DNA from: an uncultured Methylomonas sp. | GTDB taxonomy: Bacteria; Pseudomonadota; Gammaproteobacteria; Methylococcales; Methylomonadaceae | NCBI GenBank assembly: GCA_936941155.1 | Contig: CAKZJE010000046.1 | Location: 1-64,000 of the forward strand | Direction: 5' to 3' | Length of the DNA: 64,000 nucleotides | Shown: positions 1 through 64,000 of the stretch, one piece after another | Layout of the letters: the number at the start of each line of letters is the position of its first letter | How positions within the stretch are numbered: the stretch's first letter is position 1 | Position numbers and translations under genes: made by a program | The notes under the pieces: model-generated | Databases searched by the model: none | What the model was told of the DNA's origin: nothing | What the model saw: the letters and a program-made list of their open reading frames with translations, nothing else

Positions 1-77
1 CAAAAAGGGCAATAAAACGTTCTCGCGCTACCAAAGTCAAGCCGGTGATTGTAGCGGTTGTCCGTTGCGTGAACAGT
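1..77 (+). pseudogene. IS1182-family transposase, upstream fragment (interrupted)
   Basis: The frame starting at base 2 reads through a Cys-rich stretch ending CSGCPLREQ, typical of the zinc-binding region of IS1182-family transposases, and then hits a stop created by an inserted element at 78. The N-terminal part of the gene lies outside the window. Joining base 77 to base 1001 (removing the insertion and one AGT copy) continues the frame as QCLSEKSSVRTIDRWEHE, so this is the 5' part of the gene whose 3' part is at 998-1326. Confidence 0.8.
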
Positions 78-997
78 AGACATCTTTCCTAAATAATCAG
101 TTAGCTATAATGGGAGAAAATTAAATCAAGAGCAGCTAAAAACTTGAAACCTTTTAACCAATTACAATCACTCACCCCGAATAAGTTTAAACGACTCACC
201 GGAATATCGAAGGAAAACTTTGAACATTTGCGCTGTAAAGTAGAGGATTACAAAAACTCGCAAAAAGCTATTAACCCCCTAACAAAACGAGGCAGAAAAC
301 CCGAAAAAATATTTATAACAGACTGTATTTTATTGACTTTATATTACATGAGACATTATCCGACTTTTAATAATCTCTGCTCTGTTTTTGGTATTAGCGA
401 ATCTTACTGCCAGAAAATTTATTCTCGTTATGCACGAATTGTAGCCGAAGTGAAAACCTTACCTAACCGTAAAGAGCTTATCAACAATCCTCCGAACACT
501 CTGATTATTGATGTTTCAGAACAGCCTATTGAGCGACCTGTTAAGCATCAAAAAGACTTTTTTTCAGGCAAGAAAAGCAGACACACGATCAAGGCTCAAC
601 TCATTATTTGTGCGCTCACGCTAACGATTATGTCCGTCATCTGCGGAAAAGGCAGACAACATGATTTCTCTGTCTTTAAAATAAATCGGTTGTTCATTCA
701 CCCAAAATCGTTACTTTTGGCTGATTCAGGATACCAAGGTCTTCAAAAGCTTCATAAAAACACAAATCTACCGCATAAAAAGAAAAAGGGATGCGCTTTG
801 ACAGCAGAGCAGAAGGCTCATAACAAGGCTCTTTCCAAACAACGCATTTTTATCGAAAACGTTAATCGACGTTGTAAGGTCTTTCGTATTGTTAAAGAGG
901 TTTATCGTGGCAAGCATAAGAATTATTCTTTAACTTGGCGTTTAGTTGCTGCTTTGGTAAATCTGAGATATGACTGTGTTATTTAGGAAAGATGTCT
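78..997 (+). mobile_element. Complete IS element, IS5 superfamily (ISL2-like), inserted in an IS1182 transposase gene
   Basis: The ends carry a perfect 18-bp inverted repeat, AGACATCTTTCCTAAATA at 78-95 and its complement at 980-997. The element is flanked by the 3-bp direct repeat AGT at 75-77 and 998-1000, and contains one transposase gene. Three-base target duplications are usual for ISL2-group IS5 elements. Excising 923 bp restores the host reading frame exactly, which confirms the ends. The intact transposase and perfect ends suggest a recent, possibly still active copy. Confidence 0.9.
144..986 (+). CDS. IS5-superfamily DDE transposase (Tnp4/HARBI1-like)
   Basis: This 280-residue transposase should cut and rejoin the element ends at 78 and 997. 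The N-terminal third (about residues 1-95) contains a helix-turn-helix segment (TFNNLCSVFGISESYCQKIYSRY). A DDE catalytic domain follows, with a first acidic site in LIIDVSEQPIERP (about residue 125), a second in LLLADSGYQG (about 195) and a C-terminal Glu in RIFIENVNRRCK (about 240). The start is TTG; no better ATG is in frame. It fills nearly the whole element and looks intact. Assignment to the ISL2 group rests on the protein pattern and the 3-bp target duplication, not on a database match. Confidence 0.85.
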   Translation: MKPFNQLQSLTPNKFKRLTGISKENFEHLRCKVEDYKNSQKAINPLTKRGRKPEKIFITDCILLTLYYMRHYPTFNNLCSVFGISESYCQKIYSRYARIVAEVKTLPNRKELINNPPNTLIIDVSEQPIERPVKHQKDFFSGKKSRHTIKAQLIICALTLTIMSVICGKGRQHDFSVFKINRLFIHPKSLLLADSGYQGLQKLHKNTNLPHKKKKGCALTAEQKAHNKALSKQRIFIENVNRRCKVFRIVKEVYRGKHKNYSLTWRLVAALVNLRYDCVI

Positions 998-1326
998 AGT
1001 GTTTATCCGAAAAATCCAGCGTCAGAACGATAGACCGTTGGGAGCACGAAGCGGTTATCGAACGCCATAAACAAAGGATGAAACAACGCCCCGATGCGAT
1101 GAAAAAACGTGCAACATTGGCAGAACATCCGTTTGGTACGCTAAAAAACCGAGCCGGATTACAGCATTTTTTGATGCGTGGTTTAGAAAAATGTCGCGGT
1201 GAATTTAGCTTGATGGTGCTGGGGTATAACTTCAGTCGTGTGCTGACTTTGCTTGGTGTGGAGCGATTGCGGGATTATTGTGTCCAATGCCAAGAAAAGG
1301 GAACAAGAAACCTAAAATATGCGTAA
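998..1326 (+). pseudogene. IS1182-family transposase, C-terminal fragment
   Basis: Reading from the AGT duplication, the frame gives a C-terminal transposase segment with the IS1182-typical run ERHKQRMKQRPDAMKKR, then EHPFGTLKNRAG and a YNFSRVL tail (DDE_Tnp_1_6-like end with the catalytic Glu region EHPFGTLK). A short ORF starts at an internal ATG at 1078, but that is not a natural start. The two halves (1-77 and here) are one gene split by the IS at 78-997. The outer end of this element is not visible because its 5' part lies outside the window. Confidence 0.85.
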
Positions 1327-1349
1327 AAAGTGTTGAAAAAACGTTTTTT

Positions 1350-1970
1350 TCAGCATTTTTCTAATTTTTCAGTGTTTTTTTTCTCTAAGATACCGCTGGT
1401 TTTGAATACTTTCACTGTCTCTAAATTGAAAGCATTTAAAATTATATTTCTTGCATGATCCTCCTCAATATTTCTTAATCCATTGCCCCAGTTTTTATAC
1501 CTTGGTGTATGTATACCAACTTTAAAATCATAGTCTATTGGCGGTGTAAACAGAGTAGCTAGATTTTCTGGCGATTCGGCATGGTAAGAGAAAGGTTCAT
1601 CAATTCCGTCTACCGCTTCTATTTCAGTTCTTGAAACTCCATCACGATTTAGTATTTTTGCACCAGCATGAACTCCAACAATTCGGGCTGGCATTTCTCT
1701 ATCACCTTTGTATGTAAAAGAAAAAATAACAAATTCATCGTCTAGTCTTTCTTGCGCTGGCAAACAGGTTGGTGGTAAATACATTTTTACCACACCATCA
1801 GAAATAGCAAAGTTCAGGCACTCGTGGAATCCTTGTCCGCCAACACCATCGTTGTATAACTCTAAATATTCGTTATATTCATCCGCTGTAGGTAGTTTTG
1901 AATATTTTAAATGTCGCTGAAGCGATTGACGATGATCGTAATGAATTTTTATTGCTATGAAGTTTGGCAT
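1350..1970 (-). CDS. Hypothetical protein, unknown function
   Basis: The product is a 206-residue soluble protein with no signal peptide or membrane segment, which I do not recognise. It starts MPNFIAIKIHYD, has a beta-rich middle (EFVIFSFTYKGDREMPARIVGVHAG) and a charged Lys/Glu C-terminus. The middle vaguely recalls the N-terminal modules of some restriction endonucleases, but no nuclease motif is visible. It sits between transposase remnants and a degenerate ATPase gene, all on the minus strand with the latter, so it belongs to a variable accessory region. The start at 1970 lies 31 bp downstream of the preceding gene. Confidence 0.55.
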   Translation of the reverse strand: MPNFIAIKIHYDHRQSLQRHLKYSKLPTADEYNEYLELYNDGVGGQGFHECLNFAISDGVVKMYLPPTCLPAQERLDDEFVIFSFTYKGDREMPARIVGVHAGAKILNRDGVSRTEIEAVDGIDEPFSYHAESPENLATLFTPPIDYDFKVGIHTPRYKNWGNGLRNIEEDHARNIILNAFNLETVKVFKTSGILEKKNTEKLEKC

Positions 1971-2001
1971 TTAATTTTTTCCTTTTTTAAAATAATGTTT
2001 C

Positions 2002-2640
2002 TCAAACCATAACACATAGTTTAGACAGAAAAAAGAATGCTAATAAACCCGCCGGAGGCAACAACCAAAAATGCTCATTCGGCAAACCCAAAGCCCGCCG
2101 CTGCAACTCCTGCTCACACTCATCCCGCGTCAATGCAGTCAGCTTATCAACACCTAAATTCAACCGCGACAAGCGATGAATCTGTTCCGCATAAAGATGA
2201 TATTTCTGATAAGGCTTTTGCGTCACACACAACAAAAAACAACGTGGGCGATTTTTCAGCGCGTTCAACTGGTCAAAAAACGCAATCCCAAACTGCGGGT
2301 CTAACTCGGTTCTATCCAAAACCGCATCAAAATGATCCAACAAAATCCACACCGTTTTCGGCTGCGGACAGTCTAACAACTGCTCCAAACTCAAGGTAGA
2401 ACTCTCAATCTGCAACTGACTGGCAAGCTGGCGGGTTAAATCCTTGATAAAACCCGCGTAATTTTCCGCAAAGGCTTTCATATTTGCCGACAAAACCAGA
2501 ATTCCCGCTGGCTTGGCTAATTCCTGCAAATCAACCAACAACCGCTCGCGCCCCTGTCCGGCTGCACCGGAAACATTCAACGACTGCTTTTGTAACTGCT
2601 TAAACAAATATTCGGTATAAACCGGACGTAAAAAGTTCAT
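2002..2640 (-). CDS. AAA/STAND-like P-loop ATPase, probably truncated
   Basis: About 212 residues. The N-terminus LRPVYTEYLFKQLQ is followed by a degenerate Walker A (SGAAGQGRERLL, about residue 26; the usual GK[ST] is replaced by GRE) and a Walker B-like strand (WILLDHFDAVL, about 100). This layout matches 'AAA-like domain' ATPases with long C-terminal extensions. Here the protein ends soon after the ATPase core in an odd hydrophobic tail (LLAFFFLSKLCVMV), so it is probably a truncated or frameshifted remnant. I chose the ATG at 2640, which has AAGGA just upstream, over the TTG at 2646. It nearly touches the stop of the upstream nuclease gene, suggesting co-transcription. Confidence 0.55.
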   Translation of the reverse strand: MNFLRPVYTEYLFKQLQKQSLNVSGAAGQGRERLLVDLQELAKPAGILVLSANMKAFAENYAGFIKDLTRQLASQLQIESSTLSLEQLLDCPQPKTVWILLDHFDAVLDRTELDPQFGIAFFDQLNALKNRPRCFLLCVTQKPYQKYHLYAEQIHRLSRLNLGVDKLTALTRDECEQELQRRALGLPNEHFWLLPPAGLLAFFFLSKLCVMV

Positions 2641-2642
2641 TA

Positions 2643-3497
2643 TCAATCCTTAAGATTTTTCAATGCCTCAATCTGAATAATTGACAACTGCGTATATCTC
2701 ATAATTTTATCAAGCGATTCATTGTCCAATAACATCACTCTAGCAATTGCCTCTTTTTCTTCAATTTTTCCCTCAACTTTTCCATCTTTAAAAGCAGTAT
2801 CTGTCACATTTTTCACATCCCAATATTGAATTAAACTTTTCTGATATTGCTCATATTGTACAGAAGTTAAATGCGAAATTTCTGCAATTTCAAACCCTTT
2901 TTGAAAAATTGGCTCATTTAAAATTGCCGGAATATGGTCAAAACTTTCCAGATTTTTTAAAAAATAAATCCATTTCTCAAAACGATTCTCCAACTCATAT
3001 TCTTTTTTATTAAATAACGGCATTTGTAAAAATTTAAAATGCAATTTTTCATAAAAAATATCTCCGTCCTGATCCTTCAAATAAACATCGCGCATAAATT
3101 TACGATATTTATCCTTTTCATCATATTCAAAATCTAAAACCGCAATAAAATAAATCGGTAATAATTTAAAATCCCACTCACCTTTTTGCGCTTGCTCACG
3201 AATCGGAAACATGGAATAAAATAAAGCGCGGTCTTTAAAAAATTCCATTTTGGCTTTTTGCATTTCGACAATAAATTTTTCACCCGTTTTACTTTCGCAA
3301 TAAATATCAAAAATAGCTTTACGCTCTGACTTGGTATCTGATAGATTTTCCGTATTTTTAAAAGTAAGCTCTGCTATTTGGTGACAAAAAGGCAATAATT
3401 GATTCAAAAAATCAATTAATAAATCTTTACTGCCTTCCTCGCCAAATAATTTTTTAAAACCAAAATCGGTGTAGGGATTAAAATATTTTGCCGCCAT
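2643..3497 (-). CDS. Rpn-family recombination-promoting nuclease / PD-(D/E)XK 'transposase'
   Basis: The 284-residue protein begins MAAKYFNPYTDFGFKKLFG, the hallmark of the Rpn/PDDEXK_2 family. The nuclease core lies in the first 110 residues: an acidic residue in KAIFDIYCES and the pair E-x-Q in FIVEMQKAK form the PD-(D/E)XK-type site. The C-terminal region (EGKIEEKEAIARVMLLD) is the usual helical tail. Rpn proteins of E. coli promote RecA-independent recombination and some act in phage defence; which applies here is unknown. I chose the internal ATG at 3497 because AGAGGAAA lies just before it and family members start there. A short ATPase-like gene follows at once. Confidence 0.85.
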   Translation of the reverse strand: MAAKYFNPYTDFGFKKLFGEEGSKDLLIDFLNQLLPFCHQIAELTFKNTENLSDTKSERKAIFDIYCESKTGEKFIVEMQKAKMEFFKDRALFYSMFPIREQAQKGEWDFKLLPIYFIAVLDFEYDEKDKYRKFMRDVYLKDQDGDIFYEKLHFKFLQMPLFNKKEYELENRFEKWIYFLKNLESFDHIPAILNEPIFQKGFEIAEISHLTSVQYEQYQKSLIQYWDVKNVTDTAFKDGKVEGKIEEKEAIARVMLLDNESLDKIMRYTQLSIIQIEALKNLKD

Positions 3498-3800
3498 TAT
3501 TTTTCCTCTCATCTAAATTGGGATTATTGTATCGTAAAATGTTGATAAGCTTCTGACAGCCGCTGCCGCAAAAATTATCCTGCCGCCCCAAAAAACGCCA
3601 CTGTCACCTCCCACACTCATCATCACAATCCTGATTGGTTAAACTTTTAATCTGCGCAAGTGTGAAATTCTGTCAATTGTGCAAAGGCTTTAATCTTCTA
3701 AAAATTCACAAGACGACCAGTCGTCTTTAAAATTTTGCAAAGTATTTCCACTCCAAAAGCTGTTTTAAACTCTAGCTTTCAGATTAACAACTGCTCGCAA
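3498..3800. other. Intergenic region with one B18 palindrome
   Basis: No gene is visible in this 303-bp gap. It holds the 18-bp palindrome at 3710-3727 and the leaders of the nuclease gene; the C-rich patch near 3570-3610 has no recognisable feature. Confidence 0.5.
3710..3727. repeat. B18 palindrome copy 1
   Basis: AAGACGACCAGTCGTCTT, a self-complementary 18-mer apart from its centre. The same sequence recurs at 15495, 25662, 39863, 49376 and 50771, always between genes. Confidence 0.9.
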
Positions 3801-5282
3801 TCACTTTTGTAAATGCTGTGCCAGCTGCAAATACTCTTCTATCAGCGGCATCAGTTGATGCTCAGGATATTTTTCTTGCACAAACAACAGAACCTGCGTT
3901 GCTGTTTTATCATCGCCTAAATGGTCAACTAAGGTGGTTGCCAACAAAAAATACGCCTGCGGAATTAATTTACTGTCAGGAAAATGCAGATGAAAATCAA
4001 GCAATAGACCACGCGTTAGGCTGTGCTTTGCATGGTCATTTGCATAGTGCGCTAAATTGAAAACCAAATCGGCTCGCGGATAAAAAAAATCAGGTTTTAT
4101 CCGCAAACATGCTTGATAAGAAGCGGCTGCCATTTGCAACTTCTTGTTTTCACTTTCTTTACTTCTAAAAATTGCGTCAATATAAATAGGGCTGTTTTGC
4201 AATAATTCCTCTTCGTAGCCTGCTGTTTGCAAAATTTGGTTTAATCTTTCGCAATAATTTAACTGCCCCGTGTCATAAATTTTTGCTTTTAAACGCTTAA
4301 TGGCTATATCGGGCTGCTCTTCGCGTAATAAAATCGTGATTTCGTTCATAAACGGGTCGGGTGACAGCTCAGGAATGACTTTGTTGGTGTGTTCCGTAAA
4401 CTCATGCACACCTTTTAAGCCGAATGATTCATGGTATTGATACATAACGTATCCCATCATTGCAAAAAGGCTGAGGGTCAAATATCCCTCTACAAAAACG
4501 TTAATCGGCAATAGGAAAAAATCATAAATATAAACAACACTCAGCGAATGCAAAAAAATCTGAAAAACAAGCATTAAGGTCAATAAACTCTGCAAAATCA
4601 AATAACGCCAGCCAATAGTTTTAATCACTTTTGCAATATCGCGCGGATTAGTGGCTCTTTGGATTGAGCCTGTCATTGCCAAAACGATTGTTGAGGCAGG
4701 CAATCCTAGTAATAAGACGATTGTAGTGATACTGACTGCAAACGCTGCCATAAAAACTGTTAATTTAATCAATACGATAGAAACAAGCCATATTGATAGT
4801 TGTTTTACCACCAAGCTAATATCTATAAAAGAATAATTGTCTAGCGCAACATTTGGTGCAATCAAATTGCCTTTCGCTGTGTAGTTTAAACAATTGAATG
4901 CGTACAACAGCAACATGCCAACACTGATTGGTAAAATCAGTCCCATCATTAATAATTTAAACACAGGGACTGGGTAGAGTGGCACGTTGATGGTGAACGA
5001 GGGCAGAAAAATCAGCAGTGCGGCAATGATTAAATACACCATTGCTTCTAATCTTGCTGGATAGGTCAAAAACTGCGGAATCCGCGTCCAAAACGGTGGA
5101 ATAGAATGCGTTACGCCAAGCGATTCAACTTTCCCTAAACAAATTGGACAGCGATGCTCAGGCACAGGATCCCAGTCATTATTTCTCGCTTTAATACACG
5201 GCGTAGAAAGATTGACTTTGCAAGTAGGGCAATGCCAACGCGCTGGCAATGGCGGAAAATAGTCGCAATGTAATGTGTTCAT
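3801..5282 (-). CDS. Zinc-ribbon, multi-pass membrane protein with C-terminal TPR-like region
   Basis: Not a family I can name with confidence. Residues 1-55 carry paired cysteines (CPTC and CPIC) that form a probable zinc ribbon in the cytoplasm. About six to seven hydrophobic segments follow between residues 80 and 290 (for example LEAMVYLIIAALLIFLP and ISVGMLLLYAFNCLNY), resembling DUF4013-type membrane domains. The last 180 residues are helical and tetratricopeptide-like (AAASYQACLRIKPDFFYPRADLVF; ATQVLLFVQEKYPEHQLMP). It starts 15 bp after the stop of a TonB-dependent receptor on the same strand, so the two are likely co-transcribed. A role in assembling or sensing envelope proteins is possible but only inferred. 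Confidence 0.7.
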   Translation of the reverse strand: MNTLHCDYFPPLPARWHCPTCKVNLSTPCIKARNNDWDPVPEHRCPICLGKVESLGVTHSIPPFWTRIPQFLTYPARLEAMVYLIIAALLIFLPSFTINVPLYPVPVFKLLMMGLILPISVGMLLLYAFNCLNYTAKGNLIAPNVALDNYSFIDISLVVKQLSIWLVSIVLIKLTVFMAAFAVSITTIVLLLGLPASTIVLAMTGSIQRATNPRDIAKVIKTIGWRYLILQSLLTLMLVFQIFLHSLSVVYIYDFFLLPINVFVEGYLTLSLFAMMGYVMYQYHESFGLKGVHEFTEHTNKVIPELSPDPFMNEITILLREEQPDIAIKRLKAKIYDTGQLNYCERLNQILQTAGYEEELLQNSPIYIDAIFRSKESENKKLQMAAASYQACLRIKPDFFYPRADLVFNLAHYANDHAKHSLTRGLLLDFHLHFPDSKLIPQAYFLLATTLVDHLGDDKTATQVLLFVQEKYPEHQLMPLIEEYLQLAQHLQK

Positions 5283-5297
5283 AATTGAGAAATCCCC

Positions 5298-7325
5298 TTA
5301 AAACGCCCAACTGACTTGCCCATAAAACGATTTTTGTATCGCACTATGTGTTGGGTTGGTGCTTTCTTGGATAAATTCATAATGCGTATTGGCAATTAAA
5401 TTTTGTCCAACCACAGAAAACTCTAGTTCTTTACTAGGTCGCCAAAAAACCCGCATATCTAAAGCCAAATAAGCATTCACAGGTGTTGTATTGAGGGTTG
5501 CTAATTTATCGGTGTAGCGCAACCACAGATCCAGCCCATACTTACTTTCAAATTCCATATTGGAAAATAAGGAAACCTGATGACGCGGATTGTGATTTTC
5601 TAAATCCTGCTCAGGGGCTGGTGGATTGTTTTTCAGGCGCAAATTAATTTTTGTATATGTGTAGGCGGTTTTTAATTGCCACCAATCAAACGGTTTCCAG
5701 GTTGTCGCAACTTCCACGCCATAACCATTGCCATACATATTATTCAAGGCTTGCGAAGACACCACTCCAGCAACGCCAACGGGACTACTGGCATCAGGCA
5801 CAAAAGCAACCGTAGGATTTGAGCCGCGTAATTTGCTGTAATGATTGTAAAATCCTGCAATGTCGTATTCAAAACGCGGGGTAATTTGCTGGCGAAATCC
5901 CATTTCATACGACAGCGTGCTTTCGGCTTTTAAGGATTTATTGCCCTTGCCTTCAACTCTAAAAGGCACGGGCGGAACGGGGCTTTGCAGTGGCAACGTA
6001 ATTGATAAATCTTGTTCTATCCGCGAAGGAATTCGTACCGAGCGCGAAAAGGCAGCCCACGCACTGGTTTCAGTATCTAGCGTCCATAATAATCTTGCAT
6101 TCGGCTGAACTTCAAAACCGGTGTAAGAGTTATGTTCAAATTTTGCCCCCAGCGTTAAGCGCAAAGTCTCAGGAACTAACGCATATTCATCTTGCAAAAA
6201 CGCGCTAAATAAATGATCTCTGCGGGTTGGCGGATTATAGGACGCGCCTGATACTTTGTACTGACTGGTGTTTTCGCGGGTGCGATAACCTACGCCCCAC
6301 ATAAACTCATTGCTTTCACTAAAACGATGACGATGTTGAATATCTAAATCAAAAATATTGTCCGCAATTTTAATCGGTGCGGCATTGCGCAAAGAATAAT
6401 CATAATAAGCTTGCACTTTCAGCTCAGAGTTTTCAGAAAACTTTTGCGTGATTCGCGCTAATAAATTTGCGCCTTCTGCGTGAGTCGGTGTGTTTAGTGG
6501 TGCAACGCCTTCATGCAGATTTTCAGCGTAAGTATCACCTTGCACTGTCCAAACTCTGTCTTCATCAGGTGCGCCTTCAATCTTAAAACCCAGTTGGTGT
6601 TTTGACCAACGATCATTGCTGCCACTGTCGGTTTTTTGCGCATCACGCGCTAAGTTTTTTGCATAAACACGGTAATAAGTGTTGCTGGCAGCATCAATCA
6701 CACCGCCATAACGTAAATCAAGCCCGCCTTTTTCCTCATCCCCTGCCCTAGCAACAAGCAATGCACCTTGCGTCTCTTTGGCTTTTTTAGTGATCACATT
6801 AATCACACCATTCACCGCATTTGCGCCCCACAAAGTTCCACCGGGGCCGCGTATAACTTCAATACGTTCAATATCGGCGAGCATCGTGTCGGCAATATCC
6901 CAAAAAACGCCGGAAAACTCAGTGTTATAGACACTGCGTCCATCAATCATCACCAATAAATTGGAAGCAAAAGCTCCATTAAAACCGCGCATGGTAATAG
7001 CATAAGAATGCGAGCTATAACGCGCCACTTGCACACCCGGAGCTAATCGCAACGCATCGGCAATCGTGGTTACGCCAGAACGCTTAATGTCTTTGTTTGA
7101 AATCACAAAAGCTGCCGTTGCGGAGTCTTTCACGCATTGCACTTTTTTATTGGCTGAAGTCGTAAAACTTAAGCCCATCACTTCATTAAATGACATCGTG
7201 GTTAGCGCAGCCATATCAAGTTTTTGTTTCGCCTCATCAACCCCACAATCTTTTCCTGCATAACAGTTCAAGCTAAAGAATATGGCGCATACGATTAGCG
7301 ACAACCTCTTATAACTGTTCAACAT
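5298..7325 (-). CDS. TonB-dependent outer-membrane receptor (copy 1)
   Basis: This 675-residue protein should form a 22-strand outer-membrane barrel that imports a scarce ligand with energy from TonB. A signal peptide ends near residue 23 (FFSLNCYA). The plug domain spans about 65-180 (FVISNKDIKRSGVTTIADAL, then APGVQVAR and IRGPGGTLWGANAVNGVINV), and the barrel ends in the terminal Phe of YGQVSWAF. A GGGAG site precedes the ATG at 7325. It is closely similar along its whole length to the product of 7591-9612, so the two arose by tandem duplication. The ligand is unknown: no cobalamin-type riboswitch or iron-box is evident upstream. The downstream membrane gene is probably in the same transcript. 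Confidence 0.93.
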   Translation of the reverse strand: MLNSYKRLSLIVCAIFFSLNCYAGKDCGVDEAKQKLDMAALTTMSFNEVMGLSFTTSANKKVQCVKDSATAAFVISNKDIKRSGVTTIADALRLAPGVQVARYSSHSYAITMRGFNGAFASNLLVMIDGRSVYNTEFSGVFWDIADTMLADIERIEVIRGPGGTLWGANAVNGVINVITKKAKETQGALLVARAGDEEKGGLDLRYGGVIDAASNTYYRVYAKNLARDAQKTDSGSNDRWSKHQLGFKIEGAPDEDRVWTVQGDTYAENLHEGVAPLNTPTHAEGANLLARITQKFSENSELKVQAYYDYSLRNAAPIKIADNIFDLDIQHRHRFSESNEFMWGVGYRTRENTSQYKVSGASYNPPTRRDHLFSAFLQDEYALVPETLRLTLGAKFEHNSYTGFEVQPNARLLWTLDTETSAWAAFSRSVRIPSRIEQDLSITLPLQSPVPPVPFRVEGKGNKSLKAESTLSYEMGFRQQITPRFEYDIAGFYNHYSKLRGSNPTVAFVPDASSPVGVAGVVSSQALNNMYGNGYGVEVATTWKPFDWWQLKTAYTYTKINLRLKNNPPAPEQDLENHNPRHQVSLFSNMEFESKYGLDLWLRYTDKLATLNTTPVNAYLALDMRVFWRPSKELEFSVVGQNLIANTHYEFIQESTNPTHSAIQKSFYGQVSWAF

Positions 7326-7524
7326 AAAAACTCCCGGCTACTAAATATTTCGCAACTCTTATTTTTCAAAGCTGTAAATCGTATGTAAATGCTAATAAAC
7401 CTAACCTCTCATTGTGTCAACAATACTATCAAGCGGTGTAAAAAAAATTGTCTGTAGAATTTTGTGCAATTGCCGCTTCAAGGTTTAAAAATGATCAATC
7501 ATTTTTTGTAATTTCAAAAACATA

Positions 7525-7561
7525 AAAACCTGTCAGATATTCAAACACCTGACAGGTTTTT
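7525..7561 (-). terminator. C33-family palindrome acting as likely terminator of the copy-2 receptor gene
   Basis: Arms AAAAACCTGTCAG / CTGACAGGTTTTT form a strong hairpin with flanking A and T runs 30 bp past the stop of the receptor gene 7591-9612. It belongs to the C33 palindrome family (CCTxxCAGG core) and would be bidirectional. It separates the two receptor genes transcriptionally. Confidence 0.6.
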
Positions 7562-7590
7562 ATGTGACAAAAACTTTGTTAAAGTGCTTG

Positions 7591-9612
7591 CTAAAACTTC
7601 CAGCTCACTTGCCCATAAAACGCTTTTTCTATCGCGCTGCGAGTAGGATTAAAAGGGTCTTGCGGAAATTCATAATGCGTATCTGCAATTAAATTTTGCC
7701 CAACCAAGGACAATTCCACTTGTTTAATCGGCTGCCAAAACACCCGCATATCTAACGCCATATACGCATTGACCGGCGTAATTGTTTTCGTATTTATTTT
7801 ATCGGTATATCGCAACCATAAATCTAAGCCCCAATTGTCTGAAAATGCCATATTAGAAAACAGCGAAACTTGATGGCGCGGATTGCGATTTTGCATATCG
7901 ACTTCAGTACCTTGTGCATTTTGATCAAGGCGCAAATTGATTTTGGTATAGGTGTATGAAGATTTTAATTGCCACCAATCAAACGGTTTCCAAGTAGAGG
8001 ACAACTCCACACCATAACCATTGCCGCGCATATTATTCAGACCTTGAGTATTAACGACACCGGCAACACCTATAGGGCTGGTAGGATCAGGCACAAAACT
8101 CACTTGCGGATTTGAACCTCTTAAATGCCGATAGTGATTGTAGAATCCTGAAACATCATAGCTAAAGGAAGGCGTTAATTGTTGCCGAAAACCCAATTCG
8201 TAAGCCAGTGTCTTTTCAGCTTTTAAGTTTTTATTTCCCACACCATAAAATGAAAAAGGCACATTCACGGTAACTCCAGGGGCAACAGGAATCGGTTGCG
8301 CAGGTAATGCACCTTTCAGCGATACATCCGATTCTAAGCGCGAAGGAGTACGCACAGCTCTGGAAACCGAAGCCCACACACTGCTGTTTTCATTCACTGA
8401 CCACAATAAACGCGCACTTGGTTGAACTTCAAAACCGGTATAAACATTATGCTCAAATTTTGAACCCAGCGTTAAACGCAAAGTTTTTGGAATCAACGCA
8501 ATTTCATCTTGCAAAAACGCACTGAACAAATGCTCTCTGCGGGTTAAAGGATCATAAAAAGACCCCGCTATTTTATAAGCACTTTTATTTTCGCGAGTGC
8601 GATAACCCAATCCCCACATAAATTCGTTAGTTTCGGTAAAACGATAGCGATGTTGTGCTTCTAAATCCACAGTGGTATCTGTTAGTTTAATAGTCGGTGC
8701 ATTACGTTGTGCATAATCAAAATAAGCTTGCAACCGCAACTCAGAATCCACTGAAAACTTTTTAGTCAAGCGTGTTAAAACATTTGCCCCCTCAACATAG
8801 GTGGGGGTGGTAGTCGGCAAAGCAGTCTCATGCAAATTTTCAGAATACGCATCGCCTTGCACTATCCATTGTGATTTTGCCTCATCCGCCTCGCCTTCCA
8901 CTTTAAAACCTAATTGATGCTTTGACCAATGATCATCACGACCGTTATCAAATTTTTGCGAATCCCGCGCTAAATTTTTGGTATACACGCGGTAATATGT
9001 ATTACTCGCCTCATCAATCACACCACCATAACGCAAATTGATTTCGCCCTTTTCTTCATTACCCGCTCTGGCAACTAACAAGCCACCTTGCGTGTCTTTC
9101 GCTTTTTTGGTGATGATATTAATCACACCATTCACCGCATTTGCCCCCCACAACGTTCCACCAGGGCCGCGTACCACTTCAATCCGCTCAATATCTGCCA
9201 GCATCGTATCGGTAATATCCCAATACACGCCCGAAAACTCAGTGTTGTACACACTGCGCCCATCAATCATTACCAACAAATTGGCTGAAAAAAAGCTATT
9301 AAAACCGCGCATGGTAATCGCCCACGCATGAGAGCTATAACGCGCCACCTGCACACCGGGAGCTAAACGCAACGCATCCGCAATCGTTGTTGCGCCTGAA
9401 TGCTTAATATCTTCTTGGCTAATCACAAAAGCAGCTCCAGCCACCTCAGAAATTTTCTGCTGTTTTTTTCCAGCCGAATACACATAACTTTCTGCGCGTA
9501 GATAAGCTAACTCTTTGTCTAATTGATTAGCGTCATCTTCTACTGCTGCAACATACCCACCATACAAACAACAAATAATCGACACTAACAATCGGCTTTT
9601 CACGTTTAACAT
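7591..9612 (-). CDS. TonB-dependent outer-membrane receptor (copy 2)
   Basis: About 673 residues, paralogous to the receptor at 5298-7325. I chose the ATG at 9612 (MLNVKSRLLVSIICCLYGG), which gives a normal signal peptide ending near GGYVAA and has AGGA a few bases upstream; the longer frame to 9678 begins with an unlikely charged extension. The plug has FVISQEDIKHSGATTIADAL and VRGPGGTLWGANAVNGVINI, and the barrel ends with YGQVSWKF. The N-terminal 40 residues before the plug differ strongly from copy 1, while plug and barrel are near-identical in many stretches, which suggests divergence in the signalling or leader segment. The ligand is unknown. It is divergent from the lycopene-cyclase-like gene. 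Confidence 0.93.
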   Translation of the reverse strand: MLNVKSRLLVSIICCLYGGYVAAVEDDANQLDKELAYLRAESYVYSAGKKQQKISEVAGAAFVISQEDIKHSGATTIADALRLAPGVQVARYSSHAWAITMRGFNSFFSANLLVMIDGRSVYNTEFSGVYWDITDTMLADIERIEVVRGPGGTLWGANAVNGVINIITKKAKDTQGGLLVARAGNEEKGEINLRYGGVIDEASNTYYRVYTKNLARDSQKFDNGRDDHWSKHQLGFKVEGEADEAKSQWIVQGDAYSENLHETALPTTTPTYVEGANVLTRLTKKFSVDSELRLQAYFDYAQRNAPTIKLTDTTVDLEAQHRYRFTETNEFMWGLGYRTRENKSAYKIAGSFYDPLTRREHLFSAFLQDEIALIPKTLRLTLGSKFEHNVYTGFEVQPSARLLWSVNENSSVWASVSRAVRTPSRLESDVSLKGALPAQPIPVAPGVTVNVPFSFYGVGNKNLKAEKTLAYELGFRQQLTPSFSYDVSGFYNHYRHLRGSNPQVSFVPDPTSPIGVAGVVNTQGLNNMRGNGYGVELSSTWKPFDWWQLKSSYTYTKINLRLDQNAQGTEVDMQNRNPRHQVSLFSNMAFSDNWGLDLWLRYTDKINTKTITPVNAYMALDMRVFWQPIKQVELSLVGQNLIADTHYEFPQDPFNPTRSAIEKAFYGQVSWKF

Positions 9613-9838
9613 AGTTAATCCTAACAACTTATTTTTACAGAAATTATTGATACATTTTCGCTTTTTAGTGTAGAACATAATAAACTAAATTAGGTTATTT
9701 CAATATAACTTTTTAAGCAGAATTTGTTTGTACATTATTAATAACCTATTAATTTACAAAGACTTTATCAAAATAAGAAAAACACCTTAAAAAATTTAGT
9801 TGAAATATTTTCCTTATTTCAAAAAAGCAGAGGTTTTT

Positions 9839-11374
9839 ATGTCATTACCACAAAATACCGCAACACCCGCTAAGGATGCAAAAGTATGCTTAGGCATTAT
9901 CATCGCCATATTATTGCCAGCTATCGTCGCGCTTTCCACCATTCGCGTTCCCCAAAGCCTAGTCAGCATCAGCAGCAATCCATCTCCGTTAGGGTACACC
10001 TTTAGTTTAGCCCTGTTTATTATTCCCACTTTAATATTAGCGCAATGGTTTTTGCGCCATCCAGACTATCCATTCCAACGCAAATCTTTTTATATCACTG
10101 TTATTGTCTTAACCCTGCTTGGTTTCGGGTTAGATATATTATTTGCTGCCAAATTTTTTACCTTTAATAATTACAACGCACATTTGCCGATTATGATTCC
10201 CGTTGTAGGTGGCAGTGTGCCCATTGAAGAATTTATCTTCTACGTTTCAGGATTTTTAGCCACCTTATTACTTTATATTTGGTGTGATGAATATTGGTTA
10301 GGCGCATATAATTTGCCCGACTACACAAAAAGCGTAAATGAAAATAAAATTACCCATGTGATTCAATTTCATCCCTTTTCATTAAAAGTCGGATTAATTT
10401 TAATAGGTCTGGCAATTGTCTTTAAACTGCTCTTTGGCGGCAGCGGTTTTCCTAGTTATTTTATCTTTTTAGTCGTCTGCTCAATTATTCCGAGTATGCT
10501 ATTACTCCCCACTGTAGAAAACTTTATTAATTGGCGTGCCTTAAGCTTTACCTTCTTTTTAATTTTACTTATTTCTTTATTATGGGAAGTGACATTAGCC
10601 AGCCCTTATCAATGGTGGAATTATCAAGATGAACGCATGTTAGGAATTTATATTGACGCATGGACGAATTTACCTGTAGAAGCGGTCATCGTTTGGATGG
10701 CAGTTTCTTATATGACCGTGATTGTTTATGAAACTGTTAAAATTATCGTCACGCTAAATACCACTTGGCATCAAACTTTACATCCTGAAATTTCAACCCT
10801 TGTTTCTAACTTTCAAAACAATCAGGAAACAACTATGACCTCTGATGAAACTTCTCATAAAGGATTATTTGTACCATTAGAACGCGATGTTTTATTGTTA
10901 TTTTTCGCAGGATTAATCGGCAATATTTTTTACACGCAATATTCCATTATTTTAGTGATTTCACTTTATATCGTTGGACTAACTTTTGAATATTTAACCA
11001 AATCATTATGGACATATAATGAATCCATTAAAAACTCAAAATTTACCATTAAAGGCGTAAATATTATTTTAGGCACAGGTTGGGTTGGAGTCTTATTATT
11101 AAGCGCGTGTTTCGCCAAATTTTTATTTATCCAATTGTCTATTACTTATTTCTTTATTGCTTTAGTTTTTGGCGTGGGTATTGTAGGCAATTTAGCTGAA
11201 CAGCTTTATTATTATTTAAAATTATTTAGTTATAATTTAGATCAACCATTATTAGCATTTCCTTTCAAAAAAGTTATTTTAATTTATCATATTCCGTTAT
11301 CAGTAAGACTAGGTTATTTTTCTAGCCTACCTATTATTGTTTATTTTGTTTTAAAATTAACTGGAAATATTTAA
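9839..11374 (+). CDS. Lycopene cyclase-domain polytopic membrane protein
   Basis: 511 residues with about 12-14 membrane segments. Two repeats carry the signature of heterodimeric-type lycopene/carotenoid cyclases. The first is SVPIEEFIFYVSG (about 127-139) after a D-containing helix (LGFGLDILFA). The second is TNLPVEAVIVWM (about 276-287) after a W-rich segment YQWWNYQDERMLGI. In the second motif the usual Glu-Glu is Glu-Ala. The C-terminal 170 residues add more helices of unknown role. I chose the ATG at 9839 (AGAGG upstream) over a TTG at 9800. No phytoene synthase or desaturase is nearby, so a carotenoid substrate is uncertain; a related isoprenoid is possible. Confidence 0.65.
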   Translation: MSLPQNTATPAKDAKVCLGIIIAILLPAIVALSTIRVPQSLVSISSNPSPLGYTFSLALFIIPTLILAQWFLRHPDYPFQRKSFYITVIVLTLLGFGLDILFAAKFFTFNNYNAHLPIMIPVVGGSVPIEEFIFYVSGFLATLLLYIWCDEYWLGAYNLPDYTKSVNENKITHVIQFHPFSLKVGLILIGLAIVFKLLFGGSGFPSYFIFLVVCSIIPSMLLLPTVENFINWRALSFTFFLILLISLLWEVTLASPYQWWNYQDERMLGIYIDAWTNLPVEAVIVWMAVSYMTVIVYETVKIIVTLNTTWHQTLHPEISTLVSNFQNNQETTMTSDETSHKGLFVPLERDVLLLFFAGLIGNIFYTQYSIILVISLYIVGLTFEYLTKSLWTYNESIKNSKFTIKGVNIILGTGWVGVLLLSACFAKFLFIQLSITYFFIALVFGVGIVGNLAEQLYYYLKLFSYNLDQPLLAFPFKKVILIYHIPLSVRLGYFSSLPIIVYFVLKLTGNI

Positions 11375-11400
11375 GTCACTGTATAAAATTTTTATCACCC

Positions 11401-11434
11401 AAACCTTTCAGGTCTCTAAGACCTGAAAGGTTTT
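11401..11434 (+). terminator. C33-family palindrome, likely terminator
   Basis: The arms AAACCTTTCAGGTC / GACCTGAAAGGTTT followed by T5 lie 26 bp after the lycopene-cyclase-like gene. It is a C33 family copy placed where a factor-independent terminator would be expected. Confidence 0.65.
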
Positions 11435-11493
11435 TATACCTGAAAATACTTTTTTAATCTCCACTCACACTCTTAAATAAAAGGAAAATCACC

Positions 11494-12144
11494 ATGATTA
11501 ATTTATGCGGCTTTGGTGTCAGCAATTATTACAATAAAACGAAATTAGTTTTACTGGAAAAAGGCATTGATTTCACCGAAGAATATTTACTGCCATCACA
11601 AGATGAAGCTTTATTAAAACGTTCTCCATTAGGCAAAATTCCTTTTATTGAAACAGAAATAGGCAATTTATCTGAATCACAAGTGATTTTGGAATATTTA
11701 GAAGAAGCTTATCCAGAAAAACCGCTTTATCCAGCCAATAGTTTTGAACGCGCTAAATGCCGTGAATTAATTCAACATTTAGAATTAAATATTGAATTAC
11801 CGGCGCGGCGTTTATATAAAGAAGCTTTTTTTGGCGGCACAGTTTCAGATGAAACCAAAGCAGAAGTCAAAGAACGCTTAGAAATTGGCTTAAACGGCTT
11901 AGCACGATTGGCGAAGTTTTCCCCATTTATCGCAGGCGACACTTACACTGCCGCAGATTGCGTGGCATGGCTGCATTTTTTTATGATCAGTTTAACCAGC
12001 CAAAAAATTTATGGTGCAGATATGGTTGCAGCGCATTTTCCTGAAATAGCCAGCTATATGCAGTTGCTGGAAACACGCCCTGCGGTGCAAAAAGTGGCTG
12101 CTGATCGTGGCATGGCATTAGCTGCGTTTTTTAGTCCAAAATAA
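11494..12144 (+). CDS. Glutathione S-transferase family protein
   Basis: 216 residues with the two-domain GST layout. A thioredoxin-like N-terminal domain (residues 1-78) includes the cis-Pro region SPLGKIPFIETEIGNLSESQVILEYLEE, where Glu-Ser binds glutathione. An all-helical C-terminal domain carries FIAGDTYTAADCVAWLH, the N-capping/hydrophobic staple region. The catalytic N-terminal residue is probably Ser9 or Tyr in FGVSNYYNKTK. It should conjugate glutathione to electrophiles or reduce peroxides in the cytoplasm; the substrate is not predictable. AAAAGGAAAA precedes the ATG. Hairpins on both sides (11401 and 12152) suggest it is transcribed alone. Confidence 0.88.
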   Translation: MINLCGFGVSNYYNKTKLVLLEKGIDFTEEYLLPSQDEALLKRSPLGKIPFIETEIGNLSESQVILEYLEEAYPEKPLYPANSFERAKCRELIQHLELNIELPARRLYKEAFFGGTVSDETKAEVKERLEIGLNGLARLAKFSPFIAGDTYTAADCVAWLHFFMISLTSQKIYGADMVAAHFPEIASYMQLLETRPAVQKVAADRGMALAAFFSPK

Positions 12145-12151
12145 ATCGCCT

Positions 12152-12196
12152 AAAACCTCTGAAAGCTTTAAAACTTTAAAACTTCAGAGGTTTTTT
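12152..12196 (+). terminator. Factor-independent terminator after the GST gene
   Basis: The inverted repeat AAAACCTCTGAA / TTCAGAGGTTTT followed by a T run starts 8 bp after the stop. It resembles the C33 family in position and outer bases but has its own core. Confidence 0.7.
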
Positions 12197-12229
12197 AATC
12201 CTTTACCTTTATCTGAACAGTACAATGAT

Positions 12230-12997
12230 ATGACCCAATTATTATTTTTAGGCTCTGGTTCTGCATTTACCGTAGGTACTGACAATTACCAATCAAATAT
12301 ACTTATTATTGATGAAAACAACAATAAGTTATTAATTGATTGTGGTTCAGATATTCGCTTTTCATTATATGACGCGGGTTTATCTTATCAAGATATTACT
12401 GATATTTATATTAGTCATTTACACGCAGATCATGTCGGCGGTTTAGAATATATTGCATTCGCCAGAAAGTTTACCCCCAATTGCACAATCCCTAATTTAT
12501 ATTTAAGTAAAGATATTGCTCAAGAACTTTGGGAAAATAGCTTATCAGCAGGATTGCGTTCAGTTCAAAATAATTTAATGACGATAGATGATTATTTTAA
12601 TATACAGGCAATTAGCAAAAACAATAACTGTTTTCAATGGCAAAATATTCAGTTTGAATTAGTAAAAGTGATTCATATTAATAATGGCTTTTATATCATG
12701 CCCTGCTATGGCTTATTTTTTCAAATAAATGGGGTAAATATTTTTTTTACCAGCGATACACAACTCTGTTTAACACAATTGCAGCCTTATTATGAAAAAG
12801 CCGATATTATTTTTCAAGACTGTGAATTAAATGAATACCCCACCACAGTACACGCAAACTTTGCAGATCTTAAACACTTGCCACTTTCCATTAAAAATAA
12901 AATGTGGCTGTATGGTTATCATTCTGCATTATTACCTGATTATCAAGAGCATGGTTTTTTGGGTTTTGTAAAACGCGCTCAATCTTTTGATTTTTAA
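12230..12997 (+). CDS. MBL-fold metallo-hydrolase (RNase Z-like group)
   Basis: 255 residues of the metallo-beta-lactamase fold. It opens QLLFLGSGSAF, continues with the strand LLIDCGSDI, and has the metal-binding motif HLHADHVGG (about residues 64-72). Later ligands are the Asp in FFTSDTQL (about 184) and the His in WLYGYHSALL (about 235). The family includes tRNase Z and phosphodiesterases that cleave cyclic nucleotides. The gene ends 17 bp before an adenylate cyclase gene on the same strand, so a role in cyclic-nucleotide turnover is possible, although this is inference from position only. Confidence 0.85.
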   Translation: MTQLLFLGSGSAFTVGTDNYQSNILIIDENNNKLLIDCGSDIRFSLYDAGLSYQDITDIYISHLHADHVGGLEYIAFARKFTPNCTIPNLYLSKDIAQELWENSLSAGLRSVQNNLMTIDDYFNIQAISKNNNCFQWQNIQFELVKVIHINNGFYIMPCYGLFFQINGVNIFFTSDTQLCLTQLQPYYEKADIIFQDCELNEYPTTVHANFADLKHLPLSIKNKMWLYGYHSALLPDYQEHGFLGFVKRAQSFDF

Positions 12998-13014
12998 ATT
13001 TTGATATTAATATT

Positions 13015-15330
13015 ATGACGCAACTTAATCTTGAAAACTCTCCCAAAATTCTGATGGTAGATGATACAAAATCTATTTGTTTGCAAATTAATAAATTATT
13101 TTCAACAGAACAAGTTACTTTTAAATATTGTTTTCATGCTGAAAAAGCCATTGCCGAAATTGAAATCTATAAACCCAGCGTGATTATTCAAGATTTATAT
13201 ATGCCGCAAAAAGATGGTTTTCAATTAGTGACTGAATACCGAAATCATCCTGATATAAAAGATATTCCAGTGTTAATATTTTCGGGTGAGCGCGATATTA
13301 ATACCAAAAGCAAACTGCTTTCGTTAGGCGCAAATGATTTTCTATATAAAGATATTGACCATCAAGAATTAGTCGCTCGCGTTTTATATTATGCAAAACG
13401 CTTTTTACATACCCAACGGATTAATAATACCAATTTATTAGAAAAACCCATTGAAAGCTATAAAATATTTTTGGCAGACCCTTCCAGAATTTCCTGTTTA
13501 ATTACGCAAAAAATATTAAGCCAACAAAACAATATTGTTTTTGAATATTCGCTTCATGCAAATACGGTGATTGATGCCATAGAAAAATATCAACCTAATG
13601 TCATCTTTTTAAATTTATTTGATATTAATGATTGGTTTTATTTGATAGAAAAAATTAGAGACCACTTTTTAATAAAAAATACTCCGATTGTTGTTTTTGC
13701 ACCTTATGATGATGAAAACCTTAGAAATAAGTCATTAGCAGCCGGGGCAAATGAGTTTATTGTCAACAGCACTAATAATAATGAATTGCTGAATAAAATA
13801 AACTCTTATGTGTCAAATAATCGCAGCAAAATTCAACAACTTAGTGATAAATTAACTTACCATACTGATATTGTTAATATCAATGTCAGATTGCTAATGA
13901 TAGACGATTCAAAATTTATTTGTGCTTCGTTTCAGCAATTATTAAGCAGCGAAAAAAATATTCAGATGTATTTTTGCAATGATCCACTGCAAGCTTTGGA
14001 ATTGGCAAAAAAATATAATCCAACCATTGTATTAATGGATTTAGAAATGCCGAATATGTCAGGGCTGGAACTACTCGGTATTTTTAGAAAAGATGATTTT
14101 ACCAAAGAAATGCCAATTATTGTGCTTTCCGGTATTAGAGATGCTTCTGTAAAAGCAAAAGCATTTGCTTTAGGCGCAAATGATTATATGGAAAAGGAGA
14201 TGGATAAAATAGAATTAATTAGCCGAATTCAATATCATTCGCGCAGTTATATTAATTCTATTCAGCTGAATAATACAATTCAAGAATTAACAGATATGCA
14301 AAAGCTATTAAAATCGCAAAGCATGTTTATTCGTAAAACATTTGGTCGTTATTTGTCCGATGAAATAGTTAATAGTATTTTAGAATCGCCGGAAGGCATG
14401 AAATTAGGCGGTGAAAGTCGCACTATTTCAATTATGATGACGGATTTGCGCGGCTTTACGGCATTAAGTGAACGTTTACCCGCAGAATCAGTATTATCGA
14501 TTATTAACAATTACTTAGCCGTAATGACGGAATTATTGCAAAAATATCATGGCACAATTGATGAGTTTATTGGCGATGCTATTTTAGCGATTTTTGGTGC
14601 GCCTGTTGCACGCGAAAATGATGCACTGCGAGCTGTGGCGTGTGCAATCGAAATGCAATTGGCAATGCAGAGAGTGAATCAATGGAATAAGGCGCATCAT
14701 TTTCCTGAAGTGGGAATGGGGATTGGAATTAATACTGGTGATGCCGTTGTGGGAAATATCGGCTCTGAAAAACGCGCTAAATATGGAATTGTGGGAAGAA
14801 ATGTGAATTTAACTTCGCGAATTGAATCCTATACTACCGGCGGGCAAATTTTTATTTCTGAAGAAACTTTAAACGAATGCGGTGATGTATTGCGAATTGA
14901 TGGGCAAATGCAAGTGTCGCCTAAAGGGGTTAAAAAACCAATTACTATTTATGAAGTAGGCGGAATTTATGGCGAATTTAATTTATTTTTACCTGAAAAA
15001 CAAAAAGATAAATTAATTACCTTAATTGATTCGGTGAGCGTGTTATTTACTTTAATCGAGGGGAAAAATGTTTCTGATATTTCGCACACAGCTGAAATTG
15101 TGAGTTTTTCAAAAAATGGTGATGATATTAAAGCTGAAATTAAATCTGAAATTCCGGTGAGTTGTTTGAGTAATTTAAAAATCACTTTATTGAATATTGA
15201 TAGCTTACACAAACAAGAGGAGATTTATGCAAAAGTGATTAAACAAAGTGAATTAGGTTTTATTGTTTCATTTACTTTTATTGATGCCAAAGTTGTTGAA
15301 TATTTGCAATTAAATATGGGATGTTTTTAA
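13015..15330 (+). CDS. Class III adenylate/guanylate cyclase with three receiver domains
   Basis: 771 residues. Receiver domain 1 (about 10-130) has VDDTKS and the phospho-acceptor site in VIIQDLYMP. Domain 2 (about 150-270) is degenerate: the acceptor strand reads VIFLNLFDIN with no clear Asp at the usual spot. Domain 3 (about 288-410) is canonical (MIDDSKF, VLMDLEMPNMSG). The catalytic domain (about 465-650) keeps both metal-binding Asp residues (MMTDLRGFTAL, FIGDAILAIFG) and the transition-state Asn/Arg pair (RNVNLTSRIE). A C-terminal region of about 110 residues is PilZ-like at best. It should make cAMP (or cGMP) in response to a phosphorelay. A double cyclic-nucleotide-binding gene lies convergently downstream. 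Confidence 0.92.
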   Translation: MTQLNLENSPKILMVDDTKSICLQINKLFSTEQVTFKYCFHAEKAIAEIEIYKPSVIIQDLYMPQKDGFQLVTEYRNHPDIKDIPVLIFSGERDINTKSKLLSLGANDFLYKDIDHQELVARVLYYAKRFLHTQRINNTNLLEKPIESYKIFLADPSRISCLITQKILSQQNNIVFEYSLHANTVIDAIEKYQPNVIFLNLFDINDWFYLIEKIRDHFLIKNTPIVVFAPYDDENLRNKSLAAGANEFIVNSTNNNELLNKINSYVSNNRSKIQQLSDKLTYHTDIVNINVRLLMIDDSKFICASFQQLLSSEKNIQMYFCNDPLQALELAKKYNPTIVLMDLEMPNMSGLELLGIFRKDDFTKEMPIIVLSGIRDASVKAKAFALGANDYMEKEMDKIELISRIQYHSRSYINSIQLNNTIQELTDMQKLLKSQSMFIRKTFGRYLSDEIVNSILESPEGMKLGGESRTISIMMTDLRGFTALSERLPAESVLSIINNYLAVMTELLQKYHGTIDEFIGDAILAIFGAPVARENDALRAVACAIEMQLAMQRVNQWNKAHHFPEVGMGIGINTGDAVVGNIGSEKRAKYGIVGRNVNLTSRIESYTTGGQIFISEETLNECGDVLRIDGQMQVSPKGVKKPITIYEVGGIYGEFNLFLPEKQKDKLITLIDSVSVLFTLIEGKNVSDISHTAEIVSFSKNGDDIKAEIKSEIPVSCLSNLKITLLNIDSLHKQEEIYAKVIKQSELGFIVSFTFIDAKVVEYLQLNMGCF

Positions 15331-15431
15331 CTTTAGAAAATATACTTTGGATGTTAGGCTATGCCTGACATTGCAAGCAAAGCTTGCACTCCAGCATACC
15401 GAAAAACTTTTTTTTAATTACTTAAATATGC

Positions 15432-15458
15432 GTAGAGGCACATTGTTTGCGTCTCTAC
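15432..15458. repeat. A28 palindrome, diverged copy
   Basis: Arms GTAGAGGCA / TGCGTCTCTAC, a variant of the GTAGAGACGCAA family. Confidence 0.6.
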
Positions 15459-15494
15459 AACATGTCGATTATTGCCGCTACCTAAAATTTTATA

Positions 15495-15512
15495 AAGACG
15501 ACCAGTCGTCTT
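15495..15512. repeat. B18 palindrome copy 2
   Basis: AAGACGACCAGTCGTCTT, identical to the copy at 3710 and followed by GAAAAATTTTCG as at other copies. Confidence 0.9.
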
Positions 15513-15559
15513 GAAAAATTTTCGTATATTTTTTCGTAACAGCGGCTATTAATATCATT

Positions 15560-15586
15560 GTAGAGACCCGATGAATCGCGCCTCTA
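15560..15586. repeat. A28 palindrome, diverged copy
   Basis: Arms GTAGAGACCCGA / CGCGCCTCTAC with a short loop. Confidence 0.55.
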
Positions 15587-15608
15587 CCTGATTAAAGATT
15601 GGGTGCTG

Positions 15609-16478
15609 TTACCAATCCCAATCATCATCCGCTTTAACAACCGTCGTATTTCCTAAACACGCGCGTGAGGATAAAACCCGCACCAGCGCAATGCCAAAAG
15701 CCGGAAGTGTTTCAATCAGCTCCAGCAATTTTTGCCGATTCAGCGACAACAAAGAACAGTGCGTTTCCGCTGTCACACTGGCAGTGCGTGGTTTTTGATC
15801 AACTAGAGCAATTTCACCAATCACCGCACCTGCGCCACTGCGCCCTACTTGTTTGCCGCCCACTGTTGTGATGATGTAACCTTCCAAAATCACATACATC
15901 AACATTGCAGTGCCACCTTCTTTAAACAACACACGCTGCGGCGGCACTTCCATCACCGCAGATGTGCCTAATTTTTTCACCAATTCGTGCAGCATTTTCG
16001 GCGTTAATGCGCTGCTATTTGCACTGCTATTGCTTGTCTGTGCAGTTGTTGCTGTTTGCGCAGGTGTGTCTCTTCGTAGAGAGCGAATAAAAAGCCCCAT
16101 CAACATCAGAGTAAATTCTGGTTTCTTTTGCAGTCCTTTTAACAGTTGGCTTTCATTGAGTGAAATAAATTTGCAAGGCTCTTTTGCCATCGCAATGGTG
16201 TTAATTGAACTAATAGGTGTGAACTCACCAAAAATTTGACCGGGAATAATGTCATCAAGATTTTGATATGCCGTTTGAATGGTGACTCTGCCATTGAGCA
16301 ACAAATACATTTTGTTTGATTGAAACGAAAAAAAACTCGCTTTTTGTCCTATTTCAAAAAAAGTTTCGCCCTCATTGGCAGATTCTAATTTGCCAAACAA
16401 TTTAAAAAACTCCAGTGCGGCGTGAGCGTCATAACTGATGGGGCTGGATTCAAAGGGATTTTTATCTGCCGGAAGCAT
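15609..16478 (-). CDS. Protein with two cyclic nucleotide-binding domains
   Basis: 289 residues with two CNB (CAP-type) beta-barrel domains and no DNA-binding domain or channel. Domain 1 (about 25-135) has a degenerate phosphate-binding cassette (IFGEFTPISS, without the conserved Arg). Domain 2 (about 165-280) has a canonical one (VIGEIALVDQKPRTASV), including the Arg that contacts the cyclic phosphate. A linker of Ser/Thr/Ala/Gln joins them (AQTATTAQTSNSSANSS). This matches a regulatory subunit or a stand-alone cAMP effector. It is convergent with the adenylate cyclase gene, so it is a plausible local receptor for its product; the output partner is unknown. Confidence 0.85.
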   Translation of the reverse strand: MLPADKNPFESSPISYDAHAALEFFKLFGKLESANEGETFFEIGQKASFFSFQSNKMYLLLNGRVTIQTAYQNLDDIIPGQIFGEFTPISSINTIAMAKEPCKFISLNESQLLKGLQKKPEFTLMLMGLFIRSLRRDTPAQTATTAQTSNSSANSSALTPKMLHELVKKLGTSAVMEVPPQRVLFKEGGTAMLMYVILEGYIITTVGGKQVGRSGAGAVIGEIALVDQKPRTASVTAETHCSLLSLNRQKLLELIETLPAFGIALVRVLSSRACLGNTTVVKADDDWDW

Positions 16479-16847
16479 TATGAATTTCCTAATTTCTTTC
16501 TATTTGTAAGTTGCAAAGCCTGTCGGCGAGGTTTCATTGTGTGATTTATTTCACAGTCTAATAACTTCCTTTAAGTTTAGCCAGTTTTTTAAAGTGAAGC
16601 TGTTTTTATCCTATACGACAATTTGGCAAAAACACTTTATTTTCTAAGCTCTTAATAATCAAAATATTATTCCGTAGGGTGGGCACGCTTTTTTGCCCAC
16701 CAAAACAAATTATTCAGATTCTTTGAAAAAATAGTTTGCACTGATTTTTTGTATTCGCAAAATGGTGGGCAAAAAAGCGTGCCCACCCTACAAATATCTT
16801 ATTGAAAAATAATGATTTCTTAATTTAATGACAATCATTTATATGGA
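16479..16847. repeat. Intergenic region with D-type composite palindrome (copy D1)
   Basis: No gene is visible. Arms beginning GTAGGGTGGGCACGCTTT at 16674-16701 recur inverted at 16764-16791, and each arm is itself hairpin-forming (GGTGGGC / GCCCACC). The flanks from about 16645 (CTTAATAATCAAAATATTA) to 16809 are also shared, in inverted orientation, with copy D2 at 22607-22735. The remainder (16479-16640) is the AT-rich leader of the cNMP-binding gene. Confidence 0.8.
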
Positions 16848-19800
16848 TTACTTTGCTAAACTCACATGCTCTTGCCGAATATGCACTTCACGCTGCGGCA
16901 CTGCGATTTCAATATTGTGTTCTATTAACGCTTTATACAGCCGCAAATGTAAGTCATGCGTGACGGGCATTCGATGGCTTAACTCGCTCACATACACCCG
17001 AATCGAAAACTCTAAGGCACTTTCGCCAAACTTAACAAAATACACCGAAGGTTTTGGCTCAGCAAGCACACAGGGCGTATTCAACACGGTATCGGTAATT
17101 ACTTTATGTGCAAAATCAACATCTGAACCATAGCTAATTCCTAACGGAATTACTAAGCCGGTGATTTGACTGCTTAACGCCCAATTCACCAATTTGTCGG
17201 TAATAAAACTTTTGTTCGGCACAATGAGTTCTTTTTCATCCGCATCCACAATATGCGTGGCACGCATCTGAATTTGACTCACTTTGCCGCTAATATCGCC
17301 AATTGTCACGGTATCGCCCACCCTAATCGGACGTTCAAACAATAAAATAATCCCTGAGACTAAATTGGCAAAAATTTCTTGCAGACCAAACCCCAATCCC
17401 ACGCTGAGCGCGGCAATCAGCCATTGCACTTGCGACCAACTCCCGCCCAGTTCATTCGCAATGCAAATTGTGCCAATCGCAATTAACACATAACGACTTA
17501 ATTGATTAATCGCATAGCGGCTGCCTTGTTGAAATGAAAATCGCCGTAAAATCAACACTTCTAACAAACCGGGCAAATTATTCACCGCGATTAAAATCAC
17601 AAACAAATCAATACCTGATAGTAATAAATTGCCCAGCGTAATCGATTGCGAAACTTCTTGCTTATCAACTGAGACAAGATGTTCCCACAACACAATTTGA
17701 TCCAAAAACGAAAACGCCGGCAAAATATTTTTCCAAATCATCCAAATTCCGGCAAACAAACTCATCACAATAAACACGTTGAGTAGCTTGGTAGTTTGTT
17801 GATTGATTTTGGGAATATCCAGCAGCAACACCTCTTGATTCTCAGCCGTTTCGCTGAAAGGATGTTGCGTATTTAGCTGGGCGGCTTTGCGTTTTTGCTG
17901 CGAATTTTTTAAGGCTAATTGCCGATTCACCACCGTGAGCCAGCGCAACACCAGCTCATAGACAATAATCATCACAAAACCCAAACGCAGGGTTAAAATC
18001 AGTTTTTGCTCCAATTCCAACGCGCTTAAATAATAGCCAGTCAACGCAAAGCCAATAATCATCAACGGTGCAACAATCACTCCGCCGTACCAAACATAGC
18101 GCAACCGTGCAATCCATGATTCTGGTTTTGTGGCATTCAGCGATTTCAAAACGCCGCGTTCCGGCTGCAAAATTTTCGCTAACGCCATCATCACCACTAG
18201 CATAATCGCAATCAGCGCAAGTCGCCCTAAGCTGTCACTGTGCAACGTATTTTGCGAGGCATTTGCCATATTCATCAAAAAAATACTGGGCAAAATCACA
18301 GAACGCACCCAAGCAATTTGTCGATGCAGCAAACAAGTGGTGTCTTGCTGCCAATTAAAATGTTTCGTCACAATCCCGTTTGGCGCAAACAAGGAATAAA
18401 ACAATTGCAGAAAAAATAGCGGAATCACCATTGCTTGCAAACCTTTTGCCACTGCCAAACTAAAATCCGCAGGGTGCGTCGCGCTTTCTAAAAACACACC
18501 GCAAATCCACAAACTTAACGGCACGGGCAATAACATAATCAAAGTGTATGCTAAAGCGGAGGGGGTAAAATAAAACTTATCGTGATATAAACCGCCGATT
18601 TTTGCATCCCAGCGGGTAATTTGTTCGCGCAAAGTCTCGCGATAACGCAATAACGATGAAATCGCCAGCAATGATAACAAGGCAAGAAAATAACGCTCCC
18701 ATAAGCCACTGAATAAATTAACTAGCATCATTTTCCAGTTATTAAATGAAATCAACCATTTAACGGCATCATACAAATTCACAAAATACGCTGCATTAAT
18801 CGCCTCAGAGCTAGGAACCCACAATAACCTTTCATCCAAATATAAAGCGTATTTGGTCGCCTGTTTTATCAATTGTTGTTTGGCAAAATCATAATCGCCT
18901 AAGCTGCGCAAATAACTGGCGTAAATTTTGGTCAGTTTGTTGAGTAAGTCTTTTTGTTCATTCAACAACAAATGCAATTCTGATTCGATATGGCTGCGCG
19001 TATCTTGATTGAGCGTAGTTTGCACCTGTGCTGTCATCATTTTTTGCAATTCTGCATCAATATCAACCAGTTGCTTTAGTCTGCTCTCCAGTTTAAATTC
19101 CGCTAAGCTGGCTTTTGCCGTATCACTTTGAATATCATCTTGCTGATTTATTTTGTCGATATTCGTCAGTTTATTGCGTTGCTCGCGTAAAATTTTCCCT
19201 AACACCGGACTTAAGCCTGCTAAACTAATCTTTTTTTCCGCGCTTTTAAAATCACTATCAATTTCAACGCTGCGGCTTTCCAATTGTTCTTTATTTTGGT
19301 TTAACCGCTCCAGTTCCGCGCTTAACGTTTGCAATTGCTGACTGTAGCGAATGTTATCTTTTGTAGTCTGTTGAATCAGCGGATGTTTATTCAAGCTGTT
19401 TTTCTCTATTTTCGACAACCTGTTTTGTAAGCTTTGCGCTTCCGATTGCTGACGTTGTGCGAAATTTTTTTCCAACTCGCTGATGGTCGCAACCAAATTT
19501 TGCTTTTGCAAATTCAACAATTGCAGCTGACTTTTTAACAAATCCATCCGCTCAGGATGGCTTAACGCTTCCAAACCTAGCATTTTCAGCTGGCTAGTTA
19601 GTTTGCTTTGCAAAGTTTTCAATTGCGCTTGTCGCGCGTCACGCTCTAATTCGCTTTCTGCCAACAACTTAAACACATCGGTATTTTGCTCGCTATCATT
19701 TAAAGCTTGCTTGGCGGTTTCTGTTTCCAACCGAATCTCATCCGCGCGGGTAGTTTGCACACTCAAATCGCTTTCAAGTTTCACAATTTGCGTGTCTAAA

Positions 19801-20228
19801 CTGTTCAGATTAGTTTTTTCTGCCAGCAACCGCTGTTCGATTTGTTCTGCGGATAATTTATTAATCAGCTCTGTGTTTTTAACCGGCTGCGCTTGCAAAT
19901 CATTAAACTTAGTTTGCTGCTCTTGAATTTGCAGCGGCGTTTTGCTGATGGAATCTTGGTAGTTTTTTGCCAAAACCTGAAACCACTCATCATTGCGCAA
20001 ATTTTCAATCGCGCTCCGATAAAATCCTAACACTTTGGTTTTTAAAGCCTCGTTTAAATCTGCTCGATTATTAATCGCTTTAATTTTGGCTTCTAAACTG
20101 TCTTGAGAAATTTCATGCGCGGCTAATAATTCGCTTTGATGCGCGGTGGGCGCGGCATAATTGCTTTGTGGCAGCAATGCTAACAAAGTCAGAAGGAACA
20201 AAAGAAAAAAGCAGTGGCGATGATTCAT
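16848..20228 (-). CDS. MscK/KefA-type large mechanosensitive channel
   Basis: About 1126 residues. A signal peptide (HCFFLLFLLTLLALLPQSNYA) precedes a long periplasmic coiled-coil region rich in Leu, Gln and Glu (about 30-480). About eleven membrane helices follow, then the C-terminal MscS core with the pore-lining/gate region GLGFGLQEIFANLVSG and the beta domain ERPIRVGDTVTIGDISGKV. The length and order match E. coli MscK, an inner-membrane channel that opens under membrane tension and releases osmolytes. I chose the ATG at 20228 over an upstream TTG because it places the signal peptide at the N-terminus. No operon partner is adjacent. Confidence 0.92.
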   Translation of the reverse strand: MNHRHCFFLLFLLTLLALLPQSNYAAPTAHQSELLAAHEISQDSLEAKIKAINNRADLNEALKTKVLGFYRSAIENLRNDEWFQVLAKNYQDSISKTPLQIQEQQTKFNDLQAQPVKNTELINKLSAEQIEQRLLAEKTNLNSLDTQIVKLESDLSVQTTRADEIRLETETAKQALNDSEQNTDVFKLLAESELERDARQAQLKTLQSKLTSQLKMLGLEALSHPERMDLLKSQLQLLNLQKQNLVATISELEKNFAQRQQSEAQSLQNRLSKIEKNSLNKHPLIQQTTKDNIRYSQQLQTLSAELERLNQNKEQLESRSVEIDSDFKSAEKKISLAGLSPVLGKILREQRNKLTNIDKINQQDDIQSDTAKASLAEFKLESRLKQLVDIDAELQKMMTAQVQTTLNQDTRSHIESELHLLLNEQKDLLNKLTKIYASYLRSLGDYDFAKQQLIKQATKYALYLDERLLWVPSSEAINAAYFVNLYDAVKWLISFNNWKMMLVNLFSGLWERYFLALLSLLAISSLLRYRETLREQITRWDAKIGGLYHDKFYFTPSALAYTLIMLLPVPLSLWICGVFLESATHPADFSLAVAKGLQAMVIPLFFLQLFYSLFAPNGIVTKHFNWQQDTTCLLHRQIAWVRSVILPSIFLMNMANASQNTLHSDSLGRLALIAIMLVVMMALAKILQPERGVLKSLNATKPESWIARLRYVWYGGVIVAPLMIIGFALTGYYLSALELEQKLILTLRLGFVMIIVYELVLRWLTVVNRQLALKNSQQKRKAAQLNTQHPFSETAENQEVLLLDIPKINQQTTKLLNVFIVMSLFAGIWMIWKNILPAFSFLDQIVLWEHLVSVDKQEVSQSITLGNLLLSGIDLFVILIAVNNLPGLLEVLILRRFSFQQGSRYAINQLSRYVLIAIGTICIANELGGSWSQVQWLIAALSVGLGFGLQEIFANLVSGIILLFERPIRVGDTVTIGDISGKVSQIQMRATHIVDADEKELIVPNKSFITDKLVNWALSSQITGLVIPLGISYGSDVDFAHKVITDTVLNTPCVLAEPKPSVYFVKFGESALEFSIRVYVSELSHRMPVTHDLHLRLYKALIEHNIEIAVPQREVHIRQEHVSLAK

Positions 20229-20285
20229 GTTTTTACAATGCAAATGATTGATTTAAATGAGTAGTTTTTGTCTATTTTGAAATCC

Positions 20286-20313
20286 GTAGAGGCGCGAAAT
20301 TTTGCGTCTGCAC
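20286..20313. repeat. A28 palindrome, diverged copy
   Basis: GTAGAGGCGCGAAAT / TTTGCGTCTGCAC; the outer arms have drifted from the consensus. Confidence 0.55.
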
Positions 20314-20405
20314 AGTTTAGTTTCTAACAGATACGATTTACTAATAATGGGGGCGAAATTTCGTTTTTCTCAGCGAATACCAGTTAAAAAATATATGCAG
20401 CAACT

Positions 20406-20450
20406 GTAGGTGCAAATTCATTCGCACTGTGCGGATAAATCCGCACCTAC
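20406..20450. repeat. 45-bp imperfect palindrome (family H)
   Basis: Arms GTAGGTGC... / ...GCACCTAC of about 22 bp with a few mismatches. It shares the GTAG...CTAC ends of the A28 and D families but has a different core. Single copy in this window. Confidence 0.65.
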
Positions 20451-20711
20451 ATCAAATAGACCCGCATAAGTTGTTTTATTCACGTTTCTAAGGTATTCTT
20501 AGCAACTCTTGTTAGGGTACAATAAGTTTCTTAACGAAAACAGTTAGGTTTTTTTTACAAAACATAACAGAATATTCTCCAACTAATTTAATATTAAAAA
20601 AATCAATGTGTTAAAAACTTCAAAGTTAGGTTTGCCGCCTATTTTAGAGTTTTTTCATACACAGCGAAAAAAATATCACTTTGTCACTGATACTATTTTG
20701 ATGAGTTTTTA

Positions 20712-21782
20712 ATGAAAAAAGCAGCTATTCTTGCCCAAAGTCCTCGTGACTTAACCGTAGAGTGGGCACAACGTGTGATTAATCAACATGATAACGAAGT
20801 CCGCGTGAGTCATGTTGAGGTTTTAAATGTCGATGTAGGCACAACCACCCGCGTAAAACTTGCCGTTGAACACGATGGCGCAAGTTATTTGCCAAAACAG
20901 TGGTTTGTGAAAATGCCATCTTTGGCTTGGAAAGCTCGCGTTATTACTGCCCTGCCCTGTTTACTGCATACTGAGGCGCGGTTTTATAATGAAATATCAC
21001 CGCTAGTCTCGCTCAATTTACCACATTTTTTAGCCGCTCAAAGTGCGTTTGGACGTGGTGCTATTCTGGTATTAGTGGATGTAAAAGAGTTTTCTGGCTG
21101 TGCAGGGCATCCGGCTGATGCGTTAAATTTCAATCAAGCTGCTGAAGTTGTGCAACATCTGGCAATGTTTCATGCGCATTTTGCACATCATCAAAATCTG
21201 GAGCAAAAATATCCTTGGCTGGCAAGTTCAGTTCGCAAAGTGGAAGATGCGTTAGGATCAGCTTTAGCCGTGCCGTTAATGAAACGTGGCTTGCGACGTG
21301 CGGGAGCTGTTGTGCCTACAGAATTACATCATCAAGCCTTAGGTTATGCTAAACATCGGCGAAAAATGATGACGTTTCTTAACGATGCGCCACGCACTTT
21401 GATTCACCATGATTGTCACCCTGGAAATTTATTTTGGCGCAATAATGAGGTGGGCTTTTTAGATTGGCAATTAGTGCGTTTGGGCGAAGGTGTGAGTGAT
21501 GTGGCATATTTTCTCGCCACTGCTTTAGAACCGCAAACACGCCGTGCGCATGAACACGATTTGCTCAGTCTTTATATTGAAACCCTAAAGCTGCATGGCG
21601 TTGTTGACGTGGATAAAGAAAACTTGCTGCCGCGTTATCGTGCTCACTGTGTGTATGCGTTTGAGGCAATGTTACTAACTTTGGCTGTGGGCGGCATGAT
21701 GAAATTAGAAAGCAATTTAGAATTAATTCACCGCGCAGCCAGTGCAGTACAAGATTTAGATTCGTTTTCTGTTTTGCCGTGA
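20712..21782 (+). CDS. Phosphotransferase of the APH / ecdysteroid-kinase-like family
   Basis: 356 residues with a kinase-like fold. The N-lobe contains TRVKLAVEHDGASYLPKQWFVKMPS, with the Lys of FVKMP in the ATP-binding position. The C-lobe has the catalytic loop LIHHDCHPGNLFW (about residue 236) and the metal-binding motif VGFLDWQLVRLGEGVSDVAYFL (about 255). These H-D-x-H-x-x-N and DW motifs are diagnostic for aminoglycoside phosphotransferase-like enzymes. The family phosphorylates small alcohols such as choline, aminoglycosides or sterols; this gene stands alone, so the substrate is open. Resistance to an antibiotic should not be assumed. Confidence 0.8.
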   Translation: MKKAAILAQSPRDLTVEWAQRVINQHDNEVRVSHVEVLNVDVGTTTRVKLAVEHDGASYLPKQWFVKMPSLAWKARVITALPCLLHTEARFYNEISPLVSLNLPHFLAAQSAFGRGAILVLVDVKEFSGCAGHPADALNFNQAAEVVQHLAMFHAHFAHHQNLEQKYPWLASSVRKVEDALGSALAVPLMKRGLRRAGAVVPTELHHQALGYAKHRRKMMTFLNDAPRTLIHHDCHPGNLFWRNNEVGFLDWQLVRLGEGVSDVAYFLATALEPQTRRAHEHDLLSLYIETLKLHGVVDVDKENLLPRYRAHCVYAFEAMLLTLAVGGMMKLESNLELIHRAASAVQDLDSFSVLP

Positions 21783-21800
21783 TTTAATAAGGGAAAAACT

Positions 21801-22505
21801 TTATTTTTTCGGTGCGGTATTTTGCGCTGGCAAAAATTGCTTTGAGTTTATCACAGGAACAGGTGCTTGCCGCGAGCTACGTTCTACCACAGACGATGAT
21901 GGTGGATTCATTCCACCTGAGGAAAGTGGCGCGTAATTTCGGTTTGTTCGTGTGCTAGGTGCGCAAACGCCGATACGACAGGAACTGCCGCGAGAACGAT
22001 GCAGTGGCAAATAACCATAGTTATAATCAGTGGTCTTATCAATTTCTTCTTGCTGAGCTTGTGATTTTTCAATCGCTAACATATGCTGTTTTTGCAAAAC
22101 CAGTATTTGTTGTTGCTGAATTAAGAGTTGCTGCTGTTGTCGTTCTGATTGTTCTTTTTGTTCGGTAGCTTTTTGTTGTTCCTCTAATTTTTTCTGATTC
22201 AAAAACAGAGCTAATTGTGCTTCATAAGTTTCAACTAGATCATTTTTCAGCGCGAATTGTTTAGCTTTATCAGGCTCTTGGTTGGCAATCAGTTGTTTAA
22301 TGAGCCTAACTTTTTCGTCTTGCTCCCGATGTTGAATTTCTTGATTGGTTTCTTTGTCGATAAGCGTTTCCTGACTACTTTTGGGGCATTTGCCGTCTGT
22401 GAAAATCACTGATTTATTCGGCTGCACACATTTATAAACAGAACGCGCGTGAGTTGGATTTGCAAATAGCAGTGCAATGACTGTTAGAGACCAGAATGGA
22501 TTCAT
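21801..22505 (-). CDS. DUF4124 domain protein, secreted, Gln-rich
   Basis: 234 residues. A signal peptide (MNPFWSLTVIALLFANPTHA) is followed by a DUF4124 domain (SVYKCVQPNKSVIFTDGKCP, residues 22-42; the two Cys probably form a disulfide). A long Gln/Glu/Lys coiled coil with runs of glutamine follows (about 60-145), and then a Ser/Pro-rich tail with two more Cys (CRIGVC). DUF4124 proteins are periplasmic and common in Gammaproteobacteria, and their function is unknown. It is convergent with the kinase-like gene 18 bp away. Confidence 0.85.
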   Translation of the reverse strand: MNPFWSLTVIALLFANPTHARSVYKCVQPNKSVIFTDGKCPKSSQETLIDKETNQEIQHREQDEKVRLIKQLIANQEPDKAKQFALKNDLVETYEAQLALFLNQKKLEEQQKATEQKEQSERQQQQLLIQQQQILVLQKQHMLAIEKSQAQQEEIDKTTDYNYGYLPLHRSRGSSCRIGVCAPSTRTNRNYAPLSSGGMNPPSSSVVERSSRQAPVPVINSKQFLPAQNTAPKK

Positions 22506-22825
22506 TTTTTCACCTCATGGAAGAGATTTTAGTAACACAAGGGACGCAGAACGTCCATAGAGGCGTTCCCACGCTGAGCGTCACTGCCTACAGTTAAGAA
22601 TTTATACCTTTATTTTCAATAAGATACTTGTAGGGTGGGCACGTTGTTCATGCCCGCCGATTTATCCGCCGCTCATAAGGTGGGCAAAAAAGCGTGCCCA
22701 CCCTACGGAATAATATTTTGATTATTAAGAGCTTTTTCTTAACAGTGGGTAGTGACGCTGGGCGTGGGAACGATATGACAATATGAAAGTTATATTTTTC
22801 TGGCTTATTCAATCCGCGCTGTGTT
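22506..22825. repeat. Intergenic region: palindrome nested inside another palindrome (copy D2 inside element I)
   Basis: No gene is visible. Outer arms CGTTCCCACGCTGAGCGTCA (22564 onward) and GACGCTGGGCGTGGGAACG (ending 22772) enclose an inverted copy of the D element (about 22607-22735; inner arms GTAGGGTGGGCACG at 22630 and CGTGCCCACCCTAC ending 22706). The arrangement looks like insertion of D into a pre-existing palindrome. A short ORF reading across it (22648-22854, minus) is only repeat sequence. Confidence 0.8.
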
Positions 22826-24544
22826 TTACAGCCCTTGAATAATCCCCATTTCAATCAGTTTTTTCAGCACTAAATCCACACCTTCAGCAATTGAATATTG
22901 CGAAGTATCAATCCGCAATTCAGGATGTTCTGGCACTTCATACGGATCATCAATGCCGGTAAAACCTTTCAATTTTCCAGAACGCGCTAATGCGTACAAA
23001 CCTTTGCGATCGCGTGATTCACAAACATCAATAGAGGTGGCGACATGAATTTCTACAAACGTGCCTTGTTCTTCAACCATTGCACGGACTTTGCGGCGCG
23101 TGTAAGTGTAAGGCGCGATAGGTGCGCAGATAGCAAAGCCGCCGTTTTTGGTGATTTCGCTAGCCACATAGCCGATTCGGATAATGTTTAAATCGCGATG
23201 TTCTTTGGAAAAAGTCAGCTCGCTCGATAAGGTTTTTCGCACAACATCACCATCTAACAAAGTGACTTTGCGTCCGCCCATCTCTAACAATTTAACTAAT
23301 ACGCCATTGGCTAAAGTCGATTTTCCTGAGCCGGAAAAACCAGTGAAAAACAAAGTTACGCCTTGTTTAGAACGCGGCGGCAACACAGTGTGCAATTCTT
23401 CTATGATTTCAGGATAGGCAAACCAGTCTGGAACAGGCAAACCTTTTTGCAGCAGTCCACGCAATTCCGCACCTGAAATATACAAGCCCTCTTCACCGGG
23501 TAATAATTGATTTTCTTCACAAAATTCGCCACGTTCAGGTGAATAGAGTAAGAAAGGTGCGGCTAAAATTTTAATATTGAGTTCGTTTTGATGTGCTAAT
23601 ACCAACTCTTGTGCAGCTTTCACATCATAAAAATGTCCGCCACGATTATCGCGTCCAGGCCCTGCGTGATCGCGCCCCACAATAAAATGACTAAAGCCAT
23701 AATTTTGCCGAATAATCGCTTGCAGCAAGGCTTCTCTAGGCCCTGCCATTCGCATCGCCAAAGGCAGCAAACTTAATAATGCCGAATCTTTGGGATAGTG
23801 TGCGAGAATTTTTTTATAACAACGCACGCGGCTATAGTGATCTATATCTCCGGGTTTAGTCACGCCGACGGCGGTATGAATCACAAACTTTGCTTGATGT
23901 TCCGCCATCAAACGTTTGGTCATAATCACATGGCTGCGATGTACTGGATTGCGGGTTTGAAACGCCATCACTTTTGACCAACCTTGCGCTTCAAAATACG
24001 CTCGTAATTGCGCAGGTGATTGCCGATATTCTTTAAAATCGTAGTAATAAGGCGGAGTGATTCCGGTTAATGTGCCGCCTAGATAATAATCTCCGGCTTC
24101 ATCAAACAAATAACGCACCCCCGGATGGCTGTTGTCGGTGTGGGCAAAAACTGCTTGCGCTTCTGCCATTTTGTCCACAGCCCAACAATCAGTCACGACC
24201 ATATTGGCAATCAAAACACCTTCGCCATCACGCAATGCAATCGTATCTCCAAGTTTAATGGATTCTGCAAACGCCGCACTCACGTCCAAATTAATTGGCA
24301 TTGACCACAACGTGCCATCCGCAAGACGCATGGATTTTAATACGCTGTCATAATCGCGTTGGCTTAAAAAACCTGTCAACGGTGAAAATGCACCATTCAA
24401 CAGCAATTCAACATCGCATAATTGCCGCCGAGTTAAACTCCATGTCAAACAATTTTGCGCCTTGTCTTTTTCAGCCGCTAAAGTGTCTTCGGAAGCGTAT
24501 AAATTAAGCAGTTTCCCGCCGTGTGCAGTAATAGATTGATTCAT
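22826..24544 (-). CDS. Bifunctional sulfate adenylyltransferase / adenylylsulfate kinase
   Basis: 572 residues. Residues 1-390 are a single-chain ATP sulfurylase with the nucleotide-binding motifs QTRNPVHRSH (196-205) and GRDHAGPGRD (290-299). Residues about 395-572 are an APS kinase with the P-loop GFSGSGKST (402-410), LLDGDVVRKTL, and the lid/APS-binding region FAICAPIAPY. Together they convert sulfate and two ATP to PAPS for assimilation or sulfation. The fusion replaces the CysDN-CysC arrangement of enteric bacteria. It is divergent from a TauE/SafE exporter gene, suggesting shared sulfur-related control, though no CysB-type site is evident. The start ATG at 24544 is preceded by an AT-rich leader. 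Confidence 0.95.
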   Translation of the reverse strand: MNQSITAHGGKLLNLYASEDTLAAEKDKAQNCLTWSLTRRQLCDVELLLNGAFSPLTGFLSQRDYDSVLKSMRLADGTLWSMPINLDVSAAFAESIKLGDTIALRDGEGVLIANMVVTDCWAVDKMAEAQAVFAHTDNSHPGVRYLFDEAGDYYLGGTLTGITPPYYYDFKEYRQSPAQLRAYFEAQGWSKVMAFQTRNPVHRSHVIMTKRLMAEHQAKFVIHTAVGVTKPGDIDHYSRVRCYKKILAHYPKDSALLSLLPLAMRMAGPREALLQAIIRQNYGFSHFIVGRDHAGPGRDNRGGHFYDVKAAQELVLAHQNELNIKILAAPFLLYSPERGEFCEENQLLPGEEGLYISGAELRGLLQKGLPVPDWFAYPEIIEELHTVLPPRSKQGVTLFFTGFSGSGKSTLANGVLVKLLEMGGRKVTLLDGDVVRKTLSSELTFSKEHRDLNIIRIGYVASEITKNGGFAICAPIAPYTYTRRKVRAMVEEQGTFVEIHVATSIDVCESRDRKGLYALARSGKLKGFTGIDDPYEVPEHPELRIDTSQYSIAEGVDLVLKKLIEMGIIQGL

Positions 24545-24757
24545 TATGTTGTGGCTGCGTCATTGAAAAAATAAATATTAGAGGCTAATTATATAACAAG
24601 CTGTTTAGGATTCAGTGAAATAGTGCGCAATTCTAAGCAAACTATCCTTTTTTATATCTAATTTAAAGATAACTATATCTTTTATCATCATATTAACCCC
24701 AGTTTTGTTTCAGATATACTAAAAAAAGGTTAATTATAATTATTAAGGTTATTACAA

Positions 24758-25576
24758 ATGGAAATAGGACAATTATCTGCATTTATCAATCCTGGCTATA
24801 GCGCGTCTGGCTTATTAGTCGGTATTTTAGTTGGGCTGACGGGCGTGGGCGGTGGGTCTTTAATGACTCCACTGCTGGTTTTTTTATTCGGCTTTGCGCC
24901 TAAAACAGCTATCGGCACTGATTTATTATTTGCTGCAATTACGAAAAGCAGCGGCGTATTAGTTCATCATCACAAACATCGTTCAGTTGAATGGAAAATT
25001 GTTGGTTTACTAGCCTTAGGAAGTTTGCCTTCAGCGATAGCTGTTATCTATTTATTAAAATATGTTTTCACCAAAGATGAGCATATTACTCATATTATGA
25101 CGACCACGCTGGGTGTGACATTAATTTTAACGGCGATTTCAATCATTTTGCGGAATTATTTAGCAAAACGCCCGCATGAAGTTGCCGTGCAACGTAAAAC
25201 TCATCACGAAAGATTTGGTCGCTGGCAAGCTCCATTAACCATACTAACGGGCGTAGTTTTAGGCACATTAGTCACATTAACTTCCGTAGGCGCGGGCGCA
25301 TTGGGTGTGATTGTTTTGTTATTTTTATATCCACGTTTAGCAACTGTGCGGATTGTTGGCACCGATTTAGCTCATGCCATTCCATTAACCGCAGTGGGCG
25401 GCTTTGGGCATTGGCTAATGGGAAATGTGGATTTTGTCTTATTAGGCAGCTTATTAATTGGTTCTTTACCGGGAATTTATGCAGGCAGTTATTTCAGTGC
25501 AAAAATTCCTGAGAAATATTTAAGACCTTTATTGGCAACGATTTTATTGATTGTCGGCACAAAGTTTGTGCTTTAA
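24758..25576 (+). CDS. TauE/SafE-family sulfite/anion exporter
   Basis: 272 residues with about eight membrane helices and the two half-repeats of the family: GILVGLTGVGGGSLMTPLL (about 22-40) with AIGTDLLFAAITKSSG, and GTLVTLTSVGAGALGVIVL (about 167-185) with RIVGTDLAHAIPL. These proteins export sulfite, sulfoacetate or other sulfur-containing anions across the inner membrane. Its location divergent from the sulfate-activating enzyme supports a sulfur role. It appears complete and monocistronic, followed by three different palindromes. Confidence 0.9.
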   Translation: MEIGQLSAFINPGYSASGLLVGILVGLTGVGGGSLMTPLLVFLFGFAPKTAIGTDLLFAAITKSSGVLVHHHKHRSVEWKIVGLLALGSLPSAIAVIYLLKYVFTKDEHITHIMTTTLGVTLILTAISIILRNYLAKRPHEVAVQRKTHHERFGRWQAPLTILTGVVLGTLVTLTSVGAGALGVIVLLFLYPRLATVRIVGTDLAHAIPLTAVGGFGHWLMGNVDFVLLGSLLIGSLPGIYAGSYFSAKIPEKYLRPLLATILLIVGTKFVL

Positions 25577-25586
25577 AAAATAAATT

Positions 25587-25615
25587 GTAGAGTCGCGATT
25601 CATCCGTGACTCTAC
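25587..25615. repeat. A28 palindrome, variant
   Basis: Arms GTAGAGTCGCGA / GTGACTCTAC, 11 bp past the TauE/SafE gene stop. The same GTAGAGTCGC variant occurs at 54677. Confidence 0.6.
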
Positions 25616-25661
25616 AGCTATTTCAAAAAAAATTCTCAGCTTACAATTGCCAAGTTTTTTC

Positions 25662-25679
25662 AAGACGACTAGTCGTCTT
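25662..25679. repeat. B18 palindrome copy 3
   Basis: AAGACGACTAGTCGTCTT, a perfect palindrome with a CTAG centre instead of the commoner CCAG. Confidence 0.9.
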
Positions 25680-25772
25680 AGAAAGTTTTTTTGAAAATTT
25701 TCGCTACGCTAATCAGAATTATGAGCTAAAGATTTAACAGGATTTTAAAATTAAGGAGATATTTTTTGATGC

Positions 25773-25805
25773 AGACCTTTCAGGTTTTTAAAACCTGAAA
25801 GGTCT
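25773..25805. repeat. C33 palindrome, possible bidirectional terminator
   Basis: AGACCTTTCAGGTTTT and its complement around a short centre, 33 bp in total, located between convergent genes 25 bp before the end of the minus-strand gene at 25831. Confidence 0.75.
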
Positions 25806-25830
25806 TAAGATGAACCGCTTAAGCACAGCA

Positions 25831-26289
25831 TTAAGCGTGATATTTAGACATGGTTTTAATCGTTTCTAATGCCTGTTTAATTTTGGCATTCACATCATCA
25901 TTTAATTCGCTGGTGGAATAGACTTTTTCCAACAAACCTTCTTCAACTAAAGCCTCTTTCAACCAACGTTTTAAGCCGCGATAATTATTGTTCACTTTTG
26001 CAATTTCACCCGTTTCAGGATGACTCAATTCACTGCGACTCACTGGCGTTGCAGCCACTTCAGCTACTTTTTCTGCAACAACGGGTGCTGCTTCAACAAC
26101 AGGCTCTGCGGCTGCAACTTCTACAGGGCTTTCTGGCACTTCTGTGCCAGTAGTAAAACCACTGGGTGTCAACACAGAACCGGCTGCCCGCGCTCTATTG
26201 GCTTGCATTTCCACCCGTTGATCATCCGCAACTTTGTAAACAACATAAGCGACATAAATTGTCGTCAAAATAAATAATACTTCAGACAT
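25831..26289 (-). CDS. Membrane-anchored hypothetical protein with acidic Ala/Val/Pro linker
   Basis: 152 residues, family not recognised. Residues 2-20 form one membrane helix (EVLFILTTIYVAYVVYKVAD). A low-complexity linker of Val, Ala, Glu and Pro follows (about 50-85). A C-terminal helical domain (about 90-152) contains NYRGLKRWLKEALVEEGLLEKVY. This is the layout of an inner-membrane anchor holding a small cytoplasmic domain. It stands alone between a repeat cluster and a long intergenic gap. Confidence 0.7.
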   Translation of the reverse strand: MSEVLFILTTIYVAYVVYKVADDQRVEMQANRARAAGSVLTPSGFTTGTEVPESPVEVAAAEPVVEAAPVVAEKVAEVAATPVSRSELSHPETGEIAKVNNNYRGLKRWLKEALVEEGLLEKVYSTSELNDDVNAKIKQALETIKTMSKYHA

Positions 26290-26771
26290 AAACGTACTCC
26301 ACTTGCTAATTAAATTATTGTTATTTTTCTTTGCACAAAATCAGTAAAAAAACGCTTTTACTCATCGCTTTGCTTGCTTGTGAATATACCAGATGCTGTA
26401 TTATTCGGTAAACTAATTCTCTGTACATGACAAAAAATTAACTTCAACAAATCATCTGCTTACAGAAAAAGCAACAAATGTTTTTCACTTTTAAGCCTAT
26501 AAGTCAATTTAAGCACTCTTTTATTCAACTCATTCACATCCATGCGAAAAAACTTTTAGCAGGTCGTTTTTGAACGCAAAGCCGTATGATAATTAAAATT
26601 GTATTTGTGACTTACATCTACGTTTTTAATTCTTGAAAATAAACTTTAAAGAAAAAATTAATTAAAAATCAATGCTTTATATTTTAAAGCCCACCTATTA
26701 AATGAGAAACGCTTTGCAATAATTTAAGAGCATCTGTTTCAATAACCTTTTTAATTGCAAGGTGAAAAAAA
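26290..26771. other. Long intergenic gap, nothing recognised
   Basis: This 482-bp AT-rich stretch between divergent genes has no ORF, no family palindrome and no RNA that I can identify. It must hold the promoters of both flanking genes. AAGGTG precedes the ATG at 26772. Confidence 0.5.
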
Positions 26772-28082
26772 ATGAAAACACTACCTTTATTTTTAATGGC
26801 AGGTTTATTGAGTTATATACCACTGAGTTCGGCAACGACTTATTATGTGGCTACCACCGGCAATGATAGTAATGCCGGAACACAAACCAGCCCATTACGC
26901 AATATTCAGAAAGCCGCTGATTTAGCCAAAGCAGGGGATACTGTTTATGTGAAAGCCGGAACGTATTATGAAAAAGTCATCGTCCGCAATTCAGGTACAG
27001 CAGACAAACGGATTAATTTTATGCCACAGCCTAAACATAAAGTCACTGTTAATGCTAATGGGAAAGCAATGGATTACTTTCAAGGCGTGTTTACCTTAAG
27101 CAATGTCAGTTATGTTAATGTGTCAGGGTTTCGGCTGCTTAATTCCAAGCAATTCGGCGCGGTGGCTTATAAAGCTCATCATATTAACTTGAAACATAAT
27201 TACATTTACAATACGCGCGTGTCCGGTTTATCGGCGTGGAGCAGTCAAGATGTGGTTTTGCAAGGTAATGAAGTGGAAAAAGCTGTGAATGGCGGCGAAC
27301 AAGAATGTATTAGCGTGGCATTAAGTCAGCGTGTGAAAGTGTTAAACAACCACGTTCATCACAAAGGCACTGGTAATAATGGTGGCGAAGGCATAGACAT
27401 CAAACAAGGCTCGTCTAATGTGTTGGTTAAAGGAAACTATGTGCATGATTTATACAATAAAGTTTGTCTTTATATCGACGCATGGGATGCTCATACTCAC
27501 CACATTACGATGGACAGCAACAAAGTTCATAACTGTTATCATGACGGTATAGCGATGACTTCAGAAAAGGGCGGATTGCTAGAGAATATTATTATTCAAA
27601 ATAATATTAGCTATAACAATTACGGCAACGGTCTCACCATAGGCGCGTGGGGGGTTTCAGGATACCAACGTCCATTGCGAAATATTTTAGTGATTAACAA
27701 TACGTTTGCTCACAATGGGGTTAAATGGGGCGGCGGTATTTCAATCAGCAATCCTGACATTCAAAATGTCGTGGTGCGCAATAATATATTAAGCCAAAAC
27801 AAGTCTTTTCAACTGAATGATGAAGTGGGTAATGGCAAAACCATGTTAGAGTTTAATGTTATTGATGGCTTTCGCGGTTATGACACACCCGAAACTTACG
27901 GTTTAAATCCAGTAAAAGGCAGTGCCAGTTTTGTGAATGCAGCGCAAGGTGATTATCACTTATTAGGTGATTCAGTTGCGATTGATAGTGCTATTGCAAC
28001 TCGTGCACCACTCCGCGACTTTGATAATAAATTAAGACCCGTTAATAATAAATGGGATATGGGCGCGTTTGAATATCAATAA
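26772..28082 (+). CDS. Secreted right-handed parallel beta-helix protein
   Basis: 436 residues. The signal peptide (LFLMAGLLSYIPLSSA) is followed by TTYYVATTGNDSNAGT, the typical opening of DUF1565/pectate-lyase-like beta-helix proteins (SPLRNIQKAADLAKAGDTVYVKAGTY). Repeated short strands rich in N and V follow (NNYVHDLYNK-like turns, DSNKVHNCYHDGIAM, VVVRNNILSQN), consistent with ten or more PbH1 coils and Asn ladders. It ends with a DYHL...DMGAFEYQ cap. Such proteins bind or cleave polysaccharides outside the cytoplasm. No catalytic motif is assignable and no carbohydrate genes flank it. Confidence 0.88.
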   Translation: MKTLPLFLMAGLLSYIPLSSATTYYVATTGNDSNAGTQTSPLRNIQKAADLAKAGDTVYVKAGTYYEKVIVRNSGTADKRINFMPQPKHKVTVNANGKAMDYFQGVFTLSNVSYVNVSGFRLLNSKQFGAVAYKAHHINLKHNYIYNTRVSGLSAWSSQDVVLQGNEVEKAVNGGEQECISVALSQRVKVLNNHVHHKGTGNNGGEGIDIKQGSSNVLVKGNYVHDLYNKVCLYIDAWDAHTHHITMDSNKVHNCYHDGIAMTSEKGGLLENIIIQNNISYNNYGNGLTIGAWGVSGYQRPLRNILVINNTFAHNGVKWGGGISISNPDIQNVVVRNNILSQNKSFQLNDEVGNGKTMLEFNVIDGFRGYDTPETYGLNPVKGSASFVNAAQGDYHLLGDSVAIDSAIATRAPLRDFDNKLRPVNNKWDMGAFEYQ

Positions 28083-28117
28083 GAGTGTTGTACAGAAATT
28101 TTTTAACGCTCAACTTA

Positions 28118-28150
28118 GACTTTTCAGGTTTCTAAAATCTGAAAAGTCTT
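28118..28150. terminator. C33 palindrome, likely terminator of the beta-helix gene
   Basis: AGACTTTTCAGGTTT / AAATCTGAAAAGTCT followed by T's, 36 bp past the stop. Confidence 0.65.
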
Positions 28151-28367
28151 TTGATAGATGAGTAAAGATAGCTGTTTTTTTCAACTTATTGATAATTAAT
28201 GTTTTTTAATAGACGGTATGTAAAGCAAAAGTCAGACTAAACCTTTTAATTGCTAGATTTATTACGGATCCAAAAATATTTTAATAGACTTGTTGCGATG
28301 TAATATTTAAGAATTTATGCGGTATTGAGACTTTTCATAACTTATTGATAAATTAGCCAAAAACAGC

Positions 28368-29603
28368 CTAATTATTTACATCTAAAGCTGGCAAATTTGC
28401 CATCAATCCCATTGCCTGCCGTGCTAATAAATTTTTTGCGGCTGGAATATGGTCTAATAACGTTAAACCAAGATTTCGCGCTGCGGCAATCGAAAGGGTT
28501 GGCGTGGAAAAAATTTTCACCAAACTATCGGTTAAGTGAATCACACGATCATGATCTTTTAATCTGAGTTTTGCGTAATTTTGCAAAAAATCATCCGCAC
28601 CAATATCGCCGCCTTGCTGTTGCTGAGTTTTCAGCATTTGTGCCAATTGCACCACGTCACGCAATCCTAAATTAAAACCTTGTCCTGCCACCGGATGCAG
28701 CTGATGTACTGCATTGCCAATAATCACCGTGCGCTGCGCCAGCATTTGTTCCGCACGAATTAAAGTTAAAGGAAAAGCCCGACGCGGTGCGGCCAGCGTT
28801 AACTCTCCTAAGCGATAACCAAAACATTCTTGCAATTGCGCCATAAATTCTTTTTCACCATACGCCATTAAATCAGCGGCTTGCTCATGGCTGCGTGTCC
28901 AAACCACTGAGGCTAAATGTTTTTTCAGCGGCAATACCGCTAAGGGTCCAAATTCGGTGAAGCGTTCATACGCGGTATTTTGATGTGGCAAATAGGTTTT
29001 TACCGTTGTCACTAACGCAGTTTGTCCATAATCGGTTCTGTGTTGGGCAATTTCTAATAATTTGCGAATTGTCGATTCTCCACCATCTGCACCGACTAAT
29101 AATCTCGCGGTTACATTGAGACCTTCCTCGTTTTTAAAACCTGGCAGGTCTTGGTGGCTATGCAAACTCACATGCACCGCTTCAGAACTTGTGCTTAACC
29201 CGATAATCCGCGCCGGACAAATTTGCGTGATGCCCGCATCAGCCACCAATTGCGCAACATGGCTTTCAATATCACGCGCGGTTATCACATAACCCAATGC
29301 TTCCACACCTTGTTGTTTTGCTGAAAGGCGCGTTTTTCCAAAATGACCTTTATCAGAAACATGAATATGTTCGATGGCGGCGGCGTGTTTTTTAGCCTGT
29401 TGCCACGCGCCCAAATCATCCAACAAAGCAACCGTGCCGGCTGCCAAAGCTAAGGCTCTATCGCCCGCAGGTGAGTTTTGCAATTGCTCACGACTCAACG
29501 CTTCAATAATTGCAATTTTTAAACCGCACTCTTTCAACGCTAATGCCAAGCAATTTCCAGCCAAGCCGCCGCCGCCAATCAATAAATCATAATCGTATAA
29601 CAT
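28368..29603 (-). CDS. ubiH: 2-octaprenyl-6-methoxyphenyl hydroxylase (ubiquinone synthesis FAD mono-oxygenase)
   Basis: 411 residues. An N-terminal FAD-binding Rossmann motif (DYDLLIGGGGLAGNCLALAL) is followed by the DG-type motif LLVGADGGESTIRKLL and the second FAD motif VIIGNAVHQLHPVAGQGFNLGLRDV, all typical of UbiH/UbiF/VisC hydroxylases. It acts on the ring of the quinone precursor at the membrane. It lies 68 bp downstream of pepP, the conserved ygfB-pepP-ubiH order. Unusually, bases 29119-29151 are a diverged 33-bp C33 palindrome read in frame as part of QDLPGFKNEEGL, just before the DG motif. The frame stays open, so the protein probably tolerates an 11-residue surface insertion. Confidence 0.92.
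   Translation of the reverse strand: MLYDYDLLIGGGGLAGNCLALALKECGLKIAIIEALSREQLQNSPAGDRALALAAGTVALLDDLGAWQQAKKHAAAIEHIHVSDKGHFGKTRLSAKQQGVEALGYVITARDIESHVAQLVADAGITQICPARIIGLSTSSEAVHVSLHSHQDLPGFKNEEGLNVTARLLVGADGGESTIRKLLEIAQHRTDYGQTALVTTVKTYLPHQNTAYERFTEFGPLAVLPLKKHLASVVWTRSHEQAADLMAYGEKEFMAQLQECFGYRLGELTLAAPRRAFPLTLIRAEQMLAQRTVIIGNAVHQLHPVAGQGFNLGLRDVVQLAQMLKTQQQQGGDIGADDFLQNYAKLRLKDHDRVIHLTDSLVKIFSTPTLSIAAARNLGLTLLDHIPAAKNLLARQAMGLMANLPALDVNN
29119..29151. repeat. C33 palindrome inside ubiH
   Basis: AGACCTTCCTCGTTTTTAAA then ACCTGGCAGGTCT: the same length and ends as intergenic C33 copies, with one arm decayed. It is exactly 11 codons long and keeps ubiH in frame. Confidence 0.65.
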
Positions 29604-29671
29604 AAGAAGTCTTCATTAATAACTGCCAATTTTGAAAAGATTGGCGGTCATGGTGTTTATAAAAAAGTCTA

Positions 29672-30982
29672 TTAACTTGCCTGCATTAATGCTTCTATTT
29701 CAGCCACCGTTTTCGGTGCGCCGCGCGTTAAAACTTCGTTTCCATCTTTGGTGACTAACACATCATCTTCAATCCGAATCCCAATTCCCAACCATTTAGG
29801 ATCAACGGTTTCGCAAGTCGGTTGCACATAAATCCCCGGCTCAATCGTCAACACCATACCGGCTTCTAAAATCCGCCATTGTTCGTTGACTTTATAATCG
29901 CCCACGTCATGCACATCCATACCTAGCCAATGTCCGATGCGGTGCATGTAAAATTCTTTATATTTTTCATCCTTGATTAAAGTTTCCACATCACCCATCA
30001 GCAATCCCAAATCGACTAAACCTTGCGTCATCACTAACACAGAAGCTTCATGCGCTTTATTCCAAGCATTGCCGGGATAAATTTCTGCAATCGCGGCTTG
30101 TTGTGCATCCAACACCAATTGATAAAGCTGTTTTTGTGCGGGGGAAAAATGTCCTGAAATCGGGAAAGTGCGCGTAATATCCGCAGCATAATGATCGCAT
30201 TCTGCACCCGCATCAATCAGCAATAAATCGCCTCGGCGCAATTTCGCGTTGTTATGCACATAATGCAGCACGCAAGCATTTTTTCCCGCTGCCACAATGG
30301 AAGGATACGCCACTGCCCGCAATCCTTCTTTCATAAATTCATGGACGATTTCGGCTTCCATTTGATATTCAAATAATCCAGCTTTGCAGATTTGCATGGC
30401 GCGGATATGTGCTTGCACAGAAACTTGCACTGCGCGGCGAATCAATTTTAATTCTGCTGCACTTTTAAACATGCGCATTTCATGCACGATGTGTTCTAGC
30501 GACACCAATTCGCCCGGCGCACTAATATATTTACGCGATTGGGCACGAATGTGATTAATCCATTCCAACAATTTATGATCTAAATCGCTGTCGCGTCCCA
30601 TCGGATAAAAAACTTTCGCTTTGCCTTCTAACATGCCCGGCAAAATGTCGTTTAAATCATCAATAGGAAAGGAATCATCCGCGCCATAATGGGTGGTCGC
30701 GCCTTCTAATCCGGCATGTGCGCCTTCCCACAGGGCTTTTTTCTCATCAAATTCGCGGCAAAATAAAATATATTCACCTTGTTCGCGTCCGGGAATAAAC
30801 ACGGCTAACGCGCCGGATTCATTAAAGCCAGTCAGATAATAAAAATCGCTGTCTTGCCGATAAGGATAATCGACATCACGATTGCGGGTTTGATTGGGTG
30901 CGCTGGCAATTAATCCGATATTGCCTTTGCCGATTTGCTGCATCACTTGTTTGCGGCGGCGTTTAAATTCTGTTTGTTTCAT
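29672..30982 (-). CDS. pepP: Xaa-Pro aminopeptidase
   Basis: 436 residues. The N-terminal creatinase-like domain (about 1-170) is followed by a pita-bread metallopeptidase domain. Its metal ligands are visible: Asp in LLLIDAGAECDHYAADITRTF (two Asp), His in MHRIGHWLGMDVHD, and Glu in LTIEPGIY and GIRIEDDVLV. It removes N-terminal residues followed by proline in the cytoplasm. I chose the ATG at 30982 over a TTG one codon-pair upstream. Its usual neighbour ygfB is separated from it here by an inserted DUF1566 gene and repeats, while ubiH follows normally. Confidence 0.95.
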   Translation of the reverse strand: MKQTEFKRRRKQVMQQIGKGNIGLIASAPNQTRNRDVDYPYRQDSDFYYLTGFNESGALAVFIPGREQGEYILFCREFDEKKALWEGAHAGLEGATTHYGADDSFPIDDLNDILPGMLEGKAKVFYPMGRDSDLDHKLLEWINHIRAQSRKYISAPGELVSLEHIVHEMRMFKSAAELKLIRRAVQVSVQAHIRAMQICKAGLFEYQMEAEIVHEFMKEGLRAVAYPSIVAAGKNACVLHYVHNNAKLRRGDLLLIDAGAECDHYAADITRTFPISGHFSPAQKQLYQLVLDAQQAAIAEIYPGNAWNKAHEASVLVMTQGLVDLGLLMGDVETLIKDEKYKEFYMHRIGHWLGMDVHDVGDYKVNEQWRILEAGMVLTIEPGIYVQPTCETVDPKWLGIGIRIEDDVLVTKDGNEVLTRGAPKTVAEIEALMQAS

Positions 30983-31407
30983 CAAGGAGGTTGTTTAAGT
31001 CAGGGAAGAGCTGTATTTTAAGGGTATCTACTCAAATTATCTGTCATTTTGTTGTTTGAATCAGGATTTACAAGATTTTAAGATTAACAGGATAATATTC
31101 TGCAAATCTTGATTCAGATAAGGCAAGCTAAGTTATAGCTTTTAATCTAATAAGCGGGTATTTGTAAAAGACTGTGTTGATTAATTTGTGAGCTGAGATG
31201 AAAGCTTTGCATGTTTAATTGTCCGGCTGTTGCGGTAAATACGGTGATAAGTGGAGTGCAAAACATGTTTTGCACTCCGGTTTGCATTTGGTTTGAACAC
31301 GATGGCACGGATTTTAAGATGAACAGGATTTAGGCAGAAACTGAAAAAATCCTGTCAATCATTTAATCCGTTGAATCCTGTTCAAAAAACAGAGCAGTTA
31401 TCAAAAA
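30983..31407. other. Intergenic gap with degenerate repeats
   Basis: This 425-bp gap between pepP and the inserted DUF1566 gene has no ORF. Two related stretches carry the phrase (CA)GGATTT...AAGATTxAACAGGAT (31062-31092 and 31303-31388, the latter with an inverted AATCCTGT partner). A 26-bp hairpin GGAGTGCAAAAC / GTTTTGCACTCC lies at 31253-31278. The pepP promoter should be in the first 100 bp. Confidence 0.55.
31253..31278. repeat. G26 palindrome
   Basis: GGAGTGCAAAAC-AT-GTTTTGCACTCC, a perfect 26-bp palindrome. A related decayed form (TTGCAAGCAAAGCTTGCACTCC region) lies at 15372-15394. Confidence 0.8.
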
Positions 31408-32406
31408 TTACTGTCCACCTCGCACGAGCTGCGCTTTATTATCGTTATAGCTTTTACTACTAGAATATCCAGTTCCATAAGCAACCACCCATGCGTAACT
31501 ACTATCATTGGTAGTGGAAGATGACCATAACCAACTACCACTTGTTGGAAAATAAGTCTTATCAATATAAGGGTAAGATGATTTACTCAATGTTTTCAAA
31601 TGGGCGTAACTAGGAACACGCCAATCACTGAAGCCACAGAGTTTTATGGCATTTACGGCATTCACATAGCCTTCTGTATCACACGAACCTATAGTACATG
31701 AGCCTTTATTTTGAACTCCTGAATTCCCACCATTAGTACCAGTGTTAGAGTCATACCACGAATAAGTATTATCCTTATCTCGCAAACCGAGGTCTGTAGT
31801 TTTGACTTCCCAAAATAACCCGGTGACATTATCACGAGTACATGCCCAGGCATTTACACCTGTCCCTAAAACCGCAGAATCTCCCAATAATACACCGTTG
31901 TTACTAATTTTACTGTAACCTGTTGATGGATAAATTGTCGGAGGAATAATTGCTTCAAAACGTACAGAACTTACGCCTAAAGATTCGCTGATGGGTAATT
32001 TGAATGGATTAATAGTCACATATCCACCTTTTACAAACGCCCATTGCGTTGTTGTATTTGCCGTCAATTGAACCCATGTATTTTGCTTTAATGCTTGATT
32101 AACTGGAATTTCAAAACACGGATAAGTTGCATCCGTAGGCGAACACAGAGTATTTCCAACCAAATTACCTTTTGGATAAACACGATACAAAGCATTGGTG
32201 GCTTTGCTACCTTTTGGAACGTTTAACCAAACTTTATAAGATGCAGCGGCTGGCGCAGTCCATGTCAACGAAACATTGCTACCACCCGCAATCATACCTG
32301 ATGCTTTCGCAGTAACGGCTACACCAGCAGGCACAACGGCTTGAGCGGTATTAATTGCCAACAATGCCAAACATAAGGCTAGAGCGAAGCTTTTGATTAT
32401 TTTCAT
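31408..32406 (-). CDS. Secreted DUF1566 (Lcl C-terminal-like) domain protein
   Basis: 332 residues. The signal peptide (FALALCLALLAINTAQA) is followed by a beta-sandwich-like first half (about 25-160) of unknown family. A DUF1566 domain (about 190-332) starts with DNVTGLFWEVKTTD, passes through CGFSDWRVPSYAHLKTL and ends with AQLVRGGQ; its Cys residues are probably disulfide-bonded. DUF1566 is the C-type-lectin-like fold found in the Legionella collagen-like adhesin Lcl. The gene breaks the conserved ygfB-pepP neighbourhood and is flanked by an A28 copy upstream and repeats downstream, consistent with later insertion. A second, longer DUF1566 protein is encoded at 41964. Confidence 0.85.
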   Translation of the reverse strand: MKIIKSFALALCLALLAINTAQAVVPAGVAVTAKASGMIAGGSNVSLTWTAPAAASYKVWLNVPKGSKATNALYRVYPKGNLVGNTLCSPTDATYPCFEIPVNQALKQNTWVQLTANTTTQWAFVKGGYVTINPFKLPISESLGVSSVRFEAIIPPTIYPSTGYSKISNNGVLLGDSAVLGTGVNAWACTRDNVTGLFWEVKTTDLGLRDKDNTYSWYDSNTGTNGGNSGVQNKGSCTIGSCDTEGYVNAVNAIKLCGFSDWRVPSYAHLKTLSKSSYPYIDKTYFPTSGSWLWSSSTTNDSSYAWVVAYGTGYSSSKSYNDNKAQLVRGGQ

Positions 32407-32435
32407 AAATCTCTCCGATTAAATTAAAGGTTGCG

Positions 32436-32463
32436 GTAGAGACGCAAAATATTGCGTCTCTAC
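32436..32463. repeat. A28 palindrome, near-consensus copy
   Basis: GTAGAGACGCAA / TTGCGTCTCTAC arms with a 4-base centre, in the leader of the DUF1566 gene. Confidence 0.9.
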
Positions 32464-32507
32464 AGCCTAAACTTTAACACCAATTATGCTGTTGGAATAT
32501 GCCTAAA

Positions 32508-33038
32508 TTAATGCGCAACCGCCGAATCACTTTGACTTAACTCATCACGCACAATCAACACCGCCGCTCTCAAATATTCATGCAACTGAATAAACGCCTC
32601 TTCATCCTCATCATTGCCTTCTTCCACATCTTGATCTAATTTGGTAATTTCCACCATATCTTTCAAAATGCCCTGCGTTTCACCCGCCCAATTCGCGGCA
32701 GAATGCGAATAACCAATGCCCCACAAAAAGCCCTGACACCAATCACTCAACGCAATCACATGCTCTTGCAAATCTTCATTATCTGGCAATAACAAATCAA
32801 ATCTAAACTCGGTTTCATCAGGATTAAGCAACAAGCGGGTGCGCTCAAACAAAGCCGTTAAAGTCACCGCATGTTCATTTGAGATAACCACCTCATCCTC
32901 AACCAATTCATCTAACCATTTATTCACATCGGCGCGCTGGTCAACACACAACATGGCTGTCGCCATCCCATGCGCTTCTGCCACATTAGCCGTACTATCG
33001 TATTGCTGAAAAATTTCACTAATTTCCTGATAAGCCAT
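32508..33038 (-). CDS. ygfB: YgfB/UPF0149 family protein
   Basis: 176 residues, all-helical, acidic. It contains AEAHGMATAMLCVDQRADVNKWL, the UPF0149 signature, and the central W-C-x-G-F-L-W-G-I-G-Y core (DWCQGFLWGIGYS), with an acidic tail (EEGNDEDEEAFIQLHEYL). YgfB in other Gammaproteobacteria affects envelope stress or antibiotic susceptibility through protein interactions; the role here is not known. It is divergent from the coiled-coil/zapA pair, the order seen across the class. The overlapping frame at 32924-33190 is only a shadow. Confidence 0.92.
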   Translation of the reverse strand: MAYQEISEIFQQYDSTANVAEAHGMATAMLCVDQRADVNKWLDELVEDEVVISNEHAVTLTALFERTRLLLNPDETEFRFDLLLPDNEDLQEHVIALSDWCQGFLWGIGYSHSAANWAGETQGILKDMVEITKLDQDVEEGNDEDEEAFIQLHEYLRAAVLIVRDELSQSDSAVAH

Positions 33039-33215
33039 GATTTTCTATGTAATAATTCCACTATCGCTAAAAAAAAAACACCGCTTATGCTACCATTGAT
33101 TAAACCTAGATAATATTGCAAAGCTGTTTTTATGCACCAAGTAGCTTTTGCTAGTCCTGTTTGCTTGATAAAATCTCCAACCGAACTCATAACTTAACGC
33201 GCGTATTTATTCATC

Positions 33216-33443
33216 ATGTCAGATTCCCCCTTAAAACCTGCGACAGAATACAATGAGCTGGAAAAACAACTCAATGAGTTACTCAAACGCTATCAGTTAT
33301 TACAAACTGAAAATCAGTCGCTCAAAATTAAACAAGAATCGCTGGTCAAAGAAAAAGCTAATTTATTAGCCAAATCCACCTTGGCAAAAACCAAGGTCGA
33401 AGCGATGATAACTCGCTTGAAAGCAATGGAGGAAAGTTCGTGA
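33216..33443 (+). CDS. Small coiled-coil protein (TIGR02449 / ZapB-like)
   Basis: 75 residues, almost entirely a coiled coil: EYNELEKQLNELLKRYQLLQTENQSL, then KEKANLLAKSTLAKTKVEAMITRLKAMEE. The size, heptads and position directly before zapA match the TIGR02449 family, thought to help organise the division ring. Its stop overlaps the GTG start of zapA by four bases, so translation is probably coupled. Confidence 0.85.
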   Translation: MSDSPLKPATEYNELEKQLNELLKRYQLLQTENQSLKIKQESLVKEKANLLAKSTLAKTKVEAMITRLKAMEESS

Positions 33444-33736
33444 GTGCCATTATAAAACCAGTCGCCATTCGGGTCTTAGGAAAAGAATATAACGTTCCAT
33501 GCCCTATGGATGAAGAAGATGTTCTAGTTTCATCAGCGCGGAAACTCGATAAACTCATGTGTGAAATTCGTGATGCCGGCAAAATTAACGGCGGAGAGCG
33601 GATTGCGGTCATGGTCGCACTCAATATAATGACCGAATTACATACCTTGCAAAAAAAGCACGAAACCCCTGAACAAGAATTTGCAGCAAAATTAGTGCAT
33701 TTAAAACAAAAAATAGAAAAGGTTTTAGAATCTTAA
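33440..33736 (+). CDS. zapA: Cell division protein ZapA
   Basis: 98 residues, GTG start with GGAGGAAAG just upstream inside the previous gene. The N-terminal beta-alpha head (VAIRVLGKEYNVPCPMDEEDVLVSSARKLDKLM) and a C-terminal coiled coil (ALNIMTELHTLQKKHETPEQEFAAKL) match ZapA, which cross-links FtsZ filaments at mid-cell. The 6S RNA gene follows 20 bp later, the classical zapA-ssrS arrangement. Confidence 0.95.
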   Translation: MSAIIKPVAIRVLGKEYNVPCPMDEEDVLVSSARKLDKLMCEIRDAGKINGGERIAVMVALNIMTELHTLQKKHETPEQEFAAKLVHLKQKIEKVLES

Positions 33737-33756
33737 AAAACAGGTTAGAATGCTGC

Positions 33757-33942
33757 CCGTATCTCCTGCGGCGATCGAGGTGTTGTGCTGGGTGTTTCCT
33801 GAACCTATATTGCCCCCGGGAACTGAACTCGATACAGGTGTGCAAACCCACTTTAAGTGGGGAGCCTAAATTATCAATGATGTTCCCACTTGAATCTTTG
33901 GTTCAAGGACGAAAGTGCATACGGCGCAGGTGGGAGGTACTC
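33757..33942 (+). ncRNA. ssrS: 6S RNA
   Basis: The closing stem pairs GTATCTCCTGCG near 33759 with CGCAGGTGGGAGGTAC ending at 33940. Conserved internal pieces include the region leading to AACTGAACTCGATAC, the GTGGGGAGCCT stretch, and the CTTGAATCTTTGGTTCAAG hairpin, which matches the E. coli CTTGAACCAAGGGTTCAAG arm. The length is about 184 nt and it lies right after zapA. 6S RNA mimics an open promoter and sequesters sigma-70 RNA polymerase in stationary phase. The usual downstream gene (5-formyl-THF cyclo-ligase) is missing; a minus-strand operon ends there instead. Confidence 0.93.
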
Positions 33943-34035
33943 TTTCAATCATTCAGCAAGCTTCTTGCTGATTTTGCCTCAAACCTCCCCTTTTTCCACA
34001 GCCATAACATGATTGTAAATGGCAACCCCTTCGCA

Positions 34036-34953
34036 CTATCCCTGCTCAAAACTACCACGTTGTGCTGCTGTCACCAAGTGTTTGCTGCCATAAATCTGAT
34101 GGCGCTTTAACACATTACTCGCCCAAATTCTGTGCGTGGCAATTTCACACATTGAATCATTCATTTTAAAAACCGCAGTCGCTTCTTTATGCAAAATTGC
34201 CTCGGCAATTGCCACATCCTCTCTATCCACTCGATAACACGCTTCAATAATATTTAACTGACTCGGATGAATTGCCGTTTTCCCAATTAAACCACAACTA
34301 ATATCTTGCTGTGTTTCTTTAATGAGCAATTCAAGTTTATTCAAATGTTCAAATACTGGCGCAGTTAATTCAAATCCATACGGTTTAAAAACATTAATTA
34401 ATTGATAAATCACAAAACCTAATGGCGTTTCATAAACCGTTCTATCTTGTGGACGACGTAACCCTAAATGCTGTAATAAATCATTGCCACCAATGCGCAA
34501 TGCCAAAATATCATTTTGATAATCTAATTCTAATAATTTATCGCGCAATAAACACATTTTGCTTTGTTCAAAGACATCTTTAGATTCCAAAGTCAGCATA
34601 TTTTTAAAGCCGCGATTAGCGACTAATGAAAAATAATCCTTAAAATTGTTTAAATCGACTTTAGGAAAAACAAAGCCATTAATTTTCTCAATATTCGGTA
34701 ATGCTAATAATCTTTCTAAAACCTTGGGATTTCTCGCGCGAATAAAACGCAATTTATCACTCGGTTGTATATGCGCTAATAAATCTGTAATTCGCTCTAA
34801 TGCTAATTCTATTTCTTTATCGTGAATTGAATCCTCCGTACAAAACACCATTGAACGTAATTGGGGATATTTTAAACCATTGGCAATTGTCACCATATTC
34901 TCTCGCACCGCAGGAATATAAAGGGTTGCACCAAGTTTTAACGCATCAGTCAT
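34036..34953 (-). CDS. HpcH/HpaI-like TIM-barrel C-C bond lyase of the Ter-associated module
   Basis: About 305 residues from the ATG at 34953 (MTDALKLGATLYIPA); the frame extends upstream but only as overlap with the previous gene. It has the citrate-lyase-beta/aldolase fold: VFCTEDSIHDKE (metal/phosphate region), RFIRARNPKVLERLL, GFVFPKVDLNN, LTLESKDVFEQ (Glu ligand), ALRIGGNDLLQ, and GLIGKTAIHPSQLNIIEACY. This corresponds to the 'C-C_Bond_Lyase' family described with tellurium-resistance gene clusters. It is the last gene of a four-gene operon and overlaps the previous gene by eight bases. It should split or join a carbon-carbon bond in a nucleoside-like metabolite pathway; the substrate is unknown. 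Confidence 0.82.
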   Translation of the reverse strand: MTDALKLGATLYIPAVRENMVTIANGLKYPQLRSMVFCTEDSIHDKEIELALERITDLLAHIQPSDKLRFIRARNPKVLERLLALPNIEKINGFVFPKVDLNNFKDYFSLVANRGFKNMLTLESKDVFEQSKMCLLRDKLLELDYQNDILALRIGGNDLLQHLGLRRPQDRTVYETPLGFVIYQLINVFKPYGFELTAPVFEHLNKLELLIKETQQDISCGLIGKTAIHPSQLNIIEACYRVDREDVAIAEAILHKEATAVFKMNDSMCEIATHRIWASNVLKRHQIYGSKHLVTAAQRGSFEQG

Positions 34954-36046
34954 GTTTATGCTCCGCAATAATAGCAGCCGCTTGATAAGGCATGGTTGGA
35001 TTTTCGACAATTGAAACCTGTTTTTCTATCGCTAACATAGCTAGATGCAGGGTTTCTTTTGCCTGTTTATTTTTTAAGATAATTAAATCGGGCAGTCGCC
35101 GCAACAAAACGCGCGTTGCTTCACCAATCCCCGGTTTAATCAAGTTTACATTGCTAATTTGATAAGTTTCTTTTAAACCAGAGATAAAATCTGTGGATTT
35201 TTGTTGTATTTGCTCCTTACTTTCGCTATTGATAATATCAGATAATCTTAAATCATCCATGCTTACAAGTTTTGCCACTGCATCCATCGTAGCATCAATA
35301 AACCATTGACTTAAATCCTGTTTTTCAAATTCTTCATAATAATGACAAGCATGAAAATCATCTTTTCCCACATAATTGCTGTTTAAAATGGAGCGACTAA
35401 TCAACCCTGAAATCGTGGCATTTAATAAACTGGAGGGAATTAAATAATCTTCAAAACTCACTGTGACCGCCGCCACGCCAGCTATATCATTCAGCACATA
35501 TAAATCAGAACAAATACAGGTGTGATGCAATTGATTAAATTCAGCAATGCTTTTGTTTAACTCATGCGTAATCACGCCTTTACCTGTCCAACCATCCACA
35601 AAAGTTAAACTTTCTTGCGCATGTTTTGACAAAATATAGCGCAACGCATTGGCATCAATACCGCGATCCCGAATAATAGAAACAGAATAATGATGACAAT
35701 CCCGCTGGAAATATTGTTGCAAAATTCGTTTTAATAACACGCCAATCGGTGTGCCAGCTCGCGCCAGTGAACACAAAACAATTTCATTTTTTTGTATTTG
35801 ATTAATTTTTGCAGCTAATTTAAAAACATCGGCTGCTAAGCGCAGATGATTTTGAGCAAATATTTGTTCAAATAAAGTTAAGTATTCCGCAGAAGGCAGC
35901 GATTCTTTGGTAATCATTTCGCTGTAATGCTTTTTTCCTGTTTGAATTAAGCGTTCTTTTTCTTTAATGGGGGTATTTTCAATTTCAATCGGTTTTAACA
36001 AAAAATGCACATCCGTTGCTAAATAGCTGCCCGAAAATATAGTCAT
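34946..36046 (-). CDS. StiP-family protein (former PRTase_1) with C-terminal Pelota-like domain
   Basis: 366 residues. The N-terminal ~250 residues contain FSGSYLATDVHFLLKPI, the phosphoribosyltransferase-like strand VLCSLARAGTPIGVLLKR, SIIRDRGIDANAL and the PRPP-loop-like LTFVDGWTGKGVITHEL. This family was first called a phosphoribosyltransferase and is now listed as 'cysteine protease StiP', so its chemistry is unsettled. The C-terminal ~100 residues (NLIKPGIGEATRVLLRRLPDLIILK) fit the Pelota-like RNA-binding domain that accompanies it. It starts immediately after the HAD gene (no gap) and overlaps the lyase gene, so it is clearly co-transcribed. Confidence 0.82.
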   Translation of the reverse strand: MTIFSGSYLATDVHFLLKPIEIENTPIKEKERLIQTGKKHYSEMITKESLPSAEYLTLFEQIFAQNHLRLAADVFKLAAKINQIQKNEIVLCSLARAGTPIGVLLKRILQQYFQRDCHHYSVSIIRDRGIDANALRYILSKHAQESLTFVDGWTGKGVITHELNKSIAEFNQLHHTCICSDLYVLNDIAGVAAVTVSFEDYLIPSSLLNATISGLISRSILNSNYVGKDDFHACHYYEEFEKQDLSQWFIDATMDAVAKLVSMDDLRLSDIINSESKEQIQQKSTDFISGLKETYQISNVNLIKPGIGEATRVLLRRLPDLIILKNKQAKETLHLAMLAIEKQVSIVENPTMPYQAAAIIAEHKHD

Positions 36047-36823
36047 TTAATCCTCAATATTTAATGGATGATGGTGAATGCCAATACATTCTCTAACGAT
36101 TTGACTGTTTTTAGGAGTCATAAAATAATCGCATAACTGCATATAAGCAATATCCGTCACACTGTCTCCCATTCCCACACTAATATATTCGTCATATTGT
36201 TTATCGAGTTCTTTTTGTAAAAAGCTCACTGCGGGAGCTTTATTTAAAAATCGTGGTAAAACCGCTAAATTGTTATCATTTAAATGACAATAAAAATCAA
36301 GCTGATGCCGGGTTAAATACGGTTCAATCACTTCGCTTAATAAAGTTTTTAATGCCGCATGATTTTTATCTTCATGTTTGACTAATAAATAAAAGGTTAA
36401 ATCTAAATCGCTAATTAAGCGAATTTTAAAACCAATTTTGCGTTTAATCGCCTCCTGCTCTACAAGCTGTTGCAGCTCTTGCAATTGCGGCACAACCGGT
36501 TCTAAAGCATTTTTAATATAATCAAACCACACCTGATGCACACTGCCGTCCGCATTCAAAATAATGCCGCCGTGATTGATGATCGCGTAATCATAACCTT
36601 TAATATGCGCTAACAAAAACGCGCTGTGGCTTCTGGCGGTGGTAGGAATTAATCGAGTTTTATGATTCAGGATGTTAAAAAAACTGGCTTGTTTCGCGGT
36701 AAAAAATGACATCACCGAACCATCTTGGGCAAACGCTGCCGGAAAAATCGGTTTATTTTCAGGGCATTTGCGCTTAGTTTGAAAAATGGTGTCATCAAGG
36801 TCGAGAAATACAAAAAGTTCCAT
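36047..36823 (-). CDS. HAD-superfamily phosphatase of the Ter-associated module
   Basis: 258 residues. Motif I is VFLDLDDTIFQ (nucleophile Asp8, acid Asp10), motif II is the Thr in LIPTTARS, and the late Lys and Asp are in VGMGDSVTDIAYM (motif IV; Cof-type cap layout). It should remove phosphate from a sugar- or nucleoside-phosphate in the cytoplasm. Its start overlaps the preceding phosphoribosyltransferase gene by 29 bp, and its stop abuts the next start, which means tight translational coupling. Confidence 0.85.
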   Translation of the reverse strand: MELFVFLDLDDTIFQTKRKCPENKPIFPAAFAQDGSVMSFFTAKQASFFNILNHKTRLIPTTARSHSAFLLAHIKGYDYAIINHGGIILNADGSVHQVWFDYIKNALEPVVPQLQELQQLVEQEAIKRKIGFKIRLISDLDLTFYLLVKHEDKNHAALKTLLSEVIEPYLTRHQLDFYCHLNDNNLAVLPRFLNKAPAVSFLQKELDKQYDEYISVGMGDSVTDIAYMQLCDYFMTPKNSQIVRECIGIHHHPLNIED

Positions 36824-37958
36824 GATTTACCTGAATTGAAATGGCGTTTAAAAGTGACAAAATAAAATTAATTTCGGCGTTTTTGGGTGTTTCATGGCAG
36901 ACTAAAATGTGCTGATAATCGTGCATCTTGCTGTTATATAAGTAGTTATTAATGCCATCACCATAGTTATCCGTAAAACTTACACAATCGCCAATCGCCG
37001 CAGCGGTTAAAATCGGTGAGCGTGTGGTTGATTGCACATACACGTTAAATCCTTGTTTTTCCAGCTCTAATCCCAACAAAAACGCATGATAAATAAATTC
37101 ACCCGTGCCTAAAACCAGCACTTTATCGTCTAGCTGCCAGTGTTGGGTTAATTCATCCCACGCGCCGGTTAGTTTTGGCAACAAGCCTTGAATCCCTAAG
37201 CGTCCGTAATTGCTCGGCAAGAGATTTTTTTTGCAAACCTGCGGGCTGTCTAAATTCACACTGCTAAATTCAAATTCAGTATTTGGCGTAAAACTATACG
37301 ATCCGGTTAAAACAGATAGCCACTCAACCTGCATTCCAGTCAACGCATTCACGCGCTGCCGCGCCGCTGCATCACTTAAATTCAACAAACTTAAGACAAA
37401 CACGCGCTTTAACGCAGGATTGATTTTTTTATACGCATTAATCAAATTCGCAAACGTATTTCCTGTGCTGATTTCATCATCAATTAAGACTAACGTATCA
37501 GCTGTGTTAAAAATAGTTTGAATCTCTGCTTGTTCTGGCAGATATAAATAAAAACTCCGTGCGTGCGTGTGTGCTTCTTCAAACCCTAAAAAAGTCTGAT
37601 TTTCCAAAAAATAGCGCGTAGTTTGCGAATAAATTCCGTGCTTATCGGTTTTTTTCAACCAGCTCTCATACACGCCTAAACCCAGTGCAGTTGCGGTCTC
37701 CGCCATGCCAATAAACGCAAACTGCTCACAGCGTTGCTCGGCGGCTAATAACAAATCAGCAAGCGCATTGTAGCTTTGTAATATTGCAAAAGGCTTACAA
37801 GGATAATGTTTTGCTAACACTTTGCTGACAAATAAAAAGCCGCGTTTGGGGTTATTTCGGGCGGCAAAAGCAATGTATTGGTTAAATAACCCCTCGGTTT
37901 CGTTGATAGTAACGTTTAAAGTGCCAGTCGGTAGCGATACAGTTTTTGAAAAAGACAT
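36795..37958 (-). CDS. Phosphoribosyltransferase (PRTase_2) with C-terminal TRSP domain
   Basis: About 387 residues from the ATG at 37958 (MSFSKTVSLPTGTLNV); the longer frame to 38045 adds an unlikely segment. The PRTase signature is the PRPP loop LVLIDDEISTGNTFANLINAY (about residue 165). The TRSP domain follows C-terminally, with TRSPILTAAAIGD and YLYNSKMHDYQHILVCHETP (about 305-360). These two domains together are known from operons that accompany TerC/TerD-type stress proteins. It is the promoter-proximal gene of the operon, divergent from argJ across a 265-bp gap. Confidence 0.85.
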   Translation of the reverse strand: MSFSKTVSLPTGTLNVTINETEGLFNQYIAFAARNNPKRGFLFVSKVLAKHYPCKPFAILQSYNALADLLLAAEQRCEQFAFIGMAETATALGLGVYESWLKKTDKHGIYSQTTRYFLENQTFLGFEEAHTHARSFYLYLPEQAEIQTIFNTADTLVLIDDEISTGNTFANLINAYKKINPALKRVFVLSLLNLSDAAARQRVNALTGMQVEWLSVLTGSYSFTPNTEFEFSSVNLDSPQVCKKNLLPSNYGRLGIQGLLPKLTGAWDELTQHWQLDDKVLVLGTGEFIYHAFLLGLELEKQGFNVYVQSTTRSPILTAAAIGDCVSFTDNYGDGINNYLYNSKMHDYQHILVCHETPKNAEINFILSLLNAISIQVNHGTFCISRP

Positions 37959-38223
37959 GCGATGCTCGGAGATAAAAAAGAGGAGGTAATGCCGAAATGA
38001 TTTAGTACATCTTATCTTATAATCCGTGAAAGATGAAAATTGCACCGATGTAGGTCAATTTGTTTACGAATACGCCACATAAAAAAAGCTATTTTCAGGT
38101 GTAAATCCATTACAATCTGTTGCAATAGTAGAAACAAATGCAACCTTTGGCTCTGCAAAAATAATTTTTTATACAAACCAATCAATTACTTATAATTTAA
38201 CTTTCTAAAACAGAGGTGACGTA

Positions 38224-39438
38224 ATGGCAGTAGGACAGGTTAGTTTTCCACAAATGAACCCAATTGCAGGGATTAGCTTAGGCACAACCAATGCAGGAAT
38301 TAAACAAACGGTACGCGCGGATATTTTAGTGGTGCAAATGGCAGAAGGCTCTAGTTGCGCTGCGGTGTTTACCCAAAATGCGTTTTGCGCCGCGCCCGTG
38401 CATGTTGCCAAAGCTCATTTAAGCCAATCGCCACGCTGGTTATTAATTAACTCCGGCAATGCCAATGCCGGCACAGGCGCATCTGGAATGAGCAACGCTT
38501 TGTTTACTTGCGAAGCGGTAGCAAAATTAGTCAGTGGCGCAGCAACACAAGTGCTGCCTTTTTCAACTGGCGTGATTGGCGAGCCTTTGGCAGTCGATAA
38601 AATTGAACACGCTTTGCCAAATGCAATTGCACAATTAGCAGAGGAAAATTGGACTGCCGCCGCGCAAGCAATTATGACCACCGACACTTTTGCAAAAGGT
38701 GCGACACGCTGCATTGAAGTTGCTGGAGAAAAAATCACGATTAACGGCATTTCCAAAGGCGCGGGCATGATTCAGCCAAATATGGCGACCATGCTGGGCT
38801 TTATGGCGACGGATGCCAAAATATCCAGCGCGTTATTGCAAGAAATTTTAAGCTTTTCTGCCGAACAATCGTTTAATCGCATCACGGTGGATGGCGATAC
38901 CTCAACAAATGATGCTTGCGTGTTAATGGCGAGCGGTTGTTCTGCTGCTCCAGAAATCACGGCGGAAAGTCCTTATTATCAAGTGTTTGCAGATGCCGTT
39001 TTAGCCGTATGCAAAGAATTGGCGGAATTGATTATTCGTGATGGCGAAGGCGCAACTAAACTGATGCGGATTGTGGTGGAAGAGGCATTGCATGATGCTG
39101 AAGCCGTGCAAGTGGCAAAAACGATTGCGCATTCACCGTTAGTGAAAACTGCATTTTTCGCCAGCGATCCAAATTGGGGACGGATTTTGGCGGCGGTGGG
39201 TCGTGCGGGTGTGGAAAATATGGATTTGGACAAAGTGCAGTTGTATTTAGGCGATGTTTGCATTGTTGAAAATGGCGGCAGAGCTGCAAGTTATACGGAA
39301 CAAGCAGGACAAGCGGTGATGAATAAGGAAGAAATTACGGTCACTGTGCGTTTAGGGCGCGGCGTGGCAACACAAGAGGTTTTAACCTGCGATTTTTCTT
39401 ATGATTATGTCAAAATCAACGCGGAATATCGCTCGTAA
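38224..39438 (+). CDS. argJ: Bifunctional ornithine acetyltransferase / N-acetylglutamate synthase
   Basis: 404 residues. The self-cleavage site is seen in GAGMIQPNMATMLGFMATDA (about 180-199), where the Thr of ATML becomes the nucleophile of the beta chain. Other family motifs are LINSGNANAGTG, FSTGVIGEPL, and NRITVDGDTSTNDACVLMASG. It transfers acetyl groups from acetyl-ornithine to glutamate in the cytoplasm, recycling the acetyl group of arginine synthesis. An SD-like AGAGGTGACG precedes the ATG. The gene is complete and stands alone, followed by a large composite repeat. Confidence 0.97.
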   Translation: MAVGQVSFPQMNPIAGISLGTTNAGIKQTVRADILVVQMAEGSSCAAVFTQNAFCAAPVHVAKAHLSQSPRWLLINSGNANAGTGASGMSNALFTCEAVAKLVSGAATQVLPFSTGVIGEPLAVDKIEHALPNAIAQLAEENWTAAAQAIMTTDTFAKGATRCIEVAGEKITINGISKGAGMIQPNMATMLGFMATDAKISSALLQEILSFSAEQSFNRITVDGDTSTNDACVLMASGCSAAPEITAESPYYQVFADAVLAVCKELAELIIRDGEGATKLMRIVVEEALHDAEAVQVAKTIAHSPLVKTAFFASDPNWGRILAAVGRAGVENMDLDKVQLYLGDVCIVENGGRAASYTEQAGQAVMNKEEITVTVRLGRGVATQEVLTCDFSYDYVKINAEYRS

Positions 39439-39467
39439 ATTCAAGTAGTTAAAAAATCCGCGCGGTT

Positions 39468-39764
39468 ATGACTGGCAGTCCTTCGAGGCATAGTTATCTA
39501 CACATCTTTAGTTTAAAAAAGTGTTTATATATCAATTGGATATTGAAATATGTAGGTTGGGTTAGCTGCTTTTTTCGTCAGAAAAAAGAGCGTAACCCAA
39601 CAAAGTGCGTCTATTTTAACGCTGAATGTTGGGTTACGCTTATCTCGCTTCGCTCAATAATGCTAACCCAACCTACAAAAAATTCTTTATTATCAATGCT
39701 TTTGTTATAAAAACCATCAAACTATCTTGTGTAGATAGCTATGCCTTCGAGGACTGCCAGTCAT
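39468..39764. repeat. Composite nested palindrome (MITE-like), copy 1
   Basis: The outer arms of 37 bp start ATGACTGGCAGTCCTTCGAG and match their inverted partner ending at 39764 with about two mismatches. Inside, GTAGGTTGGGTTAGC (39552) pairs with GCTAACCCAACCTAC (ending 39676), and GAGCGTAACCCAAC (39588) pairs with GTTGGGTTACGCT (near 39629): three nested levels. A second copy lies at 55571-55850. Confidence 0.85.
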
Positions 39765-39862
39765 TAAATCAATCTTAGTTTTCCCCTATTTGCACTCGCT
39801 GCGTCATCGCCATTCAGTTAAATAACGAAGATTAAATATCGTAACTAACTGCAAAAATTTTA

Positions 39863-39880
39863 AAAACGACCGGTCGTCTT
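39863..39880. repeat. B18 palindrome copy 4
   Basis: AAAACGACCGGTCGTCTT, one base off the consensus in the left arm, with a perfect CCGG centre. Confidence 0.85.
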
Positions 39881-40006
39881 GAAAATTTTTTCGTAAAATA
39901 GGTGTATCTTTCTTTAATAGCATTGATGCTGCGCGAGTGCAAACAAGAATCACTGAAAATCATCAAACTGCCGATTTCTCCCGTTATTTAACGCCTTAGT
40001 TCGATT

Positions 40007-41899
40007 ATGAAAAATTTCCTTGTTTTACAACTCCGCCTAGTTTTCGCCTGCGTTTGCCTGTTTTCACAAACAACATTTGCCGACAATCCCCCTTTAGCCG
40101 TCGGTTACAGCGCGTTACCTTATCTAACTCCGCCAGTCGGCAGCTATCAACTTCCACCTTTAGGACTTGCAGGCGATGGTTTGGTTTTAAATACTGCAAA
40201 TAAAACGACAAAACTACACGATTTGATGGGCAACAAAATTGTGTTGCTCAGTTTTATTTACGCCACTTGCAGCGACGTGAACGGCTGCCCGTTAGCGACT
40301 TCGGTTTTGTACAAAATCAAAAATCGTTTGGCAAAAGAACCGGAACTTGCCAAACAATTGCGTTTATTAACTTTGAGTTTTAACCCAGAACACGATACGC
40401 CCGAAAAAATGGCGCATTACGGCAAAGGTTTGCAAAATTCGGGTTTGGAATGGCAATTTTTAACCACGCGCTCCGAGCAAGATTTGCAACCAATTCTGCA
40501 AAATTATCAGCAAAATGTGCAGAAAATCTTTGATAAACAAGGTAAGTTTACAGGTACGTTTTCGCATAATCTGCGCGTGTATCTGATTGATAAGAATAAA
40601 CAATTGCGCAATATTTACAGCGTGGATTTTTTGCATCCTGATACCTTAATCAACGACATAAAAACCGTGTTGGCGGCTAAATCTCAGACAGAAAACACTG
40701 CGAAAAATCTGCACGACAACGCGTTATCTCAAGCCGGTGATAATAAATCAGCTTATGAAACAACAAATTATAAAACCCATTCTGTCGCGGTCACACAACG
40801 CTTAGGACGCAGTAGCAATTTACTTAAAACGATTAAACAGCCGCCGTTAGGTTTGCCCGCTGTGCCGCAACCTCCCGATAATCGCATCACGCAGGCAAAA
40901 ATTGCCTTAGGAAAAAAACTGTTTTACGACCGCCGTTTGTCGCTGAATAACACCTTTTCCTGTGCAATATGTCATATTCCAGAACAGGGTTTTGCGAATA
41001 ATGAAATGGCGACCGCTGTGGGTGTGGAAGGGCGCACGGTGAGACGCAACGCGCCGACTTTGTACAACGTGGCGTATATGCAAAAGCTGTTTCACGATGG
41101 GCGCGAGAATACGCTGGAGCAACAAGCGTGGTCGCCGCTGTTGGCGCATAATGAAATGGCGAATCCTTCGGTGGGTTATGTGATTGATAAAATTAAAAAA
41201 AGTTCCGATTACAACGGTTTGTTTGAAAAAACGTTTAAACGCGGCGCGAGTATGGAAACGGTGGGCATGGCGTTGGCGAGTTATCAACGCACGTTGAATT
41301 CTGCGGATTCGGCGTTTGATCGTTGGTTTTATGATAAACAAAACAAAGCGTTATCGTCAGAAGCACAGCGCGGTTTTAAATTGTTTGTCGGTAAAGCAGG
41401 ATGTGCTGCTTGTCATCAAATTGGGGAAAAATCGGCGTTATTCACCGACCAAAAACTGCATAACACTGGCATTGGTTTTGATGATGCCATGAATAAATCG
41501 CCTGCCAAATTGAAAGTGCAAGTTGCGCCGGGGGTATTTGTTGATGTGGATAGCTCCACGATAAACAGTGTGACTGAGCCGAAAGCGGCGGATTTGGGGT
41601 TGTATGAAATCACGCAAAATCCTGCTGACCGTTGGCAGTATAAAACGCCAAGTTTGCGCAATATTAGTTTGACCGCGCCGTATATGCACAATGGTAGGTT
41701 TGCCACGTTGCAGCAGGTGGTGGAGTTTTATAATCAAGGCGGCGTGAAAAATGAAAATCTTGATCCGTTGCTAAAACCGTTAAATCTTTCAACCAAGGAA
41801 ATCAATGAGTTAATTGCATTTTTACAGAGTTTAACAGGTAACAATGTTGCGGAATTAGTCGCGGATGGTTTTGCGGCAACAGTTGGCGAGGCAAAGTGA
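40007..41899 (+). CDS. Fusion of a SCO1/SenC domain with a di-haem cytochrome c peroxidase (MauG-like)
   Basis: 630 residues. The signal peptide (FACVCLFSQTTFA) is followed by a thioredoxin-like SCO domain (about 60-215) with the Cys pair in YATCSDVNGCPLA, five residues apart rather than the usual three, and the copper-ligand-type His in FSHNLRVYLID. Residues about 290-630 form a di-haem peroxidase with two CxxCH sites, CAICHIPEQGF and CAACHQIGE, plus PSLRNISLTAPYMHNGRF. It acts in the periplasm, reducing peroxide or modifying a partner. The two modules are normally separate proteins. SCO domains handle copper and thiols for oxidase assembly, so the fusion suggests coupling of copper/redox handling with the peroxidase. 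Confidence 0.88.
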   Translation: MKNFLVLQLRLVFACVCLFSQTTFADNPPLAVGYSALPYLTPPVGSYQLPPLGLAGDGLVLNTANKTTKLHDLMGNKIVLLSFIYATCSDVNGCPLATSVLYKIKNRLAKEPELAKQLRLLTLSFNPEHDTPEKMAHYGKGLQNSGLEWQFLTTRSEQDLQPILQNYQQNVQKIFDKQGKFTGTFSHNLRVYLIDKNKQLRNIYSVDFLHPDTLINDIKTVLAAKSQTENTAKNLHDNALSQAGDNKSAYETTNYKTHSVAVTQRLGRSSNLLKTIKQPPLGLPAVPQPPDNRITQAKIALGKKLFYDRRLSLNNTFSCAICHIPEQGFANNEMATAVGVEGRTVRRNAPTLYNVAYMQKLFHDGRENTLEQQAWSPLLAHNEMANPSVGYVIDKIKKSSDYNGLFEKTFKRGASMETVGMALASYQRTLNSADSAFDRWFYDKQNKALSSEAQRGFKLFVGKAGCAACHQIGEKSALFTDQKLHNTGIGFDDAMNKSPAKLKVQVAPGVFVDVDSSTINSVTEPKAADLGLYEITQNPADRWQYKTPSLRNISLTAPYMHNGRFATLQQVVEFYNQGGVKNENLDPLLKPLNLSTKEINELIAFLQSLTGNNVAELVADGFAATVGEAK

Positions 41900-41963
41900 G
41901 TTTGTTTTGATTGTTGCAACTTTTCACGTTAGAGTTCACTGGTTTTTAAATAAGGGGGATATG

Positions 41964-43775
41964 ATGAATAAATTTTTAAATTTCCGTAGAGACGCAATAT
42001 TTTGCGTCTCTACAGCGTTGATGTTGTTGACGCTGTGTTGTTTTCAACCCGCCTTTGCCACACCCACCACACCTACCAGCGATTTTGTTGACAACGGTGA
42101 TGGCACGGTGACGCATAAATTGACTGGTTTAATGTGGATGCGTTGTGCGATGGGGCAAACCTGGGATAAAGCCACAGAAAACTGTTTGGGGGCTAGCTCA
42201 GTAAGTCTTTGGAATGGTGCTGCGGCATTGAAAAGTAATTTTGCCGGTTATGATGACTGGCGGTTGCCAAGTATTATGGAGCTGCAGACGATTGTAGAAC
42301 GGCAAAATTCCAGTCCTGCGGTGAACAGCACTCTATTTCCTAATATGAGTAAAAATTCCTTTTGGTCATCTTCACGGTATGTTTATTTAAGTAACTATAT
42401 GTGGATTGAAGACCTTTATACAGGCAGCAACTATTTTGATAAAAAAAGTAATTATCATGCAGTGCGGCTGGTACGGGGCGGGCAATGGTTTTCAGGAGCA
42501 ATGCCTAACAGCGATTTTATGGATAATAAAAATGGCACTGTGACACATAAAACGACACAATTAATCTGGCAACGCTGTGCCGCTGGGCAAATCTGGACGG
42601 ACTCAACCTGTTCTGGCTCAGCGAATATTTATACTTATAATCAAGCAGTTGCTTTAGCAGGCACATTGACAGACTACAGCGATTGGCGTATTCCTAATGA
42701 AACTGAACTGTTAAGCATTGTCAATTACGAGGCATTCAATCCTGCCATTAACTTAACACTTTTTCCTAATACCAATACCACAACGATTGCCGCAGGATTT
42801 TGGTCTTCTTCACAACTTGCTCACGATGCAAGCAGTGTTTGGAATGTCAGTTTTTACGGTGGGCGTAATTATTACATGAGTATAGACCGCTCTTATGCCG
42901 TGCGCTTTGTGCGTGGACAGTGGTCGGCAAATGTCTATATTTATCCTTACGACTTATTAAAAAAAGCGGCTATTTCGTTGGGCTTTGGCACAAACTACGA
43001 TGCAAAAAATGCCCAATCGGTGGAATTAAAAAACTCTTCTGCGCAAGACATCATAGTAAACAACGTTATTGTTTCAGATGCGGGTAGTTATTGGGTCAAT
43101 TTATTTGTCGATGATAAAGCTAACTGTCGTCCGCTAAGTTACACACAAACAACTAAAAAATTTACCATTGCGGCTAACAGCTCATGCAAAATCAGCCTTG
43201 GTTTTTCACCGTTTGATGATTTGAATGCCAATCAATCGCTGACAGCCACCATTACCTTAAAAGCTATCATTAATGGTGTTGCAAGCGATAAAGTTATTAA
43301 TGTAACAGGGTTAGGCAGAACGCAAGTGGCGAATGCTTATAACGCTAACAATAAGTTATGGGGGCAAAACACTTGGGCGGTGGCTGAGTTGAAAGGCGCA
43401 AATCCACCCATTAACACAAGGTTAGTGGGTGAGGCGATAAAATACAGTCATGCTAAGTTTTGGTATGGCAGTGTGATTGATGCCGCTTTACAAAAACCAA
43501 CTGCCAGTGTTGGGAATGTAGTGGTGTTTGCGAGTAATAGTGTGAGTAAAAAAGGGCATGTGGGTGTCGTGATTCAAACCTCGCCTGTTGTGACGATGTT
43601 GAGCATGAATGACACTAAAGATTCAAATGGGGTGGCGATGCGTAGATGGTCAGTGCGTCCGATTGCTTGGTATCCAAACAAAACAGCAACGTGGTTGCCT
43701 TTGATTACCGGATTTAATGCCAGCGATGCGACAAAACATTACGGCTTTATTGATTGGAATAGCACTATGTATTAG
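41964..43775 (+). CDS. Secreted protein with two DUF1566 domains, an Ig-like domain and a CHAP-like domain
   Basis: 603 residues from the ATG at 41964 (GGGGG at a good distance; an ATG one codon earlier is possible). A signal peptide contains an A28 palindrome read as RRDAIFCVST. DUF1566 domain 1 (about 30-180: DDWRLPSIMELQTIV ... AVRLVRGGQ) and domain 2 (about 185-325: SDWRIPNETELLSIV ... AVRFVRGQ) follow. Next comes an ASH/Ig-like beta-sandwich (about 345-455). The C-terminal ~130 residues look like a CHAP/NlpC-type domain: GQNTWAVAELKG ... GNVVVFASN ... KKGHVGVVIQ. Where CHAP amidases have the catalytic Cys, this protein has Asn, so hydrolase activity is doubtful. It is probably a surface or secreted binding protein. 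Confidence 0.8.
   Translation: MNKFLNFRRDAIFCVSTALMLLTLCCFQPAFATPTTPTSDFVDNGDGTVTHKLTGLMWMRCAMGQTWDKATENCLGASSVSLWNGAAALKSNFAGYDDWRLPSIMELQTIVERQNSSPAVNSTLFPNMSKNSFWSSSRYVYLSNYMWIEDLYTGSNYFDKKSNYHAVRLVRGGQWFSGAMPNSDFMDNKNGTVTHKTTQLIWQRCAAGQIWTDSTCSGSANIYTYNQAVALAGTLTDYSDWRIPNETELLSIVNYEAFNPAINLTLFPNTNTTTIAAGFWSSSQLAHDASSVWNVSFYGGRNYYMSIDRSYAVRFVRGQWSANVYIYPYDLLKKAAISLGFGTNYDAKNAQSVELKNSSAQDIIVNNVIVSDAGSYWVNLFVDDKANCRPLSYTQTTKKFTIAANSSCKISLGFSPFDDLNANQSLTATITLKAIINGVASDKVINVTGLGRTQVANAYNANNKLWGQNTWAVAELKGANPPINTRLVGEAIKYSHAKFWYGSVIDAALQKPTASVGNVVVFASNSVSKKGHVGVVIQTSPVVTMLSMNDTKDSNGVAMRRWSVRPIAWYPNKTATWLPLITGFNASDATKHYGFIDWNSTMY
41986..42013. repeat. A28 palindrome inside a signal-peptide coding region
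   Basis: GTAGAGACGCAA-TATT-TTGCGTCTCTAC, in frame within the gene at 41964, near its start. Confidence 0.9.
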
Positions 43776-43783
43776 AAACCGTT

Positions 43784-43817
43784 ATGACTGCCAGTCCTTC
43801 AAAGGACTGGCAGTCAT
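43784..43817. repeat. E34 palindrome, intergenic copy
   Basis: ATGACTGCCAGTCCTTC and its complement, 34 bp, starting 8 bp after the DUF1566/CHAP-like gene stop and possibly serving as terminator stem. In-gene copies lie at 53312 and 63698. Confidence 0.85.
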
Positions 43818-43922
43818 GCTTTCAACAAACCTCGTGAATTATCCCAACAATGTTTTTATGAATTTCTTAGCGAAATTTTTCAAGATGCCCCGTTACATCT
43901 ACAGTTTTTTTAAAGATTTAGC

Positions 43923-44264
43923 CTAGCTGTCTTTTGGATTTTCGCCAAACCGATTTTCGCCAGGAGTACTATCAAAAAACAGAAAGACAATACCAATAAT
44001 AGGGACAAGTAACCACCATCCTCTACGGTCTATATCATGCATTCTTCGTACGCTTACTGCGATTCCAGGTATTAATGTAGCTAGGGAATAAATAACTGAA
44101 ATAATGCCTAAATTAATCTGAAGTGCTGCGTTTAGAATACCGCTAACAACCCCAATGCCAAATACTATAAGCATATTGAATAAGACAAACATCCAATACT
44201 CTTTTCTTCTAGCACGCCCATTGAAATCGGCATACTGTTTTAACACTTTTAAATACCATTCCAC
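43923..44264 (-). CDS. DUF805 family inner-membrane protein
   Basis: 113 residues. The N-terminus WYLKVLKQYADFNGRARRKEYWMFVLFNML is the classic DUF805 opening (F-x-G-R-A-R-R-x-E-Y-W). Three to four membrane helices follow (MLIVFGIGVVSGIL, IISVIYSLATLIPGIAVSV, WWLLVPIIGIVFLFF), with VRRMHDIDRRGWW between helices 3 and 4. The family is widespread and its function unknown. The gene appears complete; it lies alone between a convergent DUF1566 gene and the M23 peptidase gene. Confidence 0.93.
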   Translation of the reverse strand: MEWYLKVLKQYADFNGRARRKEYWMFVLFNMLIVFGIGVVSGILNAALQINLGIISVIYSLATLIPGIAVSVRRMHDIDRRGWWLLVPIIGIVFLFFDSTPGENRFGENPKDS

Positions 44265-44462
44265 AATTAATGCTCCTCATTCCCCCAATTATTTTAGTAA
44301 GCAGTGATGGGGGTTAATATCTGCCTAACCATCCATTCAGGAGACAGCGAACCACCTCCTGAAGTACCAAAAAAGAAATGACTTTTAAATTACCTAAGAT
44401 CCTGACGCTCTCCTGCAATCAATATTGGGGTATTTCTAACTAGTCAACCCCACTGGCTTTTC

Positions 44463-44490
44463 GGTTCGTCCTAAGCTTGTCGAAGGATGA
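44463..44490. repeat. Single arm of the CTTGTCGAAGG repeat family
   Basis: TTCGTCCTAAGCTTGTCGAA with following GGATGA, a family common in many bacteria. The same core, as a full palindrome, is inside the methylase gene at 59366. Confidence 0.6.
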
Positions 44491-44517
44491 TTGGAAAAAT
44501 CTAAGTGGCGTAAGTAG

Positions 44518-45828
44518 TTACGATTTTTTCTGTGCAACTAACGTATCGACTTTAATATCAGGCGTAGCCGCAGTTGCTTGATTGAGTTTATCAATGAAAG
44601 GTTGAGTTTGGGCTTTAAAATCCGCCAAAAATTTCTCTGACACCGCAAAAGACTCCGGCAAATTTACCGCTAACGGATCTTGATGCACTCCATCAATGCG
44701 GAATTCATAATGCAAATGCGGCCCAGTGGCTAAACCGGATTGCCCAACATAACCAATCACATCGCCTTGCGAAACTTCACTGCCGACCGCTTGGCTGTCC
44801 GCAAAACCTGATAAATGCCCGTACAGCGTGGTGTATTTTTCGCCGTGTTGCACAATAATCACATTGCCATAACCATTTTGTGTGCCACGGAAAATAATTT
44901 TGCCATTGCCAACAGTTTTCACTGACGTGCCAATTGCAGCCGCATAATCCACACCTTTATGCGCACGAATGGTGTTTAAAATCGGATGACGGCGGTGCAT
45001 ATTAAACAAGGAACTGACGCGGGCAAAATCGACTGGGCTGCTTAAAAAAGTCTTTTTCATCCCCTTGCCTTGCGGGGTGTAATAAGTGGAATTTCCGTCT
45101 TCATCTTTGTAACGAATCGCCGCAAAAGTTTTGCCTTTATTGGTGAATTCAGTTGCGACAATATCACCCGTATAAACTTGTTTGCCTTCCACTAAAAATT
45201 TTTCATAAACCACCGTGAATTGATCGCCGTCTTTCAAATTTTCAGCAAAATCAATATCCCACGCGAAAATATCGACCAGTTTCATAATCAATTTATCGGG
45301 CAAACCTGCGCGTTTTGCATCCAAAAACAACGAGTCAGAAATTGTCCCTTGCACGGTAGCAATTTCTTTATCAATCGGCGCACTGATGATTTGCACGTCA
45401 TAACCTGTTTCGCTGCGCGTGGCAATTAAGGTATCAATCGGATTTTTTTTGTAAACTAAATGTTCCAATTCCCCCGGTGCGGTGATTTTCAGTTGCACCA
45501 TGTCGCCCACATCTAAATCAACTAGGCTATGACCTGCTTCAGAAGCGGTGATGTCGTTTAACGTGGTTTTGCTTAAGTCAAATTTGGAAAAAATGCTGGA
45601 TAAACTTTCGCCGCTTTTCACTTGATAATCCACAATCAGCGGGTATTGAATTTGCGGGGTTGTGTCGCTTAAAAAATCGGCGGCAGCATCATAAATAGAA
45701 GGTGTTACGATAGTATTTACGCTAATCGCGCTTTCAGTCATCCGTGGTGAAATCAATGCGTAGCTTGCGCTGGCAGCGATTGCAGAAGTGAGTCCTAAAA
45801 ACAATGATTGATAGATTCTATTTTTCAC
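44518..45828 (-). CDS. M23-family peptidoglycan endopeptidase with LysM-like/OapA domain
   Basis: 436 residues. An N-terminal membrane anchor or signal (LFLGLTSAIAASASYAL) is followed by a LysM/OapA-like segment (YQVKSGESLSSIFSKFDLS, about 65-110) and a middle Csd3-like domain. The C-terminal lysostaphin-like catalytic domain has zinc ligands in RAHKGVDYAAAIGT (H and D) and HLHYEFRIDG (H-x-H). It cleaves peptide cross-links in the periplasm to allow wall growth (MepM-type). It is divergent from tyrS with a 159-bp gap, an arrangement conserved in many Gammaproteobacteria. Confidence 0.93.
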   Translation of the reverse strand: MKNRIYQSLFLGLTSAIAASASYALISPRMTESAISVNTIVTPSIYDAAADFLSDTTPQIQYPLIVDYQVKSGESLSSIFSKFDLSKTTLNDITASEAGHSLVDLDVGDMVQLKITAPGELEHLVYKKNPIDTLIATRSETGYDVQIISAPIDKEIATVQGTISDSLFLDAKRAGLPDKLIMKLVDIFAWDIDFAENLKDGDQFTVVYEKFLVEGKQVYTGDIVATEFTNKGKTFAAIRYKDEDGNSTYYTPQGKGMKKTFLSSPVDFARVSSLFNMHRRHPILNTIRAHKGVDYAAAIGTSVKTVGNGKIIFRGTQNGYGNVIIVQHGEKYTTLYGHLSGFADSQAVGSEVSQGDVIGYVGQSGLATGPHLHYEFRIDGVHQDPLAVNLPESFAVSEKFLADFKAQTQPFIDKLNQATAATPDIKVDTLVAQKKS

Positions 45829-45987
45829 GAGTCTCTTTGATTTATAGTAAGTTTTGGAAGGCTAGACGAAAGAAATCGGCTAGTATTTGGATAAAATGTA
45901 GGATGTTCATAATCTTTTATTCCACTCAATATGTCAAACGAATCATATTATAATAGGTCAATTATTTTTACTTAACGGGAGTTGTTT

Positions 45988-47181
45988 GTGGACAAAGAGG
46001 CGTTGGAAAGCTTAAGTCGCGGTACGCATGAAATATTGCTGACAGCGGATTTGGAAAAAAAATTGCAAGAAGGGCGACCTTTACGGGTGAAGGCAGGGTT
46101 TGATCCGACTGCGCCGGATTTGCATTTAGGGCATACCGTATTGATTAATAAGTTAAAACAGTTTCAAGACTTAGGACATCAAGTGCTGTTTTTGATTGGC
46201 GATTTTACCGGCATGATTGGCGATCCAACCGGCAAAAATGTCACGCGCAAACCGCTGACGCGCGAAGATGTTTTGGAAAATGCTAAAACCTATCAAACAC
46301 AGGTTTTTAAAATTTTAGATCCCGAAAAAACCCAAATTATGTTCAATTCGGAATGGATGGGCAAAATGTCGGCAGCCGATTTAATTCAGTTGGCGGCAAA
46401 AAGTAGCGTAGCAAGGATGTTAGAGCGAGATGATTTCACCAAACGTTATAAAAGTGGACAATCCATAGCGATTCACGAGTTCTTATATCCGCTGATTCAA
46501 GGCTATGATTCGGTGGTGATGAAAGCTGATGTGGAATTGGGAGGAACTGACCAAAAATTCAATTTGTTAATGGGACGGCAATTGCAGGAAGTTTACGGAC
46601 AAAAACCGCAAGTCGTAATGACGATGCCGATTCTGGAAGGTTTAGACGGCGTGCAAAAAATGTCTAAATCGCTGAATAATTATATTGGTGTGTCGGATAC
46701 GCCTGACGATATGTTTGGAAAAATCATGTCGATTTCAGATGAATTGATGTGGCGGTATTTTGAACTGTTAAGTTTCAGACCGATGACAGAGATTTTGCAA
46801 TGGAAAAAAGCCTCTGAAGAAGGCGCGAATCCGCGTGATTATAAAGTGGCATTGGCGCAGGAAATTATTGCGCGTTTCCATGATGCAGCAGCGGCGAGTA
46901 AAGCGTTGGAAAGTTTTGAGGCGCGTTTTCAACGTGGCGCAATGCCGGAGGAAATGCCAGAATTTACCTTTAAAGCCGAATCAGAGGGATATGCGATTGC
47001 TAATTTGTTGAAAGATGCAGGTTTGACTGCAAGCACTTCAGAAGCATTGCGCATGATTGGACAAAGTGCCGTTAAAATTGATGGCGAAACGATTAGCGAT
47101 AAAAAACTCATCATTCCAGCAAGTTCAACACACGTTTATCAAGTGGGAAAAAGAAAATTTGCGCGGGTGACGGTGGCTTGA
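45988..47181 (+). CDS. tyrS: Tyrosyl-tRNA synthetase
   Basis: 397 residues. The HIGH-type motif is [11 protein letters not shown] (about 40-50), followed by the KMSKS motif [13 protein letters not shown] (about 222-234) and a C-terminal S4 RNA-binding domain ([23 protein letters not shown]). It charges tRNA-Tyr in the cytoplasm and belongs to the longer-spaced (TyrRZ-like, ~400-residue) subgroup. I chose the GTG at 45988 with ACGGGAG upstream; a TTG two codons earlier is less well spaced. Confidence 0.97.
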
Positions 47182-47298
47182 GAAATCTCCGTCTGACATA
47201 ATCTGCACTCACCAGCCCTTTCAAGGGGAAAGGGCTGATAAATACTATTGTGCTTTCAGTCTGCTTTGGTTTTTTTAAGATTAAAAGCAAACCTACCG

Positions 47299-48540
47299 TT
47301 AAAAACGATTTACAACAATACGTCCGCCGGAAATTACCAAGTCAGGATATTCTAAAATTTTAAAGCGTTCTAGCGCATTGCCACGCACAGCAATCACATC
47401 AGCAGGTGCGCCAGGAGTTAATGTTCCTAATCCTGGAATACCCAAATCCGCACCGGATTTAGAGGTTGCGGCTTTTAAAATATTCAATACATCAGCAAAA
47501 TCAATAGTATCGCCGCTAAGCGTATGCAGCATAGTGTGCAGTTCTTGACCATCAATGCCCCAAGGCACATTGTCGTGGGCAATTTCAGCACCGTAAACCA
47601 CATTTGCTCCTTTCATTCCCAAACTCATGGCGTTGCTATTCATTTCTGTACAGGATGAATGAGTATCGAGTGTAGAAACAACTGTTATTTTGCTGTCTGC
47701 AATGCGTTGCAACACTGCATCACTAATACCTGCACAGGGTAAATGCACTAATTCGTCAACGTGTGCATCTAAAGCGCGGACTACGCCAGTTTCTTCACCC
47801 ACAAAAGCCAAAACCCGTTTGTTTAACGCATGAGCTTTATCAACAATCGCTTTGACAATTTCTGCTGAGAGCATCGGCCAAGGCGCAGTTGGCAGAGTAT
47901 GTCCGTGCGTCATCCAATGTCTGCCCGGCTCTCCACCGGGCTCTAAGGAAATCACCACAGCATTAGCACCTCCGTTGACTAGCGTTTGTACCACTGTTTG
48001 CGCCTCTGCAACAGAAGAGGCTTCTATACCAATTTTATTGTAACCGCCAGTGCCACCAAATACATTAAGCGGATAGCCGCTTGGTGCTTGCACAATAGGC
48101 CCAGCACTGAATAAGCGTAAATTACCAAGTCCACCTTCTCTGCGCTTTAGTGGCCCGCCCACATCTTGCGCAGTTGTCACTCCGTGCATTAAAACAACAC
48201 GTTTATCTACATTTTGAAAACTAATGTGACCGTGCCGTTCTATAAAGCCTGGCAAAATAGTCGCATTACCTAATGCAGATTGTTTTATACAAGCATTCGC
48301 TAAACTCGCCTGCGTGCCCACTTGTGCAATCTTGTTGCCTTGAATCACCACAGCAGCAGCGGTTAATACTTGATTGCCGTCAAACACGCGATCAGCCGTA
48401 ATCAATCGGCATGTTGCAGGATCAGTTGGCAAGGGGGGGAGTGTTGTTGAACCTGTTGTATCTGGATCTGTTGTGTGCGCTATTGATAAACTTGTAACAC
48501 AAGCTAAAGCAATAGAACTGATAATTTGGAGAAGTCTCAT
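47299..48540 (-). CDS. Secreted amidohydrolase-family protein
   Basis: 413 residues. The signal peptide (IISSIALACVTSLSIA) is followed by an amidohydrolase/imidazolonepropionase-like architecture: small beta-sandwich parts (RLITADRVFDGNQVLTAAAVVIQGNKI; GTLTPGAPADVIAVRGNAL) and a TIM barrel. Metal-ligand candidates are the H-x-H in LPGFIERHGHISF, then VDELVHLPCAGI, STLDTHSSC and the Asp-containing late strand. Related enzymes are extracytoplasmic prolidases or lactonases. The substrate is unknown and no pathway genes are adjacent. A long AT-rich leader precedes it. Confidence 0.87.
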   Translation of the reverse strand: MRLLQIISSIALACVTSLSIAHTTDPDTTGSTTLPPLPTDPATCRLITADRVFDGNQVLTAAAVVIQGNKIAQVGTQASLANACIKQSALGNATILPGFIERHGHISFQNVDKRVVLMHGVTTAQDVGGPLKRREGGLGNLRLFSAGPIVQAPSGYPLNVFGGTGGYNKIGIEASSVAEAQTVVQTLVNGGANAVVISLEPGGEPGRHWMTHGHTLPTAPWPMLSAEIVKAIVDKAHALNKRVLAFVGEETGVVRALDAHVDELVHLPCAGISDAVLQRIADSKITVVSTLDTHSSCTEMNSNAMSLGMKGANVVYGAEIAHDNVPWGIDGQELHTMLHTLSGDTIDFADVLNILKAATSKSGADLGIPGLGTLTPGAPADVIAVRGNALERFKILEYPDLVISGGRIVVNRF

Positions 48541-48859
48541 AGATAACTCACTTACATAAATTTAAAAAACCAATATTGCACAAAATATACCAATCTATTT
48601 TTTAGAAATTTAATATTTATATATCAATTAGTTATTTTATTTATAGTAAATTTAGTTGATACGAAACACTTTATAATCTAAGTGAAATCACACACTGCTA
48701 ATAAATTAAATAACATAGTTTTTAATTTATTATGGAAAATAACCTAACGGCTGTTGCCATTTCCCTGTGCATTTTTAGAAAATAAGTTTTAAGACATCAA
48801 AAAACCTTTCAGGTCTTTAAGACCTGAAAGGTTTAGGCAGCAAATCGAATTATAAAAAT
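48541..48859. other. Intergenic region, AT-rich, with one C33 palindrome
   Basis: The amidohydrolase promoter should lie in the first ~150 bp. The only structured feature is the C33 copy at 48801-48833; I see nothing else. Confidence 0.55.
48801..48833 (-). terminator. C33 palindrome, likely terminator of yjdM
   Basis: AAACCTTTCAGGTCTTTAAG with the complementary arm GACCTGAAAGGTTT, 27 bp after the yjdM stop on the minus strand, followed on that strand by a T run. Confidence 0.7.
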
Positions 48860-49201
48860 TTACGCTTTTTTCACAAATTCAGATTTCAATTGCATCGCAC
48901 CGATACCTTCAATTCTGCAATCAATATTGTGGTCGCCGTCAATCAAGCGAATGATTTTCACTTTTGTGCCGACCTTAATCACTGACGATGAGCCTTTGAC
49001 TTTTAAATCTTTGATAACAGAGACATTATCGCCATCTTGCAAGACTGTGCCGTGCGCATCTTTCACAATAAAGGCTTGTTCTGCGGCTTCTGCTCCGGTT
49101 TGTTGTGACCATTCGTGTGCACATTCTGGGCAAATATACATGGCGTTATCTTCGTAAGTATATTCTGAACCGCATTGTGGACAGGGAGGCAAACTGCTCA
49201 T
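48860..49201 (-). CDS. yjdM: YjdM (PhnA-domain) zinc-ribbon protein
   Basis: 113 residues. The N-terminal zinc ribbon [15 protein letters not shown] ... [10 protein letters not shown] (CxxC pairs) is followed by the PhnA domain [25 protein letters not shown] ... [20 protein letters not shown]. The name 'PhnA' is historical: the protein is not a phosphonate hydrolase and its cytoplasmic role is unclear. A full-length, conserved single gene. Confidence 0.95.
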
Positions 49202-49375
49202 TGTTGGTATCCTATGTTGATTGATTAAATTGAATACTTAGAGCTGGCAAATTCGATTGCCCTTCTAAATTATAGGCTATTGTAACCTGAACGGCGGGCG
49301 GTGTGTTTTTGATGGATTGATAAACTTCTGAGGTGATAAAAAGATTTTTTCAGATAAAAGTTATGAAAAAAATTT

Positions 49376-49393
49376 AAGACGACTGGTCGTCTT
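49376..49393. repeat. B18 palindrome copy 5
   Basis: AAGACGACTGGTCGTCTT. Confidence 0.9.
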
Positions 49394-49519
49394 AAAAAAT
49401 TCAACGCGATAAGATGCGTCAACTCATGGGATGCTGCTGACTTAAGAAAGCGCATCGCCAACGTTTAATGCGTATCCCTTCGTTCAGCACATACTATTGC
49501 ACTAAAAAAGTTTTAGAGT

Positions 49520-49547
49520 GTAGAGACGCAAAATTTTGCGTCTGTAC
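49520..49547. repeat. A28 palindrome
   Basis: GTAGAGACGCAAAA / TTTTGCGTCTGTAC; one base from a perfect copy of the methylase-gene element at 57228. Confidence 0.9.
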
Positions 49548-49733
49548 AAACCTTGAAATTTTTGCCCAGTTGCTTAAGTCAGGTTTAGGTCGACACTTAT
49601 GATTTGTTATATGTAGTGTAAAATCTATGGGGAATGCGCCGTTGCTTAATCTAACACCACAAATCTGCGCAATCATCAAAATGCTGTGTACAGTCACAGC
49701 GGTTTTAAGTTTATTTTTACAAACATGATACTT

Positions 49734-50162
49734 ATGGAAAATTTTACCCCTTATTCAGCATTGATTGGCGGAATGCTGATTGGTTTAGCTGCGGCGTTAT
49801 TGCTGTTGTTTAATGGTCGCGTGGCTGGCATTTCTGGCATTGCCAGCGGCATTTTACCGCCTTGGCGTGAAGACACAGGCTGGCGTTTATGCTTTTTAGC
49901 AGGATTAATAGTCGCGCCGATTTTGTTTCAATTATTCGGCGGACAGGTTACTTTAAAAATTAACGCCTCGTTGCCGGTGCTGGCTGTGGCGGGATTATTA
50001 GTCGGTTATGGCACAAGTTTAGGACGCGGCTGCACCAGTGGGCATGGAATTTGTGGCTTGGCGCGATTCTCCATCCGTTCAGCCGCCGCCACGCTCACAT
50101 TTATGCTGACTGCGGCAATCACTGTGTATAGTGTTCAACATTTAATCAACACAGGAAGTTAA
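49734..50162 (+). CDS. YeeE/YedE-family sulfur-compound transporter, subunit 1
   Basis: 142 residues with four membrane helices, an N-terminal half of the YeeE/YedE fold. The key motif is GYGTSLGRGCTSGHGICGLARFS (about 95-117), whose Cys residues are proposed to relay thiosulfate-like sulfur in related transporters. I chose the ATG at 49734 (MENFTPYSALIGG), where family members start; an ATG at 49725 is equally possible because no clear SD is seen. The second half is encoded by the next gene, four bases downstream. Confidence 0.9.
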   Translation: MENFTPYSALIGGMLIGLAAALLLLFNGRVAGISGIASGILPPWREDTGWRLCFLAGLIVAPILFQLFGGQVTLKINASLPVLAVAGLLVGYGTSLGRGCTSGHGICGLARFSIRSAAATLTFMLTAAITVYSVQHLINTGS

Positions 50163-50166
50163 GGAA

Positions 50167-50583
50167 ATGGCTAAATATTTATCGGCTTTGTTTAGCGGTC
50201 TTGTGTTTGGATTAGGCTTGTGTGTTTCGCAAATGATGAATCCGCAAAAAGTGATTGGCTTTTTGGATGTGGCTGGCGCGTGGGATGCCAGTTTAGCTTT
50301 AGTGATGGCAGGAGCGTTAGCGGTTGCGGGCGTGGCGTGGGGTTTGATTTTACGGCGAGAAAAACCAGTGTTGGAAGCGGAGTTTCAAGTGGCGAAAACT
50401 ACACAGCTTGATTCATCGTTAATCGCAGGGGCTGCCATATTTGGGATTGGCTGGGGCTTGTCAGGGTTTTGTCCGGGCCCTGCAATTGCTGGTTTGAGTT
50501 TAGGAATTGTTGAAAGTTATGTTTTTGTTGGCGCAATGTTTGTGGGAATGTGGGTATTTCAAATCGTTTCAAAAGCAAAGTAG
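50167..50583 (+). CDS. YeeE/YedE-family (DUF6691-like) transporter, subunit 2
   Basis: 138 residues with four membrane helices: FGLGLCVSQMMNPQKVIGFLDVAG at the start and FGIGWGLSGFCPGPAIAGL in the second half, containing the conserved Cys. It pairs with the preceding gene to make a complete two-part inner-membrane importer for thiosulfate or persulfide-type sulfur (PmpA/PmpB-like arrangement). Spacing of 4 bp between the genes implies one transcript. Confidence 0.9.
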   Translation: MAKYLSALFSGLVFGLGLCVSQMMNPQKVIGFLDVAGAWDASLALVMAGALAVAGVAWGLILRREKPVLEAEFQVAKTTQLDSSLIAGAAIFGIGWGLSGFCPGPAIAGLSLGIVESYVFVGAMFVGMWVFQIVSKAK

Positions 50584-50626
50584 CGACAAGTTGTTGAAAA
50601 GAAAATGGATTTTTTAGATTGCGAAA

Positions 50627-50653
50627 GTAGAGCGAACTTTTTGTTCGCTCTAC
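50627..50653. repeat. A28-like palindrome with different core
   Basis: Ends GTAGAGCGAAC / GTTCGCTCTAC; shares GTAGAG...CTCTAC with the A28 family. It lies 44 bp past the transporter gene. Confidence 0.65.
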
Positions 50654-50770
50654 ATTTAAAATAGCGCGATATTAAGGTTCAAAAAACAGGTAATCAGTAT
50701 TGCCGACATACTGCGCTACAAGACTTGGGTTGTTAATCGCTAATTTCAAAGATAAGTTACGAAATTTTTC

Positions 50771-50788
50771 AAGACGACCAGTCGTCTT
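50771..50788. repeat. B18 palindrome copy 6
   Basis: AAGACGACCAGTCGTCTT, identical to copies 1 and 2, flanked by AATTTTTC and GAAAAAATTT so that the palindrome extends imperfectly. Confidence 0.9.
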
Positions 50789-50929
50789 GAAAAAATTTGT
50801 AGTTTTTAACCATCAATGCGTGGTTATTTGGAAAGCTGCCGCGCAGTAGAAACGTTGCAATACAAGGTTTCTACCGCTTAAGAAACACTACAGATAGACG
50901 GCACGCACGATGAGCCAGCCCTGTCTTTT

Positions 50930-51817
50930 TCAAAATTGCAACGGCAAATAATGATCTACCAACAACGCCGTAAACAACACCATCAAATACACAATTGAAA
51001 AACCAAACGTTTTCATTGCAGTTTTATCATCTTTATTGCGCATCATCAGCACGGCAAAATAAATAAAACCACCGCCTAAAATCACCGCGCTTGCCAAATA
51101 AACCAACGCACTCATGCCCGTTAAATAAGGCAACAAGGTCACAATAAACAACAAAATCGCATACAGCAAAATATGCAGGCGCGTAAACTCCACGCCATGC
51201 GTGACAGGCAACATCGGCACGCCAATGCTGGCATACTCTTTTCGTTTCGCAATCGCCAGCGGCCAAAAATGCGGCGGAGTCCAGACAAAAATAATCAGTG
51301 ATAACAACAACGAATAAGGATGCACTTCACCTGTCATTGCACACCAACCCAACACCGGCGGCGCAGCCCCCGCAATTCCGCCAATCACAATATTTTGCGG
51401 AGTCATATGTTTTAAATACGCGGTATAAATCACCGCGTAACCGACTAGGGAAATCATCGTCAACACCGCAGTTAAGGTGTTCACCAAAAACACCAACACC
51501 AGCATTGAAATCACCATTAAAAACAACGCAAACGCAATTGCATTGCCAATCGTAATTCTGCCATCGGCTAAAGGACGATTTTTAGTTCTGTCCATATTCA
51601 CATCGGTTTTATATTCAATGCACTGATTAATCGCCGCCGCAGAAGAAGAAGCCAGTCCAATCCCAATCGTGGCATAAATCAACAAATCAACAGGTGGCAA
51701 ACCGGGCACTGCCAATAACATACCGACAATCGCGGAAAAAATGAGTAAAGAAACCACTTTGAGTTTGCATAACCCAAGATAGTTTTTCCAAGCAGGTGCA
51801 GGCATTTCAGTTGTCAT
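50930..51817 (-). CDS. cyoE: Protohaem IX farnesyltransferase
   Basis: 295 residues with about eight to nine membrane helices. The prenyltransferase motif is NQCIEYKTDVNMDRTKNRPL (DxxxDR..NRP, about 66-85), and the second motif region is AIAKRKEYASIGVPMLPVTHG. It attaches a farnesyl group to haem B to give haem O for terminal oxidases. No oxidase subunit genes are adjacent. I chose the ATG at 51817, just after a GTG at 51820. Confidence 0.96.
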   Translation of the reverse strand: MTTEMPAPAWKNYLGLCKLKVVSLLIFSAIVGMLLAVPGLPPVDLLIYATIGIGLASSSAAAINQCIEYKTDVNMDRTKNRPLADGRITIGNAIAFALFLMVISMLVLVFLVNTLTAVLTMISLVGYAVIYTAYLKHMTPQNIVIGGIAGAAPPVLGWCAMTGEVHPYSLLLSLIIFVWTPPHFWPLAIAKRKEYASIGVPMLPVTHGVEFTRLHILLYAILLFIVTLLPYLTGMSALVYLASAVILGGGFIYFAVLMMRNKDDKTAMKTFGFSIVYLMVLFTALLVDHYLPLQF

Positions 51818-51920
51818 CACGATTTAAAGTCATTCCATGTTTTTGATTATTGTATAGAATAGCCTGAACGCATTATTATTGAAATACTTAACAAAACAAA
51901 CAGACCCAGACGAGGATTAG

Positions 51921-53291
51921 ATGATAACAAGACTCCTATTAAGGACTTTGCTGTGCGTGCCTCTTTTAGCGCATGGCAGCGAAGTGAAAGTCCATGAAAA
52001 AGTGCTGAGCAATGGCTTAAAAATTTTGCTAAAAGAAGATCACCGCTCGCCTGTGGTGGTTTCGCAAGTGTGGTACAAAGTGGGTTCAAGCTATGAACCC
52101 AACGGCATCACCGGCATTTCGCATATGCTAGAACACATGATGTTCAAAGGTACAGATGATTATCCGATGGGCGAATTCTCCCGCATCATTGCTGAAAATG
52201 GCGGCGATGAAAATGCGTTTACCGGCGAAGATTACACCGCGTATTTTCAAACTTTGGAAAAATCGCGTTTAGAAGTGAGCTTTAAATTGGAATCGGATCG
52301 GATGCGTAATCTGCATTTGTTGCCCGATGAGTTGAAAAAAGAATTGGAAGTCGTCACTGAAGAACGAAGAATGCGCACCGATGACCAGCCGCGCGAAAAA
52401 ATGAATGAGTTGTTTCGCGCGATGGCATTCACCAACAGCCCTTATAAAAATCCGGTAATTGGTTGGCCAAGCGATATTGCCGCCTATAAAGTGGAAGATT
52501 TGCAAGCGTGGTATCAACGCTGGTACGCACCGAATAATGCAACATTGGTTGTGGTCGGTGATATAGACCCGCAAGCGACCTTTGCTTTGGCAGAAAGTTA
52601 TTTTGGCAAATTACAACCGAGCGAAATCAAGCCGTTAAAACCGCAAACTGATATGGAACAACGCGGTGTGCGAAAAATGACGGTAAAAGCTGCCGCAAAA
52701 CTGCCTTATATTTTAATGGGTTATAAAGTGCCCTCTTTAAAAACAGCACAGAATGAAACCGATGCTTACGCGCTGGAGGTGTTAGCAGGGGTTTTAGATG
52801 GCGGCAGCAGTGCACGTTTAACGAAAGATTTAATTCGCGGACAACAAATCGCCAGCTCTGTGGATGCGGGCTATAACTTATCTTCGCGTTTGGATGATTT
52901 GTTTATTTTGGAAGGCACGCCTGCGGATGGAAAAAGCGTTTTGGATTTGGAACAAGCTTTAAAAGTTCAAGTGAAAAATTTGCAAACGAATTTAGTGAGT
53001 GCGGATGAATTGCAACGTATTAAAGCGCAAGTATTGGCGAATAAAATTTATGAACGCGATTCTAATTTTTATCAAGGCATGTTGTTGGGGATTTTTGAAA
53101 CCGTTGGTTTAAATTGGCAAAAACAAGAAGAATACGTCAGCAAAGTTAATCAAATTACGGCAGAACAAATTCGTGAAGTCGCGCGTAAGTATTTGATTGA
53201 AGACCATTTGAATGTGGCTTATCTTGATCCACAACCCACTACTGAAGATCCCAAAGCCAGCCCGATAACAGGAGGTCGTCATGCGCATTAA
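51921..53291 (+). CDS. M16-family zinc peptidase, catalytic subunit
   Basis: 456 residues. A short signal peptide (LLLRTLLCVPLLAHGS) is followed by the inverted zinc motif HMLEH (68-72), with the distal Glu in VVTEERRMR, so the active site is intact. Two M16 half-domains follow in the usual order. It should degrade peptides in the periplasm as a heterodimer with the next gene product, which lacks the zinc motif; the two genes overlap by 11 bp. Downstream lie a zinc-ribbon gene and rsmD, the gammaproteobacterial arrangement. Confidence 0.93.
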   Translation: MITRLLLRTLLCVPLLAHGSEVKVHEKVLSNGLKILLKEDHRSPVVVSQVWYKVGSSYEPNGITGISHMLEHMMFKGTDDYPMGEFSRIIAENGGDENAFTGEDYTAYFQTLEKSRLEVSFKLESDRMRNLHLLPDELKKELEVVTEERRMRTDDQPREKMNELFRAMAFTNSPYKNPVIGWPSDIAAYKVEDLQAWYQRWYAPNNATLVVVGDIDPQATFALAESYFGKLQPSEIKPLKPQTDMEQRGVRKMTVKAAAKLPYILMGYKVPSLKTAQNETDAYALEVLAGVLDGGSSARLTKDLIRGQQIASSVDAGYNLSSRLDDLFILEGTPADGKSVLDLEQALKVQVKNLQTNLVSADELQRIKAQVLANKIYERDSNFYQGMLLGIFETVGLNWQKQEEYVSKVNQITAEQIREVARKYLIEDHLNVAYLDPQPTTEDPKASPITGGRHAH

Positions 53292-54654
53292 TTTTAAACT
53301 AACTCAACAACAGGACTGCCAGTCCTTTAAAGGACTGGCAGTCCTAAAAACTGCACTTTTATCACTCTGTGTGCTGTTTGCATTTAGTTTTACAACACAA
53401 GCCGCCGCCAAAATTGAACAATGGACAACAACCAAAGGTGCGCGAGTGTTTTATGTGCAAACGCAAGGTTTGCCGCTGGTCGATATTCAAATTAGCTTTG
53501 ATGCCGGCAGTGCCAGAGACGGAGCGCAAAAAGGCATTGCCGCCTTAACTTCGGATTTACTCAAATCCAGCGCAGGTTCATGGAGCACGGATGAAATCGC
53601 ACGGCGTTTTGAATCGGTAGGTGCGCGTTTTGACAGCGAAACCAACGCAGAAACAGGCTCTTTAGAAGTACGCAGTTTAACCGAACCGGCTTTGCTGAAA
53701 AAAACACTGGAAACGCTGCAAGTGGTTTTAACAAAACCACAATTTAATCCGGCAGATTTTCAACGCGAAAAAAATCAAACCTTAGCCACCATCAAACAAC
53801 GCGAAGAATCACCAGCGGAATTAGCCGATTTAGCCTTTGATACAGCGGTGTTTGGAAATCACCCGTATGCGTCACCAACCGCAGGTTATCTCAAAACCGT
53901 TTCCGATCTGAAAGCGCAGGATTTAAAACAGTTTTATCAACGCTATTATGTCGCGGCAAATGCCATGATTGTCATCGTTGGTGATTTGGACAAACAACAA
54001 GCGCAACAAACCGCCGAACAATTGTTGCAAGGCTTGCCCGTAGGCGAAAAACCAGCTGCCTTGCCTGATGTGAAAATGCCAGAAAAAGCCAGCGTGCAAA
54101 AAATCAATTTTCCATCCAGTCAAACGCATGTGTTAGTCGGATTGCCCGGCATGAGCCGCACCGACCCTGATTTTTTCCCGCTCTATGTCGGCAATCATAT
54201 TTTAGGCGGCAGTGGCTTGGTGTCGAAATTATTTGATGAAGTGCGCGAAAAACGCGGGCTGGCTTACAGTGCTTACAGTTATTTCGCTCCGATGGTGAAA
54301 CAAGGCGCGTTCACCATTGGTTTGCAAACGAAAAATGAGCAAACAGAACAAGCCTTAAAAGTGCTGAATGACACGGTGAATGATTTCATTAACAACGGCA
54401 TTACCGAAGCAGAATTATCAGCCGCAAAGAAAAATATTACCGGCGGTTTTGTAATGCGCTTTGATACCAATAATAAACTTGCCGATTACGTCACGCGGAT
54501 TGGTTTTTATAATTTGCCACTGGATTATTTGGATACTTTTCCACAAAAAGTGGAAGCTGTAACCGCTGAACAAGTGAAAGAAGCGTTTAAACGGCGCGTT
54601 GTACCGGCGTTATTTCAAACGGTAACGTTAGGTGGTAGTGCCGCGAAAAAATAA
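53281..54654 (+). CDS. M16-family peptidase, non-catalytic partner
   Basis: 457 residues. The region aligned with the zinc motif reads IAALTSDLLKSSAG without HxxEH, so it is inactive, while the substrate-binding R/Y motif DEVREKRGLAYSAYS is present. Such subunits complement a catalytic M16 partner. The N-terminus carries a perfect 34-bp palindrome at 53312-53345, read as QDCQSFKGLAVL, directly before the hydrophobic stretch of the signal peptide (ALLSLCVLFAFSFTTQA). The insertion lengthens the n-region of the signal peptide without a frameshift. Confidence 0.93.
   Translation: MRINFKLTQQQDCQSFKGLAVLKTALLSLCVLFAFSFTTQAAAKIEQWTTTKGARVFYVQTQGLPLVDIQISFDAGSARDGAQKGIAALTSDLLKSSAGSWSTDEIARRFESVGARFDSETNAETGSLEVRSLTEPALLKKTLETLQVVLTKPQFNPADFQREKNQTLATIKQREESPAELADLAFDTAVFGNHPYASPTAGYLKTVSDLKAQDLKQFYQRYYVAANAMIVIVGDLDKQQAQQTAEQLLQGLPVGEKPAALPDVKMPEKASVQKINFPSSQTHVLVGLPGMSRTDPDFFPLYVGNHILGGSGLVSKLFDEVREKRGLAYSAYSYFAPMVKQGAFTIGLQTKNEQTEQALKVLNDTVNDFINNGITEAELSAAKKNITGGFVMRFDTNNKLADYVTRIGFYNLPLDYLDTFPQKVEAVTAEQVKEAFKRRVVPALFQTVTLGGSAAKK
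53312..53345. repeat. E34 perfect palindrome inside the M16 partner gene
   Basis: AGGACTGCCAGTCCTTT joined to its exact complement: 34 bp without mismatch. In frame with the gene. Confidence 0.95.
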
Positions 54655-54676
54655 GTTTTCAATTATTACGCTTGTT

Positions 54677-54704
54677 GTAGAGTCGCAATTTATCGCGGCT
54701 CTAC
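54677..54704. repeat. A28 palindrome, variant
   Basis: GTAGAGTCGCAA / CGCGGCTCTAC, 22 bp past the M16 partner gene stop; close to the variant at 25587. Confidence 0.6.
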
Positions 54705-54750
54705 TGAATTTGAAATTTTAAATCGTTTGAAATTTTGAGGATAAAGAACC

Positions 54751-54984
54751 TTGCCAAATCACATTATTAAACGCTGCGATGAATGTGGCAGTGCTTTTTT
54801 TTCTGCTTCGTCGCCCATGCAGCAACTTTGCCCCGAATGTGCGCATCAGCTGTATGGCTATCCGCCTTGCGTGCATGTTTTTAAAAACCAAAGCTGTGAA
54901 AAATGTGGCTGGAATGGCGCGCGGTCAAGTTATATGCGCAATTTGCTGGCAGAAGACCCGAATACAAACAATATAAATCAATGA
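54751..54984 (+). CDS. Small zinc-ribbon protein of unknown function
   Basis: 77 residues, TTG start with GAGG upstream. Cysteine pairs at CDECGS, CPEC and CEKCGW, plus single Cys/His between (CAHQLYGYPPCVHVF), suggest two zinc-binding knuckles. I do not recognise the family. It sits between the M16 pair and rsmD, and its TGA overlaps the ATG of rsmD, so it is probably translated with it. Confidence 0.75.
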   Translation: MPNHIIKRCDECGSAFFSASSPMQQLCPECAHQLYGYPPCVHVFKNQSCEKCGWNGARSSYMRNLLAEDPNTNNINQ

Positions 54985-55532
54985 AAAATAAAGTAAAAAT
55001 TATTGGTGGTGACTGGCGCGGACGCAATATTCATTTTGAAGACAGCCCCGGTTTACGCCCGACTCCGGCACGAGTTCGCGAAACCCTGTTTAATTGGTTG
55101 CAGTTTGATATTTTGGGTCGTCGCTGTTTGGATTTATACGCAGGCAGTGGCGCGTTAGGATTTGAAGCGGCTTCGCGGGGGGCAAAAGCGGTGGTGCAGG
55201 TTGAGCAAAATCCTTTCGTGTGTCGGCAACTACATGAAAATGCAGAAGTTTTAAAAGCTACGCAAATCAAATTAATGCAAAGCGAAGTGTTTCGGTTTTT
55301 AGCCGGAAACAGTGAGTTGTTTGACGTGGTGTTTATTGACCCGCCGTTTGCAAAAGGCTTGGCGGTGCAAACGTGTCAGTGGTTGGAAGATAAAGGTTGG
55401 TTGAATACTCATGCGAAAATTTATGTGGAAGTGGAGCAGCACTTGGTTTTAGAAGGTTTACCGGAAAATTGGCAATTGCTAAAACACAAAACGGCGGGGG
55501 AAGTTGGCTATTATTTGTTTGAGCGGCTGTAG
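54981..55532 (+). CDS. rsmD: 16S rRNA (guanine-966-N2) methyltransferase
   Basis: 183 residues. The N-terminus KVKIIGGDWRGRNIHF and RPTPARVRETLFNWL are typical of RsmD. The SAM-binding motif is CLDLYAGSGALGFEAASRG, and the catalytic motif is VVFIDPPFAKG (DPPF). It methylates G966 of 16S rRNA during 30S assembly. I chose the ATG at 54981, which overlaps the previous stop; the longer frame to 54903 runs through the preceding gene. coaD, its frequent neighbour, does not follow; instead there is a repeat-filled gap. Confidence 0.96.
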   Translation: MKNKVKIIGGDWRGRNIHFEDSPGLRPTPARVRETLFNWLQFDILGRRCLDLYAGSGALGFEAASRGAKAVVQVEQNPFVCRQLHENAEVLKATQIKLMQSEVFRFLAGNSELFDVVFIDPPFAKGLAVQTCQWLEDKGWLNTHAKIYVEVEQHLVLEGLPENWQLLKHKTAGEVGYYLFERL

Positions 55533-56105
55533 TTTAGGAATGCGCATGAAATAAACGCGGCAGCTTTACAACTAGCAGTCCTTAAAGGCATAAGTATCTA
55601 CACATCTTGAAATCATAAAGTTATTTTATATCAATATGATACATTGATATGTAGACTGGGTTAGCTACTTTTTTCGATAGAAAAAAGAGCGTAACCCAGC
55701 AGGGTGTTTCAAAACGCTGAATGCTGGGTTACGATTATTTCGCTGTCGCTCAATAATCTAACCCAGCCTACAAATAATTCTTTATTATCAATAAGTTTTA
55801 ATAATATTGATGTTAAAAACTTGTGTAGATACCTATGCTCTAAAAGGCAATCTGTTCGTGCTTTTTGTGTTTTTCGTGGAAAAAATGAGTCTCATGCGTA
55901 ACATCAGTGACTTCATAGTAGTTTCATAGCTAATTCACAGCCACTTCACAAGCGAATGCCGCTAACTTTGGTTTGTAGGTTGCATTGTTTAAGGTGTTGC
56001 GGCTTTTTAGAATAGTGTTATCCGCAGGTTTTGTGGATAATCTGCTAAATTTACATTTCACGGATCAATAGCTGATCATTCAGGCAAATAGGACGACTTA
56101 AACCA
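55533..56105. other. Intergenic gap with composite palindrome copy 2 and island promoter region
   Basis: These 573 bp contain the composite element (55571-55850) and then about 250 bp before the methylase gene with TTGTGGATAATC-like AT-rich sequence, which probably includes its promoter. The frame at 55704-55901 is repeat-derived. Confidence 0.7.
55571..55850. repeat. Composite nested palindrome (MITE-like), copy 2
   Basis: The outer arm begins ACTAGCAGTCCTTAAAGGCA and the inner arms GTAGACTGGGTTAGC / CTAACCCAGCCTAC enclose 55651-55771. Layout and inner sequence match copy 1 (39468-39764), with divergence of about one base in six; the right outer arm is damaged. Confidence 0.8.
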
Positions 56106-59100
56106 ATGGCAACCAAACTAACCGAAAACACTCTCAAAAAAATTCGCGACTTAATTCATGATTTTGATTTCAAAACTCTGTTTAATCAACTCGGCTGGTC
56201 TAAGCCGTTAGATAATCGGAATATCACGGTTACGGTGAATGCTCAAGAATTAACCTATCAGCAGATTGCGCAACTTTCTGGTGTCGTGGTTTTACACGTT
56301 GCCAACATTCCAGACAGCAAAACCCGCCTTGCTTTGCATGATGAAATCAGCCGCATTCACCATGAACATTTGCTGATTTTTGTGGACAACGAGAAAACCC
56401 AAAGTTGCTGGTCGTGGTTAAAACGCGAAGGCAAAAAAGCCTTGCCGCGCAGTCATAGTTATTTCAAAGGGCAGTCGGGCGATTTATTGTTATCGAAAAT
56501 CGTCAACATGATGGTTGAGTTTACAGAGCTTGAGCAAGGCGATTTTTCTATTGTTGATGTCACTAGCCGTTTGCGCAATGCGTTGGATATTGAACCTGTC
56601 ACGAAAAAGTTTTTTAAAGATTTTGCCGATCTTCACAGCGATTTTGTTGAACAGATTTTAGGTATTCCGAATGAAAAACATCGCGCTTGGTATGCGTCTG
56701 TATTATTGCATCGGTTGATGTTTATTTGGTTTTTGCAGAAAAAATCTTTCGTAGATAAAGGCAACACCCATTATTTAAAAGATAAATTGGATTATTTTCA
56801 ATCCACTTTAAAAATAGATTGTTATTACAAAGAGTTTTTAAAGCCGCTATTTTTTGAAGGTTTTGCGAAACCAAAAAATGAACGCAGTAAAGAAACGAAT
56901 CAATTATTGGGAGAAATTCGTTATTTAAACGGCGGTTTGTTTTTGCCGCATCAAATTGAAGAGCGTTATCCTGATATTCAGGTGAATGATAAAGCCTTTA
57001 GCGATTTATATGATTTGTTCAAAAAATATTCGTGGAATTTAAACGATACGATAGGCGGTGCGGATGATGAAATTAATCCTGATGTATTGGGTTATATTTT
57101 TGAGAAATACATCAATCAGAAAGCTTTTGGTGCGTATTACACCCGCCCTGAAATTACCGATTATTTGTGTGAGCGCACGATTTCAAAATTGATTTTGGAT
57201 AGGATTAATACAAATTATAATTTTGAGGTAGAGACGCAAAATTTTGCGTCTCTACAAACGTATCAATTTAAAGATTTACCGGAGTTATTATTTAAACTGG
57301 ACGCGCCGTTATGTAAAAAACTCTTGCATGACGTATTGCCGAATTTAAGTTTATTAGACCCTGCTTGCGGTTCAGGGGCTTTTTTAGTCGCGGCAATGAA
57401 AATGCTGATTAACGTTTATGCGGCAATTATTGGCAAGATTATCTTTTTACACGATGCGCATTTAACGCAGTGGTTAGAAAACACCAAAAAAGAACATCCG
57501 AGCATTGATTATTTTATTAAAAAGGAGATTATTAAAAATAATTTATTCGGCGTGGATATTATGCCGGAAGCGACAGAAATTGCTAAATTGCGGTTGTTTT
57601 TGGCGTTGGTTTCTTCGGCGCGAAAAGTGGAGGAGTTAGAGCCGTTGCCGAATATTGATTTTAATATTATGGCGGGAAATTCATTGATTGGTTTATTGAA
57701 TGTAGAAGGGGAAAAGTTTAATCAGTTAGGGAAAACGGGGGATATTTTCTTAGATAATGAGGCGCAAACGTATAGCCAAATTTTGCAGGAAAAAAATCGC
57801 TTAATTGCCAGTTATAAAGATGCGCAAACCTATAGTCAGAATTTGGCTTTGTTACGCGATAATATTTCAGAAGTAAAAAGAAAGGCGTATCGTAAATTAA
57901 ATAAATTGTTGTTGGCTGAATTTGAACGGTTGCAGATTAAGTTTGAGCAGGCGACATGGGATGAGGCGAAAAATAAGGAAGGCAAGCCGATTAAACGGGC
58001 GTTGACGTTGTTGGATATTGAGAGTTTGCAGCCGTTTCATTGGGGTTATGAGTTTGATGCGATTTTTGCGCGGGGTGGTTTTGATGCGATTATTACCAAT
58101 CCGCCTTGGGAAGCTTTAGAGCCAAATGGAAAAGAGTTTTTCCAAGAATATAACGCTCTTTTCTCGAAAAATAAAATGACGATTAAAGATTATGAGAAAG
58201 AAATACGAGAGATATTAAAACAAGACGATGTGAAAAAAGCGTGGCTGGATTATCACAGCAGCTATAATCATCAAAGGCTATTTTTTAGAATAGCAGGACA
58301 ATATAAAAATCAAGTTCCTATTATTGATGGTAAAAAACACGGTAAAGATGTTAATTTATACAAACTTTTTACTGAGCAATCATTTAATTTGTTGAAAGAA
58401 AATGGCGAATGCGGAATTGTGATTCCTAGCGGTATTTATTCTGATTTAGGTGCAAAAAGTCTGCGTGATTTATTGTTTAATCATACTGAAATTACTGGAT
58501 TATTTTGTTTTGAAAATAATAAACTTATTTTTGAAGGTGTACATCGTAGTTTTAAATTTGTAGTTTTGACATTTAAAAAAGATAGCGAAACAACAATTTT
58601 TCCTGCTGAATTTATGCGCCATGAAGTTAGCGAATTAGCGAATTTTCCTAATCAAAACAGTTTATATTTGCACACTGATTTGATTAAAAAACTATCGCCT
58701 GATTCCCATTCAATTATGGAGTTTAAAAGCGCGTTAGATGTAAAGATTGCAGAAAAAATGCTGTCTGTTCCATTATTAGGCGAATATTTAAAGGATACTT
58801 GGAATTTAGAATTGCATCGTGAATTTAATATGACCGATGACAATTATTTATTCAAAACTGAAAGCTCAGAATCTAGTTTGCCAATGTACGAAGGTAAAAT
58901 GATTCATCAATTTAGCAGTTCATGGGGTGAGCCGCGTTATTGGATTGATGAGTCAGAAGGAAGAGAAGCAATTTTAGGAAGAACAGAAGATGATGGTCAA
59001 GAATTGGGTTATCAAAAATATCGTTTAGCTTATCGTTCAGTTGCTTCAAGCACAAATGAAAGAACTTTAATTTCTACTATTATTCCTCCTTGCTTTACTG

Positions 59101-59582
59101 GAAATTCTATTAATATATCTGAGTCATTAAATGCTTATGGCTTGCTAATTTGTGTTAGCTTTTTTAATTCTTTTGTTATTGATTGGTTATTAAGACAAAA
59201 AGTATCAGCCAACATCAACATGTTTTATATTTATCAACTCCCCATTCCCCGCCTCACCGAAAAAGACCCGCAATTCAAACCCATTGTAGAACGCGCGGCG
59301 GCATTAATCTGCACCACACCGGAATTTGATGATTTACGCGCCGAGTTAGCAGAGCAAGGCTATACCGTTCGCCCTGAGCTTGTCGAAGGGCGTGGTTCGA
59401 CAAGCTCACCACGAACGGATTTTCAGATTCGCGCCGAACTCGATGCCATCATCGCCCACCTTTACGGCTTAACCGAATCCGAATTTGCCCACATTTTAAA
59501 AACCTTCCCCATCGTCAAAGAAGAAATTAAAACGGCGGCAATGGTGGAATTTAAAAAACTCGCACAGGAGACTCTAAAATGA
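56106..59582 (+). CDS. Eco57I-type N6-adenine DNA methylase, large (restriction/defence system)
   Basis: 1158 residues. The N-terminal ~330 residues are a separate module, possibly a decayed PD-(D/E)XK-like region followed by helices. Then come the SAM motif LLDPACGSGAFLVAAM (about 416-431) and the catalytic motif DAIITNPPWEAL (about 660-671), typical of N6-adenine methylases. The C-terminal ~450 residues resemble target recognition plus a terminal segment (YIYQLPIPRLTEKD). Length and layout recall PglX of BREX and DrmMI of class 1 DISARM. Two palindromes are embedded in frame: A28 read as VETQNFASLQ near residue 378, and a CTTGTCGAAGG element read as RPELVEGRGSTSSPRT near 1090. It overlaps the next gene by four bases. 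Confidence 0.88.
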   Translation: MATKLTENTLKKIRDLIHDFDFKTLFNQLGWSKPLDNRNITVTVNAQELTYQQIAQLSGVVVLHVANIPDSKTRLALHDEISRIHHEHLLIFVDNEKTQSCWSWLKREGKKALPRSHSYFKGQSGDLLLSKIVNMMVEFTELEQGDFSIVDVTSRLRNALDIEPVTKKFFKDFADLHSDFVEQILGIPNEKHRAWYASVLLHRLMFIWFLQKKSFVDKGNTHYLKDKLDYFQSTLKIDCYYKEFLKPLFFEGFAKPKNERSKETNQLLGEIRYLNGGLFLPHQIEERYPDIQVNDKAFSDLYDLFKKYSWNLNDTIGGADDEINPDVLGYIFEKYINQKAFGAYYTRPEITDYLCERTISKLILDRINTNYNFEVETQNFASLQTYQFKDLPELLFKLDAPLCKKLLHDVLPNLSLLDPACGSGAFLVAAMKMLINVYAAIIGKIIFLHDAHLTQWLENTKKEHPSIDYFIKKEIIKNNLFGVDIMPEATEIAKLRLFLALVSSARKVEELEPLPNIDFNIMAGNSLIGLLNVEGEKFNQLGKTGDIFLDNEAQTYSQILQEKNRLIASYKDAQTYSQNLALLRDNISEVKRKAYRKLNKLLLAEFERLQIKFEQATWDEAKNKEGKPIKRALTLLDIESLQPFHWGYEFDAIFARGGFDAIITNPPWEALEPNGKEFFQEYNALFSKNKMTIKDYEKEIREILKQDDVKKAWLDYHSSYNHQRLFFRIAGQYKNQVPIIDGKKHGKDVNLYKLFTEQSFNLLKENGECGIVIPSGIYSDLGAKSLRDLLFNHTEITGLFCFENNKLIFEGVHRSFKFVVLTFKKDSETTIFPAEFMRHEVSELANFPNQNSLYLHTDLIKKLSPDSHSIMEFKSALDVKIAEKMLSVPLLGEYLKDTWNLELHREFNMTDDNYLFKTESSESSLPMYEGKMIHQFSSSWGEPRYWIDESEGREAILGRTEDDGQELGYQKYRLAYRSVASSTNERTLISTIIPPCFTGNSINISESLNAYGLLICVSFFNSFVIDWLLRQKVSANINMFYIYQLPIPRLTEKDPQFKPIVERAAALICTTPEFDDLRAELAEQGYTVRPELVEGRGSTSSPRTDFQIRAELDAIIAHLYGLTESEFAHILKTFPIVKEEIKTAAMVEFKKLAQETLK
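57228..57255. repeat. A28 perfect palindrome inside the methylase gene
   Basis: GTAGAGACGCAAAA joined to TTTTGCGTCTCTAC, 28 bp with no mismatch, in frame and 40 residues before the SAM motif. Confidence 0.95.
59366..59417. repeat. CTTGTCGAAGG-type palindrome inside the methylase gene
   Basis: CGTTCGCCCTGAGCTTGTCG and an inverted partner CGACAAGCTCACCACGAACG flank a short loop. It is translated as RPELVEG...STSSPRT, a peptide recurrent in many bacterial proteomes because of this repeat. Confidence 0.9.
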
Positions 59583-59866
59583 ATGCAATCAATGCAACTG
59601 AATTAAAAACACAAGGCATTTTAGCCATTATGACCGCTTTAGAACATGAAGAAGAAGTCGCTATTACGGAAGAAGGAAAACCGCAATTTATTGTCATGGG
59701 AATGGAACATTATCAAAAACTGCGGGAATATGAATTAAAAATTGCTATTCAAGAAGCAAAAGCTGATATTGTCGCAGGGCGTTATATCATTGAAACCGCT
59801 GATGAACACAATAATAGAATTGATAAAATGATGAGTGAATATGAGCTACAAACTGAAAACGCCTGA
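59579..59866 (+). CDS. Phd/YefM-type antitoxin
   Basis: 95 residues. It starts MNAINATELKTQGILAIMTALEHEEEVAITEEGKPQFIVMGMEHYQKLRE, the Phd/YefM N-terminal DNA-binding fold, with a helical C-terminus that would bind the toxin. The ATG overlaps the methylase TGA by four bases and the toxin gene starts inside it. It should neutralise the RelE/ParE-like product of the next gene and repress the pair. Confidence 0.88.
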   Translation: MNAINATELKTQGILAIMTALEHEEEVAITEEGKPQFIVMGMEHYQKLREYELKIAIQEAKADIVAGRYIIETADEHNNRIDKMMSEYELQTENA

Positions 59867-60110
59867 GAGTTACAATAAAAAATTGGCGAAATTTTTAAAA
59901 AGTAACCCTGTTTTAATAACGCCATACAAAAAAACTATCACGCTCTTAGAAGAAAATCCTTATCATCCATCATTAAGATTGCATAAATTATCAGGTGATT
60001 TAAAAGAATTTCACAGCGTTTCAATTAATCTAAAATATCGAATCGTGATTGATTTTATTATTGAAGACGAGCTAATAACTTTAATCAACATCAGCAATCA
60101 TTATGAATAA
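59841..60110 (+). CDS. RelE/ParE-superfamily toxin (YafQ/YoeB-like)
   Basis: 89 residues from the ATG at 59841 (MSYKLKTPESYNKKLAKFL). The compact RelE fold shows NPYHPSLRLHKLSGDLKEFHSVSINLKYRIVIDFI with the typical Leu-His-Lys-Leu and Tyr-Arg-Ile strands. Members cleave mRNA on the ribosome or poison gyrase. It overlaps the antitoxin gene by 26 bp, which supports translational coupling. Confidence 0.88.
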   Translation: MSYKLKTPESYNKKLAKFLKSNPVLITPYKKTITLLEENPYHPSLRLHKLSGDLKEFHSVSINLKYRIVIDFIIEDELITLINISNHYE

Positions 60111-60136
60111 TAAAAACTGGTAGCAGGAGAAAAATA

Positions 60137-60397
60137 ATGCCAACAATTTCTATTTTTTATGGAATTATCATCAAAATGCTATTTGATGACCACAACCCAC
60201 CTCATTTTCATGCTGAATATGGCGAATACGAATTAGTCGTCACCATCAGCCCAATTAAAATTATCAAAGGCGAAGCCCCAAAACGGGTTAAATCCATGAT
60301 ATTAGAATGGGCAGCATTACATCAGGAAGAATTAATTCAGGATTGGGAACTTTGCGCAACGTTAAAAAGTCCATTCCCGATTGAACCATTGGAGTAA
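60137..60397 (+). CDS. DUF4160 protein, probable toxin-like partner
   Basis: 86 residues. MPTISIFYGIIIKMLFDDHNPPHFHAEY is the DUF4160 signature (D-H-x-P-P-H-F-H), possibly a metal or nucleic-acid site. A good AGGAG precedes the ATG. It is followed after 5 bp by a DUF2442 gene. The two are a common linked pair suspected to be a toxin-antitoxin system; direct proof for the family is not known to me. Confidence 0.85.
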   Translation: MPTISIFYGIIIKMLFDDHNPPHFHAEYGEYELVVTISPIKIIKGEAPKRVKSMILEWAALHQEELIQDWELCATLKSPFPIEPLE

Positions 60398-60402
60398 TTA
60401 AA

Positions 60403-60699
60403 ATGCTTTATGTCATCAAACAAATAAAACAAAATTCTGATAATTACAGTATTCAAATCACTTATTCTGATGATGTTGTGATTAATGCGACTTTTAGCGA
60501 TATTTTGAACCAAGGCGTAATGACTATATTAAAAAATAAAGATACTTTTAATCAAGTTGAAATTGGTAAACGAGGACGCTCTATTATTTGGAAAGAATAC
60601 GATATTGATTTTTGTGCTGATTCGTTACGTTTTAAATTTGAAGACACAGAAAATACATTAACAAATTCTCCTGAACTTTTTGAATCGCAAGCCGCATAA
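60403..60699 (+). CDS. DUF2442 protein, probable antitoxin-like partner
   Basis: 98 residues. It has the DUF2442 pattern of a small beta domain: YSIQITYSDDVVINATFSDIL ... GKRGRSIIWKEYDIDFCADSLRF. It lies 5 bp after the DUF4160 gene and is certainly co-transcribed. The family is usually found next to DUF4160 genes. Confidence 0.85.
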   Translation: MLYVIKQIKQNSDNYSIQITYSDDVVINATFSDILNQGVMTILKNKDTFNQVEIGKRGRSIIWKEYDIDFCADSLRFKFEDTENTLTNSPELFESQAA

Positions 60700-60742
60700 A
60701 AACAGCAATGACGAAAATTAAAAAACTAGCAGGAGAAAAATA

Positions 60743-60973
60743 ATGACCACTATTTCAATAGACGACGAAATCATTAATGAATTAGTTTCTGTGAGCCATT
60801 GCAAAAATGCGCAAGAAGCCATTATGAAAATTATCAATGATTATTTGCAACAACAAAAAACTAAAAAACCGCTTTTTGAACAACTGCACTTAAACGATGC
60901 TTTTGACAATGAAGAAATTGATAATCTATTTCAACGTAATAAAAATGATACTGGCAGAGAATTAGAATTATGA
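60743..60973 (+). CDS. VapB-type antitoxin (DUF2191-like)
   Basis: 76 residues. The N-terminal ribbon-helix-helix-like segment TTISIDDEIINELVSVSHCKNAQEAIMKIINDYLQQ is followed by a flexible C-terminal half (FEQLHLNDAFDNEEIDNLFQ) that would thread into the PIN toxin. AGCAGGAG lies upstream. It overlaps the vapC start by four bases. Confidence 0.85.
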   Translation: MTTISIDDEIINELVSVSHCKNAQEAIMKIINDYLQQQKTKKPLFEQLHLNDAFDNEEIDNLFQRNKNDTGRELEL

Positions 60974-61392
60974 AATATCTAATAGATACCTGCGTATTAT
61001 CAGAATGTACGAAAAAAGAACCTGATGATTTCGTTGTAAACTGGATTAATCAACAACAAGCCGAAAATCTTTTTTTAAGCATTTTAACAATTGCCGAAAT
61101 TAAAAGCGGTATTCATAAAATCAGAAATTCACAACCTCAACGCAGCACAAAATTAAAACATTGGCTTGATGGAATAGAAATTAAATTCTCTTCCCGCATT
61201 TTGCCTGTTTCAGAACAAGTTCTGAATAATTGGTCAGAAATAACAGCAGATGCAGCATTGCAAGGGCAAAAAATGCAAGTGATGGATTCTTTGATTGCCG
61301 CCACCGCTTATACACATAAATTGATTTTGGTGACGCGAAATGTAGATGATTTTAAAATAGCACCGATTGAAATTTTTAATCCTTATAAATAA
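60970..61392 (+). CDS. VapC-type PIN-domain toxin (RNase)
   Basis: 140 residues. The PIN acidic residues are visible in MKYLIDTCVLSECTK (Asp6), SILTIAEIKSG (Glu), VMDSLIAATA (Asp) and LVTRNVDDF (Asp/Asn). It should be a magnesium-dependent RNase cutting tRNA or rRNA when freed from the VapB-like antitoxin. It lies 13 bp before the helicase gene, so the whole block from the methylase to the helicase reads as one strand. Confidence 0.92.
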   Translation: MKYLIDTCVLSECTKKEPDDFVVNWINQQQAENLFLSILTIAEIKSGIHKIRNSQPQRSTKLKHWLDGIEIKFSSRILPVSEQVLNNWSEITADAALQGQKMQVMDSLIAATAYTHKLILVTRNVDDFKIAPIEIFNPYK

Positions 61393-61405
61393 AGATTGGA
61401 AAATT

Positions 61406-64000
61406 ATGCCAACCATCTACGACAATATCGAAAACCAACTTGCCACCGCTTTAAAAGACGCATTTAACGAAGCCTATAAAGCCGATATTTGTGTCGGTTA
61501 TTTCAATTTACGCGGCTGGAATAATTTTGCCGATTATGTGGATAAATTCGCAGGCGGTGAAGACAATCAATGCCGCTTAATTGTCGGAATGCAAACGAAA
61601 CCGCAACAACTGATTGAACAGCATTACAGCAAAACCGATATTACTATCGACAATCAAACCGCCATTGCCTTAAAAAGACAGTTAGCCGAAGACTTTAGAA
61701 CCCAATTAACCCTCGGCATTCCCACTGCTAACGATGAGCAAATTCTCAATCAACTCGCCCAACAGTTAAAAGATGAAAAACTGGTGGTGAAACTGTTTGT
61801 GGAATATCCACTTCATGCCAAGCTGTATTTAATTCACCGCACCGACAAATTTCACCCCGTTTTAAGCTATTTAGGCAGCAGCAATTTAACCTTGGCAGGA
61901 TTAGGACATCAAGGCGAACTCAATATTGATGTACCCGACAAAGACGCAGCGGAAAAACTGTGCAACTGGTTTGAAGACCGCTGGAACACGCGCTATTGCC
62001 TAGACATCAGCAAAGACCTGATTGATATTATTGAAGAAGGCTGGGCAAAACCAAAATCACCGTACACCATTTATTTGAAAATGGCGTATCACTTGTCACA
62101 GGAAGCCCGCGCCGGATTGAATGAATTTACTGTGCCGAAAATCTTTGATAAAGAATTGCTCGATTTTCAAAAAAAGGCGGTATCGGTTGCCGCTGAAAAA
62201 CTTAATAAACGCGGCGGCGTGTTAATCGGTGATGTGGTGGGATTGGGTAAAACGATGACAGCAACAGCGTTAGCCAAACTGTTTGAAGATGATTTTTTCT
62301 TAGAAACCTTGATTATTTGCCCGAAAAACTTAACTGAAATGTGGGAGGATTACGCGCACCGTTACCGCTTACACGCCAAAGTTTTATCTATCAGCCAAGC
62401 AAAAGACTTAAGGGAATTGCGCCGCTACCGTTTGGTTATCATTGACGAAAGCCATAACTTGCGTAATAGCGAAGCCAAAACCTATAAAATCGTTGAAGAA
62501 TATATCAAACGTAATAGCAGCAAAGTCATTTTGCTTTCCGCCACTCCGTACAACAAAGCCTACAGCGATTTAGCAGGGCAATTAGGCTTGTTTATTGAAG
62601 AGCATCAAGATTTAGGCATTAGCCCTGAATGCTTGATGAAAGAAATCGGCGGTCAACATGAATTTACCGCCAGACATCAAATATCGCCACGTTCACTCGC
62701 CGCTTTTGCCAAAAGCAATCATGCTGATGATTGGCGCGAACTCATGCGGCTGTATTGTGTGCGGCGGACGCGCGGCTTTATCAAAAAAAATTATGCCCAG
62801 CACGATACTGAAAAAGACCGTTTTTATTTAACTTTTGCCGATAACAGCCGGATGTATTTTCCTGATCGGCTTGCCAAAAAAGTGGAATATCATTTTGACG
62901 CACAGGATAAAAACGACCCTTACGCTAAATTGTATTCACCTAAAGCAATTGCCATTATTGATGACTTGAAATTGCCGCGTTATGGTTTAAAAAAATATTT
63001 AGAACCAGAACTCAAAAGACTGCCTAATTCCAGCGAACAAACCATCATCGAAAATTTAACCCGCGCGGGTGAACGGCTGAGAGGTTTTGCCAAAACCAAT
63101 TTATTTAAGCGATTGGAAAGCGGTGGTTATGCGTTTTTGCTGTCGGTGTATCGGCATATTATGCGTAATTACGTTTATATTTACGCGCTGCAAAACGGCT
63201 TGGAAATTCCCATAGGACAGCAGGAAAGCAGTTTATTGGATAATTTTTTAACCTCCGATGATGATTTAGAACAAGGTCAAAATGGCGAGTTTGTTTTTCA
63301 CTCGGACACAAAAAAATATTTTCAGGACGCTGAAAGTGTTTATAAATCCTTAGAACGGGCTAAATTCGATTGGATAGGCGGTGACTTATTCGATAAAAAT
63401 CTTAAACTCATTCTGACCGAAGACAGCGTGAGTCTAAACCAAATTTTAAAACTTGTTCCGCAATGGCAAGCGGGGCAAGACCGCAAATTACAAGCCTTGC
63501 ATGATTTAATCACGGTTAAACATGCGGATGAAAAACTACTGATTTTTACCCAATTCTCGGACACCGCAGAATATTTAGCCCAGCAATTGAGTTTAAAAGG
63601 CGTAAAAAGTTTAGAGTGCGTGACAGGGCAACACGAAAACCCGACCGCAATAGCGCAGCGTTTTAGTCCTCAAAGTAACAATAAAATCACTCAAAATATG
63701 ACTGCCAGTCCTTCAAAGGACTGGCAGTCATTGGATAACGTTATTGCCAGTGTAGACGAATTAAGAGTTTTGATTACTACCGATGTGTTAAGTGAAGGGC
63801 AAAACCTACAAGATGCGCATATTGTGGTAAATTATGATTTGCCTTGGGCAATTATCCGTTTGATTCAACGTGCAGGAAGAGTTGATAGGATAGGTCAAAA
63901 AGCCGATACCATATTGTGTTATTCGTTTTTACCCGAAGACGGCATTGAAAATATTATTGCCTTACGCAGTCGCTTAATGCAGCGCATTGAACAAAATGCC
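61406..64000 (+). CDS. PLD-nuclease/SNF2-type helicase, partial at the window end
   Basis: At least 865 residues; the gene runs off the window. The ATG at 61406 opens a PLD-like domain (residues 1-200) with one HKD-like half-site, HAKLYLIHRTD (137-147), and GSSNLTLAGLG (157-167). A superfamily 2 (SNF2/RapA-like) motor follows: Walker A GDVVGLGKTMTA (about 275), Walker B IIDESHNLRN (about 347), LLSATPYNK (about 378), and in the second lobe LIFTQFSDTAEYL, LITTDVLSEGQNL and QRAGRVDRIGQ (about 820). An E34 palindrome at 63698-63731 is read as MTASPSKDWQS in the second lobe. The likely partner is the methylase at 56106. The combination suggests a nuclease-helicase effector of a restriction-like system. 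Confidence 0.88.
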   Translation, partial: MPTIYDNIENQLATALKDAFNEAYKADICVGYFNLRGWNNFADYVDKFAGGEDNQCRLIVGMQTKPQQLIEQHYSKTDITIDNQTAIALKRQLAEDFRTQLTLGIPTANDEQILNQLAQQLKDEKLVVKLFVEYPLHAKLYLIHRTDKFHPVLSYLGSSNLTLAGLGHQGELNIDVPDKDAAEKLCNWFEDRWNTRYCLDISKDLIDIIEEGWAKPKSPYTIYLKMAYHLSQEARAGLNEFTVPKIFDKELLDFQKKAVSVAAEKLNKRGGVLIGDVVGLGKTMTATALAKLFEDDFFLETLIICPKNLTEMWEDYAHRYRLHAKVLSISQAKDLRELRRYRLVIIDESHNLRNSEAKTYKIVEEYIKRNSSKVILLSATPYNKAYSDLAGQLGLFIEEHQDLGISPECLMKEIGGQHEFTARHQISPRSLAAFAKSNHADDWRELMRLYCVRRTRGFIKKNYAQHDTEKDRFYLTFADNSRMYFPDRLAKKVEYHFDAQDKNDPYAKLYSPKAIAIIDDLKLPRYGLKKYLEPELKRLPNSSEQTIIENLTRAGERLRGFAKTNLFKRLESGGYAFLLSVYRHIMRNYVYIYALQNGLEIPIGQQESSLLDNFLTSDDDLEQGQNGEFVFHSDTKKYFQDAESVYKSLERAKFDWIGGDLFDKNLKLILTEDSVSLNQILKLVPQWQAGQDRKLQALHDLITVKHADEKLLIFTQFSDTAEYLAQQLSLKGVKSLECVTGQHENPTAIAQRFSPQSNNKITQNMTASPSKDWQSLDNVIASVDELRVLITTDVLSEGQNLQDAHIVVNYDLPWAIIRLIQRAGRVDRIGQKADTILCYSFLPEDGIENIIALRSRLMQRIEQNA
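63698..63731. repeat. E34 palindrome inside the helicase gene
   Basis: ATGACTGCCAGTCCTTC and its complement, 34 bp, in frame but in a different reading phase from the copy at 53312, between the FTQFSDT and VLITTDVLSEG motifs. Confidence 0.95.

Follow-up and report, generated by a model that had tools for sequence, protein, structure and literature searches.

A four-gene Ter-type operon of an uncultured Methylomonas sp. as the probable metabolite-making arm of a dispersed Ter system

The biosynthetic arm of Ter systems was reportedly predicted by Anantharaman et al. in 2012 to yield a nucleoside-like metabolite acting through Ter proteins. In many related bacteria these enzyme genes are part of a ter cluster for resistance to tellurium and stress, and the operon described here is best read as belonging to a known system with scattered genes. 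To our knowledge, the available portions of the literature citing the 2012 prediction report no identification of the product. The Acinetobacter jumbo phage vB_AbaM_ME3 carries consecutive genes for a PRTase, a haloacid dehalogenase and a phosphoribosyl transferase (the StiP match) like those of the present locus, but they are phage-borne and no lyase gene is annotated beside StiP. The Ter genes of this phage are described as a relatively complete Ter system (PMC7824862).

The four-gene core and its upstream region

The window (the whole stretch of 64,000 nucleotides analysed) carries at 34036-37958 a minus-strand operon of tightly coupled genes for PRTase_2+TRSP, HAD, StiP+Pelota and C-C bond lyase (Table 1). 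An earlier note on this DNA had described four overlapping or abutting minus-strand genes with these domains, and Pfam matches confirmed it, less strongly for the HAD gene. All four genes of the Ter-associated biosynthetic module were thus present together. Chance co-location was rejected in view of the overlapping or abutting frames of four families and by their constant order in three genomes of the genus. Insertion by a mobile element was rejected, the 15 other window genes scanned appearing ordinary chromosomal.

Table 1. Position and supporting matches of the core genes and of the adjoining intergenic region in the window.
Feature	Position	Strand	Evidence
PRTase_2 + TRSP phosphoribosyltransferase, operon gene 1	36795..37958	-	Pfam PF15609 189 bits, PF12500 69 bits
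HAD-IIB-like phosphatase	36047..36823	-	29-base overlap with PRTase_2 gene; HAD-SF-IIB score (28.5 bits) under cut-off
StiP (PRTase_1-like) + PELOTA_1	34946..36046	-	Abuts HAD gene; Pfam PF11202 342 bits, PF15608 97 bits
C-C bond lyase, CitE-like TIM barrel	34036..34953	-	Overlaps StiP gene by 8 bases; Pfam PF15617 306 bits
Divergent intergenic region, PRTase_2 / argJ; presumed promoter region	37959..38223	.	Sequence

The PRPP-loop residues D160, D161, E162 and G166 of PRTase_2 were invariant among 37 aligned sequences, and the loop region gave weak matches to UMP synthase, HGPRT and APRT chains (E 0.017-0.078). The HAD-IIB score of the HAD gene was below its cut-off of 41.8, and the S6PP score was slightly below its Pfam cut-off; the HAD motif residues D8, D10, T62, K195, G219, D220 and D224 nevertheless reached at least 95% conservation among 68 relatives passing a length and score filter. 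In StiP, S93, R96, G98, P100, D151, W153, K156 and G157 were invariant (42 sequences), a VDGWTGKG-type loop was conserved, and the C-terminal part matched L7Ae chains weakly (best E 0.0015). Profile comparison of StiP with PRTase_2 aligned the loops, but the match was weak (E 0.084, probability 0.7%), and StiP had no PRTase match among PDB sequences. The lyase matched RipC and CitE models weakly, as well as a citrate lyase chain (E 0.026), and among 67 filtered relatives its residues E123, R153, D158, K225 and H229 showed at least 95% conservation.

All three sampled genomes of the genus had intact core reading frames, and pN was 0.10-0.16 against a pS of 0.62-0.72 between the window and the congener G393, which indicates purifying selection. 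With PADLOC, three core proteins had no match and PRTase_2 had only weak PRTase_III-A matches (best 1.2e-5).

Promoter-like matches in 33700-38300 showed no excess over shuffles. Footprinting of the promoter region gave a mean column identity of 41%, with little conserved past the start, in an alignment of the window and G393 over 291 bases, to which G418 and G402 contributed just the final 76 bases. When sequences upstream of the core were compared with those upstream of seven Ter-related genes from the same genome, the best common 8-mer and 10-mer fell within shuffles, 30% and 22.5%, respectively, of 40 shuffles being equally good. A 12-mer with two mismatches (2.5% of shuffles) was not accepted as a co-regulation signal, since it consists of an AT run and came from one test out of three. 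Rfam at gathering scores returned 6S RNA only.

Ter genes in the window genome and co-occurrence with StiP

Profile searches of the window genome (G000) found five TerD proteins, a DUF475-type TerC, two TerB, TelA and an ATPgrasp_Ter protein on eight other contigs, so that TerD, TerC, TerB and TelA occur in the same genome as the module. The window belongs to contig C46, where the whole-genome searches found no match to TerD (E up to 1e-3), to ATPgrasp_Ter (E up to 1) or to TerC, TerB or TelA (E up to 1e-6). Physical linkage of the core to Ter genes, as in a ter operon, was not seen on this contig, and the locus is described as a dispersed module.

The only strong ATPgrasp_Ter protein of the window genome (contig C47, 102 bits) was 33% identical to the ATP-grasp of the family's operons, against 57-73% among the operon enzymes themselves, and the congener G418 had no ATPgrasp_Ter match at 1e-12. 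For both reasons the C47 protein may not be the pathway's partner.

The absence of Ter, TelA and ATP-grasp genes from the 64 kb, as stated in the earlier note, was borne out for the contig (ATP-grasp as the ATPgrasp_Ter family only), and its proposal of partners encoded at other places in the genome finds support in the eight other contigs; its title, which had the operon without any Ter protein, is false genome-wide. The note had named Ter and ATP-grasp genes elsewhere under shared regulation as refuting evidence; their presence elsewhere was found, but the crude motif test was unconvincing as to shared regulation and the ATP-grasp is perhaps not the pathway's own.

In the sample of the methanotroph family, TerD was present in all 66 StiP-positive genomes and a strong ATPgrasp_Ter match in 54 of them (12 without), as raw genome counts that ignore kinship between genomes. 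Exclusion of weak matches in G370, G378, G445 and G460 (50-74 bits) had reduced the ATPgrasp_Ter count from 59 to 55 genomes. TerD occurred without StiP in 19 family genomes. In at least 36 of the 66 StiP genomes, no more than 15 kb separated StiP from TerD or ATP-grasp, a lower bound given draft contigs and TerD places taken among the matches listed. Among nine genomes first counted as wholly unlinked, a Ter gene was found near StiP in G393 (TerF), G418 and G484 (TerB); StiP of G438 lay near a contig end, and StiP was unlinked to Ter genes in G000, G376, G402, G425 and G443. Of 20 StiP stretches chosen and fetched in the family, 17 contained a Ter gene, and in the linked genomes viewed closely the core was mostly inside one Ter operon, in the same order as in the window.

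Outside the family, 7 of the 8 genomes with StiP in the class sample had TerD, and G117 had a divergent StiP and no TerD. Among 23 genomes tested elsewhere, seven had StiP without TerD or DUF475, five with more of the core (L142, L181, L149, L128 and L169) and two with StiP only (L112 and L113); L142 and L181 had all four core genes in a common neighbourhood. The earlier idea that the core can work alone is unsupported for the window genome and the family sample, TerD accompanying StiP throughout; in the genomes elsewhere it may hold. StiP was on 2567 of 72,556 plasmid records, mostly enterobacterial, and a DNA-level search of plasmids for the operon gave no match.

Break-up of the operon and its explanation

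The operon was broken up in the window's genus and in g280. Core order was constant in three of three genomes sampled of the genus, with differing neighbours, and both sampled congeners kept a Ter gene less than 5 kb from the core (TerF at about 2.5 kb in G393, TerB at about 4 kb in G418). In g280, only StiP and the lyase were at the locus in G443 and G425, and only StiP in G376. Six StiP proteins of g1 and g280 formed one clade in the StiP tree (support 100/99), with G376 of g280 falling elsewhere, in one clade with L112 and L113 (lone StiP). The core clade fell outside the family's main operon clade, and placing it inside was neither shown nor rejected (p-AU 0.167). Because the core clade was not nested in the operon clade, the core may have been acquired ready-made. 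Some branches of this tree were flagged as long and some compositions as unusual, and its deep forks were left unused.

The window operon is probably the metabolite-making arm of a Ter (tellurium and stress response) system whose operon was broken up in this lineage. Judging from inferred chemistry, PRTase_2 would join a base-like substrate to PRPP and HAD would remove the phosphate. Further groups would be trimmed or joined by the CitE-like lyase and by StiP, the second PRTase-like enzyme of the set, whose predicted RNA-binding domain resembles L7Ae. The nucleoside-like product would be bound by TerD proteins, acting with TerC, TerB, TelA and TerF (TerD-vWA) at the membrane. Because such a product would diffuse, the core enzymes need not adjoin their receptors, and the operon could therefore break without loss of function.

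A self-sufficient core, whose product would be used independently of Ter proteins and to which the Ter genes elsewhere in the genome would be unrelated, is improbable. The constant order of the unit amid changing neighbours and the seven genomes without TerD or DUF475, L142 and L181 with all four genes among them, are consistent with it; but no StiP genome of the family sample lacked TerD, two congeners retain a nearby Ter gene, and all seven Ter-less records are MAGs with no completeness given, searched for TerD and DUF475-type TerC only. Recruitment of the cluster to another job (for instance salvaging nucleosides or modifying RNA or cofactors) once it had left the Ter operon has a similarly low probability, since the window enzymes keep the gene order and the residues conserved in Ter-linked relatives and TerD accompanies every StiP of the family sample, even if the Pelota/L7Ae-like domain on StiP, the single clade of lone StiP proteins and the 12 family genomes without a strong ATPgrasp_Ter match point towards it. 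The fragmentation in g280, seen at the locus only, would agree with a decaying Ter operon remnant with no current function; since the frames are intact in all three sampled members of the genus and pN is well below pS, this is hardly credible.

Under the preferred reading, enzymes and Ter receptors lie at separate loci in this lineage, so that each arm could be deleted on its own. Two methanotroph genomes encode TerD fused to a Card1-like nuclease domain, on contig C37 of the window genome (493 aa) and in a relative from L201 (507 aa). A more specific version, tentative and rather unlikely, has TerD domains binding the core product as a diffusible second messenger, which would allow enzymes and receptors to be scattered, and the TerD-Card1-like PD-(D/E)XK fusion of C37 as a signal-activated nuclease. 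If signal-activated, the fusion would have a parallel in the CARF nucleases of type III CRISPR systems. Whether TerD senses the product as a signal could be approached directly through this fusion and through the Ter-less genomes.

The ter locus of the E. coli plasmid pA102-CTX-M-65 resembles the window operon in its annotated gene order, which runs from a phosphoribosyltransferase through an unnamed ORF at the HAD position and StiP (39% identity over 98% of length) to an HpcH/citrate-lyase family gene. Unlike on the window contig, an ATP-grasp gene precedes the PRTase gene on the plasmid, and genes from terZ to TerF lie divergently alongside. The chromosomal Ter operon of the methanotroph family (for example in G394, G406, G422 and Methylobacter tundripaludum L140) has the same four genes in the same order, with StiP 49-51% identical; its core is continuous with TerD and ATP-grasp genes and, in most cases, TerB or TerF, whereas the window core is detached, with the Ter genes on other contigs.

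The four-gene core and the Ter genes of the window genome

The core occupied 34036-37958 of the window, and the frames of its genes overlapped or abutted one another (Table), which suggests translational coupling. Between the window and G393, a genome of the same genus, pN/pS was 0.16/0.72 for PRTase_2, 0.15/0.69 for HAD, 0.15/0.62 for StiP and 0.10/0.68 for the lyase, with synonymous sites near saturation, and because of these values all four genes look to be under purifying selection. The 15 other window genes scanned (6 + 9) looked to be of ordinary chromosomal types. An MbnH/MauG-like di-haem enzyme carrying a SCO1/SenC domain was encoded at 40007-41899 (+) of the window, with the gene of an Lcl_C-domain protein after it.

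Table. Positions of the core genes, their neighbours, related StiP loci and TerD-nuclease fusions
Feature	Sequence	Position	Strand	Remark
PRTase_2+TRSP	window	start 37958	-	first core gene; start set by comparison with related genes
HAD	window	start 36823	-	second; overlaps PRTase_2 frame by 29 bases; start set likewise
StiP+Pelota	window	start 36046	-	third; abuts HAD; start set likewise
C-C bond lyase	window	start 34953	-	fourth; overlaps StiP frame by 8 bases; start set likewise
argJ	window		opposite to core	upstream of core
6S RNA	window	33760-33940	+	62.6 bits; between zapA and lyase end of core
zapA	window			downstream of core, with 6S RNA
Full four-gene core	L142	7939-12029	+	assembly without TerD and DUF475
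Full four-gene core	L181	7744-12080	+	assembly without TerD and DUF475
Lone StiP+Pelota	L068	9532-10638	+	no PRTase_2, HAD or lyase nearby
Lone StiP+Pelota	L112	7869-8972	+	no PRTase_2, HAD or lyase nearby
Lone StiP+Pelota	L113	9983-11089	+	no PRTase_2, HAD or lyase nearby
TerD-nuclease fusion	L014 (contig C37 of window genome)	8738-10219	-	493 aa; TerD at residues 3-174
TerD-nuclease relative	L201	1760-3283	-	507 aa; 26.5 bits, just above Pfam cut-off

Profile searches covered the whole window genome (4.26 Mb, 124 contigs, given as 99.98% complete). TerD, TerC, TerB, TelA and ATPgrasp_Ter had no match on C46, the contig of the window, all their matches falling on other contigs, in agreement with the earlier note that no Ter gene lies in the window. 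Its description of the operon as lacking any Ter protein did not hold for the genome, which encoded five TerD proteins (a pair on C19 and single ones on C31, C37 and C107), TerC of the DUF475 type (C120), two TerB (C111 and C20), TelA (C111) and ATPgrasp_Ter (C47, 102 bits); a second ATPgrasp_Ter match was found on C13 (29.4 bits with neighbours, barely above the cut-off). The two TerD genes on C19 were side by side, in the same order as in the operon of the sampled genome G452, and the C107 protein combined TerD with vWA and was thus TerF-like.

The suggestion that the partners are encoded elsewhere was therefore supported. The counter-case named in the note, a dispersed known system with shared regulation, stood as to the location of the Ter and ATPgrasp_Ter genes but not as to regulation, since upstream-motif, promoter-region conservation and promoter-hit tests gave no support for co-regulation of the core with the Ter genes. 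The core is a known module that stands apart from its established partners, these being encoded in the same genome, an ordinary but informative case. It is of interest because its two arms, core and Ter genes, are separable and because of the leads provided by Ter-less cores and a TerD-nuclease fusion.

The C47 ATP-grasp was 33% identical to the ATP-grasp of the family's operon, a reference to which operon members were 57-73% identical, and 73% identical to one in G393. ATPgrasp_Ter had no match at 1e-12 in G418, the third genome of the genus. The pathway here either uses a diverged ligase or runs without one.

Probable enzyme functions and TerD fusions

Residues D160, D161, E162 and G166 of the PRPP loop of PRTase_2 were invariant, and the loop region weakly matched UMP synthase, HGPRT and APRT chains. 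Conserved acidic residues were kept in HAD, and the lyase is CitE-like by sequence. StiP was labelled a cysteine protease by Pfam and the plasmid annotation versus a phosphoribosyl transferase in the record of Acinetobacter jumbo phage vB_AbaM_ME3. Its SLARAGTP and VDGWTGKG stretches fell in register with the PRTase_2 loops, not significantly (E 0.084, probability 0.7%), so that the PRTase reading rests on the literature (passages of PMC5571608) and the form of the motifs. The C-terminal domain of StiP weakly matched L7Ae proteins. A nucleoside-like metabolite as the product is a prediction of Anantharaman et al. 2012, as cited in passages of PMC8115787 and PMC7824862. The core enzymes would produce a diffusible signal sensed by TerD; a passage of PMC7824862 states close to the same as evident.

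The C-terminal part of the C37 fusion matched a Card1-like endonuclease at 20.7 bits, below the Pfam cut-off of 26.4, and CARF-PDDEXK and Csx1 models (to 3.5e-10), with no other protein matches in the ORF sets searched, L201 not being among these. The L201 relative, from the genome of L123 (Methylococcaceae UBA4132), which has its TerD genes at the same places as G468 of g293 and so represents a second genus, matched CARF-PDDEXK and Csx1 models at 5e-12. The stretch E[LI]DVF...PLFIECKSGEY was conserved in both, and their C-terminal domain appears to be Card1/CARF-type PD-(D/E)XK nuclease-like. TerD passages of two papers mentioning TerD, CARF and nuclease did not describe such a fusion, and novelty is not claimed. 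The 1132-aa protein encoded at L202 (1630-5028, -) carried a TerD domain joined to Virul_Fac (PF10139).

StiP cores with and without Ter genes

StiP was present in 9/369 genomes of the class sample, window genome counted, and TerD accompanied it in seven of the eight others; the exception, G117, had a StiP 24% identical to that of the window. In the sample of the window's family, probably that of the gammaproteobacterial methanotrophs, StiP occurred in 66/151 genomes (17/29 genera), TerD in 85/151 (20/29 genera) and ATPgrasp_Ter, at 1e-12, in 59/151. All 66 StiP genomes had TerD, and 19 genomes had TerD without StiP (Fisher p values for co-occurrence ignore kinship). A strong ATPgrasp_Ter match was found in 54 of the 66; in the other 12, some of them incomplete, the pathway may run without the ligase.

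Twenty-three further genomes were tested, from 19 of the 20 named loci without TerD, TerC or TerB at ≥60 bits in the flank (L117 left out) and from four loci with TerB but without TerD in the flank. TerD was absent from seven, all among the 19; all seven were MAG records of unstated completeness and lacked DUF475 as well. Five had more of the core than StiP (L142, L181, L149, L128 and L169, the last with part of PRTase_2, HAD and StiP), and two had StiP only (L112, L113). The upstream flanks of L142 and L181 were alike (TMEM260-like, CDP-alcohol transferase, nucleotidyltransferase and aldehyde dehydrogenase types), the TMEM260-like gene preceding the core being the only one scanned in both. 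The lone StiP of L068, L112 and L113 formed a clade (support 99/92). At L113, the genes after StiP encode a methylase and a BsuBI/PstI restriction enzyme.

The operon is dispersed in the window genus and in g280, another genus of the family. Beyond the core, the window held no best match for any gene of the G393 and G418 stretches; on the lyase side the sequence from G393 extends about 0.3 kb, so that this flank hardly entered the comparison. G393 had TerF about 2.5 kb upstream of the core, and G418 had TerB about 4 kb from it, on the opposite strand and truncated at the contig end. Within g280, G402 had all four core genes, G443 and G425 had StiP and lyase only at that locus, and in G376 StiP stood alone next to ubiB. 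With G376 excluded, the StiP proteins of the two genera, six in all, formed one clade (support 100/99), that of G376 grouping with the lone StiP of L112 and L113; uniting this two-genus clade with the family operon clade gave a p-AU of 0.167 and was not rejected.

Usual arrangement of the Ter operon

Over several relatives the composite order was (TerC), TerD, TerD, (TerF), TerD, ATP-grasp, PRTase_2, HAD, StiP, lyase, (TerF), TerB; a single genome need not carry every piece, and some showed inserted genes or split runs. For at least 36 of the 66 family genomes, the distance from StiP to a TerD or ATP-grasp gene was no more than 15 kb. Some Ter gene was present in 17 of 20 selected family StiP stretches, and a TerD run, PRTase_2, HAD and StiP occurred together in 10. 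Among the best 80 loci of at least 593 relatives, 42 had more than 20.9 kb of sequence, and near StiP these had TerD (35), PRTase_2 (39), HAD (39), lyase (38) and ATP-grasp (29). In the E. coli plasmid pA102-CTX-M-65, the annotated order was ATP-grasp, phosphoribosyltransferase, hypothetical, StiP and citrate-lyase family, divergent from the adjoining ter genes.
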